Positions 1-64,000 of a DNA stretch of 64,000 nt are shown here, piece by piece. Made by a program: the position numbers and the translations under genes. Below the pieces are notes generated by a model, which had not been told where the DNA came from, ran no database searches, and was given only the letters and a program-made list of their open reading frames with translations. The number at the start of each line of letters is the position of its first letter. The stretch's first letter is position 1. Source of the stretch: Corynebacterium tuberculostearicum (lineage in GTDB: Bacteria > Actinomycetota > Actinomycetes > Mycobacteriales > Mycobacteriaceae); contig NZ_CP069791.1 in assembly GCF_016894265.1 (NCBI RefSeq), positions 682,001 through 746,000 on the forward strand, written 5' to 3'.

Positions 1-1891
1 TCATGATGAGCGCCGCCGCGGTAATAATGCCGCCGGTATGCGCGGTGCCGGCCGCAATGGACTCGTCGGTAGAAGCGCCGCGTCGGCGGGCCTCCACCAT
101 GCGGGAGATCAAAAAGACCTCGTAATCGGTGGACAGGCCGTAGACAATGGCGATGATGAGCACCAAGATCGGGCTCATGAGCGGGCCGGGCGTGAAGTTG
201 AGGATGTCCGAGCCCAAGCCAGCGACGAACATCAACGTCAAGATGCCCAGCGTCGCGCCCAAGGTCAGCAACGTCATCACAATGGCCTTGAGCGGCAGTA
301 CGAAGGAGCCGAAGACTAGGGCCATGAGCAGGAATGTAGCCAGCACCACGTAGAGCGCCATCCACGGCAGCGTGTGGAAGAGCGCATCGAGGGACTCCAC
401 CTCCATGGCGGGAGTACCGCCCACGTAGAGGTTTACGCCTTCAGGGGCCTTGACCTTTTCCAGCTCGTGCACGATCTTCGCGTAGTCATCGCGGTCTTCA
501 ATGCCGGCGGAAAGGACGGTAGTGCCGTCCTTGGTGGCGGTCGTCGGCGCCATGGGCTCGGTGAGGCCGTCGAGGCCGCGGACCTGCATGACGACGTCGA
601 CAAGCTGCTGGTTCGAGGCATTTTCCACCACGAGCTTGACCGGCTCCGTGCGGAAGGCAGGGAACTCTTCGTTGAATTTATCCTGTGCCACGCGGGTGTC
701 CTGGTCGGGCGGCAGGTAGGACTCGTTGATGCCACCGAAGGTGATGCTCATGATGGGCAGGGTAAGCGCGATGAGCAGGCCGCACACGGCGATGGTCAGC
801 CCGCGGGCATGGCGCATGGCCCAGCGCGGAAGCTTATACCACCAGGTGTCCTGAATAGTGCGAGCCGTTCGCGAGGTACGGCGCACGGACCAGGTATCGA
901 TCTTGGGGCCGAGCATGCCAAAAATGGACGGCAGCACGGTGACGGAAAGGAGCGCGGCCAAGCCGACCGCAGAAATGGAACCATAGGCCACGGACTTCAG
1001 GAAGGCCTGGGGGAAGAGGAAGAGGCCGGAGAGCGCAACGGCGACCATGGCCGCGGAGAAAACCACGGTTTGGCCGGCGGTTGCGGTGGTGGTGGCCACG
1101 GCCTCCTCGGTGGAGCGGCCCTTGTCCAGCTCCTCGCGGAAGCGCGAAACCATAAAGAGGCCATAATCGATGGCTAGGCCGAGGCCCAGCAGCGTGACGA
1201 CGGCCTGGGCAAAGACATTGACCTGCGAGAACCCGGCCAGGATGGACAGGATGCCCAAAGAGCCCAAGATGGAGAGGCCACCGACCACCAGCGGCATGCA
1301 GGCCGCAACCACAGAGCCAAAGACCACCAGCAGGAGGATGCCTACCAGCGGCAGGGCGGCCTTTTCGGCGCGGGAAATATCGTGCGACATTCCCTCATCA
1401 AGAGCGTCAGCAACCGCGGTGGCACCCGCAATCTCCACCGGTGCGGTGGTATCCGTAAGCGCGCCTTCGATGGTGCGGAAATCCTTCAGCGTTTGCTCGT
1501 CATCGCCTTTGAGCCCGATGGCTGCGAAGGCTAGTGAATGATCGGCATTGACCAGGTTCGGGTTCTTTGTGTCGAAGTAGCTGGTCACCGAGTCAATCTG
1601 GTCCGGATACGCCGATTTCAACTGCGCCAAGTGCTGCTTGGCGGCATCGAAATTCTCATCGGGGGAGTGGAAGAGCAAGATGACATCGCCGGAGTTATCG
1701 CGGCCGAATGCTTCCTGTTCGATCTGGGCCGCGTTTGTCGACGCCGCATTGGGATCCTCCCAGCCCTCCTGGCTCATGCGGTCTTCGAGCTGCAAGCCAA
1801 AGCCGATAAAGAGCGCAAGGATGGCGGCGACGATGATGGCGGGGATGAGCCGGCGGTGCGCATAGGAAAAACGTCCCCATTTTTCAAACAT
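1..1891 (-). CDS. MmpL3-type RND transporter of trehalose mycolates (3' end outside window)
   Basis: Membrane flippase of the MMPL/RND family, expected to move trehalose monocorynomycolate across the inner membrane using the proton gradient. About 630 codons are in the window; the C-terminus lies beyond position 1. TM1 is near residues 13-33, followed by a periplasmic porter domain, a cluster of helices at about 170-330, a second porter domain, and helices again from about 500. The proton-relay Asp-Tyr pairs of MmpL3 are present: D242-Y243 (LAIDYGLFMVSRF) and D589-Y590 (STDYEVFLISRM). The ATG at 1891 has an AGGAGG box 7 nt upstream that overlaps the stop of the NYN gene, so the genes look co-transcribed. 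The order trmB-NYN-mmpL equals M. tuberculosis Rv0208c-Rv0207c-Rv0206c (mmpL3). In C. glutamicum the copy near pck is, from memory, CmpL4. Function is inferred from family and synteny. Confidence 0.93.
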   Translation of the reverse strand, partial: MFEKWGRFSYAHRRLIPAIIVAAILALFIGFGLQLEDRMSQEGWEDPNAASTNAAQIEQEAFGRDNSGDVILLFHSPDENFDAAKQHLAQLKSAYPDQIDSVTSYFDTKNPNLVNADHSLAFAAIGLKGDDEQTLKDFRTIEGALTDTTAPVEIAGATAVADALDEGMSHDISRAEKAALPLVGILLLVVFGSVVAACMPLVVGGLSILGSLGILSILAGFSQVNVFAQAVVTLLGLGLAIDYGLFMVSRFREELDKGRSTEEAVATTTATAGQTVVFSAAMVAVALSGLFLFPQAFLKSVAYGSISAVGLAALLSVTVLPSIFGMLGPKIDTWSVRRTSRTARTIQDTWWYKLPRWAMRHARGLTIAVCGLLIALTLPIMSITFGGINESYLPPDQDTRVAQDKFNEEFPAFRTEPVKLVVENASNQQLVDVVMQVRGLDGLTEPMAPTTATKDGTTVLSAGIEDRDDYAKIVHELEKVKAPEGVNLYVGGTPAMEVESLDALFHTLPWMALYVVLATFLLMALVFGSFVLPLKAIVMTLLTLGATLGILTLMFVAGLGSDILNFTPGPLMSPILVLIIAIVYGLSTDYEVFLISRMVEARRRGASTDESIAAGTAHTGGIITAAALIM

Positions 1892-1903
1892 TGGGGCAGC
1901 CTC

Positions 1904-2497
1904 CTAGCGGTTATTAAGCAGCGCAGCCAGGGGACGGAATGGCTGCAGCCATGCACCACCCTCTGGCAGATTATCCAGGTTCACGCGCGGTAGCGGCTCG
2001 CGGAATACACCCTCGATATCTTCCAGGTCCACAAAATTGATGTCTGCGTGGCCTACGGCCCATGCTGCATGCTCGTGGAAACCGAGGACCGTTACCGGAA
2101 GGCCTTCCGCGATGAGCTCTTCCAAAGGTTCCTGGAAATTCTGGCCATCGGCGGAGGCAACAATCACGCCGGCTAGATCCTCACGGAGGCTGTCGATGTG
2201 GTCGAGCATATCCGGATCCACGTCATCGTCTTCGTGGATCTTGGGCTTGGCAAAAACGCCGAAGCCCACGTTGCGGATGGCTTCTACCCATGGGCGGATG
2301 ACATCGGCGCCGCCCGGGGTGACATTAGTAAAGACATCGGCGCGCGGTTCCGCATCAACGTCCTGGGCAAGGTGTACCAGCCAGCGGCCGATGGCGTCGA
2401 AGCGCGGGCGGTGTGCGGCGGTGGGGCGGCCGCCGAGCAGGGAGCCTAAGCCCATGTCCATATTGGGCGCATCCCAGACAAGTAGGTAGGTGCTCAT
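1904..2497 (-). CDS. NYN-domain (PIN-like) protein
   Basis: A 197-residue protein of the NYN/LabA-like family, a PIN-type nuclease fold. The N-terminus has the acidic strand of this fold (LLVWDAPNMDMG, Asp near residue 9), and a second acidic site follows in VIVASADGQNFQEPL. These Asp residues would bind the metal ion. A conserved C-terminal segment reaches LAALLNNR. The ATG directly abuts the trmB stop (TAA then ATG) and the stop overlaps the ribosome binding site of the mmpL gene, so the three genes form one translational unit. The substrate is unknown; an RNA substrate is the family expectation, and the link with trmB suggests RNA processing. Rv0207c of M. tuberculosis holds the same position. 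Confidence 0.85.
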   Translation of the reverse strand: MSTYLLVWDAPNMDMGLGSLLGGRPTAAHRPRFDAIGRWLVHLAQDVDAEPRADVFTNVTPGGADVIRPWVEAIRNVGFGVFAKPKIHEDDDVDPDMLDHIDSLREDLAGVIVASADGQNFQEPLEELIAEGLPVTVLGFHEHAAWAVGHADINFVDLEDIEGVFREPLPRVNLDNLPEGGAWLQPFRPLAALLNNR

Positions 2498-3274
2498 TTA
2501 TTTCTTCTCCCAGAGATACTCCGTGATGACGTGTTCTTTATCTAGGCCCTTGCCCTCAAACTTGGTGATGACCTGACGGTCCACCAACTGCGGGCACTCT
2601 GGCCACGGCCAGCCCTTGTAATCCAGGCTCGGCTCTACGTCCACAAGCTCATCGATCCACTCGGCGTAACCGGCGTGGTCGGTAGCAACGTGCAGCACGC
2701 CGCCCTTCTTCAGGCGGGAAGCAAAAAGGTTGAGTGTGCCCGACTGGATGATGCGGCGCTTGTGGTGGCGGGCCTTTGGCCAGGGATCCGGGAAGAAGAC
2801 GCGGATGCCATCAAGGGATTCCGGCGCAAACATGCGCACCATGACCTCGATGCCATCGCCGCGAATCATGCGGATATTGTCGATGCCCTCGCGCTCGATC
2901 TGGCCCAGTAGCTTGGCCAGGCCCGGCTTGTAGAGCTCGACGGCGATGATATTGGTATCGGCCTCCTTCGGCGCCATGGCGGCGGTGGAGGTACCGGTAC
3001 CGGATCCGATTTCCACGATGGTCTTGGCGCCGCTGCGGCCAAACCAGGCGTCGAGGTCAATGACCTCGTCTTCTAGCGTGCGGCCTAGTTCTGGCCAGCG
3101 CTTTTCAAAAAGCTCATGCTGATTTTCGGTCAGTGTGCCGCGGCGGAAGGTGACGTTGCCTAGGCGTGGGTAGTCAAGCTCGTTGTCGAATACCGCATTG
3201 AAGTCGGTCTGTGGCGGGCGCCCTGGAGGCATTTCTCCAGCGCGGGTGTTTTGAGAGTTATCTGTGTTATTCAT
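2498..3274 (-). CDS. trmB: tRNA (guanine-N7-)-methyltransferase
   Basis: A 258-residue SAM-dependent enzyme that methylates N7 of G46 in the variable loop of tRNAs. The SAM site is visible as [16 protein letters not shown], and the family signature as [16 protein letters not shown], with the TrmB C-terminal block up to the end. The first about 30 residues are polar and non-conserved, so a start slightly inside is possible; the ATG at 3274 has no strong ribosome binding site. It heads the operon trmB-NYN-mmpL on the minus strand and diverges from pck across 349 bp. Confidence 0.95.
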
Positions 3275-3623
3275 TGCGGCCTATTTTTCCCTGCTTAGCC
3301 TTGCCAAGCAATACGCCGCGCCGTGGGCCACGTGTGGCGAGGGCAATCCGGGTATAACCAGTGGGCCCGGTTGGGGGTGGAAGATGATTGTTTTGGTTGC
3401 CGCTGAGGAGGGGAATAGACCCCCAGACAGGGGGATGGAAAAAGGCGATTTTTAACACAGTATCTGTGGTTGCGCTTGGTGAAGTTCTGGTAAACGCGGT
3501 GGATATAACCGGTGTGACAAAATCTACGCAAATTATTCGGACAAGCACGTTAATCTTGAGGTGGAAGGCACAGTTGGGGCTTTATTTCCCCAATTTTCAC
3601 ACCCACCCTCAGGAGAATTACTA
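3275..3623. other. divergent trmB/pck promoter region
   Basis: This 349-bp gap separates the starts of trmB (minus) and pck (plus). No convincing gene is seen; short open frames here lack ribosome binding sites and family features. It should hold the promoters of both operons. It ends with the strong CAGGAG ribosome binding site of pck and a hairpin at 3574-3593. I saw no clean match to well-known regulator consensus sites. Confidence 0.6.
3574..3597 (+). promoter_or_regulatory. terminator-like hairpin in the pck leader
   Basis: TTGGGG (3574-3579) pairs with CCCCAA (3588-3593) around an 8-nt loop and is followed at once by TTTT. It sits about 30 nt before the pck start codon. The shape is that of a weak intrinsic terminator or an mRNA-stabilising leader stem. 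The stem is only 6 bp, so the role is uncertain. Confidence 0.35.
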
Positions 3624-5447
3624 ATGACCGCCACTATCCCAGGGCTCGTCGGAGAGCTGCCGACTAAAAACGAAAAGCTTATCGGCTGGATCAGCGAGAA
3701 CGTTGAGCTTTTCCAGCCGGACCAGGTGGTCTTTGTAGACGGCTCCCAGGACGAGGCTGACCGTTTGGCCGCAGAGCTGGTGGAAAAGGGCACGCTTATC
3801 AAGCTGAATGAGGAAAAGCGCCCTAATTCCTACCTGGCTCGCTCCAATCCTTCGGACGTCGCCCGCGTGGAATCCCGCACCTTCATCTGTACAGAGAATG
3901 AAGATGGCGCCGGCCCGACCAATAACTGGGCCCCGCCAGCTGCGATGAAGGAAGAAATGACGGAGGCATTCCGTGGTTCCATGAAGGGCCGCACCATGTA
4001 CGTGGTTCCCTTCTGCATGGGCCCTATTAGCGATCCGGAACCAAAGCTGGGCGTGCAGCTGACTGACTCCGCCTATGTGGTGCTCTCCATGCGCATCATG
4101 ACCCGTATGGGTGCGGAAGCCTTGGAGAAAATCGGCGCTGACGGCAACTTTGTCCACGCCCTGCACTCCGTGGGCGCCCCGCTAGAGCCAGGCCAAGAAG
4201 ATGTGGCGTGGCCATGCAATGACACTAAGTACATCACCCAGTTCCCTGAAACTAAGGAAATCTGGTCCTACGGTTCTGGCTACGGCGGCAACGCCATCCT
4301 GGCTAAGAAGTGCTATGCGCTGCGCATCGCTTCGGTTATGGCCAAGGAAGAAGGCTGGATGGCCGAGCACATGCTCATCTTGAAGCTCACCAACCCAGAA
4401 GGCAAGAAGTACCACGTTGCAGCTGCCTTCCCTTCGGCATGTGGCAAGACCAACCTGGCCATGATTACCCCAACCATCCCGGGGTGGAAGGCTGAAGTTG
4501 TCGGCGACGATATTGCCTGGCTGCATCTGCGTGAGGATGGCCTCTACGCCGTAAATCCGGAAAATGGATTCTTCGGTGTGGCTCCTGGTACCAACTACGA
4601 TTCCAACCCGATTGCCATGCGGACCATGGAGCCGGGCAACACCATCTTCACCAACGTTGCGCTGACCGACGACGGCGATGTCTGGTGGGAGGAAATGTCC
4701 AAGGAGGCACCAGAGCACCTCATTGACTGGACCGGCCAGGATTGGACTCCGTCCTCCTCCACTAAGGCTGCGCACCCGAACTCCCGCTACTGCGTGCCGA
4801 TTTCCCAGTGCCCGAGCGCCGCACCAGAGTATGACGACTGGCAGGGCGTGAAGATCGACGCCATCCTCTTCGGCGGCCGCCGCAAGACCACCGTCCCGCT
4901 GGTAACCCAGGCCTTTGACTGGAACCATGGCACCATGATCGGCGCTCTGCTGGCTTCCGGCCAGACCGCTGCCGCAGAAGGTAGCGTCGGCACCCTGCGC
5001 CACGACCCGATGGCTATGCTGCCGTTCATTGGTTACAACGCCGGTGACTACCTGCAGCACTGGATCGATATGGGTGAAAAGGGCGGCGACCGCATGCCGT
5101 CTATCTTCCTGGTTAACTGGTTCCGCCGTGGCGATGACGGCCGCTTCCTGTGGCCGGGCTTCGGCGAGAACTCCCGCGTGCTCAAGTGGATCATTGACCG
5201 CATTGAGGGCAACGTTGAGGCCGAGGAAACCGTCGTGGGCCACACCGCCCGCGCCGAGGATATCGACCTCGAGGGCATCGACTTCGATATCGAGGATGTT
5301 CGCGCCGCTCTCGCCGTCAACCCGAAGGAATGGGAAGGCGATATGCAGGATAACGCCAGCTACCTCAACTTCTTGGGCTCCCGCGTGCCGTCCGAGGTGT
5401 GGGACCAGTTCCACGCCCTGAAGGAGCGTGTAGAGAACGCCTCTTAA
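3624..5447 (+). CDS. pck: phosphoenolpyruvate carboxykinase (GTP)
   Basis: Catalyses oxaloacetate + GTP to phosphoenolpyruvate + GDP + CO2 in gluconeogenesis and anaplerosis. The product is 607 residues, normal for the GTP-dependent family (about 610 in C. glutamicum). The P-loop and reactive cysteine are in [12 protein letters not shown] (Cys273), the kinase-2 metal motif is [10 protein letters not shown], and the nucleotide region includes [18 protein letters not shown]. An ATG at 3561 is in frame, but the start at 3624 is chosen because AGGAG precedes it by 8 nt and the protein then begins as in its relatives. Monocistronic, with a terminator directly after it. Confidence 0.98.
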
Positions 5448-5460
5448 GCTCTAAGCTCAA

Positions 5461-5499
5461 TAGCACCCAGCGACAGCACTGTTGTTGGGTGCTATTTTT
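5461..5499 (+). terminator. intrinsic terminator after pck
   Basis: TAGCACCCA (5461-5469) pairs perfectly with TGGGTGCTA (5486-5494) and is followed by TTTTT. The 3' part of the stem also contains the stop codon of the convergent methyltransferase gene. Confidence 0.85.
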
Positions 5500-6235
5500 G
5501 CAGCACTAGCGTCAAGTTAGAAACCGCGAATTCCCGCACCCCTGGCACACGGGTGAGCCACCAAGCCCAGCTGGGGTGATAGCGGGGGAAGGCGAGTTGG
5601 AGCGCGCCGGTGCGCTGGGCCCAGGCAAGGCCGGCGGAGCAGGGGACGTCGAAAAGCGAAGTGCCAAAGACATTTTTGGGCGGATGGCCGTGGTGGCGGG
5701 TATAGCGATCGCGGGCAAAGCCACCCCCAATGTAGTGCTCCCACAGGCCGGTCTCGTGGCCGCCAAAGGGGCCGAGCCACACCGTGTAGCTCAGGATGGT
5801 AAGTCCGCCGGGGCGGGTTACGCGCAGCATCTCCTCGCCCATATCCCAGGGATTGGGGATGTGCTCGGCCACGTTGGAGGAATAGACCACGTCAAAGGAA
5901 TCATCGGCAAAGGGCAGGTTGGTGCCATCGCCACGCACGGAATTGCTTAAATGGATGCCGGCCGCAGACATCTCGCCGGCATCTGGCTCCAATCCCACAT
6001 AGCGGGCGCCGCGCCGGGAAAAGGCGTCCGCAAAATAGCCCGGTCCGCCGCCGACATCGAGCACCCGTGCTCCGAAAAGCTGCACGCCCAAGTCGCGGCC
6101 GAGGTTATCCACCAGCGCGGCCGTATCCTCCGCGAGCCCGCCGTAGAAAATCTCCGGGCGCGTCTGCTCAAAGCGGAAGGAACGCAGCAGCTGAATGGAG
6201 CGGCGGAGCGTGGCCATCTCACGGGTATGTCTCAT
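5492..6235 (-). CDS. class I SAM-dependent methyltransferase (Rv0224c-like)
   Basis: A 247-residue methyltransferase with glycine-rich SAM motif VLDVGGGPGYFADAF, the post-I acidic residue in YVGLEPDAGEM, and motif NLPFADDSFDVVYSSNVAEH. The C-terminal block (SYTVWLGPFGGHE, then RYHPSWAWWLTRVPGVREF) matches my memory of M. tuberculosis Rv0224c closely. The substrate is unknown; its place beside a GT4 enzyme and the TmaT/AftD genes suggests an envelope lipid or glycan. The start could be the ATG at 6235 or the one at 6217 (MATLRRSIQ), which fits the homologue better. Only 24 bp separate it from the divergent glycosyltransferase gene. Its stop lies in the pck terminator stem. Confidence 0.9.
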   Translation of the reverse strand: MRHTREMATLRRSIQLLRSFRFEQTRPEIFYGGLAEDTAALVDNLGRDLGVQLFGARVLDVGGGPGYFADAFSRRGARYVGLEPDAGEMSAAGIHLSNSVRGDGTNLPFADDSFDVVYSSNVAEHIPNPWDMGEEMLRVTRPGGLTILSYTVWLGPFGGHETGLWEHYIGGGFARDRYTRHHGHPPKNVFGTSLFDVPCSAGLAWAQRTGALQLAFPRYHPSWAWWLTRVPGVREFAVSNLTLVLQK

Positions 6236-6259
6236 AACCCACTAGGCTAATACCTCACG

Positions 6260-7369
6260 ATGAAGATTCTTTTACTATGCTGGCGCGATACCACCCACCC
6301 ACAAGGCGGTGGTTCGGAGCGCTACTTGGAGCGCGTGGGAGAGTACCTGGCGTCTGAAGGCCACGAGGTGGTCTTTCGCACCTCCAAGCATATGAACGCC
6401 GCCCACCGCGAGGTGCGCGACGGCGTGCGCTATAGCCGCGGTGGCGCCAAATTCGGCGTATATCCGCGTGCCTGGGCGGCGATGCTGGTCGGCCGCCTGG
6501 GGGTGGGAGACCTGCGCGGGGTGGATGCGGTAATCGATACCCAAAACGGCATCCCCTTCTTCGCTCGCCTGGTGTCCGGGGTGCCGACGGTGCTGCTTAC
6601 TCACCATTGCCACCGCGAACAATGGCCGGTAGCGGGCCCTCTCCTCGGGCGGCTTGGCTGGTTCCTTGAGTCCCGGGTGGCCCCGCGCGTGTATCGCGGC
6701 GCTCCCTATGTCACCGTGTCTGAGGCCTCCCGCGAGGATTTGGAGGCGCTGGGCATTAAGGGCGCGCACATCATCGCCAATGGCCTGGACCCGGTTCCGG
6801 ATCACGTTCCTTCCTTGGAACGAGAGGCCGAGGTGCATCTAGTCACGCTTTCGCGCCTAGTGCCACATAAGCAGATCGAGCATGCCATGGATACGGTGGC
6901 GCAGACCCCGGGCGCGGTCTTGGACGTCATCGGCTCCGGCTGGTGGGAAGCTAACCTGCGTGCCTATGCCGAGGAGCATGGGGTAAGCGATCGCGTGCGC
7001 TTTCGCGGCCAGGTGACCGAGGACTATAAGCACGCCCTGCTCGCCCGCGCCGATGCCTTGCTCATGCCTTCGCGCAAAGAGGGGTGGGGTTTGGCAGTAA
7101 TGGAGGCGGCCCAACATGGGGTGCCCGCCGTTGGCTATACATTTGGCCTGCGTGACAGCGTTATCAACGGCAGGACCGGCATTCTGGTAGAGCGCGAAGA
7201 GGATTTCGTGGCGGCCACCAAGCAGCTGCTTGCCGACGCCCCCCTTCGCCGCACCCTCGGCTCCAACGCGCGGGATTTTGCCGCTAGCTTCTCGTGGAAG
7301 AAGACCGGCGAGCAGTTCGCGGAATTGCTGCAAGGGCTAGTAGCGGACACGCCATCCACAAAGCGGTAA
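6260..7369 (+). CDS. GT4-family glycosyltransferase (Rv0225-like)
   Basis: A 369-residue GT-B fold retaining glycosyltransferase. The N-terminal glycine-rich acceptor loop is HPQGGGSERYLERV, the C-terminal domain starts at LVTLSRLVPHKQIEHAM, and the E-x7-E nucleotide-sugar motif is in KEGWGLAVMEAAQHG. No signal peptide is seen, so it acts in the cytoplasm or at the inner membrane face. It diverges from the methyltransferase, the same arrangement as Rv0224c/Rv0225. Its last 86 bp overlap the convergent membrane protein gene. No clear ribosome binding site precedes the ATG, so the mRNA may be leaderless. Donor and acceptor sugars cannot be read from the sequence; involvement in envelope glycan or lipoglycan synthesis is inferred from the neighbourhood. 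Confidence 0.9.
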   Translation: MKILLLCWRDTTHPQGGGSERYLERVGEYLASEGHEVVFRTSKHMNAAHREVRDGVRYSRGGAKFGVYPRAWAAMLVGRLGVGDLRGVDAVIDTQNGIPFFARLVSGVPTVLLTHHCHREQWPVAGPLLGRLGWFLESRVAPRVYRGAPYVTVSEASREDLEALGIKGAHIIANGLDPVPDHVPSLEREAEVHLVTLSRLVPHKQIEHAMDTVAQTPGAVLDVIGSGWWEANLRAYAEEHGVSDRVRFRGQVTEDYKHALLARADALLMPSRKEGWGLAVMEAAQHGVPAVGYTFGLRDSVINGRTGILVEREEDFVAATKQLLADAPLRRTLGSNARDFAASFSWKKTGEQFAELLQGLVADTPSTKR

Positions 7370-8702
7370 GCGCCCACGGAACCTGCGGCCGCGGCGCATT
7401 AGTCTCCGCGGCAATGGCACCGTCCACCACGACCACACCGACGCCGAGCTCGGCCAGCCGGTCCATATCGTGCTCCTCCCACGCGCGCAGCGCCGCCCGG
7501 TATTGCGGCGAGGCTTGGTCCACCACCGTGCCGTCTACGCTCAATTCCCCCGATTCCACCATGGCCACTGCCTTGGAGTAGGGGTCGACGGCCACGCCGC
7601 CGGGAACCTCCACGAGGTTGGCGCGTTCTGGGAAGAAGGCCACCCGGCCGTCAATCGCGCGCACCAACTGCTCATCTATCCCCGTATCCCGCGGCGCGAG
7701 CACCGCGAGGCGTCCTGGAACGGGCAGCAGCTGCACGGTCGCCGCCACGGTGGCTAGTGCCGCCGGCAGATTCGGCAGCGCCCCCAGCGAGGCCACATAG
7801 AGCGGCAACGCCAACATGGTCAGTTTCCCGCTATCACGCAGCAGCGCCGCCCCCGGTATGTGATCAATAGACCACACCAGCGCGCCGGGAACCAGCCAGA
7901 AGAATATCGCCCCGCCGAGACCAATCGCTGCGAGAACGCTTAACCGCATGGGGACCCGCCACGCCCCGAGCAGGGCGACGACCGCCACGATGACGCCGCA
8001 CACGGCGAACCCGATGGCCGCCTCCGCATTCCAGATACCGCCGAGCCGCAGTAGCGCGCCTGCGGTGCCGACGTAGTCTTCTGCCCGCGGGCCAAACGCG
8101 GCCACCGCCGCTGCGGTATCGCCAGGCGCAGCGGGGTTGAACATGCCCGGAATGGCCCACGGCAAGCACAGAATCACGCCGCCGAGCGCTACCCGCTTGC
8201 GGCAGGTCACCGCCGCGGTCACCACGGCAAAGAGACCACCCGTAGGGGTAAGCGAAGCTCCCCACATAGCCAGCCACGCCACCCAGCTGTGCCTTTTTCC
8301 TGCCCACGCGATGACCGGCAGTAGCCACGCAGCCACCGCAAGCGACCACTGGCCCTGCAGGAGACGCTCGATGACGAAGGGATTGGCCACCGCCACCGCC
8401 ATCGCGCTCACCGCGGAGACTGTAGAGCGTGCCCAGCGCGCCGCGGTGAGCGCGGAGGACGCGGCGGCGGCGAAAATGAGCACCCGCGCCGCCCACGCGC
8501 CGCCCACGAGAGCAAGGAAACCATCTTGCGGTGCATTGCGGGCGGGCAGACTGCCGCCACCAAAGGCAGAAGGGGAAAGCGCCGGATGGTCAAGCAACGC
8601 CATATCGCGCCACAAGAACTCGCCGGGTAAGGCAAAGGGCCAGCACACCGCGGCCACAAGGAGAGCGCCCCAGCTAAGGAGTAAAAGACGCCTAGCCTTC
8701 AC
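7284..8702 (-). CDS. polytopic membrane protein (Rv0226c-like)
   Basis: A predicted 472-residue integral membrane protein with about 10-11 hydrophobic segments (for example LLLLSWGALLVAAVCWPFAL at the start and ALTALWMACPLLALAAIP near the end) and a soluble part at about residues 340-430. It has no motif I can tie to an enzyme, though the layout resembles GT-C type glycosyltransferase relatives. An ATG at 8747 is in frame, but the GTG at 8702 is preferred: it overlaps the last codons of the upstream DUF3068 gene (stop at 8692) and gives a protein that starts with Lys-Ala-Arg-Arg before the first helix. The pair forms an operon. Same order as M. tuberculosis Rv0226c-Rv0227c. Confidence 0.8.
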   Translation of the reverse strand: MKARRLLLLSWGALLVAAVCWPFALPGEFLWRDMALLDHPALSPSAFGGGSLPARNAPQDGFLALVGGAWAARVLIFAAAASSALTAARWARSTVSAVSAMAVAVANPFVIERLLQGQWSLAVAAWLLPVIAWAGKRHSWVAWLAMWGASLTPTGGLFAVVTAAVTCRKRVALGGVILCLPWAIPGMFNPAAPGDTAAAVAAFGPRAEDYVGTAGALLRLGGIWNAEAAIGFAVCGVIVAVVALLGAWRVPMRLSVLAAIGLGGAIFFWLVPGALVWSIDHIPGAALLRDSGKLTMLALPLYVASLGALPNLPAALATVAATVQLLPVPGRLAVLAPRDTGIDEQLVRAIDGRVAFFPERANLVEVPGGVAVDPYSKAVAMVESGELSVDGTVVDQASPQYRAALRAWEEHDMDRLAELGVGVVVVDGAIAAETNAPRPQVPWALTALWMACPLLALAAIPRTARRSSSTRS

Positions 8703-9846
8703 GGTGGCGGCGCATGTACATATAGGCGGCACAGAGCAATAGACCAACGCCGATGGCCTTGCCGGCCCAGCCGACCACCATCAAGGCGCGAATGGTGCGA
8801 ATGACCGGACGTACCTCATCAAGGCGCTCCGCGCGGGTCTCATCGGACCAGCGCAGATCGGCGGCGAAGATGGAGCGGTCTTCTGTATCGTCATTCGCCA
8901 CCATGGTGCCGGCTTGCTTTTCGTCCGCGGCAAAGAAGATCTTGATGTTCTCGCGCAGGTCCACCATGGTGCCGGTGGTGGGCTCGACGGAGATATCGCG
9001 GCCGATGGTATAGAAGGGCTCCACCGTGACTCGGTCAGTGGCATCTAAGCCGAGGAGTTCGCGCGACTCGGCGTCGTAGAACCGCTTTGCCGGCCCGGAG
9101 ATGCGGAAATCCTCGGCCGCTAGCTGCTTATCGCCGGTGCCGGTATCGACCTCGGTGGTAATGCTTTTGCGCATATCAGCCAAGGAAATGGGCTGGATAT
9201 CGTGGTGGAAAGAATAGGTGGGGATTCCGTCGAGCTTTTCCGTCGTGGTGAAGTCCACCGCCGTGGAGGATTGCGTCGCTAGATCGAAAAACGGATAGGA
9301 GCGCTGCTCGGTACCGGAGGGAAAGAAGTAGTTGATTCCATCGCGCTCGAAGTCGGTGCGGGCCATGCCGGTATCCAGCGCCGGTAGGACAAACTTCCAT
9401 TTATCCTTCGGCGAAGCAACCGGGTAGGTGGACTCGCGGTTCAACACGGAATGCTCCGTGATTTGGGCAAGGGGAGTATCGCCGGCGAGCAGGCGAGAGA
9501 GCGAATCGGAGTTAGCGAGCGCATCATCTTCTGCCACCTCAGAGGTGGTGGTATTGCGCTCGATAGTAAGCAGGTCGTGGTGCAGGTAGCACCACATGGG
9601 CGCCTGCTTTTCCTGACATTGCGGGTCCTTGCTATCGCCGGAGGCTTTGGCCCCGGCGATGAATTCAGGCGCTTCCATCCACACGCCTGCCGACGGCGCG
9701 GTGACGGTGTTGATGTTTTGGTCGAAGGCCAGCGGCCGGGTCTGATTGTTATACAGCGGCGGCACCACGGTACCCAGCACCAAGAAAATGACGGCGGCAA
9801 TGAAAACCCACGCCAGTGGCGAGCGTGGCCAAAGGTAGCGTTTCAT
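8692..9846 (-). CDS. DUF3068 (PorA-family) membrane protein needed for lipomannan maturation
   Basis: A 384-residue protein with one N-terminal helix (WVFIAAVIFLVLGTVVPPL), a long extracytoplasmic beta-rich domain, and one C-terminal helix (residues about 355-378) followed by a basic tail. This is the DUF3068 layout of Rv0227c. The C. glutamicum homologue (NCgl2760 as I recall) was reported to be required for lipomannan maturation and lipoarabinomannan synthesis. Its start is 51 bp from the divergent acyltransferase start. It overlaps the downstream membrane protein gene by about 11 nt. The 'porin PorA' name used in databases should not be read as showing pore activity. Confidence 0.88.
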   Translation of the reverse strand: MKRYLWPRSPLAWVFIAAVIFLVLGTVVPPLYNNQTRPLAFDQNINTVTAPSAGVWMEAPEFIAGAKASGDSKDPQCQEKQAPMWCYLHHDLLTIERNTTTSEVAEDDALANSDSLSRLLAGDTPLAQITEHSVLNRESTYPVASPKDKWKFVLPALDTGMARTDFERDGINYFFPSGTEQRSYPFFDLATQSSTAVDFTTTEKLDGIPTYSFHHDIQPISLADMRKSITTEVDTGTGDKQLAAEDFRISGPAKRFYDAESRELLGLDATDRVTVEPFYTIGRDISVEPTTGTMVDLRENIKIFFAADEKQAGTMVANDDTEDRSIFAADLRWSDETRAERLDEVRPVIRTIRALMVVGWAGKAIGVGLLLCAAYMYMRRHREG

Positions 9847-9897
9847 TGCAGTAGTATGTCCAATCAGTTTCAGGTCGATCCGGGGTTAGGAGCAAGC

Positions 9898-11016
9898 GTG
9901 CAGCCGCAGGCATCTGTGAAAAGCGTACCCCAGCATCTGCCGGAGCTAGACGGTTTACGCGCGGTCGCTTCCCTTGGAATCATTGTCACCCACGTGTCTT
10001 TTCAGACCGGAACCGGGTGGGGGTTTGCCGGGCGCTTTGATTATTTCGTCGCCGTCTTCTTTGCGCTCAGTGCCTTCCTCTTGTGGCGTCGCCGCGGCTT
10101 GCACACCTTATCCGGCTATGCGCGCTCGCGCGTGGCCCGCCTAGTGCCGGCCTATTATGCCTGCGTGGTGGCGGTGATGCTCCTGCTTCCCGACGCCCAC
10201 TCGCTCACCCTCACCCAACTGCTGAGCAACCTCACCTCTACCCAGATCTATGTGGTGGACGGGCTAGCGCCGGGGCTTACCCACCTGTGGTCGCTATGCG
10301 TGGAGTTCTTCTTCTACCTTGCCCTGCCTTTGTTGGTGTGGCTCCTCGATGTGCTGCCGCGGCGCTGGCGGGTAGCGGCCATCGCGCTGGGCGCTGTGAT
10401 CAGTTGGGCTTGGGGTTTCGTTCCCTTTGTGGCCGATTACGCCAAGGACCAGGTCAATTCGCAGATTTGGCCGCCGGCATATGCTTCGTGGTTTGCCGTG
10501 GGAATGCTGGCCGCGGAATGCGAAGAAGCTGGTGTTAGCCGGCGCGTGCAACGCGCGCTGCGGCCGCGCTGGGCATGGTGGCTCGTGGCAGCGGTGGTGC
10601 TGTGGATTTCCAGCCGCGAGTGGTTCGGGCCGCAGGGACTGGTGCATCCAGAGCCAGGTGAATTTTCCCGCCGGATCATTGCGGGAGCGGCCTTCGCCGC
10701 AGTCGTGGTGGTACCGGTGGCGCTCGCCCCACGGGATAAGTCCTGGCTGACCAGCCCGCTCATGCAGGCACTGGGCGCGTGGTCCTATTCCATCTTCTTG
10801 TGGCATGTGGCCATTCTGGGACTGGCGTTTCCGCTTACCGGGGTGCCGCTGTTTAGCGGGAAGCCCCTGGACTTTTGGGTGATTCTGGCCGTAACGGTGG
10901 TGGCCACCGTGGTGGTCTCGGCCGCGAGCTATACGCTCATTGAGCGTCCCGGCCGGGATTTTCTCCTCGGTCGGAGGCGAAAAGACAGGCCACGCCCGCG
11001 GCACACAAGCAGCTAA
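9898..11016 (+). CDS. tmaT: acyltransferase 3 family, trehalose-corynomycolate acetyltransferase (TmaT-like)
   Basis: An integral membrane acyltransferase of 372 residues. It opens with the family signature LPELDGLRAVASLGIIVTHV, containing the conserved catalytic His, and has about ten membrane helices. The Rv0228/NCgl2759 family member in C. glutamicum, TmaT, acetylates the mycolate hydroxyl of trehalose monocorynomycolate and so promotes its MmpL-dependent export. The flanking DUF3068 and methyltransferase genes support orthology. The GTG at 9898 is chosen because TAGGAG lies 5 nt upstream; an in-frame ATG at 9856 would leave only 9 bp to the divergent gene. The last 80 bp overlap the 3' end of aftD. 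Confidence 0.85.
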   Translation: MQPQASVKSVPQHLPELDGLRAVASLGIIVTHVSFQTGTGWGFAGRFDYFVAVFFALSAFLLWRRRGLHTLSGYARSRVARLVPAYYACVVAVMLLLPDAHSLTLTQLLSNLTSTQIYVVDGLAPGLTHLWSLCVEFFFYLALPLLVWLLDVLPRRWRVAAIALGAVISWAWGFVPFVADYAKDQVNSQIWPPAYASWFAVGMLAAECEEAGVSRRVQRALRPRWAWWLVAAVVLWISSREWFGPQGLVHPEPGEFSRRIIAGAAFAAVVVVPVALAPRDKSWLTSPLMQALGAWSYSIFLWHVAILGLAFPLTGVPLFSGKPLDFWVILAVTVVATVVVSAASYTLIERPGRDFLLGRRRKDRPRPRHTSS

Positions 11017-14005
11017 GCAGGAGCGAATCGCCCGCATAGGATCCCGATGTCCACGGCGCGCGTGCGAGGATCGCCCCGGCCGCCGCTACGACACCGGGCG
11101 CGAGGTAGGCGCGCGGGATGGTGGTCCAGCGCAGCACCAACCAAGCGGCAACGGCCGCCACCGCGGCCGGCCAGCCGGTCAGGGCCAGCGCGGCCAGCGC
11201 CACGATGGCCGAGGCGGCACCGCCGCGCGGCGCGCGCCACGTGGGCTGGGACGGGCGCCGCGTGGCCGCCAGGATGCACAGGCCGAGGGTGAGCAAGCCC
11301 AAGGCGCCGCCGAAGAGGAGGGTGGCGCGGTAAACCGGTTGGGCGCTAAAGGTCATGCGGAAGTCACCGGAGCTGCTGGCCGGAATGACAAAAGCTTGGG
11401 TGGCGGCATCGATCTCGCGCGGGATGAGCTCTTCCTCGCCTAGGTAGCCGCGCAGTCCCTTATTGAAGGCGCGACCGGTGACCAAGAGACGATCCTCATC
11501 AGCGGCTGCAATCGAGTACCCGGTGGGCTTGGAAGAGCCTGCTGGTTGCCAGTCCTCCTCGCGCAGGCTCACCCACGGCCCCGTGGTGCGCACGCGGTGC
11601 GTGCCAGGACTGAGGGTGAGGGATTCGCCGGGGGAGTAGCGGTGGGCGTCGATAAGCACGGGCTTGGTGGAATCCACCGTCACGCGCATGGGGCGCGGCG
11701 CCGTGAAATCGCGGATGAGCACGCCGGTATCCTGCAGCATGCGCTGGAAAAAGAATTGGTGCACGTCAGGGGAGGTATCCGGGACGGTCACCACGCGCTC
11801 GACCGGCTGGCCTTCCACTCCTAACTCCGCGATGCCGGTGCGGTGGGAGAGCTCCACGCGGATGGCCTCGGTATCGCCGCCGGGAACGCGGACTTCCTGC
11901 GCGCGGAAGGGCTGCAAGTCCACGTCTACGGCCGCGCTGCCAGAGCGCACGGTTACCGTGGTGGCGCTGGTGGCCATGAGCTTGAGGCGCGGCTGGGTGA
12001 AAGATCCGCGCAGCTCAATCCACCCAGCATCATCGCCCGGCGCGGGCCACCAGGCGGTGGAGTTTTCTCCATCCACCGCGGCCGTGGCGGACTTCTTCGG
12101 CTGGGCGCCACCAAAGGCCGTGGCATCGGCGGCCGAGGAGGAGACTGCTACCGAACCGCCGTGGGTTTCCACCTGGGTAAGCGGCCCAGCGGAGGGATAG
12201 TCGCGCAGGCGGTTATTCACGTGGCTGGGGTCGTCCGCGGCCAGGGGCGCGGAGATGGGACCATCGAGGGTGCCGTAGTTGCGGTCCGTGAGCGCCGGGG
12301 TATCGGTGACGATATCGGCGTCGCGATCGACGAGCTTACGGGTGGTGGGGGTGGAGTGGGCGTCGAGAAGCGCTAATGCTTCCCCACCGCCGGCCACGCG
12401 GACCGGGTCCGTCGGCCCTAAGGACATGCCGGCGTGGTTGAGAAGAATGACATCGACCTCGCCGAAGCGATGGACCTCGCCGCCAAACTTGCTAGCCAGG
12501 GCCTCGTCCTCGCCGGTGAAGAGATCGTGGCGCACCATGACCGCGCCGATGCCCAGGCGCTGCAGGGAGCGCACGCCCGTGGCCGGGTCCTCCTTGAGCG
12601 CGGCCATGACGCCGTCGAGCCCGCGGATGGCCTCTGGGGGCACGAGCGGAATGGCATCGCGCACGGCCCAGGGGACATCGAGCAGCGGCTGGGCCGGCTC
12701 GTCGCGCGTCCATCCCCAGGTCTGCCGGGCAAAGGACGCCTCCGGGTAGATAAGGGTGCGGGTATCGGCGGCATGGGTATTGATAAAGTCCGTGGCCTCG
12801 TGCCAGTAGGAGGGCACCTCTTTATAGGCACCCAGCGGCAGCAAGCGCTGCGACCATGCCGGGGAGACCACCGCGATGCACAACAGCAGCGTCAGCGCAC
12901 CCACCGTCTGTTTCTTGGTGGGGCGCAAGCTCCTCGGAAGTGGAAGATTGGCGCAGGCGCGCGCCACGCCCAGAAGCAGCGGGATGCGCACCAGCGGATC
13001 GAATTTATGCAGGTTGCGCAGCGCGGCCAGCGGTCCATCGAGCGCATCGAGGTACCACGCCACCTGGCAGCCCAGCACCGCGATGCCCACCACCAGCATG
13101 ACGGACCACACGCGCGGCAGCTTGGTGAGCCCGTAGATGCCCACGGCCGCGATGCCCATGGTGACCAGCACAAAGAAGGACTCGGTGGCTAGCTCATAGC
13201 CGGCTACGCGTTCGGTATCGACAAACGGCGTCCAGCTCGTGGTTCCGCGCAGGATCTCGGGCAAGTTGAGCCAGCGAGTGGTTACGCGGGCGGATTCGAT
13301 GAATTCCGTAAACGGCGGGGCATAGCGGCCAAGCACGACGAGCGGGCCGATCCACCACGCCGACACCGCCAGGCACCCTAAGAGCCAGGCCGCGCCGGGT
13401 CTGAAGGCGCGGCGGTAGAGCAGGATTACAGCGGCCGGGATACACGCCGCGATGGTCGCGGTGGCATTGACCGCACCCATCAGCGCCACCGGGATGGTGG
13501 CCGCGGCGGCATCGCGCCAGGTGAGCTTGGCATTGAGGAAGGGCAGGATAACCCAGGGAGCGAGCATGACCGGCCAGGTCTCAGAAGAAATGGCGGTCAG
13601 GGTAGAAAGAGTGCGCGGCGAGAGCGCGTAGAGCATCGCCGCCACCCAGACCCACCAGCCACGCAGGCCCACCTTGCGGCCGAGCTTATGGAAGCCGATG
13701 AAGCCGACGCTTAAGACCAGTAGCCACCAGAGGCGCTGGGCCACCCAATCGGGCAGGGGCTGGGTTAAAACGAAGAATGGTCCCTGGGGAAAGAGATAGC
13801 CATAGGCCTGATTCTGTAGCTGCCCCAGGGTAAAGGTATCCGTATAGGCGCTGAGCGCCCCGCGGAGAAAGTGCAGCGGATCGGCCGCCAGATCATGCTT
13901 GGTATCGGCCGCCGTCAGCCCCCACGGCTGCACGAGGAGGATGAGCGCTAGGGCAAGGATCCCCAGCGGGTAGGGGCGGGCAAGCCGCCCGCGGAGGGTA
14001 CGCAC
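10937..14005 (-). CDS. aftD: alpha-(1->3)-arabinofuranosyltransferase (AftD-like, DUF3367)
   Basis: A 1022-residue GT-C membrane glycosyltransferase using decaprenyl-phospho-arabinose to branch the arabinan of arabinogalactan and lipoarabinomannan. About ten helices fill residues 1-400 (the DUF3367 region), followed by a large periplasmic part with beta-sandwich/carbohydrate-binding character, and C-terminal helices at about 900-1000. It is shorter than mycobacterial AftD (about 1400 residues). The GTG start at 14005 lies 2 nt after the stop of the DUF2613 gene, indicating translational coupling, the same pairing as Rv0236c/Rv0236A. The 3' end overlaps the convergent acyltransferase gene by 80 bp. 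Confidence 0.92.
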   Translation of the reverse strand: MRTLRGRLARPYPLGILALALILLVQPWGLTAADTKHDLAADPLHFLRGALSAYTDTFTLGQLQNQAYGYLFPQGPFFVLTQPLPDWVAQRLWWLLVLSVGFIGFHKLGRKVGLRGWWVWVAAMLYALSPRTLSTLTAISSETWPVMLAPWVILPFLNAKLTWRDAAAATIPVALMGAVNATATIAACIPAAVILLYRRAFRPGAAWLLGCLAVSAWWIGPLVVLGRYAPPFTEFIESARVTTRWLNLPEILRGTTSWTPFVDTERVAGYELATESFFVLVTMGIAAVGIYGLTKLPRVWSVMLVVGIAVLGCQVAWYLDALDGPLAALRNLHKFDPLVRIPLLLGVARACANLPLPRSLRPTKKQTVGALTLLLCIAVVSPAWSQRLLPLGAYKEVPSYWHEATDFINTHAADTRTLIYPEASFARQTWGWTRDEPAQPLLDVPWAVRDAIPLVPPEAIRGLDGVMAALKEDPATGVRSLQRLGIGAVMVRHDLFTGEDEALASKFGGEVHRFGEVDVILLNHAGMSLGPTDPVRVAGGGEALALLDAHSTPTTRKLVDRDADIVTDTPALTDRNYGTLDGPISAPLAADDPSHVNNRLRDYPSAGPLTQVETHGGSVAVSSSAADATAFGGAQPKKSATAAVDGENSTAWWPAPGDDAGWIELRGSFTQPRLKLMATSATTVTVRSGSAAVDVDLQPFRAQEVRVPGGDTEAIRVELSHRTGIAELGVEGQPVERVVTVPDTSPDVHQFFFQRMLQDTGVLIRDFTAPRPMRVTVDSTKPVLIDAHRYSPGESLTLSPGTHRVRTTGPWVSLREEDWQPAGSSKPTGYSIAAADEDRLLVTGRAFNKGLRGYLGEEELIPREIDAATQAFVIPASSSGDFRMTFSAQPVYRATLLFGGALGLLTLGLCILAATRRPSQPTWRAPRGGAASAIVALAALALTGWPAAVAAVAAWLVLRWTTIPRAYLAPGVVAAAGAILARAPWTSGSYAGDSLLLSCLCAAGVACLFASDRGENPGRDAQ

Positions 14006-14007
14006 AC

Positions 14008-14205
14008 CTAGTTGCGGGATCCGTACTCAGGGCCGCCCAAAACCGCATCGGAAGCAGAAACCGCATTGCCTTCCGGCACGGTATCGGTGCCGGAGAATTG
14101 TGCGATGCCGATGATGGTGATGACGCCGAGCGCGATGCCCACAACAGCGCTACCGATGGCAGGGCCAAGGGTGCGCTTGTTCAAAGAATCGGTTTCCAGA
14201 GCCAT
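14008..14205 (-). CDS. DUF2613 small membrane protein (Rv0236A-like)
   Basis: A 65-residue protein with one hydrophobic segment (VVGIALGVITIIGIAQF, about residues 20-37) and a short polar extracytoplasmic tail. It is immediately upstream of aftD with only 2 nt between stop and start, as in mycobacteria. Probably an AftD partner or stabiliser; this is inferred only from the conserved pairing. Confidence 0.82.
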   Translation of the reverse strand: MALETDSLNKRTLGPAIGSAVVGIALGVITIIGIAQFSGTDTVPEGNAVSASDAVLGGPEYGSRN

Positions 14206-14227
14206 GGCTAAAGATACTAGCAGCTAT

Positions 14228-14734
14228 TTAGAAGTATTCTGCCTCATCATCGTCCGCGTCATCCTCGTTTTCCTGCGGCACGATGAAGACGGGAAGGCCG
14301 GCGTTGCGCACAATCTGATCGGCGGTGGAGTTGGTCCACCACGCGCGGAAGCCGGTCAGGGCGCGGGTGCCGGTCACGATGACGTCCACGTCCAGCTCGT
14401 GTGCTGCATCAATGATGGCGGAGGAGATGGTGGTGGCGGATTCCACCAGGTGGGCGCGGCCGGCTAGGCCCAGGCTTTCGGCCAGCTCGATGCCCTGGCG
14501 GCAAATCTTTAGCGCCTCTTCATAGGCCGGATCCTCTTCGACGCCGTCCGGGGAGACGGTGGACTGGTGCATTCCGGTGCGGCTGACGGCGCGGGCGGTC
14601 TGCCGGGCTACCGGCTCCCAGGCGGTGAGGATTTCTACCGTGGTGGGCCGCAGCAGCTGGGCCGCGTACTCGAGGGCGCGGCCGGCTCGTTCGGTGCCAT
14701 CGTAGGCAATTAGCATTGTCTCGCCGTTACTCAT
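14228..14734 (-). CDS. universal stress protein family
   Basis: A 168-residue single UspA domain. The N-terminal strand MLIAYDGTERAGRALEYA holds the conserved Asp, and the nucleotide-binding region is VIVTGTRALTGFRAWW followed by NST, a G-x2-G-x9-(S/T)-like motif that is imperfect, so ATP binding is plausible but not sure. It ends in an acidic tail. The start diverges from the nagZ gene 58 bp away. It lies 22 bp upstream of the DUF2613-aftD pair on the same strand and may be co-transcribed with it. Confidence 0.88.
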   Translation of the reverse strand: MSNGETMLIAYDGTERAGRALEYAAQLLRPTTVEILTAWEPVARQTARAVSRTGMHQSTVSPDGVEEDPAYEEALKICRQGIELAESLGLAGRAHLVESATTISSAIIDAAHELDVDVIVTGTRALTGFRAWWTNSTADQIVRNAGLPVFIVPQENEDDADDDEAEYF

Positions 14735-14792
14735 GTCACTAGTCTACCCACCGCTTGCGACAGAACGCGAGGAATATTGCACACTAGAAGGC

Positions 14793-15953
14793 ATGAAAAC
14801 TCCGCGCATCCTTGCCAGCCTCGCCCTCGTGACGGCCTTGGGCGCCTGCTCTACCTCCCCCCAGGAGGACAACGAGAGCCAGGGCTCCACCACCCCGGCT
14901 GGGTCGAGCTCACCTGCCGCGACGCACGAAACGCTCGAAGAGATCTCGCAGGAGGCCGCCCCGCAGCAGGACATCCGCGCCATGGCTGCTTCCGTGCTGA
15001 TGCCGCCGGTCACCAACTACGACGATGCTAAGGCCAAGCTGGAGGCAGGTGTGGGCGGAATCTTTATCCCTAGCTGGGCGGATCCAAACTTGCTGCAGGA
15101 AGAGGGCCGCGATATTAATGCCCTGCGCCAAGAGGTGGGCCGCGACTTTGAGGTCTCCATCGATTTTGAGGGCGGGCGCGTGCAACGTTTCTCGGAGATC
15201 CTGGGCGAGTACCCCGCGCCGCAACAGATGGCGGCCGAGCGTTCCCCACAAGAGGTGGAGCAGCTCGCACACGAGATTGGTATGAGCCTCAAGACACACG
15301 GCATCAACGTGGACTTTGCACCGGTGCTCGACGTCGATGGCAATGGCCTGGAAGTTGTGGGCGATCGATCATTTTCCACCGATCCGGTCCAAGCAGGCGA
15401 GTATGGTGCGGCCTTTGCACGCGGGCTGGATTCCGCTGGGGTCAAGGCCGTGTTCAAGCATTTCCCGGGCCACGGCCGTGCTTCTGGCGATACCCACCTG
15501 GCCGAGGCCGTTACCCCGCCGCTAGAAGAACTAGAAGGCCACGAGTTCATTCCCTTTAAGGCTGCCCTTCCCCAAGCACCCAATGCCGCACTGATGATGG
15601 GCCACCTCGCCGTGCCCGGCCTGGGCGATGGTCAGACTCCCGCTTCCATTCTGCCGGAAGCCTATGGCCTAGCCCGCGAGACCCTGCAGTACGACGGGCC
15701 CATCTATACCGATGACATCGGCGGCATGAAGGCGATTGCGGATTCGCTCCCGCTTGCCGACGCCGTCGTGGCCTCCCTCAATGCCGGTGCCGACATGCCC
15801 CTGTGGTCCACCGAAGGCGACATTAATGCGGTGATCGACGCCGTTGTTGGCGCCGTCGACCAGGGCCGCCTGCCACTCGAACGCCTTGCAGATGCCGCCC
15901 GCCATGTCAGCGCTCCCCCGGCCAGCGCTGCACCCGAGCCCGCACAGGACTAG
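14793..15953 (+). CDS. nagZ: GH3 beta-N-acetylhexosaminidase lipoprotein (LpqI/NagZ-like)
   Basis: A secreted lipoprotein of 386 residues that should cleave GlcNAc-anhydroMurNAc or GlcNAc-MurNAc in peptidoglycan recycling. The signal peptide ends in lipobox LGAC (Cys near residue 21), followed by a Ser/Thr-rich linker. The GH3 core has the NagZ loop KHFPGHGRASGDTH with the catalytic His-Asp dyad and the likely nucleophile Asp in IYTDDIGGMKAI. An earlier in-frame start at 14733 would destroy the signal peptide, so the ATG at 14793 is used. Corresponds to Rv0237 (lpqI), which follows aftD-Rv0236A in mycobacteria. Confidence 0.92.
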   Translation: MKTPRILASLALVTALGACSTSPQEDNESQGSTTPAGSSSPAATHETLEEISQEAAPQQDIRAMAASVLMPPVTNYDDAKAKLEAGVGGIFIPSWADPNLLQEEGRDINALRQEVGRDFEVSIDFEGGRVQRFSEILGEYPAPQQMAAERSPQEVEQLAHEIGMSLKTHGINVDFAPVLDVDGNGLEVVGDRSFSTDPVQAGEYGAAFARGLDSAGVKAVFKHFPGHGRASGDTHLAEAVTPPLEELEGHEFIPFKAALPQAPNAALMMGHLAVPGLGDGQTPASILPEAYGLARETLQYDGPIYTDDIGGMKAIADSLPLADAVVASLNAGADMPLWSTEGDINAVIDAVVGAVDQGRLPLERLADAARHVSAPPASAAPEPAQD

Positions 15954-15987
15954 GAAAAATGCCACTAAAACCGTTAACCTTTAAGGC

Positions 15988-17676
15988 GTGAAAAAGGCAG
16001 AAGGAAAAAACGGTGCTAAAGGCTGGCTCATCGCGCTCGGCGTATTGGTTGGCCTTGTCCTGATCGCGGGCATTGCTTATGCCTGGGATGTCGCAGCAAA
16101 CCAGGACAAGATTCCGCGCGCCGTTTCCGTCAACGGCGTGGATATCTCCGCCATGGATCGCACCGCCGCAGTAGAGAAGCTCGAAGACGAGCTTGCGGGC
16201 GTAGAAACCGAGCCCGTGAGCGTTACCTCCGGCGACCTGCACACCGATTTCGTTCCCTCCGAGTCGGGCCTCGCCCTGGATAACCAGCGCGCCGTGGACA
16301 ATATTGAGGAGCCTTCCCTCAATCCTTTTACCCGCCTGTATAGCTTCTTCCGCTCCACCCGGGATATTCCGGTAGAAACCAATGTGGATGAGGCCCAGCT
16401 GCAACCGGCTCTGGACCGCGTGAAGAAGGATCTCTCCACCGATCCAGTCGATGGCATGCTGGAGCTCAACAATGGTGAGCTCAAGGTCACCGACCCCAAG
16501 CTCGGCCAAACCGTAGATGCCGGCACCCTGCACAATGCGGTTACGGATAATTGGCTCGATTCCGAGGGCGTAAACGTGGACCCAGAAGAGGTAGAGCCGG
16601 CCATCAATGATGAAGCTATCGAGGCCATGCGCACTGGCGATGCCGCCAAGGCGCTGGATAATCCCATTACCTTGAAGGCCAAGAATAATGTCAGCGCTAC
16701 CCTGAATAAGCCGGAAATCTCCCAGTTCACCAGCATTGAAAAGAAGGACGGCAAGCTCAAGCTCGCCGTGGATACCAACCGCGCGCAAGAGCTGCTGGCC
16801 GAGCGCTCCGAGGGCGCCGATGTCCCTGGCGTAAATGCCAAGATTTCCTTCAACGGTAACGACAAGCAGATCACCCCGTCCGAAGACGGCGAGATCATCG
16901 ACTGGGAGCCGACCATGAAGGACTTTGACAAGCGCGTGACCGGCGATGACCGCGAGTGGGATGCTACCTACAAGCCGGATCCGGCAGAGTTCACCACCGA
17001 CGATGCCAAGAAGGCGACCTTCAACGACACCGTGGGCGAGTTCACCACTGAGGGCTACTCCGCTGCCTCCGGCAAGAATATCGAGCTGGTAGCCCAACAG
17101 GTCAACGGCGCCGTGGTCAACCCAGGCGAGACCTTCTCCCTCAACGGCCACACGGGCCCTCGCGGCACGGCACAGGGCTACGTTGAGTCCGGCATCATTA
17201 TCGATGGCCACTCCGGCTCCGCCGTGGGCGGCGGCATCTCCCAGTTCGCCACCACCTTGTACAACGCTGCCTACTTTGCGGGCATGGAAGATACCGCCCA
17301 CACCCCGCACTCGTACTACATTTCCCGCTACCCAGCCGGCCGCGAGGCCACCGTGTACGAGGGCGCCATCGACCTGCAGTTCACCAACACCTTCAATACC
17401 CCGGTCCGCATTGAGACCGACTTTGGTGGCGGCAAGATCACCGTGCGCCTGAAGGGCACCAAGACCGTCGACGTCGAGTCTGTGAACAACGGCCGCTGGG
17501 CTAAGACCGACCCACAACCTATGTCCGTGCCCGGCAGCGACTGCTCGCCTTCTTCTGGCGCGCCGGGCTTTACGACGTCCGATACCCGCATCATCAAGGA
17601 CCTAGGCGGCAAGGAGCTCTCACGCGAGACCACCACCACGGTCTACGACCCGCAGCCCATCGTCCGCTGCGGCTAG
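15988..17676 (+). CDS. VanW-domain envelope protein with PG-binding_4 repeats
   Basis: A 562-residue protein with a short basic N-terminus, one signal-anchor helix (WLIALGVLVGLVLIAGIAYA), tandem PG_binding_4-type domains over about residues 40-320, and a C-terminal VanW domain. The latter contains NPGETFSLNGHTGPR, GSAVGGGISQFATTLYNAA and FTNTFNTPVRIE. Proteins of this YoaR/VanW type act outside the membrane on or near peptidoglycan; their biochemical function is unknown, and no link to vancomycin resistance is implied. The GTG start at 15988 follows nagZ by 34 bp with a weak AAGG ribosome binding site, so the two are probably one transcript. Confidence 0.88.
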   Translation: MKKAEGKNGAKGWLIALGVLVGLVLIAGIAYAWDVAANQDKIPRAVSVNGVDISAMDRTAAVEKLEDELAGVETEPVSVTSGDLHTDFVPSESGLALDNQRAVDNIEEPSLNPFTRLYSFFRSTRDIPVETNVDEAQLQPALDRVKKDLSTDPVDGMLELNNGELKVTDPKLGQTVDAGTLHNAVTDNWLDSEGVNVDPEEVEPAINDEAIEAMRTGDAAKALDNPITLKAKNNVSATLNKPEISQFTSIEKKDGKLKLAVDTNRAQELLAERSEGADVPGVNAKISFNGNDKQITPSEDGEIIDWEPTMKDFDKRVTGDDREWDATYKPDPAEFTTDDAKKATFNDTVGEFTTEGYSAASGKNIELVAQQVNGAVVNPGETFSLNGHTGPRGTAQGYVESGIIIDGHSGSAVGGGISQFATTLYNAAYFAGMEDTAHTPHSYYISRYPAGREATVYEGAIDLQFTNTFNTPVRIETDFGGGKITVRLKGTKTVDVESVNNGRWAKTDPQPMSVPGSDCSPSSGAPGFTTSDTRIIKDLGGKELSRETTTTVYDPQPIVRCG

Positions 17677-17689
17677 TAGACTCGGCGCC

Positions 17690-17989
17690 ATGCAAGAGCG
17701 AACCCTTACCACACTCATATTCGGCAACGTGGTCATTGAGTCCAACCTGCGTGGGGCAGAGCTTCGCATCTACAGCGAAGACTGGCGCGGATATCAGCGC
17801 CGCACCGATTGTGGAATGACGTTTCGTGCCCCGCTAGATGACATCCGTGGCACCGTTCCTGAGCGCGATCTAGCCGCGCTCACAGAGAAATTCTTCGAAC
17901 CAGCTGCCGCAGAGTTGGAAGCCCACTATCCAGGCGGGGTAGAACGGGCACAAAAAGAACTGGCCCAGTGGCTAAGCGCCACCGACTAG
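17690..17989 (+). CDS. conserved small protein of unknown function
   Basis: A 99-residue protein with no signal peptide or membrane segment. It has a beta-rich N-terminal half (TTLIFGNVVIES) and a helical acidic C-terminal half ending AQKELAQWLSATD. It begins 13 nt after the VanW gene stop on the same strand, which supports expression as the last gene of that operon. I do not recognise the family. Confidence 0.6.
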   Translation: MQERTLTTLIFGNVVIESNLRGAELRIYSEDWRGYQRRTDCGMTFRAPLDDIRGTVPERDLAALTEKFFEPAAAELEAHYPGGVERAQKELAQWLSATD

Positions 17990-18009
17990 CAAGAAATTTT
18001 CCCCCGAAA

Positions 18010-18025
18010 TTGGAGCCGACGACGG
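18010..18025. repeat. left copy of 16-bp direct repeat identical to the tRNA-Gly 3' end
   Basis: TTGGAGCCGACGACGG occurs here and again at 18468-18483, where it forms the 3' end (including encoded CCA) of the tRNA-Gly gene on the minus strand. The two copies directly bracket the IS-like remnant. It is either a target-site duplication or an att-type repeat left by integration at the tRNA. Confidence 0.85.
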
Positions 18026-18467
18026 TGTCTGAGTTCATGACATATTTGACAGTCTGTGCCTGAGGGAATCGTCGTGATGCTTGACAGGTGAGCCGCGACA
18101 TATTTGACGCTTAGGGCTACCTTACCGTGTCGGGTGATGCTTGACTGGTGAGTCGGGACATGTTTGACACTATGAACAGTCCTAACCGCAATATGGCCAT
18201 CGTCAAAGCTGTACGCCAATCCGGTGGCGTCGAAATAGAGTGCGGCCATTCAGGGCCTAAGGCACCTTCTAGAGCCCAAGAGGGAAAGGGCTCCGCCCGT
18301 CAGACGTAGGTGTTCTTACGGCGTCTTGGTACTGCTGCTTGGAACGATGCGCCCTGGCACTGCTCGCCTGATCGAAGAAACCGGCACCCCAGAACAAAAA
18401 GCAACTGGAATGCCGGTTTGTTAACGATGTCGCGACTCATCTGTCAAACATGTCGCGACTCATGACA
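18026..18467. mobile_element. decayed IS481-like element (about 440 bp)
   Basis: The outer ends form an imperfect inverted repeat: the left end begins TGTCTGAGTTCATGACATAT and the right end, read inward, begins TGTCATGAGTCGCGACATGT. The inner part keeps only the first about 18 codons of a transposase; the rest is missing, so the element cannot move itself. At the left the terminal motif is repeated three times at about 60-bp spacing (18030-18050, 18089-18108, 18149-18168), the last two each preceded by TGATGCTTGAC. At the right the inverted motif is at 18443-18462, with a second partial copy at 18426-18439. Both ends abut 16-bp direct repeats. The IS481 assignment rests on the end sequence style and the transposase N-terminus and is not certain. 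Confidence 0.72.
18172..18309 (+). pseudogene. truncated IS481-type transposase N-terminus
   Basis: An ATG at 18172 opens a 45-codon frame whose first 18 residues, MNSPNRNMAIVKAVRQSG, look like the start of an IS481-family transposase helix-turn-helix domain. The following residues are unrelated and the frame stops at 18307, so the rest of the gene has been deleted. Confidence 0.6.
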
Positions 18468-18483
18468 TTGGAGCCGACGACGG
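18468..18483. repeat. right copy of 16-bp direct repeat (inside tRNA-Gly 3' end)
   Basis: Identical to 18010-18025. This copy is continuous with the intact tRNA gene and restores its acceptor stem and CCA. One adjacent A is also shared on the left side (17 bp in all). Confidence 0.85.
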
Positions 18484-18542
18484 GAATCGAACCCGCGCTA
18501 GCAGCTTGGGAAGCTGCAGTTCTACCATTAAACTACGTCGGC
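18469..18542 (-). tRNA. tRNA-Gly (anticodon CCC)
   Basis: On the minus strand the acceptor arms are GCCGACG and CGTCGGC, followed by discriminator T and an encoded CCA. The anticodon stem GCAGC/GCTGC encloses the loop TTCCCAA, giving anticodon CCC, and the T-arm contains GGTTCGATTCC. Length is 74 nt with CCA. The gene is intact although an IS-like remnant abuts its 3' end. Confidence 0.95.
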
Positions 18543-18607
18543 ACTGCGCGTTTGTGCGCTCCGGCCTACTATACACCGCGGCCTTCGGCATGAGTAGAAT
18601 TGGGGCC

Positions 18608-19171
18608 GTGCTTCTTTCAGATCGTGATATCCGTGCCGCCATTGACGCCGAAGAATTGGGCATCGAGCCCTTCGACAGCGAACTTATCCAGCCCTCGTCC
18701 GTAGACGTGCGCCTAGATAAGTACTTCCGAGTCTTCAATAACTCGCGGTACACGCATATTGACCCCAAAGAGGAAATGCCGGATCTCACCACCTTGGTGG
18801 AGGTAGAAGAAGATCAGTCCTTCATCCTGCACCCAGGCGAGTTCGTGCTGGGCGCCACGCTGGAAAAATTCACCTTGCCGGCAGACTTGGCCGGTCGCTT
18901 GGAGGGCAAGTCTTCCCTCGGCCGCCTAGGCCTGTTGACCCACTCCACCGCGGGCTTTATTGACCCTGGTTTTTCCGGCCACATCACGCTCGAGCTTTCT
19001 AATACCGCCAACCTGCCCATCGCCCTGTGGCCGGGCATGAAGGTGGGGCAGCTGGCTATCTTCAAGATGACTTCACCAGCGGAAAGCCCATATGGCACCG
19101 GCTCGCTGGGGTCGAAGTACCAGGGCCAGCGCGGCCCGACGCCATCGAAGTCTTACCTGAATTTTCGATAG
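18608..19171 (+). CDS. dcd: dCTP deaminase
   Basis: Converts dCTP to dUTP (or directly to dUMP in the bifunctional actinobacterial type) for thymidylate supply. The 187-residue length fits the family. Conserved blocks are [30 protein letters not shown] and [20 protein letters not shown]; the Glu in the last is the catalytic residue. The GTG at 18608 is used because the protein then starts [12 protein letters not shown] as in its homologues; upstream in-frame codons fall within the tRNA gene. Confidence 0.96.
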
Positions 19172-19213
19172 GCTTAAACCGGCATTCACATAGAGCCTCT
19201 AATATGGGGTTTT

Positions 19214-20536
19214 ATGCGTATGACTGTAATCGGCACCGGATACTTGGGTGCAACCCATGCTGCCTGCATGGCCGAGCTCGGCCATGAAGTACTAGGCGTG
19301 GACGTAGATGACAATAAAATTTCCGCTCTTAAATCGGGCAAGGTTCCGTTCTTTGAACCGGGCCTGCCGGAGGTTCTCGAGCGCAATATCGAGGCCGGCC
19401 GCCTTGACTTCAGCACGGACTATGAAGAAGCAGCCGCGTTCGGCAACCTGCATTTTTTGGGCGTAGGTACCCCGCAGCGCCGCGGTTCCTATGCGGCGGA
19501 TATGACCTATGTGAAAGCCGTCATTACGGACCTGGTGCCCAAGCTCAAGGGCGATCACATCATCTTTGGTAAGTCCACCGTTCCGGTGGGAACGGCGGCA
19601 GAGCTCCAGGAGCTGGCTAATGAGCTTGCCCCAGAAGGCACCACCGTGGAAATCGCGTGGAACCCGGAGTTCCTGCGTGAGGGCTACGCCGTTAAGGACA
19701 CCATCACCCCAGACCGCATCGTTCTCGGTGTGCGCGAGGGCGAAAGCCGTGCCGAGGAGGTAGCTCGCGAGGTTTATGCTCAGCCGCTCTCGCAGGACAC
19801 CCCATTCATCGTGACGGATTGGCAGACCGCCGAGCTGGTCAAGGTCTCCGCTAATGCGTTCTTGGCCACCAAGATTTCCTTTATCAACGCCGTTTCTGAG
19901 ATCTGCGAGATTGCAGGCGCGGACGTTACCGCTCTTGCCGACGCCATTGGGCTCGACGAGCGCATCGGCCGCAAGTTCCTTGGCGCCGGTCTCGGCTTTG
20001 GTGGCGGTTGCCTGCCCAAGGACATCCGCGCTTTCATGGCCCGCGCTGGCGAGCTGGGCGCCGACCAAGCGCTAACCTTCCTGCGTGAGGTGGACGCTAT
20101 CAATATGCGCCGCCGTGACCGCGTGGTGGACCTGGCCAAGGAAGCCTTCAATGGTTCCCTGCTTGGTCACCGCGTGACCGTATTGGGTTGCGCGTTTAAG
20201 CCGAATTCCGATGACGTGCGCGATTCGCCCGCCCTTGCCGTAGCGGGTTCCCTGTCGCTGGCTGGCGCGGCAGTAACCGTCTATGACCCAGAAGGCATGG
20301 ACAACGCGAAGAAGGTATTCCCCACCTTGGATTATGCCGCGGACACTGACGATGCCCTGCGCGAGGCTGAACTGGTGATTTTGGCTACCGAGTGGAAGCA
20401 GTTCAAGGAATTGGATCCGCAGCAGGCAGGCCAGCTGGTGGACAATAAGCACATTATCGATGGTCGCAATGTGCTGCCTGTCGCAGATTGGCAGCAGGCA
20501 GGCTGGAAGGTTGAGGCCTTGGGGCGCACCCTCTAG
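19214..20536 (+). CDS. ugd: UDP-glucose 6-dehydrogenase
   Basis: Oxidises UDP-glucose to UDP-glucuronate with two NAD+. The protein is 440 residues with an N-terminal Rossmann motif (VIGTGYLGATHAACMAELGH), a central domain with the catalytic cysteine (GLGFGGGCLPKDIRAF, Cys266), and a C-terminal UDP-binding domain with VLGCAFKPNSDDVRDSP. It follows dcd by 42 bp on the same strand, as in M. tuberculosis (dcd-udgA). UDP-glucuronate would feed glycolipids or envelope glycans. A strong terminator follows. Confidence 0.96.
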   Translation: MRMTVIGTGYLGATHAACMAELGHEVLGVDVDDNKISALKSGKVPFFEPGLPEVLERNIEAGRLDFSTDYEEAAAFGNLHFLGVGTPQRRGSYAADMTYVKAVITDLVPKLKGDHIIFGKSTVPVGTAAELQELANELAPEGTTVEIAWNPEFLREGYAVKDTITPDRIVLGVREGESRAEEVAREVYAQPLSQDTPFIVTDWQTAELVKVSANAFLATKISFINAVSEICEIAGADVTALADAIGLDERIGRKFLGAGLGFGGGCLPKDIRAFMARAGELGADQALTFLREVDAINMRRRDRVVDLAKEAFNGSLLGHRVTVLGCAFKPNSDDVRDSPALAVAGSLSLAGAAVTVYDPEGMDNAKKVFPTLDYAADTDDALREAELVILATEWKQFKELDPQQAGQLVDNKHIIDGRNVLPVADWQQAGWKVEALGRTL

Positions 20537-20552
20537 GTCCTCTACTTCTGAG

Positions 20553-20600
20553 ATACAAAGGCTGAGCAGCGAAATAATCGCCCTGCTCAGCCTTTTGTAT
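20553..20600. terminator. bidirectional terminator between ugd and the YibE/F gene
   Basis: ATACAAAGGCTGAGCAG (20553-20569) pairs with CTGCTCAGCC and TTTTGTAT (20583-20600) with one bulged T. A/T-rich flanks on both sides of the GC stem make it usable from both convergent genes. Confidence 0.85.
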
Positions 20601-20606
20601 AGGGGC

Positions 20607-21866
20607 CTAAGCCTGTGCGCGCTGTGGCACTGTGAAAGCTGCGATGGCCGTAGTGATGGGAACTGCGAGGGTCAATGCCATCGCACCCACTCCGGAACGC
20701 AGCAGCTCAGTGGCGACGAGATCGCTGCTCAAAATCTGGCCGGCAGGGCGTTCTGCTGCGGTAATCAGCATGAGCAGCGGCAAGGCTGCGCCGGTATAGG
20801 TGAGAATCAACGTATAGACCATGGAGGCGATGTGGTCGCGGCCCACCTTCATTGCGGAGAGGAAAAGCTGTGAAGGGCGAGCATCAGGGTCCGCTCCGTG
20901 GAGTTCGGTAATGGTGGATGCTTGGGCCACGGCGACGTCGGCAAGGCTGCCCAAGGCACCGACCACAAAACCGCATAAGAGCACGCCCACGATGGACACG
21001 TTGGGCATATAAAGAAGTAGCTTCAGGTTGTCCTCGGAACTATAGCCTTGTAGCTGCGAACTATCGATAGCGGCCCACGCTAACGCTGCTGCAAGAATGA
21101 GAGCGATAAGGGAGCCGCCCACCGCCGATGCCGATTTCCAATTCAGGCCGTGGACGAGAGGAACGGCGAGCAGAATGATAGCGGAGCAGGCGACCAGGGC
21201 GGACCAGAGGGGGTTATGGGCGTCGATAAGAGCGGGGACGAGGAACGCAAAGATCACGCCTAGGCTGAGCGCCAAGCCGATAAGGGCGCGCACGCCATGC
21301 CAGGCCGCAAAAGCGATAATGACGACGGCCACGATAACTGCCCACAGAGCTAGGCTTCCGGTGCGCTGATAATCAGCGAAAGCATAGGACACAGCACCGG
21401 AAGGGTCATTAGCCTTGGAAAGAACAATGTTGTCGCCCGGTTTGAGCTGCGGATCGCCGGCATTTCCGTAGGTGACCAATTGAGTCATGCGTCCTTCGTC
21501 CTCGCCGGAGGTGATGTTGACCAAGGCGCGGTCGCACTGCACTTCCTCAGTCCCCGGAATGAGCGGCGGTTTATCAAAGGCCTGTCCAGTAAGTTCCGAT
21601 TGGCAAGCCGAGTGATCTGTCGTGTCGACCGTGCCCTCGACCTGTGGGTGGTTGAGGGCATAGGTTTGCTGAAAATCAGTGGAGGTGTGCTCGGAGGCTG
21701 GACTCTGAGGCCACAGCAATGCCATGCCCGCGATGGTGGCAATAAGCGCTGTGACGAGCACACCGAGCAAAGTCAATCGCCATGGATGCTGAGTTATCGA
21801 AGTAGAGAGCCGACGCCATGAACTAGGGGTCGGCTGAGATTTAGGTTCCGCAGAATGTCTTCCCAT
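20607..21866 (-). CDS. YibE/F-family membrane protein
   Basis: A 419-residue protein: a cytoplasmic N-terminus of about 30 residues, TM1 (LTLLGVLVTALIATIAGMAL), an extracytoplasmic domain at about 50-165 with two cysteines, then about seven helices. The C-terminal half has the YibE/F features NVSIVGVLLCGFVVGALGSLAD and AMKVGRDHIASMVYTLILTY. Function is unknown; a transport role is only a suggestion. It follows alaT by 48 bp, and that gap contains an A/T-rich candidate operator. Confidence 0.85.
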   Translation of the reverse strand: MGRHSAEPKSQPTPSSWRRLSTSITQHPWRLTLLGVLVTALIATIAGMALLWPQSPASEHTSTDFQQTYALNHPQVEGTVDTTDHSACQSELTGQAFDKPPLIPGTEEVQCDRALVNITSGEDEGRMTQLVTYGNAGDPQLKPGDNIVLSKANDPSGAVSYAFADYQRTGSLALWAVIVAVVIIAFAAWHGVRALIGLALSLGVIFAFLVPALIDAHNPLWSALVACSAIILLAVPLVHGLNWKSASAVGGSLIALILAAALAWAAIDSSQLQGYSSEDNLKLLLYMPNVSIVGVLLCGFVVGALGSLADVAVAQASTITELHGADPDARPSQLFLSAMKVGRDHIASMVYTLILTYTGAALPLLMLITAAERPAGQILSSDLVATELLRSGVGAMALTLAVPITTAIAAFTVPQRAQA

Positions 21867-21867
21867 G

Positions 21868-21900
21868 CACCATATTGTTATGGATTATCACTATCATTAG
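21868..21900 (-). promoter_or_regulatory. candidate Fur-family operator upstream of the YibE/F gene
   Basis: Read on the minus strand the gap contains AATGATAGTGATAATCC, three imperfect GATAAT-like hexamers in a row, standing out in GC-rich DNA. Fur and Zur sites have this texture. The palindrome is imperfect, so the regulator is not assignable from sequence alone. Confidence 0.35.
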
Positions 21901-21914
21901 CAACTGGCGGGAAA

Positions 21915-23144
21915 CTACTGCTTGTAGCTCACTAGGAAGTTACCTAGGCGCTCAATGGCGTTTTCGATTTGGGATGCCCACGGCAGCGTCACCACGCGGA
22001 AGTGATCCGGGTTCGGCCAGTTAAAGCCGGTGCCTTGCACCATGAGGATCTTTTCTGCCTTCAAAATATCCAGCATGAGCTTGGCATCATCATGGATCTC
22101 ATACACGTTCGGATCCAAGCGCGGGAAGAGGTACAGCGAGCCCATGGGCTTTACCGCAGAAACGCCCGGAATCTCGTTGAGCTTTTCGTAGGCAATATTG
22201 CGCTGGCGCAAAAGGCGCCCGCCGGTACCGGTGAGCTCGTAGATGGACTGCCGGCCACCTAGCGCCACCTGGATAGCGTGCTGCGCTGGCACATTCGGGC
22301 ATAGGCGCGTTCCGGCGAGCAACTCCAGTCCCTCGATGAAGCCACGGGCGTGGTGCTTAGGGCCGGTGAGCACCATCCAACCAGCGCGGTAACCACATAC
22401 GCGGTAAGCCTTGGACAAGCCATTAAATGTGATGGTGAGCAGGTCTGGGGCGAGCGAAGCGATGGAGATGTGCTGCGCGCCGTCGTAAAGAATGCGGTCA
22501 TAGATCTCATCGGCCAAGATGAGCAGGTTATGTTCGCGGGCGATGTTGACAATCTTCTGCAAAACTTCGCGCGAGTAGACAGCACCCGTTGGGTTATTCG
22601 GGTTGATGACCACAATGGCCTTGGTCTTATCCGTGATCTTGGACTCGATGTCCTCGATCGATGGGTTCCAGTCGTCCTCCTCATCGCACAGGTAGTGCAC
22701 TGGGGTGCCACCCGCCAGGGACGTAGCTGCCGTCCACAGTGGATAGTCCGGCGCCGGGATGAGAACCTCATCGCCATTATTGAGCAGCGCCTGGGTGGTC
22801 ATGCTGATGAGCTCGGAGACGCCATTGCCCAAGAAGACATCGTTGATATCAAAGGGCGGAAAATCTTCAAGCTCGTAGCGGGTAACAATGGACCGACGAG
22901 CAGAAATGATTCCTTTGGAGGTGGAATAGCCCTGGGAAGTAGGCAGGGCAGCGATCATATCGCGCATGATGACATCGGGAGCCTCGAAGCCGAAGACGGC
23001 TGGGTTACCGGTGTTGAGTTTCAAGATGGTGTGCCCATCGAGCTCCATGCGTTCCGCTTCCGCAGAGACCTCGCCGCGAATGTCATACGCGACGCCCTTG
23101 AGTTTGTCGGACTGGTCAAAGATGCGGTGTTTCGGAGAAGTCAT
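21915..23144 (-). CDS. alaT: alanine/aspartate-type aminotransferase (AlaT-like)
   Basis: A PLP-dependent class I aminotransferase of 409 residues, likely making alanine from pyruvate and glutamate. Visible motifs are the Asn/Pro loop INPNNPTGAVYS, the Asp that binds the pyridine nitrogen in LLILADEIYDRIL, and the Schiff-base lysine in ITFNGLSKAYRVCGYRAGW. The ATG at 23144 (MTSPKHRIFDQS) is preferred over an upstream in-frame start at 23177, whose 11 extra residues are not conserved. No good ribosome binding site is seen, so the mRNA may be leaderless. Equivalent to Rv0337c, which also neighbours the Fe-S reductase gene in mycobacteria. Confidence 0.92.
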   Translation of the reverse strand: MTSPKHRIFDQSDKLKGVAYDIRGEVSAEAERMELDGHTILKLNTGNPAVFGFEAPDVIMRDMIAALPTSQGYSTSKGIISARRSIVTRYELEDFPPFDINDVFLGNGVSELISMTTQALLNNGDEVLIPAPDYPLWTAATSLAGGTPVHYLCDEEDDWNPSIEDIESKITDKTKAIVVINPNNPTGAVYSREVLQKIVNIAREHNLLILADEIYDRILYDGAQHISIASLAPDLLTITFNGLSKAYRVCGYRAGWMVLTGPKHHARGFIEGLELLAGTRLCPNVPAQHAIQVALGGRQSIYELTGTGGRLLRQRNIAYEKLNEIPGVSAVKPMGSLYLFPRLDPNVYEIHDDAKLMLDILKAEKILMVQGTGFNWPNPDHFRVVTLPWASQIENAIERLGNFLVSYKQ

Positions 23145-23199
23145 GGGAATATTGTGCCACGATTCACAGCTACACAAAACGCTTTAACAGCGGCGATGA

Positions 23200-23841
23200 C
23201 TATTTTTTATTCCACTCGCTGAATTTGCGCTTGGCCAGATCCATAGCCTGTCCGGTTATTTCGCCGGCTTGCATGCGGCGATCGGCCCACATCTTTTCTT
23301 CGATCATTTTTTGCTGTGCGCGCTCATGCGCCGTGAGTGCGCGAATCTCGCGCAATTGCTCTTTTTCAATTTGGCGCACGGATGGGGCGTGCCACGAGGA
23401 TGGGCCCACCTTGGCAACGTAGAGCAGAATCCACAGGATAGGGATGAGCGCGGCTGCTACCGCGCCTCCCAGCAAAAGCCATGGGCTGCTCAAGGTCGCG
23501 CTCATCACGATAAGCGTTGGGCTGGCAACGGCAAGCACCACCGAGCCGGAAAGTGCGGTCGCAAACTTTGGCTTCTTGCCCGCATTATGGGCGCGCGTGA
23601 CCTCACCGCGGGAATAGACCTTGACCTCGTGGGAACCACGCGCCGGAATGTCTTGGAAGACGGGCACGAGGTCTTGGTGGGTGTGGGCGCGCATGACGTC
23701 GTCCGAGCGGTCTTCGAACTCTTCCATGGTTAACCGGCCTTCACCCACGGCGCGGGCGAGGTCATTGATTGCATCGTTGCGCTCGGAATCGGACAGGCGC
23801 ATCGTCCGATTGATAGGGGAAGAACCAAAGCTATTACTCAC
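23200..23841 (-). CDS. DUF1707-domain membrane protein
   Basis: A 213-residue protein. The N-terminal DUF1707 block is MRLSDSERNDAINDLARAVG followed by EGRLTMEEFEDRSDDVMRA, a short three-helix module. Two hydrophobic segments (about residues 100-140) follow, then a basic/amphipathic C-terminal helix rich in Glu, Lys and Arg. Function is unknown. It lies 55 bp upstream of alaT on the same strand. Confidence 0.82.
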   Translation of the reverse strand: MSNSFGSSPINRTMRLSDSERNDAINDLARAVGEGRLTMEEFEDRSDDVMRAHTHQDLVPVFQDIPARGSHEVKVYSRGEVTRAHNAGKKPKFATALSGSVVLAVASPTLIVMSATLSSPWLLLGGAVAAALIPILWILLYVAKVGPSSWHAPSVRQIEKEQLREIRALTAHERAQQKMIEEKMWADRRMQAGEITGQAMDLAKRKFSEWNKK

Positions 23842-23898
23842 GCTTCCCAGTCTAGGAAATTTCCTCCCTGCTAGGGGCGTGCTCTTAGCGAACGCTGC

Positions 23899-28015
<4,117 letters not shown>

Positions 28016-28265
28016 GCGTGCTCCTTTATTACTGATGCTCCACGTTGTTATCTACCTTAAAGCCTCGGGGCAAAAATCCCAGAGTCTGCATTCAGTGCGG
28101 TGCCGCGGCGGGATGGACTGTACACTGTCAAGATGAGAAACTCGGCCGTCACATTCTTTTGAACGTGCTGTACACGGCGGCAGTGTAAAGCCAGTGCCGG
28201 TGCCTGCAGCGTGGCCTAACCTGGCAAGAAGAGAGCCTAAACCGCCGTAGAAAGGGCAAACCGCC

Positions 28266-28844
28266 ATGGGCAAAACGAATATCACCAAGGCCGCGGTGGC
28301 CTTGACCGCAGGCCTTGCCGCCTTTGGCGTTACCGGATTCGCCGTGGCGCAAGGCGGCTTGACTGCCAACCTGGCGCTTTCGGGTAGCTTCTTCAAAATC
28401 ACGATGGGGCATCTAGATGGCGAGGGCTTTTCGCTGTTTGTCGATGATGATCAAAAGGGCGATGAACACCTTCCCGTCGCGCGTATCAAACTGGACCATG
28501 CCAAGGTTTCTGACCTGTGCCTTTCCGTGACGGTTCCGAAGGTGCCCGGCGTTGGTGGGGAGGCTACCCTAGCTTTGAAAGCTGAGGGTGAGGGCAGCGT
28601 GGAATCCGATAGCCTGCTGGTCGGCGCGACCGACGTGGATGGTTCCTTGGTGATGCAGGATGTCAACGTGGGCATCGATGCGAATCAGCTCAGCGATACC
28701 GCCGATCCCGGCGCGTGGGGCCTGTACTCGAAGCAGGTCTCCCTCAAAGCGGATGATGTGAAGGCCACCTCCGTGGGCGCGCAACGCCTTTCCGCCAAGA
28801 ATGTGGGAGTAACGGTGCGGAAGGGCTCCGAAAATGGCTGCTGA
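28266..28844 (+). CDS. DUF6230-family secreted/membrane protein
   Basis: A 192-residue protein with an N-terminal hydrophobic segment (residues about 10-30, ending FAVAQGG) that is a signal peptide or anchor, then a beta-rich extracytoplasmic domain. It matches the DUF6230 family, which in Streptomyces and other actinobacteria sits directly upstream of a DUF6114 protein as here. The next gene starts inside its 3' end (11-bp overlap), so they are translationally coupled. Function unknown. Confidence 0.75.
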   Translation: MGKTNITKAAVALTAGLAAFGVTGFAVAQGGLTANLALSGSFFKITMGHLDGEGFSLFVDDDQKGDEHLPVARIKLDHAKVSDLCLSVTVPKVPGVGGEATLALKAEGEGSVESDSLLVGATDVDGSLVMQDVNVGIDANQLSDTADPGAWGLYSKQVSLKADDVKATSVGAQRLSAKNVGVTVRKGSENGC

Positions 28845-29298
28845 GCCTACAGCGGAAGAAACCCGGTCCCTTCCATTAGCAGAGGCATCGGGCGAAGAAT
28901 CTAAGCCTGGCGTGTGGCAGCGCTTTCGCCGCTGGCGTTCTGGCCGGCCCTTTTTTCCGGGGTTGTTGCTCATCCTTTCCGGAATTATTATCGCCGCGCC
29001 GGCCTATATCACCATCCGCATCTCTGACCTTTTGGTCATGATTTCCACCATCTCTGGCGTCTCTACGCTGCTTATTGGCGTCTTGCTAGCCATGTTCGGT
29101 CTTGGTGCGTGGTTCCAGCCGGCAACCTCGAATTATGTCGGTGTGCTAGGCATCATCGTGGCCATTATTGCCTTGCCGACGTCCAATTTGGGCGGCTTCG
29201 TCATCGGCTCCCTGCTCGGCATTATTGGCGGGGCCTTTACCTTTGCGTGGCAGCCAGGGGAGAAGAAGCGCGGTACGAAGGAAGCAGCGGATCAATGA
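28834..29298 (+). CDS. DUF6114-family membrane protein
   Basis: A 154-residue protein with a polar N-terminus and four hydrophobic segments from about residue 45 on (for example PGLLLILSGIIIAAPAYITI and GVLGIIVAIIALPTSNLGGF), ending in a Lys-rich tail. It is the conserved partner of DUF6230 proteins. Its stop and the next start overlap as ATGA. Function unknown. Confidence 0.75.
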   Translation: MAAEPTAEETRSLPLAEASGEESKPGVWQRFRRWRSGRPFFPGLLLILSGIIIAAPAYITIRISDLLVMISTISGVSTLLIGVLLAMFGLGAWFQPATSNYVGVLGIIVAIIALPTSNLGGFVIGSLLGIIGGAFTFAWQPGEKKRGTKEAADQ

Positions 29299-29888
29299 TG
29301 AGGGCGTTGCCTCGAGCGGCGCGCGGCTGCCTAATTGTGCTGGCTTGTGCGCTGGTGGTTGCTGGTGCCAGCGGCTCAGAGCGGGTTAATGCGCAAGACG
29401 CTCCAGCGGCTCCGTACTTCAGTACCGTCTTCGCGGATACGGTGACGTTGAGAAAGAATGTCACTGTGTCGTTGGGTACCTTTCCCACCGCCACTGGCGA
29501 TGTGCGGGTATTGGAGCTAAAAGGCGACAACCTCGACATCGAAAACCTTGGGATCACGCTGCCTGGCCGCTACGGCGATGGCATGTTGACTACGGGAGGG
29601 GATACCACCGAGGTACGCGGCGGACCGGTGACCATTATGGCTACCGAGCTCACAGCCACCCCGGCGGTGGGGCAGGTTTCTGCTCCCCGGGCGGATATCG
29701 ATTTAAGCCGCGACGATATCAATGCCGTGTTGGATAAACTTGGTGTTCCAGAGCCGCACCCCGTCCCCGATGCGGAAGTGCCTGATGTAATCATGGAGCA
29801 TCTCGAGCTGCGCGATGTCACCCTTGAGCTGGTGAACCTCAAGGGTGCTCACTTCAACGCGCCGACCGTGACGGTAGGGCTGGACTAG
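29295..29888 (+). CDS. secreted protein of unknown function, third gene of the DUF6230 operon
   Basis: A 197-residue protein with a classical signal peptide (basic MMRALPRAARG, then a hydrophobic core, with cleavage likely near NAQDAP). The mature part is beta-rich, with a pattern reminiscent of the DUF6230 protein two genes upstream (for example ELRDVTLELVNLKGAHF), so it may be a distant paralogue. The start is taken as the ATG at 29295, which overlaps the previous stop by ATGA. There is no cysteine at the cleavage site, so it is not a lipoprotein. Confidence 0.7.
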   Translation: MMRALPRAARGCLIVLACALVVAGASGSERVNAQDAPAAPYFSTVFADTVTLRKNVTVSLGTFPTATGDVRVLELKGDNLDIENLGITLPGRYGDGMLTTGGDTTEVRGGPVTIMATELTATPAVGQVSAPRADIDLSRDDINAVLDKLGVPEPHPVPDAEVPDVIMEHLELRDVTLELVNLKGAHFNAPTVTVGLD

Positions 29889-29906
29889 CTCACTGCCGGC
29901 GAAGAC

Positions 29907-31844
29907 CTATCCTTGAGCGAACTGGGATTGATGCAGGCGCCAGTATGCGCCTTGGGCCGCAAGGAGATCGTCGTGCGAACCTTGTTCCACGATGGTGCCG
30001 TTTTCCATGACGAGGATGAGGTCAGCATCGCGAATGGTGGACAAGCGGTGGGCAATGACGAAGGAGGTGCGGTCTGCGCGTAGCGCGTTCATCGCCTCTT
30101 GGACGAGGACCTCGGTACGGGTATCGACCGAAGAGGTGGCCTCATCGAGGATGAGCAGCGCGGGCTGGGCCAAGAACGCACGGGCGATGGTGATGAGCTG
30201 GCGCTCGCCGGCCGAGATGGCACCGCCGTCTTGGTCGATGATGGTGTCATAGCCATCGGGCAGCGCGTGAACGAAGCGGTCCACATAGGTCGCCTTTGCC
30301 GCCGCAATGACTTCTTCATCCGTCGCGTCCAAGCGGCCGTAGCGGATGTTTTCCATGATGGAGCCCTTAAAGAGCACGGCGTCCTGGAGCACCATGCCCA
30401 CCTGGGAACGCAGGGTATGGCGAGGCATGCGGGCGATATCGTGCCCATCAATGAGAATCTGCCCGCCATCGAGCTCATAGAAGCGCATGAGCAGGTTGAC
30501 CAGGGTGGTCTTGCCGGCACCGGTGGGGCCGACAATGGCCGCGGTCTGGCCGGGCTCCACGCGCAGGTTGAGGCCGGTGATGAGCTCCTTATCCTCTGCG
30601 TAGGAGAAGTCAACGTCCTGGAACTCCACGAGTCCTAGGGCGCGGCCGGGAAGGTCCTCGTTGGTGGTGTCGGGGGCTTGCTCTTCGGCGTCGAGAAGCT
30701 CAAAGACGCGCTCGGCCGAGGCCACGCCGGATTGCACCTGCTGCATCATGCCGCCGAGCTGGCCTAACGGCTGGTTGAACTCGCGGGAGTACTGGATAAA
30801 TGCAGTGGCAGCGCCCAGAGTCATGTGGCCATTGGCCACGCGCAGACCACCCAGGACCGCAATGGCCACATAAGACAGGTAGGACAGGAACTGCATGATG
30901 GGCATCATGATGCCGGACAGGAACTGAGCCTTAGCTGCGGAGCGGTAGAGCTCCTCGTTGCGCTTGTCGAATTCCTCCGTCATGGCCTCGGTACGGCCGA
31001 AGACGATGGCTAGGTCGTGGCCGGAGAAGGATTCTTCTACCTGGCCGTTGAGCTGACCGGTGGAGCGCCATTGCGTTTTGAACTGGCGCTGCGAGCGGGT
31101 GCCGATGACACCAATGACCAGGCCAGTAAGCGGCAGGGACAGGAGGGCGATGAGAGCGAGTTGCCAGGAGACGCTGAACATCATGATGGTGATGCCAATG
31201 ACCAGCAGCGCGTCATAAAACAGCTGCGATAGTGCCTGCTGCAGGGCTTGCTGCACGTTGTCGATGTCATTGGTGGTACGCGAAAGGATATCGCCGCGCT
31301 GCTGGGAATCAAAGTAGTTGAGAGGCAGCGCATTAATCTTCGCCTCCACGCGCTCGCGTAGGTCAAACACGATATCCATGCTTAACTTGTTGAGGATGGC
31401 TCCCTGCCACCACTGGAAGCCAGAGGAGACGATATACATCGCGATCACGGTGATGATGAGCGTGCCCAGGTGGTTAAAATCAATGCCTTCACCGGGGACG
31501 AAGTCCATCGCGGAAGCCATATCCGCAAAGCGGTCCTGGCCCTCAGCGCGCATGCCCGCAATGGCTTGCTCGGCGGAAATATTAGAGGGCAGGTTGCGCG
31601 AAATGACGCCGGCAAAGATGACGTCCATGGCCTTGCCCATGATCTTCGGGGCTACCACGGCCAAGAAGATGCAGACGATATTCATCGCCGCGACAGCCCA
31701 CAGGTGGCGCTTGAAGGGAGCAAGCAGGGAGAAAAGGCGTTTGGTGGAGGGCCAGAAATTCTTGGCCTGACGGGGTGCGGAGCCGTCCATGGGATCAAGA
31801 CCGGCGTCCGTGGACTCGGTGGTAGAGGTGGTGTTTTCAGCCAT
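29907..31844 (-). CDS. ABC exporter half-transporter, subunit A (asymmetric heterodimer)
   Basis: A 645-residue type IV exporter subunit: six helices over about residues 40-370, then a nucleotide-binding domain. Walker A is GPTGAGKTTLVNLL, the Q-loop follows in GMVLQDAVLF, Walker B is LLILDEATSSVDT with the catalytic Glu, and the H-loop is VIAHRLSTIRDADLI. The signature motif is altered from LSGGQ to ISAGE. Its ATG overlaps the stop of the partner gene (TAATG) and AGGAGG lies 9 nt upstream. In a heterodimer its Walker sites would pair with the intact signature of the partner to form the active ATP site. The exported compound is unknown; multidrug or lipid export is typical. Confidence 0.92.
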   Translation of the reverse strand: MAENTTSTTESTDAGLDPMDGSAPRQAKNFWPSTKRLFSLLAPFKRHLWAVAAMNIVCIFLAVVAPKIMGKAMDVIFAGVISRNLPSNISAEQAIAGMRAEGQDRFADMASAMDFVPGEGIDFNHLGTLIITVIAMYIVSSGFQWWQGAILNKLSMDIVFDLRERVEAKINALPLNYFDSQQRGDILSRTTNDIDNVQQALQQALSQLFYDALLVIGITIMMFSVSWQLALIALLSLPLTGLVIGVIGTRSQRQFKTQWRSTGQLNGQVEESFSGHDLAIVFGRTEAMTEEFDKRNEELYRSAAKAQFLSGIMMPIMQFLSYLSYVAIAVLGGLRVANGHMTLGAATAFIQYSREFNQPLGQLGGMMQQVQSGVASAERVFELLDAEEQAPDTTNEDLPGRALGLVEFQDVDFSYAEDKELITGLNLRVEPGQTAAIVGPTGAGKTTLVNLLMRFYELDGGQILIDGHDIARMPRHTLRSQVGMVLQDAVLFKGSIMENIRYGRLDATDEEVIAAAKATYVDRFVHALPDGYDTIIDQDGGAISAGERQLITIARAFLAQPALLILDEATSSVDTRTEVLVQEAMNALRADRTSFVIAHRLSTIRDADLILVMENGTIVEQGSHDDLLAAQGAYWRLHQSQFAQG

Positions 31845-33586
31845 TAGTTTTCGCCTCCTGCAACACCGGCGGTTTCTTGGGAATCAACGATTTCTTGGTA
31901 GACCGCGCAGCGGCCAAGGAGCTCCTCGTGGGTGCCGCGGTCGACGATGCGGCCGGCATCCAGCACCAGAATCTGGTCCGCATCGCGGATAGACGCCACG
32001 CGCTGGGCGACGATAATGCTGGTCACCGGCTGACCGCGCTCGGCAAAGGAGGCGCGCATTGCGGCGCGCACCTTGGCATCGGTGGCCACGTCCAGCGCAG
32101 AGAAGGAATCATCAAAGAGATAGATCAGCGGGCGGGCAACAAGCATGCGCGCGATGGACAGGCGCTGGCGCTGGCCACCGGAGACATTCGTGCCGCCCTG
32201 TGCGATGGGCATGTCCAAGTCTTCTACGAAGTCCGCCTGAGCCACGCGCAGCGCCTCCCAGAGCTCGTCATCGGTGGCTTCGGGGCGGCCCAAGCGCAGG
32301 TTGGAGGCCACAGTGCCGCTAAATAGGTAAGCCTTCTGCGGGACAAGGGAGACGCGCTGGACAATGTCCTGGCGGGCCAGGGAGGTGGTAGGGGTGGCGT
32401 CGATAAGCACCTGGCCCTCCGTCGGCACGTACAGGCGTGGGATGAGGGAAACCAGGGTGGTCTTGCCCGAGCCCGTCGAACCGATGATGGCGGTAGTGGT
32501 GCCGGGCTGGGCGGTAAAGGAAATGTTTTCTAGCACGGGCGCATCCGCACCGGCATAAGAAAAGCCCACGTTGCGAAATTCCACCGTGCCCGCGCAGGCC
32601 TCCGGAGAGGTGGTGGAGCTGGGTGGGGTAATGGAGGGCTCGTGCTGGAGCACCTCGGTAATGCGGCGGGCACAGATGATGGCGCGCGGCAGCATCATTG
32701 CCATGAAGGTACCCATCATGACCGCCGCCAAAATCTGGAGCAGGTACTGCAGGAATGCGGTCAGCGAGCCGACGTTGACCAAGCCCTCATCCACGCGGTG
32801 GCCGCCGAACCACAGGACCGCGCCCGTGGCCACGTTGAGGATCACCGTAATGAGCGGGAACATCACCACGAAAAGCCGGCCGATGTTCAAGGACAGATGG
32901 GTAATGTTCTTATTTTCTTTGGTGAAGCGCTCGGACTCATAGGCCTCGCGCACGAAGGCGCGCACCACGCGGATACCGGTGATCTGCTCGCGCAGGGTGC
33001 CATTGATGGAATCCAGCTTGTCCTGCATGGAACGGAAGAGCGGCATGAGGCGGGAAATGATAACGGAGATGGTGCCGAGCAAAACCGCCACGGATACCCA
33101 CACCAGCCAGGACATACCGGCGTCTTCGCGCACGGCCATGATGATGCCGCCGATGGACATGATGGGTGCGGTCACCATGAAGTTCAGCATCATCATGTAG
33201 ACCATTTGCACCTGCTGGACGTCATTGGTGCCGCGGGTAATGAGCGTAGGCGTGCCAAAACGGCTCATGTCCTCAGTGGACAGGGAATTCACGTGGCGGA
33301 AGACCTCGCTGCGTAGATCTCGGCCGACGCCCATAGCGGTGCGGCTGCCGCACCATACCGCGCCGATGGCGGTGATGACTTGGGCAAAGGCTACGGCCAG
33401 CATGATGCCGCCGGTGCGCCAGATGAAGTCCACATCGCCCTGAGACACACCTTCATCGATGATCTTGGCATTAAGCGATGGAAGGTACAGCGTGGCAGCT
33501 GTTGACAAGGCCTGCAGGACAAGTACCGCGATGAAATACGGCGTATACGGCGCCGACCGTGTAATGAGAATGCGAACCAGATCCAT
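31844..33586 (-). CDS. ABC exporter half-transporter, subunit B (degenerate ATP site)
   Basis: A 580-residue type IV exporter subunit with six helices in residues 1-310 and one nucleotide-binding domain. Walker A is GSTGSGKTTLVSLI and the signature VSGGQRQRLSIARML is canonical. Walker B reads YLFDDSFSALDV, with Asp where the catalytic Glu should be, and the H-loop reads IVAQRVASI, with Gln for His. The protein thus supplies the degenerate half of an asymmetric pair with the overlapping downstream gene. A possible -10 (TATAAA in reverse, near 33635) lies in the 85-bp gap upstream. Confidence 0.92.
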   Translation of the reverse strand: MDLVRILITRSAPYTPYFIAVLVLQALSTAATLYLPSLNAKIIDEGVSQGDVDFIWRTGGIMLAVAFAQVITAIGAVWCGSRTAMGVGRDLRSEVFRHVNSLSTEDMSRFGTPTLITRGTNDVQQVQMVYMMMLNFMVTAPIMSIGGIIMAVREDAGMSWLVWVSVAVLLGTISVIISRLMPLFRSMQDKLDSINGTLREQITGIRVVRAFVREAYESERFTKENKNITHLSLNIGRLFVVMFPLITVILNVATGAVLWFGGHRVDEGLVNVGSLTAFLQYLLQILAAVMMGTFMAMMLPRAIICARRITEVLQHEPSITPPSSTTSPEACAGTVEFRNVGFSYAGADAPVLENISFTAQPGTTTAIIGSTGSGKTTLVSLIPRLYVPTEGQVLIDATPTTSLARQDIVQRVSLVPQKAYLFSGTVASNLRLGRPEATDDELWEALRVAQADFVEDLDMPIAQGGTNVSGGQRQRLSIARMLVARPLIYLFDDSFSALDVATDAKVRAAMRASFAERGQPVTSIIVAQRVASIRDADQILVLDAGRIVDRGTHEELLGRCAVYQEIVDSQETAGVAGGEN

Positions 33587-33671
33587 GGACTCGCGCCCCT
33601 TTCCTTGCCGTGGCTGGGTAGCCGTGCAAGTTTATACCGGTGGTGGGTGGGGCGCTAGTCGGTAATTGCTG

Positions 33672-34091
33672 CTAAATCCCCACGTGAGCCAGCTGCGCGC
33701 GGGTGATGACGCTGCGCCAGTCTTCAAAATCCTGCAGTGGGGCGCATAGGCCTTCCCACGTGGTGACGGCCACGCCGCGGGCCTTGAGTTCCAAGACGAG
33801 TAGCTCGCGATTGCCAGAGGCGGCCAGGCGGTGGATTTCATTATGTGTGATATCGCCGTTTGGTCCTACCCGCACGTTGCCGATAAGGCGCAAGCGGGGA
33901 GTGGTGCCGGGGCCGCAGTGGGAGCCCGTGACGGCGTCGCCCAGCACGCCCGCCAAGCCCGCAAAGCGGCGGAGTAGACCGAATGGTGCGGTGCACTGGG
34001 TAATGAGGTCCACACACATGCCAGCGCTGATAAGCTTCTCGGCGGTGGATAAGGCTGCCGGGCCCTCCCCGATGATGGCTATACGCTGCAT
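33672..34091 (-). CDS. FprA-like single-domain protein (N-terminal FAD-binding part only)
   Basis: A 139-residue protein starting MQRIAIIGEGPAALSTAEKL, with the GxGxxA dinucleotide-binding loop, then TQCTAPFGLLRRFAGL and RLIGNVRVGPNGDITHNEI. These correspond to the first third of ferredoxin-NADP reductases of the FprA type (about 450 residues). The NADP domain and the rest of the FAD site are absent. An AGGAGG box 7 nt before the ATG at 34091 argues that the short gene is expressed, and a longer in-frame start at 34298 would run across the sulfur box and the cysH start. In C. glutamicum a full-length fpr2 belongs to the cys cluster; this is probably a shrunken relative whose catalytic role is doubtful. 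Confidence 0.72.
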   Translation of the reverse strand: MQRIAIIGEGPAALSTAEKLISAGMCVDLITQCTAPFGLLRRFAGLAGVLGDAVTGSHCGPGTTPRLRLIGNVRVGPNGDITHNEIHRLAASGNRELLVLELKARGVAVTTWEGLCAPLQDFEDWRSVITRAQLAHVGI

Positions 34092-34128
34092 GAAAGTGCC
34101 TCCTCGTGCAGGGCGCGCACGCCCGCAA

Positions 34129-34144
34129 TAGACTGTCTTGTCTG
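34129..34144. promoter_or_regulatory. McbR-type operator between the FprA-like gene and cysH
   Basis: TAGAC-TGTCTT-GTCTG matches the McbR consensus TAGAC-N6-GTCTA of corynebacterial sulfur metabolism except for the last base. It lies 38 bp upstream of the FprA-like start and about 120 bp before cysH, a position suited to repress both divergent units. mcbR itself is not in the window. Confidence 0.65.
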
Positions 34145-34263
34145 TAAATCTAGTCCGCTTGGTACGGATTGGAAACTTTTTATTCGCACCTCCCGCCAAG
34201 CTCAGCGGCTTTTCGCCTAGAATCCGCTGCGCCGCCTCGGGGTTTTGCCTAATGTGTGACGGC

Positions 34264-35049
34264 ATGAACCCAACGACGAACCTGCTGGACGGTGGCAAGA
34301 ACTACCGCGACCCCAGCATCTCCCCGGAAGGCACGCGCGATACCGCGCCGCTGGACGCCGAGGTAGCCGCGCGCAACCAGCACTTGGTGGACCAGTGGGC
34401 GGATAAGCTTTACGACGCCTCAGCGGAAACCATTACCGAATGGGCCGCCGAGCACGCACCCGGCCGCCTGGCCGTGACCATGTCCATGGAAAATACGGTC
34501 CTGGCCGAGCTCGCCCACCGCGCCGGGCTCGATGCAGACCTGCTTTTCATCGATACCGGCTGGCACTTCCAGGAAACCCTCCAGGTGGCCGACGAGGTAG
34601 AAAAGCGCTACCCGGACCTGCCACTTGTTCGCGTACTGCCGTTGCTTAGCCCAGAAGAACAAGACGAGGTATACGGCCCGCGCCTCTACTCCCGCGATAC
34701 CGCGGCCTATAACCGCATGCGCAAGGTTGAGCCGCTGAACATGGCCATGGACCCTTATGCCGGCTGGGTCACCGGCCTGCGCCGCGCCGATTCCGAGCAC
34801 CGCGCCACCGCCCCGGCGCTGAGCCTCGACCGCACCGGCCGGTTGAAGATCTCGCCCATCATCACCTGGGATCTAGACGATACGGACCGCTATATCGAGG
34901 ACAACGACCTCATCATCCACCCACTCACCCTGCAGGGATACCGCTCCATCGGCTGCGCACCGCTGACCTTCCCGGTTGGTGAAGGCGACGATGCCCGGTC
35001 CGGGCGCGTATTTGCAGACGGCAAGACAGAATGCGGGTTACACGAATAA
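34264..35049 (+). CDS. cysH: CysH-family (phospho)adenylylsulfate reductase lacking Fe-S ligands
   Basis: Reduces activated sulfate (APS or PAPS) to sulfite. The 261-residue protein has the PP-loop VTMSMENTVLAELA, the substrate block YAGWVTGLRRADSEHRA, ISPIITWDLDDTD, and the catalytic C-terminus TECGLHE (Cys257). Its PP-loop is of the actinobacterial APS-reductase type, yet three of the four [4Fe-4S] ligands are missing: the Cys-Cys pair is Tyr149-Asn150 (AAYNRMRKVEPLN), and the C-x-x-C motif reads Cys231-Ala-Pro-Leu234. It therefore resembles cluster-free PAPS reductases in these positions. The start is the ATG at 34264 (an ATG at 34252 is possible); no clear ribosome binding site. First gene of cysH-cysD-cysN, with TAATG overlap to cysD. 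Confidence 0.9.
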   Translation: MNPTTNLLDGGKNYRDPSISPEGTRDTAPLDAEVAARNQHLVDQWADKLYDASAETITEWAAEHAPGRLAVTMSMENTVLAELAHRAGLDADLLFIDTGWHFQETLQVADEVEKRYPDLPLVRVLPLLSPEEQDEVYGPRLYSRDTAAYNRMRKVEPLNMAMDPYAGWVTGLRRADSEHRATAPALSLDRTGRLKISPIITWDLDDTDRYIEDNDLIIHPLTLQGYRSIGCAPLTFPVGEGDDARSGRVFADGKTECGLHE

Positions 35050-35948
35050 TGAGCACACTTTCTCCACACTTAAAAGACCTAGAAAACGAGTCCATCCACA
35101 TCCTGCGCGAGGTGGCCGGGCAGTTCGACAAGGTAGGCATCCTATTTTCCGGCGGCAAGGACTCCGTCGTTGTCTTCGAGCTAGCCCGCCGCGCCTTCGC
35201 CCCGGCCACGGTGCCGTTTGAGCTGCTCCATGTCGATACCGGCCACAACTTCCCTGAGGTCATCGATTTCCGCGACCGCCTCGTGGAAGAATCCGGCGCT
35301 CGCCTCCACGTCGCCCGCGTCCAGGACTGGATCGACCGCGGCGACCTGCAAGAGCGCCCCGATGGCACCCGCAACCCGCTGCAATCCGTGCCGCTGGTAG
35401 AGACCATCGCCGAGCGCGAATATGACGCCGTGTGCGGTGGCGCCCGCCGCGACGAGGAGCGCGCCCGCGCCAAGGAACGCATCTTCTCCATCCGCGATTC
35501 CTTCGGCGGCTGGGATCCCCGCCGCCAGCGCCCCGAGCTGTGGGACCTGTACAACGGCGGCAAGATGGCCGGCGAAAACGTCCGCGTCTTCCCCATCTCC
35601 AACTGGACCGAATCCGATATTTGGGAATACATCGGCGCCCGCGAACTGGAGCTGCCCTCCATCTACTACTCGCATAAGCGCGAGGTATTCAAGCGCAATG
35701 GCATGTGGCTAGCACCTGGCGAATGGGGCGGCCCGGCCGAAGGCGAGGAACTGGAAACCCGCACCGTGCGCTACCGCACCGTGGGCGATATGTCCTGCAC
35801 CGGCGCTGTGGAATCTACCGCGTCGACCCCGGATGAGGTACTCGCGGAGATCTCCATTTCCACCCTTTCCGAGCGCGGCGCCACCCGCGCCGATGACAAA
35901 CTTTCCGAGTCCGCCATGGAGGACCGCAAGAAGGAAGGCTACTTCTGA
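35049..35948 (+). CDS. cysD: sulfate adenylyltransferase subunit 2
   Basis: Small subunit of ATP sulfurylase, which forms APS from sulfate and ATP. The 299-residue product has the PP-loop VGILFSGGKDSVVVFELA, VCGGARRDEERARAKERIFS, and NWTESDIWEYI. The ATG overlaps the cysH stop by one nucleotide (TAATG), and its stop overlaps the cysN start (TGATG), so the three genes are coupled. Confidence 0.97.
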   Translation: MSTLSPHLKDLENESIHILREVAGQFDKVGILFSGGKDSVVVFELARRAFAPATVPFELLHVDTGHNFPEVIDFRDRLVEESGARLHVARVQDWIDRGDLQERPDGTRNPLQSVPLVETIAEREYDAVCGGARRDEERARAKERIFSIRDSFGGWDPRRQRPELWDLYNGGKMAGENVRVFPISNWTESDIWEYIGARELELPSIYYSHKREVFKRNGMWLAPGEWGGPAEGEELETRTVRYRTVGDMSCTGAVESTASTPDEVLAEISISTLSERGATRADDKLSESAMEDRKKEGYF

Positions 35949-37231
35949 TGACCACGACCCTCACGCCGAATGTCGGCGCCCTCAAGCAGCGCGATACCCT
36001 GCGCCTGTGCACCGCCGGCTCCGTTGATGACGGCAAGTCCACCTTCGTCGGCCGCCTGCTCTATGACACCAAGTCCGTGCTCGCGGACCAGGTCGAGTCC
36101 ATGGAGCGCACCTCCACCGACCGCGGCTTCGACGGCATGGACCTTTCCTTGCTTGTCGACGGCCTGCGTGCCGAGCGCGAGCAGGGCATTACCATCGACG
36201 TGGCCTACCGCTACTTCGCTACGGATAAGCGCACCTTCATCCTCGCCGATACCCCCGGCCACGTGCAGTACACCCGCAATACGGTCACCGGCATGTCCAC
36301 CTCTCAGGTGGTGGTGCTGCTTATCGACGCCCGCCATGGCGTTGTCGAACAAACCCGCCGCCACCTCAACGTGGCCGCCCTCCTCGGCGTGCGCCACGTG
36401 GTCCTCGCGGTGAACAAGATCGACCTGGTGGACTACGACGAGCAGGTCTTCCGCGATATCGAGTCCGAGTTCAACCAGATCGCTACCCGCCTGGGTATCA
36501 CCGATACCACCGTGGTGCCGATTTCCGCGCTCAAGGGCGATAACGTGGTCGAGCGCTCCACCACTATGCCGTGGTACACCGGCCCGACCGTCCTCGAGGT
36601 TCTCGAGACCGTCCCCGTGGCCACCGGCCGCGCCGATGAGCTGGACTTCCGTTTCCCCATCCAGTACGTCATCCGCGAGCACGCCTCCGATTACCGCGGC
36701 TACGCCGGCCGCGTGAAGGCGGGCTCCATCTCCGTGGGCGACGAGGTCTACCTCCCTGAAGGCCGCACCAGCACCATCACCCAGATTGACACCGCTGACG
36801 GCCCAGCCGACACAGCCGCCACCGGTGACTCCGTCACGCTCCTGCTTGCCGACGACGTCGATCTCGCCCGCGGCGATCTCCTCGCCGGCCCCCAGCGTCC
36901 CGCGTCCACCCGCGAATTCGACGCCACCGTTGTGGGCCTGACCGAAAAGGAGATTAAGCCTGGCCAGATGCTCAAGCTGCGCTACGGCTCTTCCCTGGTC
37001 AAAGCCCGCGTCGCCGCCGTCACCCGCACCCTGGATCTTGATGGCGTTTCCGACGTCGAGGACCCCGAGTCCGTCGCCATGAACGACATCGCCCACATCA
37101 CCATCCAGACCCAGGCCGAGCTCCCCGTCGAGGACTATGCCGCCCGTGGCGCGGTGGGCAACTTCCTGCTCATCGATCAATCCTCCGGCAACACCCTCGC
37201 CGCCGGCTTCGTAGGCCACCGCCTGCGCTAG
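35948..37231 (+). CDS. cysN: sulfate adenylyltransferase subunit 1 (GTPase)
   Basis: Regulatory GTPase subunit of ATP sulfurylase, 427 residues. GTPase motifs are G1 GSVDDGKSTFVGRLL, G3 DTPGH in FILADTPGHVQY, and G4 NKIDLVDY, followed by two EF-Tu-like beta-barrel domains. There is no C-terminal APS kinase (CysC) domain, and no separate cysC is in the window. The last 4 bp overlap a convergent small gene. No intrinsic terminator is seen behind it. Confidence 0.97.
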   Translation: MTTTLTPNVGALKQRDTLRLCTAGSVDDGKSTFVGRLLYDTKSVLADQVESMERTSTDRGFDGMDLSLLVDGLRAEREQGITIDVAYRYFATDKRTFILADTPGHVQYTRNTVTGMSTSQVVVLLIDARHGVVEQTRRHLNVAALLGVRHVVLAVNKIDLVDYDEQVFRDIESEFNQIATRLGITDTTVVPISALKGDNVVERSTTMPWYTGPTVLEVLETVPVATGRADELDFRFPIQYVIREHASDYRGYAGRVKAGSISVGDEVYLPEGRTSTITQIDTADGPADTAATGDSVTLLLADDVDLARGDLLAGPQRPASTREFDATVVGLTEKEIKPGQMLKLRYGSSLVKARVAAVTRTLDLDGVSDVEDPESVAMNDIAHITIQTQAELPVEDYAARGAVGNFLLIDQSSGNTLAAGFVGHRLR

Positions 37232-37416
37232 TCACTCTTTGCGCTGCTGCTGTTCTTTTCACCGCGCATCATTAGGATGCCCGTGATGCCGAGCAGCAGC
37301 GGCGTGGAGATACCGAACACCGTAGGCCCTACTACGGTCAAGTTCACGATCGGCAGGACAACCGCCGCCACCAGCGCGAAAGCCCCGAACTTCTGCTGAA
37401 ACGTCTTCTCGCTCAT
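37228..37416 (-). CDS. small two-helix membrane protein
   Basis: A 62-residue protein with two hydrophobic segments (FGAFALVAAVVLPIVNLTVV and GISTPLLLGITGILMM) and a basic, Ser-rich tail. AGGAG lies upstream of the ATG at the right spacing (reverse of CTCCTT near 37425), which supports expression. Function is unknown; its stop overlaps the cysN stop. Confidence 0.65.
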   Translation of the reverse strand: MSEKTFQQKFGAFALVAAVVLPIVNLTVVGPTVFGISTPLLLGITGILMMRGEKNSSSAKSD

Positions 37417-37554
37417 TCTTATCTCTCCTTCGGCTACGTTACAGCCACGATAACCGCCCCTAGCTCCCCGCGAAAGCCTAGAACGCGGCCATTTCTTGGC
37501 TTCCGTGCTCCCCTCGAAGCACCGCTCCGCCGCACCGCGGCCGCCTCCGCAAAC

Positions 37555-37611
37555 AAAACAAGCACGTTTCGCCGCCTAACTGGTGAAGTTTTAGCGAAAC
37601 GTGCTTGTTTT
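37555..37611. terminator. long perfect inverted repeat, terminator of the lipoprotein genes
   Basis: AAAACAAGCACGTTTCGC (37555-37572) is the exact reverse complement of 37594-37611, an 18-bp stem with a 21-nt loop. It begins 9 bp beyond the stop of the lipoprotein gene. On the minus strand the stem is followed by TTTTGTTTG, fitting an intrinsic terminator. The sequence is less GC-rich than usual stems, and its symmetry would let it act from the plus side as well. Confidence 0.78.
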
Positions 37612-37619
37612 ACATCGAA

Positions 37620-38321
37620 CTATTGCATAGGCGGAACGTCGCCGGACATGACTACCTTTTGCGCACCTTCATCCCAGCGGAAGCCGGCTTGTGTTGTCCC
37701 CGATGCTTCAGCGTTGCCCTCACCCTCCTTTGGCCAGCGGTAGGTAACTGCAATCTCGGAATCATCCACTCGGCTGACCTTTGGCGAAAACCCGTATGCC
37801 TTTGCAGTGGCCGTTCCTAGGTATTCGCCATTGTGGAAAAGCAGGATGTGATATGGCGAGGAAGCGGTCGCTCCTTCAAGCGTGACGGTTATCCACGAAA
37901 GATCTGCGCACGGGTCAAAATTGGAGTCAAAAGGCCTCCACGGCCTATCAAGTCCTGGATATGGTTCGACCTGAGCGATTGCCTTTTCATAGGCACTCTC
38001 GTCATTGTCAGAGCTGCATTCAGAAGAGCCACCATTGCCTTGACCCCGGCTAGGTGCACTCTCGTCCTGCTTCTTCTCTGGAGGAGTTTCGACTACGGTA
38101 GTGGTCTTTCGCGCGGGCTTTTCTTCAGTATTTCCGTCGGCGGAAGAGGTAGCTTGATCCGCTTCGGAAGCGCTTTCCTTTGCAGCAGAGAAAGAAGGCG
38201 AATCTTCTGGATCCGCAGAATCACTTCCACAGGCTGTTAAGGAAAAGCAGAGAACACCGGCGCTAGCCACTGCTGCTGCGGAACGCAGTTGAAGCAAGAA
38301 ATGGTCGAGGCTGTTGAGCAT
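37620..38321 (-). CDS. LppP/LprE-family lipoprotein (copy 1)
   Basis: A 233-residue lipoprotein. The signal peptide ends at lipobox LTAC (VLCFSLTACGSDS), then comes a low-complexity Ser/Glu/Thr linker of about 90 residues and the LppP/LprE domain with NFDPCADLSWITVTLEG, SPYHILLFHNGEYLGTAT and EIAVTYRWPKEGEGNA. The ATG at 38321 with AAGGAAA upstream is preferred over a longer frame to 38399. Its domain is closely related to the next gene upstream (38424-39083), so the two are a recent tandem duplication. Function unknown; surface-anchored. Confidence 0.85.
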   Translation of the reverse strand: MLNSLDHFLLQLRSAAAVASAGVLCFSLTACGSDSADPEDSPSFSAAKESASEADQATSSADGNTEEKPARKTTTVVETPPEKKQDESAPSRGQGNGGSSECSSDNDESAYEKAIAQVEPYPGLDRPWRPFDSNFDPCADLSWITVTLEGATASSPYHILLFHNGEYLGTATAKAYGFSPKVSRVDDSEIAVTYRWPKEGEGNAEASGTTQAGFRWDEGAQKVVMSGDVPPMQ

Positions 38322-38423
38322 GGTCGAGTTTCCTTTCGCGGGACTATTAGCAGGAAGCCGAGTCAAACCCGACAATAGCAACAGCGCTGGCCAAGACAAG
38401 CCGAAATGACGATCCTAGACTTC

Positions 38424-39083
38424 TTATCCCGTTGGCGGTACGTCGCCGGACATGATGACCTTTTGCTGTCCTTCATCCCACCGGAAGCCTGCGTCGGTTG
38501 TGCCTGAGCGGTTGGCATTGCCTTCACCTTCGCGCGGCCAGTGGTAGGTTACCGCGATCTCGGAATCACTCACACGCTCAATAGTGGGGGCGAATCCATA
38601 GGGCTTTGCCGTTGCGGTGCCTAAGTATTCGCCGTGATTAAACAGCATGATGTGGAAAGGAGAAGAACTAGTTCCTCCCTCAATCATCAGGGTTTCCCAC
38701 GATAGGGATGCGCAGGGGTCATAGCCGGAGGAATCAAAGAGCTCCCATCCGATGGTGCCCCACGGAGCGACTTGGGATACTCCCTCGGTGAATGCTGTTT
38801 GGGCATCAGCTGCGCCACACGACGAAGTGGTGTCGGCTTCTGGACTCGGCTGCTCGTCATCCATCACGACGTTCGGAGGCACCGGCCGAGTAGTTTCTTC
38901 TTCCGTCGCAGCAGAGTCAGTGGGCGATTCTTCCGGCTTGGCATCGCTGTTTTCTTCTGTAGCGGACATAGTCGCTGTCTCAATCGTAGGCTCTTGGCCT
39001 GTGGTGTCCGTGGAATTCTCAGTGCAGGCGGTCACGACTAAGCCCGCTAACACAATGCCTGCCGTGAAGCGAAGTCTATGCAT
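38424..39083 (-). CDS. LppP/LprE-family lipoprotein (copy 2)
   Basis: A 219-residue lipoprotein with signal peptide and lipobox VTAC (IVLAGLVVTACTENS), a Ser/Thr/Glu-rich linker, and the same C-terminal domain as copy 1: YDPCASLSWETLMIEGG, SPFHIMLFNHGEYLGTAT, EIAVTYHWPREGEGNA and a shared ending QQKVIMSGDVPP. Its start overlaps the 3' end of the J-like membrane protein gene by 8 bp, so they are probably co-transcribed. Confidence 0.85.
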   Translation of the reverse strand: MHRLRFTAGIVLAGLVVTACTENSTDTTGQEPTIETATMSATEENSDAKPEESPTDSAATEEETTRPVPPNVVMDDEQPSPEADTTSSCGAADAQTAFTEGVSQVAPWGTIGWELFDSSGYDPCASLSWETLMIEGGTSSSPFHIMLFNHGEYLGTATAKPYGFAPTIERVSDSEIAVTYHWPREGEGNANRSGTTDAGFRWDEGQQKVIMSGDVPPTG

Positions 39084-39834
39084 TATTGGCGCCCTTTAGA
39101 CCGAGGGTTTTGCGGATAGACCAAATGAACTCTGCCAGGACAAGCAGAAGCGGGGTAGCGATAACAGTCTTGATCATTGAGGCGGTGAAGTTTGCGGTCT
39201 TTGCTTCGAGATCGGAAGAGCCCATAATCAGGCTCATTGCGGTGGCATCGTTGGCTGTGCCGGCTAAGGAGAGCCCGCGGATACCGGCGATGAGCCACAT
39301 CAACAGTAGGATTCCCCACACCACGCACCACATTATGGACTGGCAGCGTTGGCGGGCAGGTTCAACCGGGAATGACATATTGCTGAAGTCAACAGTGAAC
39401 TGCTTTTTAGAGCTGCTGAAGCCGGTGCTATTGGATGGAGCCGGGGTCTGGGAAGTGGTTTGAGTAGGCCAACCGTGTTGTGACGTACGTGCAGCGGTAT
39501 ATCCGGGGGCAGGGGTGTATGCGCTATTGGCTTCAGGGGATGGGGCCTCATGCGTGGGAGTAGATATGCCTGTAGCTGTTCCAGCAGGGGAAGCTGCAAT
39601 TTGGCGAATGCGTGCGATATCTACCTCTGGACCGGTCGGGTCTGCCAGCTCTTTGTCATATTGCGAGCGGCGACTTTCAGCCGAGAAAATCTCACGAGCA
39701 GTGGTGAGCTCGTCTCGAGCTGCTGCGTTTTCCGGACTTAACTGAGCTAGCTTGGCCTCGACATCGGCGACTAGCTGGGAAGACTCAGCGGAAGGATCCA
39801 GGGAGAGGGAGTTGTAGAGATTGTAGTGAGCCAC
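39076..39834 (-). CDS. membrane protein with a degenerate J-domain-like N-terminus
   Basis: A 252-residue protein. Residues 1-66 (MAHYNLYNSLSLDPSAESSQ to RRSQYDKELADP) follow the helix pattern of a DnaJ J-domain, including the final helix with RxxYD, but the HPD tripeptide required to stimulate DnaK is missing (the loop reads AQLSPENAAARDELTTA). A Pro/Thr/Ser-rich linker (about 90-155) follows, then three hydrophobic segments. Likely a membrane protein with a cytoplasmic protein-interaction module. Operon with the two lipoprotein genes. Confidence 0.68.
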   Translation of the reverse strand: MAHYNLYNSLSLDPSAESSQLVADVEAKLAQLSPENAAARDELTTAREIFSAESRRSQYDKELADPTGPEVDIARIRQIAASPAGTATGISTPTHEAPSPEANSAYTPAPGYTAARTSQHGWPTQTTSQTPAPSNSTGFSSSKKQFTVDFSNMSFPVEPARQRCQSIMWCVVWGILLLMWLIAGIRGLSLAGTANDATAMSLIMGSSDLEAKTANFTASMIKTVIATPLLLVLAEFIWSIRKTLGLKGANNA

Positions 39835-39908
39835 GGCAGGGTCCTTTCTGGTGTAAATAGGCCGTGAAAATGCCGGAAGGAGAGTGATAGGGGAGGGGTA
39901 TAGGGGGA

Positions 39909-40919
39909 TTAACAGGGATCGGAGAAGTCTCCTTTATCGTTTAGGGAACGAGCATTGCCGCCATACTGGGCCTTAAGGGAACAGACCTTGTCCACGCTAT
40001 AACCGGCGTCATAGTAAATGGCGTAGACGGATTTGCCGTCTACCGTTTCACGTAGAGAGCTGCAGGCCCCGCCGCGAAGGATCTTGGAACCGGGGTATTT
40101 ATCCTGGACGCGAGAGGTCTCAGTATATGGTTCTGGCCCATCGATCAGTGCGGATTCAACGATGAGGATATAGCGACCATCGCATTTGCCGTTCCAGTCG
40201 CCGGCCCACGCAAACTCGTCTGCTGCGGGGTCTTCTTCGGTGTCTTCGGCTTCTGTTGAAGTGTCGCCTTCATCGGTGCAAAGTGCGACCTTGTCAAGGA
40301 GGGGAAGCGGTGCTCCTGCTTCTTCAAGCTTGTCTTGGTCATAGCATCCGATATCAGAGGGCCAAGCTGTTCCATCCGTTTTGTATTTGTGCCACGCATT
40401 GTCAGTCCAATAGAACAACGTTAAGTTTGAAGTCCCGTCTTCACCGGCAAAAAGCCATGAGTCATCGCAATACTGCTTAACTGGTCTAGTCAACGAGCTG
40501 AGCTTTTCATCTGCGAAGTCATTGCACTTTTCGTATTTGGTAGGAGCATCCGCTGCGGCAGCGTTCTTGTCCTTGCCTTCGGACTTCTCTTCTGTAACTT
40601 CTTCGGACTCGGTTGAAGAAGCCTCTTTGGAGGCCGCTGAACCTGAAGGCGTAGAAGCTGGGGCTGAAAGAGTGGAGCCTGGGTCGTCTGTGGAATCGTG
40701 ATTATTTAGCAGCGCCCATGCACCAGCGCCTACAAGAGCGAGTGCCGCCAAGACGGCTACCACAATTATGGCTAGGCGTTTGCCCTTGCCAGTGGATTTG
40801 GGATCTGGTTCCTGCGTAGGGGATGCGGGGGAGGGCGCACCCCAGGTTTGGGCGCTGCCCGAGGAGCCGGAGTCTGGGGAGGAGGGCTCCGGTTGACCCC
40901 AAGCGTTGTTATTAGTCAA
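39909..40919 (-). CDS. single-pass membrane protein with Pro/Ser-rich cytoplasmic head
   Basis: About 336 residues: an N-terminal Pro/Ser/Gln-rich segment (NNNAWGQPEPSSPDSGSSGS), a Lys-rich stretch, one membrane helix (LAIIVVAVLAALALVGAGAW), an acidic Ser/Glu linker, and an extracytoplasmic domain with about ten cysteines, suggesting disulfides. The start is taken as TTG at 40919 because TTGGAG lies 8 nt before it; a longer frame opens at 40985. Function unknown. It lies 74 bp upstream of the J-like protein gene on the same strand, so the 37620-40919 genes may form one envelope operon. Confidence 0.65.
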   Translation of the reverse strand: MTNNNAWGQPEPSSPDSGSSGSAQTWGAPSPASPTQEPDPKSTGKGKRLAIIVVAVLAALALVGAGAWALLNNHDSTDDPGSTLSAPASTPSGSAASKEASSTESEEVTEEKSEGKDKNAAAADAPTKYEKCNDFADEKLSSLTRPVKQYCDDSWLFAGEDGTSNLTLFYWTDNAWHKYKTDGTAWPSDIGCYDQDKLEEAGAPLPLLDKVALCTDEGDTSTEAEDTEEDPAADEFAWAGDWNGKCDGRYILIVESALIDGPEPYTETSRVQDKYPGSKILRGGACSSLRETVDGKSVYAIYYDAGYSVDKVCSLKAQYGGNARSLNDKGDFSDPC

Positions 40920-41141
40920 GGTTTGGACTCCAATGCACGCAGAGTGGGAAACGAATGCGAAAGAGAGCGGAAAGCTGAGAATCAATCCGCGTCATACTAT
41001 AGACACACGGATTGCATGAATTCTTCTGAATGATGCCCTGAAGGGGTAGTTTCAATGTATGTAAAAGGAGAAAAATGTAACGCGTAAGGCTTAAGGGAAA
41101 CATTGCTGCACGGATCTGTATAAGCTACGGAGGGCACCATA

Positions 41142-41282
41142 GTGGCTTTGCCGTCTGGAAAACGCCCTCATCACGTTGCCAAGAAACATTCAGAAGGCGC
41201 ACAGGAAAGGTCGGCCTCCTACAACGCAAAGACCAATGTCCGGCTTAATCCCAAGCATGACCAAGAATTAAATCCCCGATGA
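41142..41282 (+). CDS. small basic protein, 46 residues (putative)
   Basis: A GTG at 41142 is preceded by GGAGGG with 7-nt spacing and opens a 46-codon frame (MALPSGKRPHHVAKKHSEGA...) ending in TGA at 41280-41282. The product is strongly basic and His/Lys-rich, with no membrane segment. The next gene begins 20 bp downstream with its own ribosome binding site, so the two may be an operon. No family recognised. Confidence 0.45.
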   Translation: MALPSGKRPHHVAKKHSEGAQERSASYNAKTNVRLNPKHDQELNPR

Positions 41283-41301
41283 GGGGGAGGAAGGAGCCCT
41301 C

Positions 41302-42285
41302 GTGGGCCTGGACCGCAATCTCAACGCCGCGGAATTGCACGCGACACGAAACCGGGTGAGCGTGTCTCCGGATCTCATCCGCCGCTTGGGCGGTGCGCTG
41401 GGATATCACGCAATCGAGGCTTTTGGCTCAGAGGCGCAGACGGAATTGAGCAAGGTTTTTGATTTGGGAGACATCATCGATTTGATGCTGCTGAGCCAGC
41501 TGCCGGAGATGGAGGTCGCGCCGGGTGTGGAGCAGCAGGTAGAGGGGGACGTCGCTAAGCAGCTGCTGCGGCGCATCAGCGCGGGTGATTATCTGACGCG
41601 GCAGCAGGTGCACGACCGCCTGCCGCGGGCGACGGTGATGTTGTATCGCATGGGGCATCCGCGCCTGTGGGCCTTTGCCGCCCGCCAGCGCCTGCCCCAG
41701 GATGCGGAAAGAGCCGTGCCGGATTCCTTCCACCGTGATATCACCGGCCCGTACACCACTCCGGAGGAAGCGTGGCTGGGCATGTACGTGGCCGATGCCA
41801 CGCGGCTAGGGGAGCTAAACACCCAGGTAGATGGTGCCGGGTTGGACGAAGACAGGCAGCAGCGCCTGCGTCTGGGCATGAGCTTGGCCGATACCTACCG
41901 TCAAGTCTGGAGTTCCGCGCGCGGCCATTGGCGCGTCAGCCCCCAGACGCGCTATATCGTGCCTTCGCGCTTTGGCTACTGCCCCTTTGTCTTCCGCGTG
42001 GCCGAGGGCGGGTGGCGCCGCGATTCCTTCGAGGGGAGCCACGATCGCTTCATGGCCACGGAGGGCTATTGGATCGACGTGGAGCGCGAACGGCTCATTC
42101 ACCTCGGCGCGCCAGACCCGCACGATGCATGGCTGCCTACGGCGCGGGTCGCGGCCGAAGCACCGACGGAAGAGGACCTGGCCGTCGCCCGGGTGCTCAG
42201 CGGGAAAATCATTGCCCTCGGCGCCGGCCAGAAAAATATTACGATTCGCCTGCGCCAGAAGAACCGCACATTGAACTTTGACTAG
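41302..42285 (+). CDS. conserved protein of unknown function (327 aa)
   Basis: A soluble protein without signal peptide or membrane segment. The GTG start has GGAAGGAG at good spacing. The N-terminal half is helical (SPDLIRRLGGALGYHAIEAF); the C-terminal half has aromatic and Arg-rich stretches (YIVPSRFGYCPFVFRVAEGG). No catalytic motif stands out. It is 23 bp upstream of the nucleosidase gene on the same strand, so a shared transcript is likely. Confidence 0.65.
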   Translation: MGLDRNLNAAELHATRNRVSVSPDLIRRLGGALGYHAIEAFGSEAQTELSKVFDLGDIIDLMLLSQLPEMEVAPGVEQQVEGDVAKQLLRRISAGDYLTRQQVHDRLPRATVMLYRMGHPRLWAFAARQRLPQDAERAVPDSFHRDITGPYTTPEEAWLGMYVADATRLGELNTQVDGAGLDEDRQQRLRLGMSLADTYRQVWSSARGHWRVSPQTRYIVPSRFGYCPFVFRVAEGGWRRDSFEGSHDRFMATEGYWIDVERERLIHLGAPDPHDAWLPTARVAAEAPTEEDLAVARVLSGKIIALGAGQKNITIRLRQKNRTLNFD

Positions 42286-42308
42286 GGCGGGCAGGTATTC
42301 TCGCAGGC

Positions 42309-42899
42309 ATGGAGAATCTCAACGGACGCACCCTTTTCGTCGCCGCTGTGGACGCGGAAGCCGCCCACATTCCGGAAGGCGAACCCCTGCTCATCACCGG
42401 AATCGGTACGGTTCCGGCGGCCATTGCGCTGACGGAAGCTCTTGCCGACGCCCGCGCTAACGGCGCCCTCCCCGACCGCGTCGTCAATATCGGTACTGCC
42501 GGCGCGCTTGTCGACGGCATGGCTGGCGTCTTCGAAGTCAATAAGGTCACCAAGTATGACTTCAAGCTCGAAGTGCTTACCGATATCAATCGCTATCTGC
42601 TGCCAGAGGCCATCGAGCTCGAGACCTCCGGCCGCCTGCCGGTGCGCGGACTGGCCACGGGCGACATGTTTGTCTCCGATACCGCCCTGCGCACCGAGCT
42701 AGCCAAGAAATCGCAGCTGTGCGACATGGAAGGCTATTCCATCGCCGCCGTATGCCAGCGCTTCGACGTGCCCTGCACCCTGCTTAAGCAGGTGTCCGAT
42801 TCCGCCAATGAGGAGTCCAAGGGCACCTGGGCCAACGTCCTTGACCGCGGTGCGCGCCAGCTCGCCTCGGCAGCTACGGACCTAGGCTTTCTGCGCTAA
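42309..42899 (+). CDS. nucleosidase / purine phosphorylase-family protein
   Basis: A 196-residue protein with the PNP/UDP fold: LLITGIGTVPAAIALTEAL at the base-binding N-terminus, VVNIGTAGALVDGMAGVFEV, and the C-terminal signature CDMEGYSIAAVCQRFDVPC, whose Met-Glu contacts the ribose and catalytic Asp follows in KQVSDSANE. It is shorter than 5'-methylthioadenosine/S-adenosylhomocysteine nucleosidase (about 230 residues), so the substrate is not certain; nucleoside salvage or detoxification of MTA/SAH is likely. Confidence 0.82.
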   Translation: MENLNGRTLFVAAVDAEAAHIPEGEPLLITGIGTVPAAIALTEALADARANGALPDRVVNIGTAGALVDGMAGVFEVNKVTKYDFKLEVLTDINRYLLPEAIELETSGRLPVRGLATGDMFVSDTALRTELAKKSQLCDMEGYSIAAVCQRFDVPCTLLKQVSDSANEESKGTWANVLDRGARQLASAATDLGFLR

Positions 42900-42934
42900 A
42901 AACTAAAAGCGCGCCGGCGGAGGGCCGGCGCGCT
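42900..42934 (-). terminator. intrinsic terminator of the AI-2E transporter gene
   Basis: AGCGCGCCGGC (42908-42918) pairs with GCCGGCGCGCT (42924-42934) around a short loop. Read on the minus strand the stem is followed by TTTTAGTTTTT. It may also slow the convergent nucleosidase transcript. Confidence 0.85.
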
Positions 42935-42952
42935 GCTAGTGGTGGCTGAGTC

Positions 42953-44326
42953 TTAGCTCAGCGGGCTCATGGACTGGTAGAGCTGCTCTACCTTGTCGCG
43001 TGGGGTCTTGGGGTGTTCGTAGGCGACGTCGCTGAAGTCTTCAGGGTCGTCCTTGGAGCCGGTGATGATGTCTATATCGGAGGGCTCGACTTCGCCGGAG
43101 CGCAGCGCGGCCATCTCGGCGTGGTAGCGCACAACAACAGCGATGGTTGCGGCCACGGGGACGGCGAGGAAGGCGCCGACGATGCCGGCCAGGGTAGAGC
43201 CGACGGTGACGGAGAGCAGGACAACGGCCGCGTGCAGGCCCATGGCCTTGGACTGCAGCATCGGCTGGAGGACATTGCCTTCCACCTGCTGGACGATGAT
43301 GATAAGTGCGAGCGCCAGCAGCGCGTTGGTCAGGCCATTGGAGACCAGCGCGATGATGACGGCGAGGGCGCCAGCGGTGACCGCACCGATGATCGGGATG
43401 AAGCTGGCGAAGAACGTCACCACAGCGATGACGAGCGCAAGCGGAACTTGCAGAACCCACAGGCCAAGGCCAATGAGGATAGCGTCCACCATGGCCACGG
43501 CGGCCTGCGCTTGAATGAAGCCCGACAAGGTCTTCCAGATGCGCGCGCCGAGCTCGGTAACGTGCCAGCCGGTGGAGTTGCCGGTGTACTTGCGCAGCCA
43601 CGGCAGGAATTTGTCGCCGTCTTTAATGATGAAGAAGGTGACAAAGAGCATGATCAGCGCGGCCACGACGATGGAGCTGGCCATCGAGAAACCAGAGATA
43701 ACGCCGGTGGCGATAGTGGAGGCTTGGCCCTTGGCAAACTTGACCACGTCCTGGAGCACGGACTGTAGCTGGTCACTTTGGATATCGATGGGGGACTTTT
43801 CCACCATCTCCGTCAGCTGGTTGATGCCGTCTTCAGCCTGATTAATGAGCGTTTGGCTCTGACTAGTGACTACTGGCGCCATGGCGGCAAAGACGCCGCA
43901 GAAGACAATGATGAGGCCGAGCAGCGTGCTCACCGCCGCGAGCGAGCGCGGAAATCCCTTACTGCGCAGCCACGCGCTGATGGGGTAGAGCACCGTGGAA
44001 ACGAGGATGGCGAGCAAGACCGGCAGCAGGCCTACCCAAATGAACTTGAGCAGGTAGCCGGCCAGCGCTAGGCCGGCGACGATAAGGATAAAGACCACCG
44101 AGACCTTGGCCATGGTGCGGAAGTCCTTGGCCAGGACGGCGGATTTATCGTCGCGCTCGGCAGGGTGCTCGCTGGCAGCCTCTGCACCAAGGTGCGCGTC
44201 ATCATAAGCGACGAGGGTATGCGAATCTTCCTCGCCCGGCTTTTGGATTTGTGTTGCGTTACCTTTTTCCTGCGCAGACGGGCGCTTGGCCTCGTCGCGG
44301 GAAGACGAATTATGTGACGTAGACAT
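42953..44326 (-). CDS. AI-2E family (PerM-type) transporter
   Basis: A 457-residue membrane protein of the AI-2E exporter/PerM superfamily: a polar N-terminal region of about 90 residues, then about eight helices with a central soluble segment. Family features include IKDGDKFLPWLRKY, the FIPIIGAVTAGALAVIIALV region and QQVEGNVLQPMLQSKAMGLH. The C-terminal tail is acidic. The substrate is unknown; despite the family name, autoinducer transport should not be assumed. Confidence 0.88.
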   Translation of the reverse strand: MSTSHNSSSRDEAKRPSAQEKGNATQIQKPGEEDSHTLVAYDDAHLGAEAASEHPAERDDKSAVLAKDFRTMAKVSVVFILIVAGLALAGYLLKFIWVGLLPVLLAILVSTVLYPISAWLRSKGFPRSLAAVSTLLGLIIVFCGVFAAMAPVVTSQSQTLINQAEDGINQLTEMVEKSPIDIQSDQLQSVLQDVVKFAKGQASTIATGVISGFSMASSIVVAALIMLFVTFFIIKDGDKFLPWLRKYTGNSTGWHVTELGARIWKTLSGFIQAQAAVAMVDAILIGLGLWVLQVPLALVIAVVTFFASFIPIIGAVTAGALAVIIALVSNGLTNALLALALIIIVQQVEGNVLQPMLQSKAMGLHAAVVLLSVTVGSTLAGIVGAFLAVPVAATIAVVVRYHAEMAALRSGEVEPSDIDIITGSKDDPEDFSDVAYEHPKTPRDKVEQLYQSMSPLS

Positions 44327-44365
44327 TGTCTACCACTATGCCACACAAAACTCGCAGCGCATATA

Positions 44366-44406
44366 CGAAAAAGGAGGTAGCGGCCCACGGGCGGGGCGCT
44401 ACCTCC
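44366..44406 (-). terminator. intrinsic terminator of putA
   Basis: GGAGGTAGCG (44373-44382) pairs with CGCTACCTCC (44397-44406); on the minus strand the stem is followed by TTTTTCG. It lies 40 bp beyond the putA stop. Confidence 0.85.
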
Positions 44407-44445
44407 CTTCAGTACCTTTAACGCGTCTGCTGACGCGGCCGGGGA

Positions 44446-47400
44446 TTACTCGTCACGCAGGTTACCTACGTTGCGGATAATGCCGAAGCGGTGCATGGTA
44501 ACCGAAACTGCCTGCTCAAGCAGGTAAGGCATGAGCTCACGGCGGCCGTCGGCAAGCACAGGCTGGTCCAGCACCACGGAGTTGGAGCGCACCGCGGCCT
44601 CGTAGGTGGAATCCGGCACGGTGCCCAGAGCGCGCACGCGGGAGGAGGCGTCATTGGCCACGTCGGTAGCAAAAGCCTCGTCGGTGATGGCCTTGACGTC
44701 GAAGCCGAGGTCCTGCAGCTGGGTGGCAACCTCCGGGGTAGCGGAAATCTCCGTTGCAGTACCGGTGATGGCGGCGGCCAGCACCTGACGAGCAACCTCG
44801 CGCAGTTCGTAGCCTTCGCCCACGCGCACGCGCAGCTTGGTCAGCAGTGGACGGTAGCGGAAGATATTGGCCTCAGAAACCAAACCGGTGCGGTCGTGGT
44901 TGCGGCCAAACTCTTCCTGCCACGCCACCTGGTCCAGTTCAGCGGCGCGCCACAGCCAGGTGATGTCGTCCTCGGTGAGCCTGCCAGAGAGGTTATCGCG
45001 CAGGCGGTGCAGCGCGGCGAGGCTGGCTGGGGCGATATCCACGTTGCGCGGCTTGAGCTCGCCATCGGCCCACTCACCCATTTGCGCCACGTAGTTCGGG
45101 CCGCCAGCCTTGGCGCCCGGTCCCATGACGGACTTCTTCCACCCGCCGAAGGACTGGCGCTGGACAATCGCGCCGGTGATGCCGCGGTTGACGTAGGCAT
45201 TGCCCACCTCAACGTTGTCGATCCAGTACTCAATCTCGGCGTCGTCAAGCGAGTGAATGCCGCCAGTCAAGCCATAGCCGGTGGCGTTTTGCCAGGCAAT
45301 AGCCTCCTCCAAGGTATCGGCGTACATGATGCCGAGGATGGGGCCGAAGCACTCATTCTTGTGGTACCAGGAACCCGGCTGCACATTATCGCGAATGCCC
45401 GGGGACCACAGGGTCCCTTCCTGGTTGAGCTTTTTCGGCTTGAGCAGCCACTTCTCACCCGGCTCGAGCTGGGTCAAACCGCGCAGTAGCTTCTCGCTCG
45501 GCTCTTCCGCAAGGCCATTCATGGTGGTGGTGATATCGAAGCCCGGGCCTGGCTTAAGGGTCTTGACGGCATCAAGCAGCTGGGTGCGCAGGCGCTCGGA
45601 CTTGCCAGCCGCGCCGACGAAGATAACCAGGGAGGCCGCCGAGCACTTCTGACCGGAGTGGCCAAAGGCAGAGTTGTAGAGATCATCGATGGCCAGATCC
45701 GGGTCTGCGGCTGGGGTAATGATGAGCGCATTCTTGCCGGAAGTCTCCGCCATAATGTTCATCTTCGGCTTCCAAGAACGGAAGAGCGCGCCGGTATCGG
45801 AGGCGCCGGTGAGGATGACATTGTTCACGTCATCGTGGGAGAGCAGGGCCTTTCCGGCCTCGGCTTCATCAGTCAGCACCAGCTGCACCAGATCCGGATC
45901 CAAGCCCTGTGCCTCGAGGGCGGTGCGGAAGGACTCCACCACGAGCTTGCCGCAGTGAACCACCTGCGGTGCAGGCTTGACGATGACCGCCGAGCCCGCC
46001 GCCAAAGATGCCGCAATGCCGCCGGTGGGGATGGCAATGGGGAAGTTCCACGGTGGGGTTACCACGGTGACGGTGTGCGGGGTGAACTCGGAGTAGGACT
46101 CTTCCAGCAGGCGCGCGGACTGGCCGTAGTAGGTGCAGAAGTCAATCGCCTCAGAAACCTCAGGGTCGGTCTGGGTAACAGTCTTATTAGCCTCATACGC
46201 AGCCACGGAGATGAACTTGCCGCGCTGGGACGCAATCTGATCTGCCACGGCCTCCAGTGCGGCGGCGCGCTCGGCGGCAGGGCGCTTGCCCCACTCGGTG
46301 CCGAGCTCCTTGGCGCGGGCGATGTGGCTTTCTACCGCGGCTGGGTCGGTGACCTCTGCGATACCGTGCTCGCCCGGGTTGCTCTTGAGCGCTTCCTGCG
46401 CCCACTGGCGGTTCGGGGCGAGAGCTGGGTCAGTATCGGCCTCGTTGGTAAAGCGGCCGGTGCGCGGTGCCTGGCGGCCGTCCTCCTCAAGGCGGTTCTG
46501 GGTGCGACGGGCACCAGCGAAGGTCTCCCAGCGCTTGGCGACGGCCCGACGGAACGTCTCTTCCTGGTCCGCCAACGGCTCCTCGCCCGGGGCGAAGAGG
46601 GCGTAGAGGAAGTTCTGCGGCGCGGAGTTCTCCTCCAAGCGGCGTACCAGGTAGGACACGGCGACGTCGAAGTCTTCTGCGTGGACAACCGGGGTGTAGA
46701 GGATTTGGCGGCCGTCAAAGACCTTGCGCACCGCTGCCTGCTGCGCTGGGGACATGCCCTGCAGCATCTCCGAATCCATCATGTGCAGCACGCCGCGCTT
46801 CTTGCCGAGTTCATAGGCCATTGCCGCGGTGTAGAGGTTGTGGGTTGCTACACCGATGCGGACGCTATCGGCGTACTCGTCGCGCAGGATGAAATCCAAT
46901 AGGCGGTAGTAGTTTGCGTCCACGTCGAGCTTGTTGGTGTAGGTAGCCAGCGGCCAATCGTGAACCTCGCCCTGCACGCTTTCCATGGACAGGTTCGCGC
47001 CCTTTACAATGCGCACCTTGACCTTGCCGCCGCCCTTAGCCACGCGCTCCTTGGCAAAATCGGCGACATCCTTGAGCGCATCGAAGGTATCTGGCAGGTA
47101 AGCCTGCAGCACGATGCCGGCATCCAGGGTGAGGAATTCCGGCTCACTGAGCAGCTCCTTGAACAGGCGGATGGTCAGGTGGAGATCGTGGTACTCCTCC
47201 ATGTCCATGTTGATAAAGACCTTTTCGGTACGGTCTGCTGCAGCCTGGTACAGCGGACGCAGGCGCTCCTTAAGGCGCTCTACCGAGCCATCGATATCCC
47301 AAGGGTTGAGTTGGGCCACCATGGAAGAAGCCTTAACCGATACGTAGGTCACGCGGGGGTTTTGGATGAGCTTGAGGGTACGCTCCGCGCGGGACTTCGC

Positions 47401-47889
47401 CTCTTCCTCACCAAGTACGGCCTCACCCAGCAGGTTGAGGTTAAGCTGCTCACCGGATTCGGCGGCCTTGTCCAGGATCTTGTTGAGGGCATCAGACTCG
47501 GCGTCCAGAACGAGGTGGCCAACCATCTTGCGCATGTACAGGCGGGCTATCGGCATGACCAGGTTCGGCAGGATGGGGCCGAAGAAACCGCCGGCGCCAA
47601 CGAGCGCACCATTGATGCTGCCCAGGAACGACGGGTCATAGTGGGAAGAAATATCCTTCAGCGCGTGCGCGGCAACCTTGTCATCTTCTGGACGCATGAC
47701 GCGGTCGACGAAGTCCATGGTGAACTTCACGCCGTCCTCATCGCGCAGCAGGTCCGCGAGCTGTTCGGTGGCCTTATCTTCTTCGTCCGCAGTGGACTTC
47801 AACCAGTCGTGTGCGCGGCTGATAGCTGCGGGCAAGACTGCTTCCACATCATCAGAGATGGGCATGCGGGTATTGGCAGGAGAAGTCAT
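44446..47889 (-). CDS. putA: bifunctional proline dehydrogenase / delta-1-pyrroline-5-carboxylate dehydrogenase
   Basis: Oxidises proline to glutamate in two steps. The 1147-residue protein has a helical N-terminus, the FAD-binding PRODH barrel at about residues 120-460 (DSVRIGVATHNLYTAAMAYE, VRRLEENSAPQNFLYALF), and the aldehyde dehydrogenase domain at about 500-1000 with VVTPPWNFPIAIPTGG, catalytic Glu in MAETSGKNALI and catalytic Cys749 in HSGQKCSAASLV. The last about 150 residues form a C-terminal extension. There is no N-terminal DNA-binding domain, so it is not an autoregulator. The size matches C. glutamicum PutA. It is monocistronic with its own terminator and a 579-bp upstream gap containing palindromes. 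Confidence 0.97.
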   Translation of the reverse strand: MTSPANTRMPISDDVEAVLPAAISRAHDWLKSTADEEDKATEQLADLLRDEDGVKFTMDFVDRVMRPEDDKVAAHALKDISSHYDPSFLGSINGALVGAGGFFGPILPNLVMPIARLYMRKMVGHLVLDAESDALNKILDKAAESGEQLNLNLLGEAVLGEEEAKSRAERTLKLIQNPRVTYVSVKASSMVAQLNPWDIDGSVERLKERLRPLYQAAADRTEKVFINMDMEEYHDLHLTIRLFKELLSEPEFLTLDAGIVLQAYLPDTFDALKDVADFAKERVAKGGGKVKVRIVKGANLSMESVQGEVHDWPLATYTNKLDVDANYYRLLDFILRDEYADSVRIGVATHNLYTAAMAYELGKKRGVLHMMDSEMLQGMSPAQQAAVRKVFDGRQILYTPVVHAEDFDVAVSYLVRRLEENSAPQNFLYALFAPGEEPLADQEETFRRAVAKRWETFAGARRTQNRLEEDGRQAPRTGRFTNEADTDPALAPNRQWAQEALKSNPGEHGIAEVTDPAAVESHIARAKELGTEWGKRPAAERAAALEAVADQIASQRGKFISVAAYEANKTVTQTDPEVSEAIDFCTYYGQSARLLEESYSEFTPHTVTVVTPPWNFPIAIPTGGIAASLAAGSAVIVKPAPQVVHCGKLVVESFRTALEAQGLDPDLVQLVLTDEAEAGKALLSHDDVNNVILTGASDTGALFRSWKPKMNIMAETSGKNALIITPAADPDLAIDDLYNSAFGHSGQKCSAASLVIFVGAAGKSERLRTQLLDAVKTLKPGPGFDITTTMNGLAEEPSEKLLRGLTQLEPGEKWLLKPKKLNQEGTLWSPGIRDNVQPGSWYHKNECFGPILGIMYADTLEEAIAWQNATGYGLTGGIHSLDDAEIEYWIDNVEVGNAYVNRGITGAIVQRQSFGGWKKSVMGPGAKAGGPNYVAQMGEWADGELKPRNVDIAPASLAALHRLRDNLSGRLTEDDITWLWRAAELDQVAWQEEFGRNHDRTGLVSEANIFRYRPLLTKLRVRVGEGYELREVARQVLAAAITGTATEISATPEVATQLQDLGFDVKAITDEAFATDVANDASSRVRALGTVPDSTYEAAVRSNSVVLDQPVLADGRRELMPYLLEQAVSVTMHRFGIIRNVGNLRDE

Positions 47890-48225
47890 ATGGTTCTACC
47901 TCTTCTTCAAACGGGTCACATCCCCGAAGCCGCAAGAAGTATTCGTGCCGGACAGTGGGCTGCCGGGCGATACGGGCGGCTGGGACGTAAGCGGTGAGCT
48001 ATGGGGTGCTGCAGGGGGCAGTCGGGTGAGGAGCGAACACGCGGGTGCGCGCGACGCAATGTGAGGGTCGCAGGGATTCGATGTGAAGTGCGATGTTCAG
48101 CGGGCCATTATGCGGGCCGAGTGCGGACGGGAGGCCTATCGCTGCTGCGACGAACGCGCGCCAGGTTGGTGTTCAACACTCACCTGCTTTCTATGACGTG
48201 ACTGTGTGTGGCTAGAGGAAAACAC

Positions 48226-48241
48226 GAGCGCTATAGCGCTC
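48226..48241. promoter_or_regulatory. perfect 16-bp palindrome upstream of putA
   Basis: GAGCGCTATAGCGCTC reads the same on both strands. It lies 337 bp upstream of the putA start and is a candidate operator for a dimeric regulator. Being short and self-complementary, it is not a terminator stem. Confidence 0.45.
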
Positions 48242-48375
48242 TGACGTGCGGCAACCCTGCAGGTTCAGGTTCCAATTGTTGCCTGGGGAATACTATGAAC
48301 TTTTGTGTTGCCGCAATTATAGGAAAGCGGTAAACGTGATGCTAGTCTCCTTTCGAAAACGGTAAGCGGGGGTAG

Positions 48376-48409
48376 AAAAACAAAAAATAAACCCCAGCAT
48401 GTGGGGTTT
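48376..48409 (-). terminator. intrinsic terminator after the response regulator gene
   Basis: On the minus strand AAACCCCA pairs with TGGGGTTT (48389-48396 and 48402-48409) and is followed by ATTTTTTGTTTTT, an excellent U-tract. Confidence 0.9.
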
Positions 48410-48427
48410 AGAGGGGGTATTGACTCA

Positions 48428-48450
48428 TCCGGGGGTAGTCTACCCCCGGA
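48428..48450. repeat. GC-rich inverted repeat just after the response regulator gene
   Basis: TCCGGGGGTA (48428-48437) and TACCCCCGGA (48441-48450) are perfect inverted arms with a 3-nt centre. It lies between the gene stop and the terminator and may form a tandem terminator or 3' stabilising stem. Confidence 0.7.
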
Positions 48451-48468
48451 TTGTCCAACAATCGGGGT

Positions 48469-49155
48469 CTAAGAGCCGTAGCCGGCCTTGAGCGCCTTCA
48501 CTGCTAGCTCGAGGCGGGACTTGGCGTGGAATTCACTGAGCAGGGTGGACACATACTTCTTCACCGTGCCCGGTGCATAATGCGTGCTCTTGGCAATCTC
48601 TTCGTTGGACTTTCCTTGGCAGACCAAGTCCAGGACCTGCTCTAGCGCAGGGGAGATGTGGTGATTGTCCTTGATCTTCGCGGTTGCGGCTGCCGCATTG
48701 GCGCCTGCTCCCTCAGCGTTCCAATTAGGAAGCTGCTCAAACAAGCGGGTAAGCGACTGCGGGGTGACAACCGTGCCGCCGCGCACGGCCTCGCGCACGG
48801 TATCCAAAATGTAGACCGGCTTGGAGCTTTTCAAAATATAGGCCGCAGCTTTATTGGACATGACCTCTTTGAGGGTCTCGTCATTGTCCATCGCGGTCAT
48901 TGCAACAAAGACCGGCGGGTCTTCCAGCTTGTTGACCTCACGCAAGAGGGTAGTGCCATCCATCTCGGGCATATGGATGTCCGCGACAATGACGTCAAAG
49001 TCCTGCTCTTGCAAAAGCTCGAGGGCGACCTTGCCATTTTCTGCGGTGGCGCGCACCTTCATGTCCTCAGCCGAGGCGAAGTAGCGCCCCAAGGCTTCAA
49101 GGACAAGTGGGTCGTCATCGACGACCAAGAGGGATGTTTTTACTTCACGCACCAT
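48469..49155 (-). CDS. NarL/FixJ-family response regulator
   Basis: A 228-residue two-domain regulator. The receiver domain has acidic pocket VVDDDP, phospho-acceptor Asp59 in VIVADIHMPEMDG, Thr in VAMTAMDND and Lys in AAYILKSSKP. A linker precedes a LuxR-type HTH (VCQGKSNEEIAKSTHYAPGT) at the C-terminus. The start is taken at the ATG 49155 (MVREVKTSLL), which lies inside the 3' end of the 50-residue peptide gene, implying translational coupling; a TTG at 49167 is the alternative. The cognate kinase is upstream at 49383-50573. Candidate targets are the repeats at 51043-51098. Confidence 0.93.
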   Translation of the reverse strand: MVREVKTSLLVVDDDPLVLEALGRYFASAEDMKVRATAENGKVALELLQEQDFDVIVADIHMPEMDGTTLLREVNKLEDPPVFVAMTAMDNDETLKEVMSNKAAAYILKSSKPVYILDTVREAVRGGTVVTPQSLTRLFEQLPNWNAEGAGANAAAATAKIKDNHHISPALEQVLDLVCQGKSNEEIAKSTHYAPGTVKKYVSTLLSEFHAKSRLELAVKALKAGYGS

Positions 49156-49292
49156 GGGGAGGGGCAACCGAAAGCGAGCTCGACTGCAGACTTGTATTCG
49201 GTGGTGGCTGGGAGATCGCCCGGGGTAAGGCCACCCAAGAGGGAGGAGGACAGTATGAGTGGAGTGAGAAGACTTGCGAGTGCGGCCTGCAT
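49140..49292 (-). CDS. 50-residue putative exported peptide with a Cys-loop C-terminus
   Basis: A small gene between kinase and regulator genes. AAGGAG with 7-nt spacing precedes the ATG at 49292; the frame ends with TAA at 49140-49142, overlapping the regulator start. The product has a hydrophobic N-terminal half (ALASLLTPLILSSSLLGG) like a signal peptide, a possible cleavage after LPA near residue 29, and a C-terminal segment ending FGCPSPWCVK, where two cysteines enclose PSPW and could form a six-residue disulfide ring. No positively charged residue precedes the hydrophobic core, which weakens the signal-peptide reading. A peptide ligand for the adjacent kinase is an inference from context. 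Confidence 0.55.
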   Translation of the reverse strand: MQAALASLLTPLILSSSLLGGLTPGDLPATTEYKSAVELAFGCPSPWCVK

Positions 49293-49382
49293 TAAGGCGC
49301 TCCTTTTGTGAAAGTTTGAATAGGCAGAAACAAACGAAAGCTTAGTGTATGAATTAAGCCTTTGCTATACATCGTGGTGGAA

Positions 49383-50573
49383 CTAACGCCGCTTATGGGC
49401 ACTGGGCGGCAGAGATAAGATCAATTCCCATTTCCCTGATTCCAACTCTGTGTCTAATCGTGCGTCAATCGTGGCTGCAATCCGGTTCATGGAGGACATG
49501 CCTATACCCGAGGACATTTCAATGTTCTTGCTTGTTGGTTTAGCTACGGGGTTAGTGATGGTAATGACCGTCCAGCCCATATGGGGTTGAACGGAAATTA
49601 CAATCTCTGCCCCCGGTGGAGAATACTTCACCGCGTTTAGGCAGGCTTCTGTGGTGATGGCTGCAATGGAATCGAGAATGGCTTGCGGGAATTCCGGTGC
49701 AAACTCTTCCCCTGTGACCTCAACAACGGGTGATCGATTGAGGCGGGAAAGGCGTTCTTCTTCTTCCGAAATGAGCTGGGCAAAGCTCGTTGGCTTTGTG
49801 GTTGTACCAAAACTCATGCCGTCGTTAATCCCATCGATATTATTTCGCAGGACCTTGGTTAGTGCCCGTACTTCCGACATGGAAGAACGCATGGAATCGC
49901 TGAGCTCATCGAGTTTCTTCGCTAGCTCTGGCTGTTTGGAATATTCGAGGCTCAGGGCCTCTAGCTGCATGGTATTTACCGTGAGGTTAGAAACAACCGA
50001 ATTGTGCAAGGTTTCTGCGAGGTCGGATTGGCGGCGCTTCACGTCGTCGTTCCATTCCACCATTGCATTTTTGTAGCGTCGAGCGGAGTGTGCGAGAGTA
50101 GCGCCAATCACTGCGCCGACTCCGATAAACATGGCCCAAGTAAAGGCCGAGGCGGGGTTAAAAACTAAACTACCGGCCTCTGGATCGAATTGGCCTACGA
50201 TCCACAGGATCAAACCAACACCGAGAGTTTGAGCATGTCTTTCGTGAAAAGCCACCACTGCCAGGAAGACAGGGGTAAGGAAGACGCAGGTTAGGTAAGG
50301 CGCTTCTGCCGTTATGGTTGCCCCGAGCCATACCAATACGAAAAGTGCCGCCATAGCGAGCGGCAGTCGAAAGGCGAAAACGGTGATTGTACTCAGAGCA
50401 AGACCGACGACCGCGGCAATCAACTGATACTCAGTGGGCGTGAAGAATGCGCCAAGTAATGTCAGCGCCACGCAGATCACCGCAGTTAAAGCGGCTGTTC
50501 GCTGCAGGGTCATGGCCGCGCGGATGCGTTGGTGAAGGGGCGGCTGTGAAGGTTTCGACACGGTGCGGTCCAC
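49383..50573 (-). CDS. polytopic sensor histidine kinase (HisKA_3 type)
   Basis: A 396-residue kinase. Five to six helices fill residues about 26-165 with almost no extracytoplasmic domain, so it likely senses a ligand in or at the membrane. The dimerisation/phospho-acceptor segment is RRQSDLAETLHNSVVSNLTV with His190, and the ATPase domain has N-box ITTEACLNAVKYSPPG and G-box SSGIGMSSMNRIAA. It belongs to the NarL-partner (HPK7) class and would phosphorylate the regulator encoded just downstream. Start is GTG at 50573 with AGGA close by; a second GTG four codons in is possible. Confidence 0.92.
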   Translation of the reverse strand: MDRTVSKPSQPPLHQRIRAAMTLQRTAALTAVICVALTLLGAFFTPTEYQLIAAVVGLALSTITVFAFRLPLAMAALFVLVWLGATITAEAPYLTCVFLTPVFLAVVAFHERHAQTLGVGLILWIVGQFDPEAGSLVFNPASAFTWAMFIGVGAVIGATLAHSARRYKNAMVEWNDDVKRRQSDLAETLHNSVVSNLTVNTMQLEALSLEYSKQPELAKKLDELSDSMRSSMSEVRALTKVLRNNIDGINDGMSFGTTTKPTSFAQLISEEEERLSRLNRSPVVEVTGEEFAPEFPQAILDSIAAITTEACLNAVKYSPPGAEIVISVQPHMGWTVITITNPVAKPTSKNIEMSSGIGMSSMNRIAATIDARLDTELESGKWELILSLPPSAHKRR

Positions 50574-50649
50574 GCTTCCTGGATGCTAAGGCTCAATGGG
50601 TTTTATCTCCCTAGTGTAAGTACAGCGAACGTGAAACAGCGATTGAAAA

Positions 50650-50723
50650 CAGCGAAACCCCCGCACCTTCGTGCGCGGTTCCTTGTGGTGGGTTCCGAGC
50701 GGAGGAAGAAGGTGAGGGGGTTT
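50650..50723 (-). terminator. intrinsic terminator of the 58-residue protein gene
   Basis: AAACCCCCGCACCTTC (50655-50670) pairs with 50708-50723 with a single mismatch in 16 bp, and the loop itself contains a smaller stem. On the minus strand it is followed by GCTGTTTTC. It separates the small gene from the kinase gene. Confidence 0.8.
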
Positions 50724-50756
50724 AGCTGGTCTTCATGAAGGAGTACAGAAAGCTAA

Positions 50757-50933
50757 TTACTTAGCTTCTGCAGCAGCCTCTGCGTCATCCTTGGAGGACA
50801 GGCCCTCGAATACGGAGGACAGGCCCTCGGAGTCGGTGTTGGACTCGGAGGAAGCGTCGATGAGGCCCTTGATGCCCTTAACGAGTGCTTCCCAGTCGAT
50901 GGCGGAGCTGAGGTCTGCGAGGGTATCGAACAT
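50757..50933 (-). CDS. 58-residue acidic protein, PorH/PorA-like candidate
   Basis: A short protein, MFDTLADLSSAIDWEALVKG... ending AEAAAEAK, with no signal peptide, no cysteine, many Asp/Glu/Ser and an amphipathic helix at about residues 8-28. Size, acidity and lack of a signal peptide resemble the corynebacterial outer-membrane channel peptides PorH and PorA (45-57 residues), but there is no sequence match I can rely on. The ATG at 50933 is chosen because AAAGGA lies 6 nt before it; the ATG two codons upstream abuts the box. A clear promoter and three direct repeats precede it and a strong terminator follows, so it is an independent, regulated gene. Confidence 0.7.
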   Translation of the reverse strand: MFDTLADLSSAIDWEALVKGIKGLIDASSESNTDSEGLSSVFEGLSSKDDAEAAAEAK

Positions 50934-51009
50934 ATACATTCCTTTCGGATCGGCGGAGTAAAACTACAATCTCTCTCTGGGGTAGCAGCTCTTAACTGCT
51001 GTGATTCCT

Positions 51010-51038
51010 AGTATGCGGTAGCGGGGGCGGACTGCCAA
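51010..51038 (-). promoter_or_regulatory. promoter of the 58-residue protein gene
   Basis: On the minus strand TTGGCA (51033-51038) and CATACT (51010-51015) are separated by 17 bp, a good sigma-A-type spacing. Transcription would start near 51003, giving an about 70-nt leader. Confidence 0.55.
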
Positions 51039-51042
51039 TCCT

Positions 51043-51098
51043 CTTTTGGATCCTTTCTGAGGTGACTTTTGGATCCTCTTAGGGTTATTTAAGGATCC
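51043..51098 (-). promoter_or_regulatory. three phased GGATCC-centred direct repeats (candidate activator sites)
   Basis: CTTTTGGATCCT occurs at 51043-51054 and 51066-51077, and a third partial copy AAGGATCC is at 51091-51098. The GGATCC cores start at 51048, 51071 and 51093, so the spacing is 23 and 22 bp, about two helical turns. They lie directly upstream of the -35 of the 58-residue protein gene. The regulator encoded at 48469-49155 is the obvious candidate binder, by proximity only. Confidence 0.6.
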
Positions 51099-51221
51099 CC
51101 GTTTGGGTATGGGGCAGTGTTGGGTGAAGGGGGTGATTGTGCGGAGGGTAGGGGGTGGGCGTCGGCAAGAGCGGCTCTGAGCTGCATAAAGGCGAGGTTT
51201 ACAAGAAAAGTTGAGTCGCGG

Positions 51222-51247
51222 GGAATAACTTTTGTAGGTTACTCGTT
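51222..51247 (+). promoter_or_regulatory. SigH-type promoter of dnaK
   Basis: GGAATA (51222-51227) and CGTT (51244-51247) are 16 bp apart, matching the SigH consensus GGAA(T/C)-N16-20-(C/T)GTT. The same two elements with the same 16-bp spacer precede clpB. Confidence 0.75.
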
Positions 51248-51253
51248 GTAGAG

Positions 51254-51274
51254 ATTGAGTGACACAGGCTCAAG
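51254..51274 (+). promoter_or_regulatory. HAIR box 1 (HspR operator) upstream of dnaK
   Basis: ATTGAGT-N7-GCTCAAG fits the HAIR consensus CTTGAGT-N7-ACTCAAG with one mismatch in each arm. It begins 6 bp after the SigH-type -10 element, so bound HspR would cover the transcription start. Confidence 0.8.
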
Positions 51275-51329
51275 GTTGTGTGACCGGACGTAGAAGTTCT
51301 GTTACAGTAGCGCTCGGACGCAACGAGAA

Positions 51330-51350
51330 GTTGAGTCACTGACAGTCAAC
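51330..51350 (+). promoter_or_regulatory. HAIR box 2 (HspR operator) upstream of dnaK
   Basis: GTTGAGT-N7-AGTCAAC. The left arm is near-consensus and the right arm deviates at two positions. It lies 36 bp before the dnaK start codon. Confidence 0.65.
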
Positions 51351-51386
51351 TTTATTAATTACCCCAAGATAAAAGGAGAAGAAATC

Positions 51387-53237
51387 ATGGGACGCGCAGT
51401 AGGTATTGACCTTGGTACGACGAACTCCGTCGTTTCCGTACTGGAAGGTGGCGAGTCCACCGTTATCGCTAACTCCGAGGGCTCTCGCACCACGCCTTCC
51501 GTCGTTGCTTTTGCAAAGAACGGCGAAATCCTAGTCGGTCAGTCCGCTAAGAACCAGGCGGTAACCAATGTTGACCGCACCATTCGCTCCGTCAAGCGCC
51601 ACATCGGCACCGACTGGAAGATCAACATTGATGATAAGGATTACACCTCCCAGGAGATTTCCGCTCGCACGCTGATGAAGCTGAAGCGCGACGCAGAAGC
51701 TTACCTCGGCGAGGATGTTACTGACGCCGTTATTACCGTTCCTGCATACTTCGAGGACGCACAGCGTCAGGCCACCAAGGAAGCTGGCCAGATTGCAGGC
51801 CTGAACGTGCTCCGTATCGTTAACGAGCCAACCGCAGCTGCTTTGGCTTATGGCCTGGAAAAGGGCGAGCAGGAGCAGACCATCCTGGTATTCGACCTGG
51901 GTGGCGGCACCTTCGACGTCTCCTTGCTGGAAATCGGCGATGGCGTCGTTGAGGTTATGGCCACCGCCGGCGATAACGAGCTGGGTGGCGATGACTGGGA
52001 TCAGCGCATCGTCGACTGGCTGGTAGACCGCTTCAAGACCTCCCAGGGCGTTGACCTGACCAAGGATAAGCGCGCCGTGCAGCGTCTGCGCGAGGCTGCA
52101 GAGAAGGCCAAGATTGAGCTGTCCTCCTCCCAGCAGGCCAACATCAACCTGCCGTACATCACCGTTGACTCCGACAAGAACCCGCTGTTCTTGGATGAGA
52201 CCCTGACCCGCACCGAGTTCCAGAAGATCACCCAGGATCTGCTGGACCGCACCAAGGCTCCGTTCAACCAGGTCATTAAGGACGCTGACCTTTCCGTCGG
52301 CGATATCGACCACGTTGTTCTCGTTGGCGGTTCCACCCGTATGCCAGCCGTATCTGACCTGGTTAAGGAACTGACCGGCAAGGATGCCAACAAGGGCGTT
52401 AACCCGGACGAGGTTGTTGCAGTCGGCGCTGCCCTGCAGGCAGGCGTGCTGCGCGGTGAGGTTAAGGACGTGCTGCTTCTCGACGTCACCCCGCTGTCCC
52501 TCGGCATTGAGACCAAGGGTGGCGTGATGACCAAGCTCATCGAGCGCAACACCACCATCCCGACCAAGAAGTCCGAGACCTTCACCACCGCGGAAGACAA
52601 CCAGCCTTCCGTACAGATTCAGGTCTTCCAGGGCGAGCGCGAGATGGCTACCGCCAACAAGCTGCTCGGCTCCTTCGAGCTCGGCGGAATTGCTCCGGCA
52701 CCGCGCGGTGTTCCGCAGATTGAGGTCACCTTCGATATCGATGCCAATGGCATCGTCCACGTGACCGCAAAGGACAAGGGCACCGGCAAGGAAAACACCA
52801 TCAAGATTCAGGATGGTTCCGGCCTGTCCCAGGAAGAGATCGACCGCATGGTCAAGGATGCTGAGCAGCACGCTGAAGAGGACAAGAAGCGCCGCGAGGA
52901 GCAGGAGCTGCGCAATAACGCAGAGTCCACCTCCTACCAGACCCGCAAGTTCTTGGATGACAACGCTGACAAGGTATCCGAGGACGTTAAGACCAAGGTC
53001 ACCGAGGCTGCTGACGCCGTTGATGAGGCTCTGAAGGGCGATGACCTCGAGGCCATCAAGTCCGCAGTGGAGAAGTTGTCCACCGAATCCCAGGAGATGG
53101 GCAAGCAGATCTACGAGGCGCAGGCTGCTGAGGCCGGCGCTGAGGGCGCTGCCGATGCTGGTGCTGCGCAGGGTGACCCGAACGTCGTCGACGCTGAGGT
53201 CGTTGACGAGGACGAGAACAAGGATGGCAATAAGTAA
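51387..53237 (+). CDS. dnaK: chaperone DnaK (Hsp70)
   Basis: ATP-dependent Hsp70 chaperone of 616 residues. The ATPase domain starts [20 protein letters not shown], with [32 protein letters not shown] and [12 protein letters not shown]. The peptide-binding domain begins about residue 360 ([17 protein letters not shown]), and the C-terminal lid ends in the acidic tail [30 protein letters not shown] precedes the ATG. First gene of dnaK-grpE; expression is expected from a SigH-type promoter under HspR repression. Confidence 0.99.
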
Positions 53238-53944
53238 TGACTCAGGACAGCGGAATGCCGCACAACCCAGGCGACCCGGAAAACACGGATCCGGAGGCTA
53301 CCTCGGCTGACCGCGCTGAGGCTGCTGCCGAGCAGGCCGAGGAGGCCCAGGCTGCGCAGGAAGCGCAGGCTGACGCCTCCGAAGAAGCCGAGCTGGATCC
53401 CACCCTCGATGCTGACCTCGAAGAAGCGCTGGCAGATGTCAACGCTGATGAGGTAGAAGCCGAAGCAGCGGGCGAAGAGCCCGCAGGCACCGGCGCCAGC
53501 GATGTGGAAGCACAGTTGGCAGAACGCACAGAAGACCTGCAGCGTCTGAATGCGGAATACACCAACTACCGCCGCCGCACCGAGCGCGACCGCCAGGTCG
53601 TAATCGAGACCGCCAAGGCCAAGGTCATCGCAGATATGCTGCCTGTCCTTGATGACCTGGAACTGGCTCGTGAACACGGCGACTTGGAAGGCCCGCTCAA
53701 GGCGTTTGCGGATAAGCTCCACAGCACGCTGGAAAAGCACGACCTTGCTGCCTTCGGTGAGGAAGGCGATGCCTTCGACCCTGAGGTCCACGAAGCCGTG
53801 CAGGACTTGTCCTCCGGCGATGAGCAGGTGCTTGGCACCGTGCTGCGCAAGGGCTACCGCGTGGGCGACAGGCTCGTACGCAATGCCATGGTCATCATCG
53901 CGGACCCCAGCGATGAGTCCGGCAGCTCGGAAGAATCCGAGTAA
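53237..53944 (+). CDS. grpE: nucleotide exchange factor GrpE
   Basis: A 235-residue DnaK co-chaperone that releases ADP. The first about 95 residues are acidic, Ala/Glu-rich and disordered; the coiled coil follows ([20 protein letters not shown]), then the beta domain with [20 protein letters not shown] near the end. The start overlaps the dnaK stop (TAATG). Confidence 0.98.
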
Positions 53945-53950
53945 ATAACA

Positions 53951-54000
53951 TAAAGGGCGCCCTGGGAATTGACTAGTGACCTTCCCGCGGCGCCCTTTTA
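53951..54000 (+). terminator. terminator hairpin between grpE and dnaJ
   Basis: AAAGGGCGCC and GGCGCCCTTTT form a long stem with an inner GGGAA/TTCCC pairing. It lies 7 bp after grpE and before the dnaJ ribosome binding site, so dnaK-grpE transcripts should be reduced before dnaJ-hspR, or dnaJ has its own promoter. Confidence 0.8.
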
Positions 54001-54041
54001 CTTAACCTATATCGATTCTCTTTGAAAGGAGGAGATGCCCA

Positions 54042-55247
54042 GTGAGCGCTAAACCCGAATGGGCAGACAAAGATTATTATGCGGATCTGGGGGTCTCCTC
54101 GTCCGCAGACCAGAACGAGATTAAGCGTGCTTACCGCAAACTAGCGCGCGAGAATCACCCCGATACCCACCCGGACGACCCGGCGGCAGCGGAAAGGTTC
54201 AAAAAGGTTGCGGAAGCCTACGACGTGCTTTCCGACGCCACCGAGCGCAAAGAATACGACCAGTTCAAGGCCATGCTCCGCAATGGAGGCGGCTTTGGAC
54301 GGATGGGAGGCGCCGGATTTCCCGGCGGGTTTCGATCCACGCGCATGGGTGGACAAGGTGCGCAAGAATTCGACCTCTCGGACCTCTTCGGAGGATCCGC
54401 TGGAGGATCGGCTCAAGGCGGCGGTGTTGGGGATATCTTCGGTAGCGTTTTCAACCGCGGCGGTAGTGCTGGCCACTCAGCTAAACCGTCGCGGGGGGCC
54501 GACGTCGAAACGGAAATAACCCTCGACTTCCGCGAGGCCGCTAAGGGAACCACCATTCCCCTAGCGCTCAGCGGCAATGCGCCGTGCACCACGTGCCACG
54601 GCTCGGGCTCCGCTTCCGGCAAGACCTCTACCTGTGGCACTTGCAACGGTACCGGTTTTACCTCGGAAAACCGCGGCGCCTTCGGTTTCTCTGCCCCGTG
54701 TAAGGACTGCGATGGCACCGGCCGACGCATCACGGATCCGTGCAAGGATTGCCACGGCACCGGCACGGTTCACCGCACCCGCAATATCACCGTTCGCATC
54801 CCGGCCGGTGTTATTGATGGCCAAAAGGTACGCCTCGCCGGACAAGGCGAAGCAGGTCCCAACGGCACTCCGGCCGGTGACCTCTTCGTAGCGGTGACTG
54901 TAAAGCCGGATAAGGTCTTTACTCGCGAGGGAGATGACCTCCACGTCACCGTTCCGGTTTCCTTCACCGAGCTGGCCTTGGGCGATACCATCGCGGTTCC
55001 AACTTTGGATAACCCGGTGCGCGTGAAGATCCCCGCTGGCACGCCGGATGGACGCACGCTGCGGGTGCGCGGAAGGGGCATCGCCAAGCGCGGTGGCAAC
55101 TCCGGTGATCTACTGGTTAGCGTGCAGGTTACCGTGCCTACCAAGCTCGATGCCGCCGCCTCTAGCGCACTGCGCACCTATGCTCAGGCGGAAAAGGACT
55201 CCGGTTTCAACCCGCGTGCGGGCTGGGCCGGCGCCGAGAATGCTTAA
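54042..55247 (+). CDS. dnaJ: chaperone protein DnaJ
   Basis: Type I J-protein of 401 residues. The J-domain has the HPD motif in [10 protein letters not shown]; a Gly-rich segment spans about 85-155; four zinc-binding CxxCxGxG repeats follow ([32 protein letters not shown]), then the C-terminal substrate-binding domains. The GTG start at 54042 follows AAAGGAGGAGA. It is 20 bp upstream of hspR, with which it forms an operon segment. Confidence 0.98.
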
Positions 55248-55267
55248 GGCAGGAGGTGTGTTAAAAA

Positions 55268-55717
55268 ATGAGCACTGGAAAGGCAGAAGATTCCGGCACC
55301 GCGGTCTACGTCATCTCCGTAGCTGCGGAACTCTCCGGAATGCATGCCCAAACCCTGCGCACCTATGACCGCATGGGCTTGGTTTCCCCTGCCCGCACTC
55401 GTGGCGGTGGCCGCCGCTACTCCGACCGGGACATCGAGCTGCTGCGCAAGATTCAGGCGCTGTCCCAAGACGATGGCGTCAACCTTGCCGGCATCAAGTC
55501 CATCATCGAGTTGACCGAGGAACGCGATCGACTCGAGGCCGAGCGCGATGCCCTTGCCGAGGAAGTTCGGGCCCTGCGCGAGCAGGCCGCCGGCCGTCGC
55601 TCCCAGCGCAGCGGTGAGCTTGTTCATGTCCCACGGTCCACCTCCGTGGTGATGTGGAGCCCGCGCACCGCGCGTGAGCGCAAGCGCTCCCGCGGCCGTG
55701 GATACGGCCAAGACTAA
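55268..55717 (+). CDS. hspR: heat-shock repressor HspR (MerR family)
   Basis: A 149-residue repressor with an N-terminal MerR-type HTH: VYVISVAAELSGMHAQTLRT, YDRMGLVSPARTRGGGRRYS, then a coiled coil (LTEERDRLEAERDALAEEVR) and a basic tail. HspR binds HAIR sites together with DnaK as co-repressor. AGGAGGTG precedes the ATG. HAIR boxes upstream of dnaK and clpB in this window are its predicted targets. Confidence 0.96.
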   Translation: MSTGKAEDSGTAVYVISVAAELSGMHAQTLRTYDRMGLVSPARTRGGGRRYSDRDIELLRKIQALSQDDGVNLAGIKSIIELTEERDRLEAERDALAEEVRALREQAAGRRSQRSGELVHVPRSTSVVMWSPRTARERKRSRGRGYGQD

Positions 55718-55744
55718 CTCTCGTTCTGCAGACGAGTACACCCA

Positions 55745-55782
55745 ACCCCGCAGCCAGCTTCCCCGCTGGCTGCGGGGTTTTC
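55745..55782 (+). terminator. intrinsic terminator after hspR
   Basis: ACCCCGCAGCCAGC (55745-55758) pairs perfectly with GCTGGCTGCGGGGT (55765-55778) and is followed by TTTC. It ends the heat-shock operon. Confidence 0.9.
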
Positions 55783-55902
55783 TTCGGCCTTGGCCGTGAG
55801 AACCACTTGATGATGCTGGGCCACTAGCAGGAGACTAAGAATATGTTGGTCTCCTATTCGGACCAGCCGGCTGGTCTGTTCTAAAAGGCCCTACCCCTCG
55901 GA

Positions 55903-57069
55903 CTAGTTCGCGCGTGCCACTTGGCCTAGGCCCCGCAAGAACTGGGGGTCCTCCCAATAGGAGCCATGATCGCCAGGGAGACCATCCGCACCGGGAAGGG
56001 GAGTAGCGCCAAAGGCATCAATGGTGGGATCGGGGCCATGGATGCCAGCGTGAGGCCCCGTCGTAATAGCGATGGGGTCGTTGGCGTTTGTGGCTGCCCA
56101 GATGCGGCCATGCAGTTCTGAGGCGTGGCCAGCGTCGGTGCCGGGACTGCCGACGAGCACTACGTCATTAGCAATTCTTTCCTGCTTTGCGGCATGCCCG
56201 GTGACTACTGAACCATAGGAATATCCCACTACGGTGCGCTTGGCCTGTGGATAGCGTGCACCGAGCGAGCGCTGAAACCGGGCGAGTTCTTGACTGGCAG
56301 TTCGCGCGGGAGTGGCGTGAACTGCACGGGGCAGGGAGGAGGGCGCCTGGTAGCCCAACCACACGACCGCGGGACCGCCGCTGGCCTTAGCAAGATTGCG
56401 GCCGCGGTCTACCGCACGCTGCCAGGTTTCTGGATCGGAGGAGTGAACCCCTTCCACGAACGTGGTAAGTGATGCCGGTGTGGTCCGGAAGCCGCCGGGG
56501 TCCACCATGGCTACGAGCCGGCCGTCGCTAGTTTCTAGCACTCGCATATCTGGGTTCTGCGCGGCTAGCTGAGATACGTGCTCGCTGGCGTGGGCAAGAT
56601 TAATCTCGTGGACGGTATCCACTGGAAGATCGGAGAAGTCTTCCAAGCGAACGGGTGGGGCCACCCCGCTAGGCGTACATAGGGCATCGATTTCTTGGGA
56701 GCATAGCCAGTCGAGGGAATCGCCCAGCGCCCGCACTTGATTCAACAAGAGTCCAGCGGCGCTGGCCGCGGCGCCATTGCGCTCATCCACTTGTCCTAGA
56801 AATGCGATGATGCGGTCCTCGAGTTCCTCGCGGCGGGCCTGCAGGCTGGCGTGGAGCTCAAGGGTGGTGGCAACCTGCTCCATCTGGTGCAGCGGTTGGG
56901 CCAGCCAGTCGGTGTAGCCCGCCAAACTGGTGCGGGCGGCGTCACCGGCGGGGCCACCCAGTGATAGGCCACGCCAATCCTGGTGTGCATCGATAAAACG
57001 AAAGCGCAGTTCAGCGCGTTCGCTATGCAACATACTGGCGCCATGTCTTAAAGCCACGGATAGGGTCAT
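55903..57069 (-). CDS. DUF1023 alpha/beta hydrolase with WXG-like N-terminal domain
   Basis: A 388-residue protein. Residues 1-180 are helical and contain a W-x-G-like turn (DWRGLSLGGPAGDAARTS), the style of ESX/WXG100 substrates. Residues 190-388 are an alpha/beta hydrolase with nucleophile elbow VVGYSYGSVVTG, an acid residue candidate in NANDPIAITTG and a late His (GDHGSYWEDPQF). There is no signal peptide. Its start overlaps the stop of the small gene at 57066. The pair may be exported together by a type VII-like route, but no such system is in the window. Confidence 0.82.
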   Translation of the reverse strand: MTLSVALRHGASMLHSERAELRFRFIDAHQDWRGLSLGGPAGDAARTSLAGYTDWLAQPLHQMEQVATTLELHASLQARREELEDRIIAFLGQVDERNGAAASAAGLLLNQVRALGDSLDWLCSQEIDALCTPSGVAPPVRLEDFSDLPVDTVHEINLAHASEHVSQLAAQNPDMRVLETSDGRLVAMVDPGGFRTTPASLTTFVEGVHSSDPETWQRAVDRGRNLAKASGGPAVVWLGYQAPSSLPRAVHATPARTASQELARFQRSLGARYPQAKRTVVGYSYGSVVTGHAAKQERIANDVVLVGSPGTDAGHASELHGRIWAATNANDPIAITTGPHAGIHGPDPTIDAFGATPLPGADGLPGDHGSYWEDPQFLRGLGQVARAN

Positions 57070-57329
57070 CGCGCATCTCCCAATGCCTGGCCCAGGTGGG
57101 AATCCACCCCGGCGGCAGTGTTGAGGAAGGCCTCAATGGAGCGCAATTGCTCGGCCGTGGCGTCCTCCGTTGCGGCCACGGCGCTGGACCAGGTGGCACG
57201 GGCTCGCTCTAGTGCGGCCGCGGTGCGGCAGGCGGTATCGAGCGTGGCCGTCGGCGGTGGCAGCGGAGGGCGCGCCATGAGGGAGCGGACGTAATCGGGC
57301 AGGTGCGTGGGAATTTCTACATAACTCAT
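57066..57329 (-). CDS. small helical protein paired with the DUF1023 hydrolase
   Basis: An 87-residue protein (MSYVEIPTHLPDYVRSLMAR...), Pro-rich at first and then one long amphipathic helical hairpin (LDTACRTAAALERARATWSS). Size and helicity are like WXG100 proteins, but the W-x-G turn is not clear (TWSS). The ATG at 57329 is preferred over a frame start at 57353. The 4-bp overlap with the hydrolase gene indicates co-translation. Confidence 0.65.
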   Translation of the reverse strand: MSYVEIPTHLPDYVRSLMARPPLPPPTATLDTACRTAAALERARATWSSAVAATEDATAEQLRSIEAFLNTAAGVDSHLGQALGDAR

Positions 57330-57420
57330 GCCCCTAAGCCTGAAGGACCACACAACGCCGCGCTAGGGGTACAGACGCAGCCTGTGGATAACTTCGCCCT
57401 GCTTCATTATTTTGGGAGGC

Positions 57421-58236
57421 ATGAAGGTAGCAGCAGTGCAGTTAACGTCCACCGGTAATATTACCGAAAACCAGGAATTGGCCCTCGCCAAGATCCGTGA
57501 GGCGGCCGGAAACGGGGCGCGGTTAATCGTGCTGCCGGAGGCCACGGCGCAGAATTTCCACTCCGGGCGCCTTGATGAGCAGGCGCAGACGCTCGAAGGC
57601 CCGTTCGCCACGGCGATCCAAGCGCTCGCAGAGGAGCTTGAGGTCACTGTCGTGGTCGGCATGTTCTGCCCGGCCGATACCGTGGAGCGCGACGGCAAGA
57701 CCATTAATCGCGTGACCAATACGGCGCTCATTGCAGGCCCTGGCGTGCTGGGCGGCTACGACAAGATCCATACCTATGATGCCTTTGACTACCGCGAATC
57801 GGATACGGTCTTGGCCGGCGAATCGCTGGTGGCCTTCGACGTGGATGACCTTATTGTGGGCGTAGCCACCTGCTATGACATCCGTTTCCCGGAGCAGTTT
57901 AAGGAGCTGGCGAGCCAGGGCGCGCAGCTCATTGTGGTGCCCACGAGTTGGGCGGACGGCCCCGGAAAGCTGGAGCAGTGGCGCCTGCTCACGGCCGCGC
58001 GTGCCTTGGACTCCACCAGCTATATCCTCGCGGCCGGCCAATCGCGCCCAGGCGGTGACGCTGAGGCGGGCAATCCTTCCGGCCCAACGGGCATTGGCCA
58101 TTCCACCATCGTCGATCCGAATGGCGTGCGCATGGCCGAGGCCGGCTACGAGGATGACATCCTCTATGCCGACATCGATCCGAATGAGGTAGCGAAAACC
58201 CGCCGCGCTTTGCCGGTTGTGGCCACTGCGGACTAG
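57421..58236 (+). CDS. carbon-nitrogen hydrolase (nitrilase superfamily)
   Basis: A 271-residue amidase-type enzyme with the full Glu-Lys-Cys triad: Glu in LIVLPEATAQNF, Lys in GYDKIHTYDAFDYRE, and Cys in VGVATCYDIRFPEQF. The start MKVAAVQLTSTGNI is typical; the GGGAGG box is unusually close to the ATG. The ending is family-like (DIDPNEVAKTRRALPV). Nit1/Nit2-like omega-amidase or deaminated-glutathione amidase activity is likely, but the substrate is not determined. Its last bases overlap the convergent globin gene by 4 bp. Confidence 0.92.
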   Translation: MKVAAVQLTSTGNITENQELALAKIREAAGNGARLIVLPEATAQNFHSGRLDEQAQTLEGPFATAIQALAEELEVTVVVGMFCPADTVERDGKTINRVTNTALIAGPGVLGGYDKIHTYDAFDYRESDTVLAGESLVAFDVDDLIVGVATCYDIRFPEQFKELASQGAQLIVVPTSWADGPGKLEQWRLLTAARALDSTSYILAAGQSRPGGDAEAGNPSGPTGIGHSTIVDPNGVRMAEAGYEDDILYADIDPNEVAKTRRALPVVATAD

Positions 58237-59405
58237 GTCAGCGCCGCGTAGTCTTCCGGCTGCCAGCGCCCGTCGCGGCCCCAGCTAAGGACGTCGATCT
58301 GCTGCTTGCCGACGCCCCTTTGAACCAACCCTTCTTCACCTTCCACAACCTCGTCGGCCGGTCCGACGAGAAGGAAGCGCGGGGGAGTGCCTGTGGATAA
58401 CTCCACCTCGTTGACTACTACATCGGTCGGTTCCCCGGAGACTACGTAGTCGGCGCCGGGTGCCAATTCGCGGGCATTGAGCAACCACGGGTCTTGTTCT
58501 TCCCGCACGATGCGGCGCACCGGTGCGCCAAGGGCTGCCAGGTTTTGCTGGAAGTAGGTGTCATAGTGGGCGCCGGGGCTGCCCGCCACGGCAAAGAGGC
58601 GCGGTACTCGGCTGCGGTCTTTATCGCCCAGCGCGGCGAGCGCCGCGCAGCGAGCCGTGGCCCAGCCGGTGCCGTAGGCAATGATGACCAGTTCACCTGC
58701 GTCCGCGTTCTGGAGGCTAATGCCGCCGGCGGGCTGGCCCAAGGTCCACCAGTCTCCGGGCTGCGCGTGCGCGAGGGACCGGGAAGCCTCGTCCGCGGTG
58801 GAGACGTGAAAGACCACTTGGCCGGTTCCGTCGCTAGGCTGCGCAGGGGTGAGCATCCGCCATTGCCCGGGCAAGTACTGCGTGGTTACCGGAAAGTGCT
58901 GCCCCGGTTGATAGGGCACAGCCAGGCCAGCCTCCACGCGAATGATGGACGTCTCGCGGGTGGGGTGATCCACCGCCACCACTTGCGCCGAGTGCGCCGG
59001 TGCTTCGCCGGCGGCATCGGACTCCCGGGCGGCGTCGGCCATCGTGGCGCACACCTGGTGGATGACGTCACAGGCAAAGTTGTATTGATACTGCGTCAGC
59101 GCCAAAACCCGCAGGCCGGCCACGAGGGCATCATCGAAGCGGGAATAGATTTCGGCCGGAAACCCATGCCGGCGGTGATCGCGGGCGAGCTGGGTGAGCT
59201 TTGCGGAGACGTCGGCAAGCAGGGGCTCCCCAGGCTCCGTATGCTCAATTACCCACGCCAGCGCAGGCACCATCGAGGTATGGGTATCGCGCATGGACAG
59301 GGCAAAAATCTGCCGGGATTCAGGCACCGCGTTAAAGAAATGCTCGTGCACCGCATCGCGGTACTCGTCTGCGTAATTTCGAAAATGCTCGCCCAGTTCC
59401 CACAT
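58233..59405 (-). CDS. globin-coupled FAD/NAD(P) oxidoreductase (flavohemoprotein-like)
   Basis: A 390-residue protein: a globin domain (residues 1-130) with likely proximal His77 in LARDHRRHGFPAEIYSRF, a ferredoxin-reductase FAD domain (about 140-235, containing VPYQPGQHFPV), and an NAD-binding region with ELVIIAYGTGWATARCAA. It resembles Hmp-type nitric oxide dioxygenases, but the FAD and NAD motifs deviate: the RxYS motif reads WRMLTP and the Gly-rich loop is YGTGWA. Its position beside clpB matches Rv0385 in M. tuberculosis. NO detoxification is possible but unproven. Confidence 0.85.
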   Translation of the reverse strand: MWELGEHFRNYADEYRDAVHEHFFNAVPESRQIFALSMRDTHTSMVPALAWVIEHTEPGEPLLADVSAKLTQLARDHRRHGFPAEIYSRFDDALVAGLRVLALTQYQYNFACDVIHQVCATMADAARESDAAGEAPAHSAQVVAVDHPTRETSIIRVEAGLAVPYQPGQHFPVTTQYLPGQWRMLTPAQPSDGTGQVVFHVSTADEASRSLAHAQPGDWWTLGQPAGGISLQNADAGELVIIAYGTGWATARCAALAALGDKDRSRVPRLFAVAGSPGAHYDTYFQQNLAALGAPVRRIVREEQDPWLLNARELAPGADYVVSGEPTDVVVNEVELSTGTPPRFLLVGPADEVVEGEEGLVQRGVGKQQIDVLSWGRDGRWQPEDYAALT

Positions 59406-59584
59406 GTCACATCATCCTAATAGTCAGCGCCCAACTGGGGGTCGAGCTACCTACTGAAAGCTGTAGTGGGGGTGAAAACGGGAGCCTATGTTGTGGATCA
59501 CTTAGCGAAAGGTATTGTATTCCCTATCCGTCTGCCCTCTAACGGGGGCAAGTCGCCATAATTGCACAGCTAGAAAGGGTCCTC

Positions 59585-60958
59585 ATGGAAGATTTTTCCG
59601 CTTATACGCTCATGCTGGATGTGGGCTGGATTTCTTTGCTCATGGTCATCGGCAACGTCCTGCGCCACCAGGTGAAGTTCATCTTCCAGGACCTGCTGCT
59701 GCCTGCCCCGATTACCGCCGGCCTTATCGGCCTGCTGGTAGGTCCAAACGTGCTGGGCTGGATCAACTTCTCCGATAACTTGGGCGACTACACCTCCATC
59801 CTCATCGCGGTGGTCTTTGCCTCCATGGCCTACTCCATGGAAGTCGGCGGAAACATGGGCAAGGGCGCGCGCAATATGTGGGGCTATTCCACCATGATGT
59901 TCACCGGCCAGTGGGGCCTGTTTATCGTACTGGGTCTTTTCCTCTTTGCGCCGCTTTTCGATACCCCGAACTGGTTCGGCATGATGCTTCCAGTCGGCTT
60001 CACCGGCGGATTCGGTACCGCCGCGGCCGTGGGTGGCGCGCTGGAAGGCGTGGGTGCCGATGCCGCCTCTTCGCTCGGCTTTACCTCCGCGACCGTCGGC
60101 ACGCTGGCCGCCATCATCGGCGGCGTGATCGCCGGCAACTGGGGCATCCGCAAGGGCAAGGTCTCCCACGTGCCCAAGGAACTGCCAGAAGAGCTGCGCC
60201 GCGGCTACATTAAAAACATCGATGATCGCCCGTCGCTCGGCCGCGCTACCACCAACCCTTCTTCCATCGAGCCGCTCGCATTGCACTTCGGCTTCATCAT
60301 CCTGACCGTGATGACCGCCTACGGCATCAACCAGGGCCTGAGCAGCATCTGGGAAAATGTCTCCGTGCCGCTCTTTGCAATGTCCATGGTGGTCGGCCTT
60401 CTCTTCCGTGCGCTCATGAACTTCGTCGGTGCTGAGGACTACCTGGATAAGGACTCCATTTCCTCCATCTCTGGTGCGGCCACGGACTACCTCATTGCCT
60501 TCGGTGTGGCCGCCATTGTCCCGGCCGCTATTGCCTCCTACTGGCAGGCACTTCTCCTGCTCTTTATCCTGGGCACCATCTTCTGCGTGTTCTTCTTGCT
60601 GTGGTTCCCGGCCGAGTTCTTTGGTGAGCGCTGGATTGAGCGCGGCATCTTTGGCTGGGGCTGGGCCACCGCCACCGTGGCGACCGGCATCGCCATTCTC
60701 AAGATTGTGGATCCCAAGCTCAAGTCCGGCACGTTGTCCGAATACGGCATGGCCTACATCGGTTTCGGTCCCTTTGAAATTTCATGGACCATCATCGCGC
60801 CTATGGCCGTCATGTACGGATTTACCGGCGCCTTCGGCGCCATTTCCCTGGCGATTTCCATCGGCGTCTACATTGCCTTCAAGTCCATGCGCCTTATGCC
60901 GCCGCGCGGCACTATCTTCCAAGAGGGCATCGGCCATGTAGGACAGAAGCAAGCATAG
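59585..60958 (+). CDS. sodium/glutamate symporter family protein (GltS-like)
   Basis: A 457-residue membrane protein with about 12 helices in two inverted halves. The conserved GltS features are LLLPAPITAGLIGLLVGP, FTGGFGTAAAVGGALEGVG and SISGAATDYLIAFGVAAIVP, the last two carrying the transport loops. Substrate specificity is not readable; some family members do not move glutamate. TAGAAAGG lies 7 nt before the ATG. It has a 179-bp upstream gap and is followed by about 250 bp without genes. Confidence 0.85.
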   Translation: MEDFSAYTLMLDVGWISLLMVIGNVLRHQVKFIFQDLLLPAPITAGLIGLLVGPNVLGWINFSDNLGDYTSILIAVVFASMAYSMEVGGNMGKGARNMWGYSTMMFTGQWGLFIVLGLFLFAPLFDTPNWFGMMLPVGFTGGFGTAAAVGGALEGVGADAASSLGFTSATVGTLAAIIGGVIAGNWGIRKGKVSHVPKELPEELRRGYIKNIDDRPSLGRATTNPSSIEPLALHFGFIILTVMTAYGINQGLSSIWENVSVPLFAMSMVVGLLFRALMNFVGAEDYLDKDSISSISGAATDYLIAFGVAAIVPAAIASYWQALLLLFILGTIFCVFFLLWFPAEFFGERWIERGIFGWGWATATVATGIAILKIVDPKLKSGTLSEYGMAYIGFGPFEISWTIIAPMAVMYGFTGAFGAISLAISIGVYIAFKSMRLMPPRGTIFQEGIGHVGQKQA

Positions 60959-61211
60959 CCGCGCTTGCCGACGCCCCTCCGTCAACCTTAAAAGACTATG
61001 AGATTAGTCGCACTAAAGTTAAGAAAATAATTCGCCGGTACGGGTGAATCGAGGCGCTTGCCGCCGTAATCATGGCTCATCAGCCACGCTACCACTGTTA
61101 ACATCGGTGGGTGCCGGATTCCTTAAAAAGGATAATCGATTGGGACTATCCCTGTACCTTAAAATTTGTTAGAATCAGCGGGTATTAATCTCTGTCTTTA
61201 TGAGGAACTAG

Positions 61212-62624
61212 ATGTACCAGTTAGATGGGGCTTCCAGGCGGGTGATCATCCTGGAAGCCGCTGTTTATGTAGCGGGCTGCGAAGGCGAGCAGGCCGTTAC
61301 CGTGGAATCTGTGGCGGACCAGGCTGGTCTCTCGCCACAGGCGGTGGCTGAGGAATTCGCCACCGGTGCCGACATGCTCGCGGAAATCCCCGCCTTCTTG
61401 GATCGTCGCATGTCTGAATACATGGTGGAAGCGGCGCGCCATCTGCCGGAGGGCAACTCAGGCGGCGATGTCCTCATGCAGCTGGCAGAGGCCTACTTTG
61501 CCTATGCGCAAGACGAGCCCGCCATCTACCATTACCTCTTTGAACAGTATGACGCCCTCGATGAGGAGCACGTCTGCCAATTTGCCAAGGGGGAAAAGTC
61601 GGGGACTCCGGGTCCGGACATGGCGCTGGACGTCGTCAAGCGCTTTGCCGAAGAGCAAGGTGCCGTCGTGGCCCACGATGGAGACATCTCGCCTTTGGAA
61701 ATCGGCCGCATCACCTTGGCGTGCTGGTCCGTCATCCACGGTATGGGTCACCTGAGCGTGGTAGGTATCTTGCGCCTGCAACATGCCGTTATTCGTGCCG
61801 CCAACCTCAAGCAGGTAGACCGCCTCGTGGTCGATGCCCTGCAATATTGGTTTAAGAATAAGCAGATCCCGCACCGTCGCCCGATCATGAATGATGCCCG
61901 TGCCATCGTAGAAGGGGTCATGGGTAGCGAGCGCGAACAGCCTTTCGTGGTCCCGGATAATCTTGAGCAGATGGATCCTGAGGAAGCCAAGAAGGTTATC
62001 ATCGAGGCCTCCTTGCGTGTTGCCGGCCGCCGCAGTGTGGACCGCCACTTCTTCGATCGCGTGGCCGACAGGCTCGGTACCTCCAAGGATTTCCTGGCTA
62101 CCATTGTGGACAATGACTTCGCGCTGCGTGAGGCCGCAGAGGATCTCACCACCACGGAAATGGCCAGGGTCTTCGAGGATTGTCTCGCTGCGCTTCCGGA
62201 AGACGCTCCCACTGTAGACCAACTGCAGATTGTTGCGGCTGCCTATTTTAATTACGCGATGATGTACCCAGAGCGTTTCAGCTCCATTATCGCGCTGGCC
62301 AGCGGTTCCATCGTTCCGCACAATGGTGATGGCAGCTCGCACGAGGGCATGACCAAGAACTTCGCCATCATGATGGACCTGTTCCGCAAGTTCGTCATCG
62401 AGATGGGTATTACCCCTACTGACCAGCTGGTGTATATCAGCACCTTGGCCGTGTGGGCCGGCGCTAACGGCATTGCACACCTGTGCAGCATTGGCGATTT
62501 TAAGAGCTTCAATGAAGATCTCAAGTGGGCGCTTTTTGTCCAGGTAGTGACCGTATCCTTCTTTGCCATCGCGCATAGCTTGCAGATTCTGGGCCATGAA
62601 AACGAGGAGTACAAGCAGGTTTAA
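61212..62624 (+). CDS. double-length TetR-like regulator (two TetR units in one chain)
   Basis: A 470-residue protein made of two homologous halves. Unit 1 (about 8-215) has an HTH-like start VIILEAAVYVAGCEGEQAVT plus ESVADQAGLSPQAVAEEF. Unit 2 (about 257-470) repeats it as KVIIEASLRVAGRRSVDRHF plus DRVADRLGTSKDFLATIV. Each half also has a C-terminal WHG-like segment (WSVIHGMGHLSVV; WAGANGIAHLCSI). TetR regulators are normally dimers of about 200 residues, so this chain is a covalent pseudo-dimer. The unit 2 recognition helix is divergent. The TAGAAT near 61170 is a possible -10. The gene lies 132 bp upstream of clpB; its targets are unknown. Confidence 0.8.
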   Translation: MYQLDGASRRVIILEAAVYVAGCEGEQAVTVESVADQAGLSPQAVAEEFATGADMLAEIPAFLDRRMSEYMVEAARHLPEGNSGGDVLMQLAEAYFAYAQDEPAIYHYLFEQYDALDEEHVCQFAKGEKSGTPGPDMALDVVKRFAEEQGAVVAHDGDISPLEIGRITLACWSVIHGMGHLSVVGILRLQHAVIRAANLKQVDRLVVDALQYWFKNKQIPHRRPIMNDARAIVEGVMGSEREQPFVVPDNLEQMDPEEAKKVIIEASLRVAGRRSVDRHFFDRVADRLGTSKDFLATIVDNDFALREAAEDLTTTEMARVFEDCLAALPEDAPTVDQLQIVAAAYFNYAMMYPERFSSIIALASGSIVPHNGDGSSHEGMTKNFAIMMDLFRKFVIEMGITPTDQLVYISTLAVWAGANGIAHLCSIGDFKSFNEDLKWALFVQVVTVSFFAIAHSLQILGHENEEYKQV

Positions 62625-62638
62625 TAGCCCTGTGTAAA

Positions 62639-62659
62639 GTTGAGCGGCCCACGCTCAAA
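62639..62659 (+). promoter_or_regulatory. HAIR box 1 (HspR operator) upstream of clpB
   Basis: GTTGAGC-N7-GCTCAAA, a near-match to CTTGAGT-N7-ACTCAAG. It lies 98 bp before the clpB start. Confidence 0.75.
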
Positions 62660-62668
62660 AATATTTAG

Positions 62669-62689
62669 GTTGAGTGGAATAGGCTCAAC
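62669..62689 (+). promoter_or_regulatory. HAIR box 2 (HspR operator) upstream of clpB
   Basis: GTTGAGT-N7-GCTCAAC, close to consensus. Its spacer contains the -35 element of the SigH-type promoter, so HspR and RNA polymerase would compete directly. Confidence 0.85.
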
Positions 62690-62701
62690 TCTGGATGCGT
62701 T
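62676..62701 (+). promoter_or_regulatory. SigH-type promoter of clpB
   Basis: GGAATA (62676-62681) and CGTT (62698-62701) with a 16-bp spacer, the same arrangement as before dnaK. The -35 lies inside HAIR box 2. Confidence 0.75.
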
Positions 62702-62756
62702 GTGCTAAGTGAAGCCCTACAGTGGGTGAATAAAACTTAGAAGGAGCAACGCACAC

Positions 62757-64000
62757 ATGAACTCATTTAACCCCACCACTAAAACACAAGAGGCCCTGCA
62801 GGACGCCCTGCAAACCGCCTCCTCTAATGGCAACCCGGATATCCGCCCGGCCCACCTGCTGGCGGCTATTCTTAGCCAAGAAGGCGGAATTGCCGCCCCA
62901 GTACTTAAGGCCACCGGCGTAGACCCGGATACCGTGCTCAAGGAAGCTCGCGAGCTCGTTGATTCCTATCCCAAGGCCGAGGGTGCCAATATGGCCAACC
63001 CGCAATTTAACCGCGACGGCCTCAACGTCCTGACCAAATCGCAGGAGTTGGCAGGGGAGCTGGGCGATGAATTCGTCTCCACCGAGGTCCTTCTCGCCGC
63101 TATTGCTGGCTCCAAGACCGACGCCGCCGAGCTGCTTACCGGCCGCGGTGCTACTTATGACGCCATCAAGGGCGCCTTCCCCTCCGTTCGCGGCGCTGCC
63201 AAGGTGACCTCCGAGAACCCAGAGGACCAGTTCCAGGCGTTAGAAAAGTACGCCACGGACCTCACCGCGCGTGCCCGCGAGGGAAAGATCGACCCGGTCA
63301 TCGGCCGTGATCAGGAAATTCGCCGCGTAGTCCAGGTGCTCAGCCGTCGCACGAAGAATAACCCGGTGCTCATTGGCGAGCCCGGCGTGGGCAAAACCGC
63401 CATCGTGGAGGGCCTAGCCCGCCGCATCGTGGCTGGCGACGTCCCCGAGTCCCTCAAGGGCAAGACCCTCATCAGCCTTGATCTAGGTTCCATGGTCGCC
63501 GGCGCGAAGTACCGCGGCGAATTCGAGGAGCGCTTGAAGGCCGTGCTTGATGAGATTAAGTCCTCCGAGGGCGAGATCATCACCTTCATCGATGAGCTGC
63601 ACACCATCGTCGGCGCCGGCGCTACTGGCGACGGCTCCATGGACGCCGGCAACATGATCAAGCCCATGCTGGCCCGCGGCGAGCTGCGTTTGGTTGGCGC
63701 CACCACCTTGGACGAATATCGCAAGTACATCGAAAAGGACGCCGCCCTCGAGCGCCGCTTCCAGCAGGTCTACGCCGCCGAGCCTTCCGTGGAAGACACC
63801 ATCGGCATCCTGCGTGGCTTGAAGGAGCGCTACGAGGTCCACCACGGCGTGCGCATCATGGACTCCGCGCTGGTGTCGGCCGCAGAGCTATCCAACCGCT
63901 ACATCACCAACCGCTTCCTGCCGGATAAGGCCATCGACCTCGTCGATGAGGCAGGCTCCCGCCTGCGCATGGAGATCGATTCCTCCCCACAGGAAATCGA
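62757..64000 (+). CDS. clpB: ATP-dependent chaperone ClpB (3' end outside window)
   Basis: Hsp100 disaggregase working with DnaK. About 414 codons are in the window, roughly half of the usual 850. The N domain covers residues 1-145 ([35 protein letters not shown]). The first AAA+ domain has Walker [17 protein letters not shown], pore-loop region [15 protein letters not shown], Walker [16 protein letters not shown] and sensor [13 protein letters not shown]. The frame is open to the right edge. AAGGAG lies 10 nt before the ATG. Regulated by two HAIR boxes and a SigH-type promoter. Confidence 0.98.

Follow-up and report, generated by a model that had tools for sequence, protein, structure and literature searches.

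A genus-wide kinase-peptide-regulator module of Corynebacterium with co-varying sensor domain and peptide, a candidate pherotype-like two-component system

In the ComQXPA system of Bacillus (ComX-ComP-ComA), a polytopic HisKA_3 kinase and a NarL/LuxR-type regulator adjoin a small peptide gene whose product has a Trp near its C terminus, which is isoprenylated in the mature pheromone ComX; the sensor part and the peptide are polymorphic, whereas the 3′ part of the kinase and the regulator are more conserved. Agr (AgrBDCA) of staphylococci combines a six-helix receptor kinase of the HPK10 type and a LytTR regulator with a short, Cys-containing thiolactone signal, and its specificity groups co-vary. 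The streptococcal ComCDE and Blp systems gather peptide, kinase, and regulator in one operon and form pherotypes, with double-glycine leaders, a dedicated ABC exporter, and LytTR regulators. MgrB, a membrane peptide of about 50 aa with two outer cysteines, acts on the kinase PhoQ, but it is encoded outside any kinase-peptide-regulator operon and is not a pheromone. Two-component systems described in corynebacteria, the genus of the module reported here, include HrrSA, CgtSR8, and others; the words "peptide" and "quorum" are absent from the main text of a 2012 review of these systems (PMC3353115), and the available text of a review on quorum sensing in Actinobacteria lists Corynebacterium only on bioinformatic evidence, i.e., LuxR-type and receiver domains (PMC4748050). 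Corynebacteria are prominent in the human skin and nose flora, and a defined peptide, receptor, and regulator would open the question of whether, and with whom, they communicate to peptide-addition experiments.

The window is a stretch of 64,000 nucleotides of Corynebacterium tuberculostearicum contig NZ_CP069791.1, in which the original prediction had placed four frames on a single strand. All four were found there, on the minus strand, with the following features:

51010..51077, minus strand: promoter-like pair and tandem element TCCAAAAG...TCCAAAAG, 5′ of the 58-aa gene
50757..50933, minus strand: gene of a 58-aa acidic protein, a lineage-restricted neighbor outside the core
50650..50728, minus strand: inverted repeat between the 58-aa gene and the kinase gene, a likely terminator
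49383..50573, minus strand: sensor histidine kinase of the HisKA_3 type, 396 aa, GTG start
50088..50513, minus strand: hypervariable sensor (membrane) domain of the kinase, residues 21-162
49293..49382, minus strand: kinase-peptide gap with a Shine-Dalgarno sequence and a putative TACACT-like −10; conservation suggests a promoter
49140..49292, minus strand: exported-looking peptide gene, 50 aa, C terminus FGCPSPWCVK, the second hypervariable island
48469..49155, minus strand: NarL/LuxR-type response regulator, 228 aa

The kinase-peptide-regulator triplet has putA, the 58-aa gene, and dnaK as neighbors. The predicted overlap of the peptide gene with the regulator start measures 16 nt and suggests that the two genes may be translationally coupled.

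Kinase and regulator both carry the domains of the HisKA_3/NarL two-component class. The kinase scored 31.3 bits for HisKA_3 (PF07730; cut-off, 24) and 21.3 bits for HATPase_c, below the cut-off of 26.4, whereas the receiver (PF00072; 84.9 bits) and GerE/LuxR (PF00196; 35.8 bits) domains of the regulator were both above cut-off, with D59, by our count, as the receiver aspartate. Six membrane helices lie within about residues 13-164 of the kinase, H190 is in the H-box, and the N-box is at residue 313. In line with the predicted polytopic kinase lacking an extracytoplasmic domain, the six membrane helices are joined by short outer loops in an AlphaFold2 model whose quality is modest (pLDDT 71, pTM 0.39). 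Foldseek matches to this model include DesK cores (E about 2e-6), and a search of the kinase sequence against the PDB returned no relative, only troponin- or helicase-like chance rows and one designed protein. An Rfam scan of 44-54 kb revealed no structured RNA at gathering scores.

By analogy, ComP-ComA appears to be the closest class for the module, which has no linked processing enzyme. It shares with ComQXPA the HisKA_3 polytopic kinase, the NarL/LuxR-type regulator, the small adjoining peptide gene, the Trp near the peptide C terminus, and the polymorphism of sensor part and peptide against a more conserved kinase 3′ part and regulator, but differs in the Sec-like leader and invariant Cys pair of its peptide, in its kinase-peptide-regulator gene order, and in being actinobacterial; no frame for a ComQ-like isoprenyl transferase was found between the three genes, nor is one present among the neighbors putA, the 58-aa gene, and dnaK. 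The six-helix kinase, short Cys-containing peptide, and co-varying groups recall Agr, from which the HisKA_3 kinase and NarL-type regulator set the module apart; no AgrB-type peptidase was recognized beside it in the locus gene list. The one-operon arrangement and pherotype-like groups resemble ComCDE and Blp, but no double-glycine leader, ABC exporter, or LytTR regulator was seen. The peptide matches MgrB in length and in its two cysteines but, unlike MgrB, sits within a kinase-peptide-regulator unit. More generally, nothing next to the module was recognized as a dedicated peptidase, exporter, or modifying enzyme.

The ATG of the peptide gene is preceded, at a distance of seven bases, by AAAGGAG. 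Its frame exceeds what chance would produce: it is retained in near relatives, where length changes preserve the frame, and throughout the genus it reappears next to the kinase. The Cys...Trp-Cys end of the peptide is conserved as well; the original prediction had proposed a search of related genomes for conservation of the peptide C terminus. Across 70 modules (kinases <90% identical), a Trp directly precedes the second Cys in 67, and the two cysteines are spaced by 8 residues in 52, the spacing in the window lineage being 4. Neither the window peptide nor seven typed relatives matched a Pfam or NCBIfam family above cut-off. The two cysteines are invariant in a 30-peptide alignment, which would suit a redox or envelope-stress probe that reports oxidation to the kinase through disulfide formation in the peptide; such a role is most improbable, as it leaves the conserved Trp and the paired hypervariability of peptide and sensor unexplained. 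The leader pattern suggests export in 50 of the 70 modules, in which a hydrophobic run is followed by an AxA site. This pattern is absent from the other 20, and cleavage is uncertain in the window lineage because its leader has neither a basic residue nor an AxA site.

Kinase, peptide, and regulator make up a real module that extends across the genus. Among 87 fetched kinase loci, an exported-looking small ORF ending in C-x(n)-W-C was present on the kinase strand in 63 and on the opposite strand in none. The peptide profile matched 91 of the 242 genus genomes by our count (E ≤ 1e-5), and the 84 triplets represent 34 kinase lineages at 50% identity. In a subclade examined at length in two genomes (L156 and L164), the peptide is encoded by a separate gene, and secreted genes occupy the roughly 3 kb between it and the kinase. 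An occurrence of the module outside the genus was rejected. A search of the order with one kinase yielded out-of-genus matches that look like general HisKA_3 kinases, and a W-C peptide of the same type was found beside none of 11 such kinases. The best peptide-profile match among 199 other genomes of the order reached 1.8e-4, and none of the 10 other-genus matches covers the model through to its C terminus free of stops.

Comparison with the nearest relative (L002) uncovered two hypervariable islands, the kinase membrane domain and the peptide gene, within DNA that is otherwise 92-99% identical. Nucleotide identity was 63% in the sensor core and 75% in the peptide gene versus 92% in the catalytic part, 97% in the gap, 95% in the regulator, and 96-99% in the outer flanks. 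The sensor core (50470-50100) is 57-63% identical to five near relatives. This clean two-island pattern belongs to the L002 comparison and largely to that with L003; against L004-L006 the catalytic part is divergent too (72-79%), as is the gap for L005 and L006 (60-63%). Between the window and L002, dS was 1.29 in the sensor, 0.34 in the catalytic part, and 0.20 in the regulator; several dS values of this analysis were saturated. With a dN/dS of about 0.23 in this pair, no claim of positive selection is made for the sensor domain.

Judged from their sequences, sensor domain and peptide fall into specificity groups that co-vary. Sensor and peptide groups coincided by reading in 19 loci, and in 17 of 17 loci with either loop, CPSPWC is paired with Thr and CPAPWC with Ala at kinase residue 100; these loci represent few independent events. 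In partial Mantel tests not corrected for phylogeny, peptide distances correlated with those of the sensor when catalytic part and regulator were controlled for (r = 0.56, p = 0.0002) and also with those of the catalytic domain (r = 0.38, p = 0.0002). Genus-wide, the partial r for peptide and sensor was 0.31, 0.34, and 0.35 in sets of 77, 60, and 47 modules (p = 0.0005 each); values for peptide and catalytic domain were 0.14 and 0.07 in the two larger sets, and in the 47-module set neither the catalytic domain (0.03) nor the regulator (0.09) was significant.

We consider it fairly probable, at roughly 65%, that kinase, peptide, and regulator constitute one peptide-sensing two-component system, with a secreted operon as the likely output in trans. 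The peptide would be synthesized as a precursor that carries a Sec-like leader and would be exported, so as to present outside a short C-terminal piece in which the two cysteines probably close a disulfide loop, with the Trp just before the second Cys. This piece would serve as ligand for the six-helix membrane domain in the adjoining kinase, which would then act on the NarL-type regulator. Specificity groups (pherotypes) would have arisen by joint diversification of sensor domain and peptide, and close species would have exchanged the two, leaving the regulator and, in part, the catalytic domain unchanged. With such a signaling role for the peptide, the module would be pherotype-like, and sister species living on the same skin would be expected, given its groups, to show cross-talk or cross-inhibition. 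The module makes a strong candidate for a bacterial chemical language without description in the literature searched.

Alternatively, the peptide could be a membrane-held accessory subunit or inhibitor that co-evolves with the kinase in one membrane complex and does not diffuse, on the model of MgrB acting on PhoQ. The leader of the window lineage, the 20 modules lacking the run-then-AxA pattern, and the overlap of the peptide and regulator genes are all compatible with this reading, and co-variation with the sensor fits a membrane-bound subunit too. It is nonetheless unlikely, since the pattern is present in the other 50 modules, the peptide gene of L156 and L164 stands apart from the kinase, and a private subunit gives no obvious reason for the replacement of sensor and peptide alleles between species whose dnaK flanks are 95-99% identical. 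A small, exported-looking, Cys-containing, and hypervariable peptide could also be antimicrobial or self-inhibitory and be sensed by the two-component system for self-induction or tolerance, and autoinducing bacteriocins are known in Firmicutes. Such a function is highly improbable: no linked exporter or immunity gene was recognized in the loci listed, and the family searches gave no match above cut-off. A further idea, that the peptide accounts for the agr-inhibiting activity of C. striatum, was set aside; according to the available text of the report on it, this activity goes through a 3 kDa filter, survives proteinase K, and seems to target the AIP itself (PMC4988121).

The original prediction had counted the 58-aa acidic protein as a fourth member of a self-contained set and as the dedicated target of the regulator. 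The peptide-linked two-component module stands for the triplet, by virtue of its conserved peptide end, gene order, and sensor co-variation, and the three-gene order is conserved genus-wide; the 58-aa gene does not belong to it and was rejected as a core member. This gene occurs in 21 of 242 genus genomes, all of one lineage, with no match in the other 221, which include most of those with the peptide. It is not hypervariable (94-97% nucleotide identity to five relatives), and the inverted repeat separates it from the kinase. A role as dedicated regulator target is quite improbable, even though the gene lies beside the module in all 21 of these genomes (the measured distances to the kinase are about 0.2-0.3 kb, and about 2.8 kb in G104) and is preceded by a conserved tandem element, which has no second exact match in the genome and was not seen by eye in the peptide promoter. 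Concerning its proposed own signals, the exact 12-nt direct repeat (spacing, 23 nt) and the inverted repeat are present, but the single promoter-like pair (TTGGCA-17-CATACT, 51038-51010) is no excess over shuffled sequence (mean, 1.8). At 50939, an earlier ATG in the same frame follows AAAGGA with no room in between.

A family of secreted proteins with an aerolysin-like predicted fold is a better output candidate, and a first one. In the genome of the window it forms a three-gene operon (genome 2400291-2402746), far from the module and unlinked, which the module may regulate in trans, whether by activation or repression. Inspection by eye revealed no promoter motif common to the peptide gene and the secreted operon, and a regulator-binding motif shared by these two and the 58-aa gene was likewise rejected. 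A broader and tentative proposal, which we hold less likely than the sensing system itself, is that an undescribed family of Sec-exported Cys-Trp-loop pheromones with paired kinases spans Corynebacterium, divides sister species of skin and nose into pherotypes, and governs the secreted aerolysin-fold proteins, i.e., quorum-type control of a surface or antagonism factor. Of the 81 genomes with the secreted family, at least 16 have it no more than 5 kb from the module, and this linkage is present in 8 of the 34 kinase lineages. The peptide was undetected in 10 of these 81 genomes and present in 71.

All four genes of the original prediction lie on the minus strand, at the positions proposed for them. 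The window comes from a genome of one contig (2,433,864 bases), the named near relatives of which are, by locus, C. tuberculostearicum, C. kefirresidentii, and C. yonathiae and, by protein, C. accolens and C. rhinophilum. The module and its surroundings are arranged as follows.

dnaK (named from sequence), divergent, on the opposite side of the module from putA
50757-50933, minus strand, gene of a 58-residue acidic protein
49383-50573, minus strand, kinase of the HisKA_3 type
49140-49292, minus strand, peptide gene of 50 codons with a good Shine-Dalgarno sequence, starting 90 nt behind the kinase and overlapping the regulator start by 16 nt
48469-49155, minus strand, regulator of the NarL/LuxR type
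48410-48388, terminator-like hairpin after the regulator and before putA
putA, beyond the hairpin on the regulator side of the module

The regulator-putA intergenic region (48350-48470) holds several TACCCCC elements, among them the palindrome TCCGGGGGTAGACTACCCCCGGA, which we take to resemble RamA-type sites (putative). Sharing the strand of putA, and downstream of it, is a gene for an AI-2E transporter family protein (42953-44326; PF01594, E 9e-62), which has, as far as seen, no relation to the peptide.

Kinase matches (E<=1e-3) occurred in 86 of 151 genus genomes, and 30 loci from this search were read together with 60 further stretches chosen from the remaining match places. Kinase and regulator proved to be accompanied by a short reading frame that begins with a hydrophobic leader, with C-terminal ends such as FGCPSPWCVK, FSCRKNPTLPWCS, LSCTYYPMRPWCPNASRYA, RCSTSPQRWWCG, and FECGGMLGRLWC. 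When the loci were scored by a fixed criterion, in which a hydrophobic run is followed by C and, close to the stop, by WC, a fitting frame was present on the kinase strand at 63 of 87 kinase loci and on the opposite strand at none of the 87. A looser first pass had assigned a peptide to 68 of 90 loci, 5 of these from named near-relative genomes; one assignment was spurious (L087) and another picked the wrong frame (L072, though this locus has a real peptide frame), while 6 of the 22 loci scored as lacking a peptide do carry a candidate, ending either in WC (L007, L036, L051) or in the variants FYC, WYC, and LC (L053, L071, L094). The kinase-peptide-regulator triplet is genus-wide. Within one subclade (G069, G101, G034, and G098), the peptide lies ∼3 kb from the kinase, and the two of its loci read at length (L156, L164) have three secreted-protein genes between regulator and peptide. 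Some genomes, e.g., G045, carry the kinase and the peptide at two places each; the peptides at the two places in G045 (L041, L054) differ, GCKSGHPHPWCK versus SCTYYPTRPWCPNPFG.

Conservation of the peptide C terminus was borne out by an alignment of 30 peptides, in which the two Cys are invariant and Trp occurs in at least 90%. Profile matches at E<=1e-5 were counted from the listing in 91 of 242 genus genomes, part of the loci having been read; a weaker match, or a peptide recognized on reading the locus, led to 19 more genomes being added by hand, among them G096 and two with variant peptide ends (G040, G033). Outside the genus, 199 genomes of the same order gave a best match of 1.8e-4, and none of 10 matches reached the model end without a stop; the family therefore looks confined to Corynebacterium at the sensitivity used. 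A further specificity group may be represented by one peptide cluster (P0004), in which the loop is CPGPWC.

Comparison of the window with its nearest relative, L002, uncovered two hypervariable islands, the sensor core (within the six-helix membrane domain of the kinase; 63% nucleotide identity) and the peptide (75%), within otherwise similar DNA: dnaK 5′ part, 99%; 58-residue gene, 96%; catalytic part of the kinase, 92%; gap to the peptide, 97%; regulator, 95%; 3′ flank, 96%. At the protein level, identities were 61% (sensor), 96% (catalytic part), and 99% (regulator). Against L003 to L006, the sensor core (57 to 63%) and the peptide (72 to 76%) were likewise divergent, the regulator was at 88 to 96%, and the 3′ flank was at 82 to 96%; the catalytic part (88, 79, 72, and 77%, in that order) was also lowered, and the gap to the peptide was at 94, 78, 60, and 63%. 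Synonymous divergence from L002 follows the blocks (sensor, 1.29; catalytic part, 0.34; regulator, 0.20; several other pairs were saturated), which points to old alleles exchanged by recombination rather than rapid amino acid change in place. That the two islands stand apart in the comparison with L002, with 92 to 97% identical DNA between them, speaks against a single chance tract and in favor of sensor and peptide being under linked selection.

Among 19 loci of the species complex, peptide groups and sensor groups coincide by reading. A partial Mantel test of peptide on sensor given catalytic domain and regulator yielded r = 0.56 (P = 0.0002), the partials being 0.38 (P = 0.0002) for the catalytic domain and -0.33 for the regulator. 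The genus-wide set comprised 84 of 85 triplets found (L089 was omitted as spurious, L063 was corrected by hand, and the L156 peptide was entered by hand) and was thinned to 77, 60, and 47 modules. The sensor partials were 0.31, 0.34, and 0.35, all at the lowest P value that 2,000 shuffles allow (0.0005), next to 0.14 (P = 0.0005), 0.07 (P = 0.046), and 0.03 (P = 0.28) for the catalytic part and 0.08 (P = 0.018), 0.085 (P = 0.048), and 0.09 (P = 0.073) for the regulator. These statistics ignore phylogeny and offer a lead, not proof. At kinase position 100, which the predicted model places in helix 4, the 5 loci with CPSPWC have Thr, the 12 with CPAPWC have Ala, and the 2 with CPSPFC have Val; the independent events behind this pattern are few. 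Genomes G005 and G004, both filed under C. tuberculostearicum, belong to different peptide-sensor groups (C and A, respectively).

By class, the module is a peptide-pheromone-like two-component system. Most likely, the precursor would be exported by Sec, and its C-terminal Cys-Trp loop would act outside, on the membrane domain of the kinase, which would signal to the NarL-type regulator. Six membrane helices are predicted for the kinase, along with two short paired strands in its third outer loop; the cytoplasmic region of the model is matched by the cores of DesK and other kinases. Leader cleavage is likely in most modules, since a hydrophobic run followed by AxA occurs in 50 of 70 nonredundant modules (stop-to-stop frames); the leader in the window's lineage has neither basic residues nor an AxA site. 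ComP-ComA is nearest in kinase and regulator type, but the peptide differs and no linked processing gene was recognized in the module. Consistently with the predicted novelty of the layout, the literature searched, which includes few subscription journals and no bioRxiv preprints, described no corynebacterial peptide-sensing two-component system in the titles and opening abstract lines.

Of the four-gene order expected in related Corynebacterium genomes, the triplet held, but the 58-residue gene occurs in only 21 of 242 genus genomes, always adjoining this lineage's module. It is a real conserved frame with a conserved tandem upstream element, and the size and composition of its product suggest, as no more than a guess, a small protein of the envelope. 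Its proposed role as regulator target was not upheld, position being the sole tie to the regulator.

A family of secreted proteins, the fold of which is predicted to be aerolysin-like, has members at L208 (5292-7747), L170, and L156, and its genes often stand in tandem; no Pfam or NCBIfam entry matched them above cutoff. In G000, contig C1, 3000-15000 (L207) and 2395000-2407000 (L208) form a large duplication (98.5 to 99.9% identical) with one piece inverted and some secreted-gene copies broken, either an assembly artifact or a real duplication. G109 has a secreted-family gene at 81% identity, yet neither the kinase nor the peptide-profile search matched a module there, a possible module loss. 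A member also occurs in P0199, a record named Staphylococcus chromogenes, the assembly of which is probably contaminated or mislabeled.
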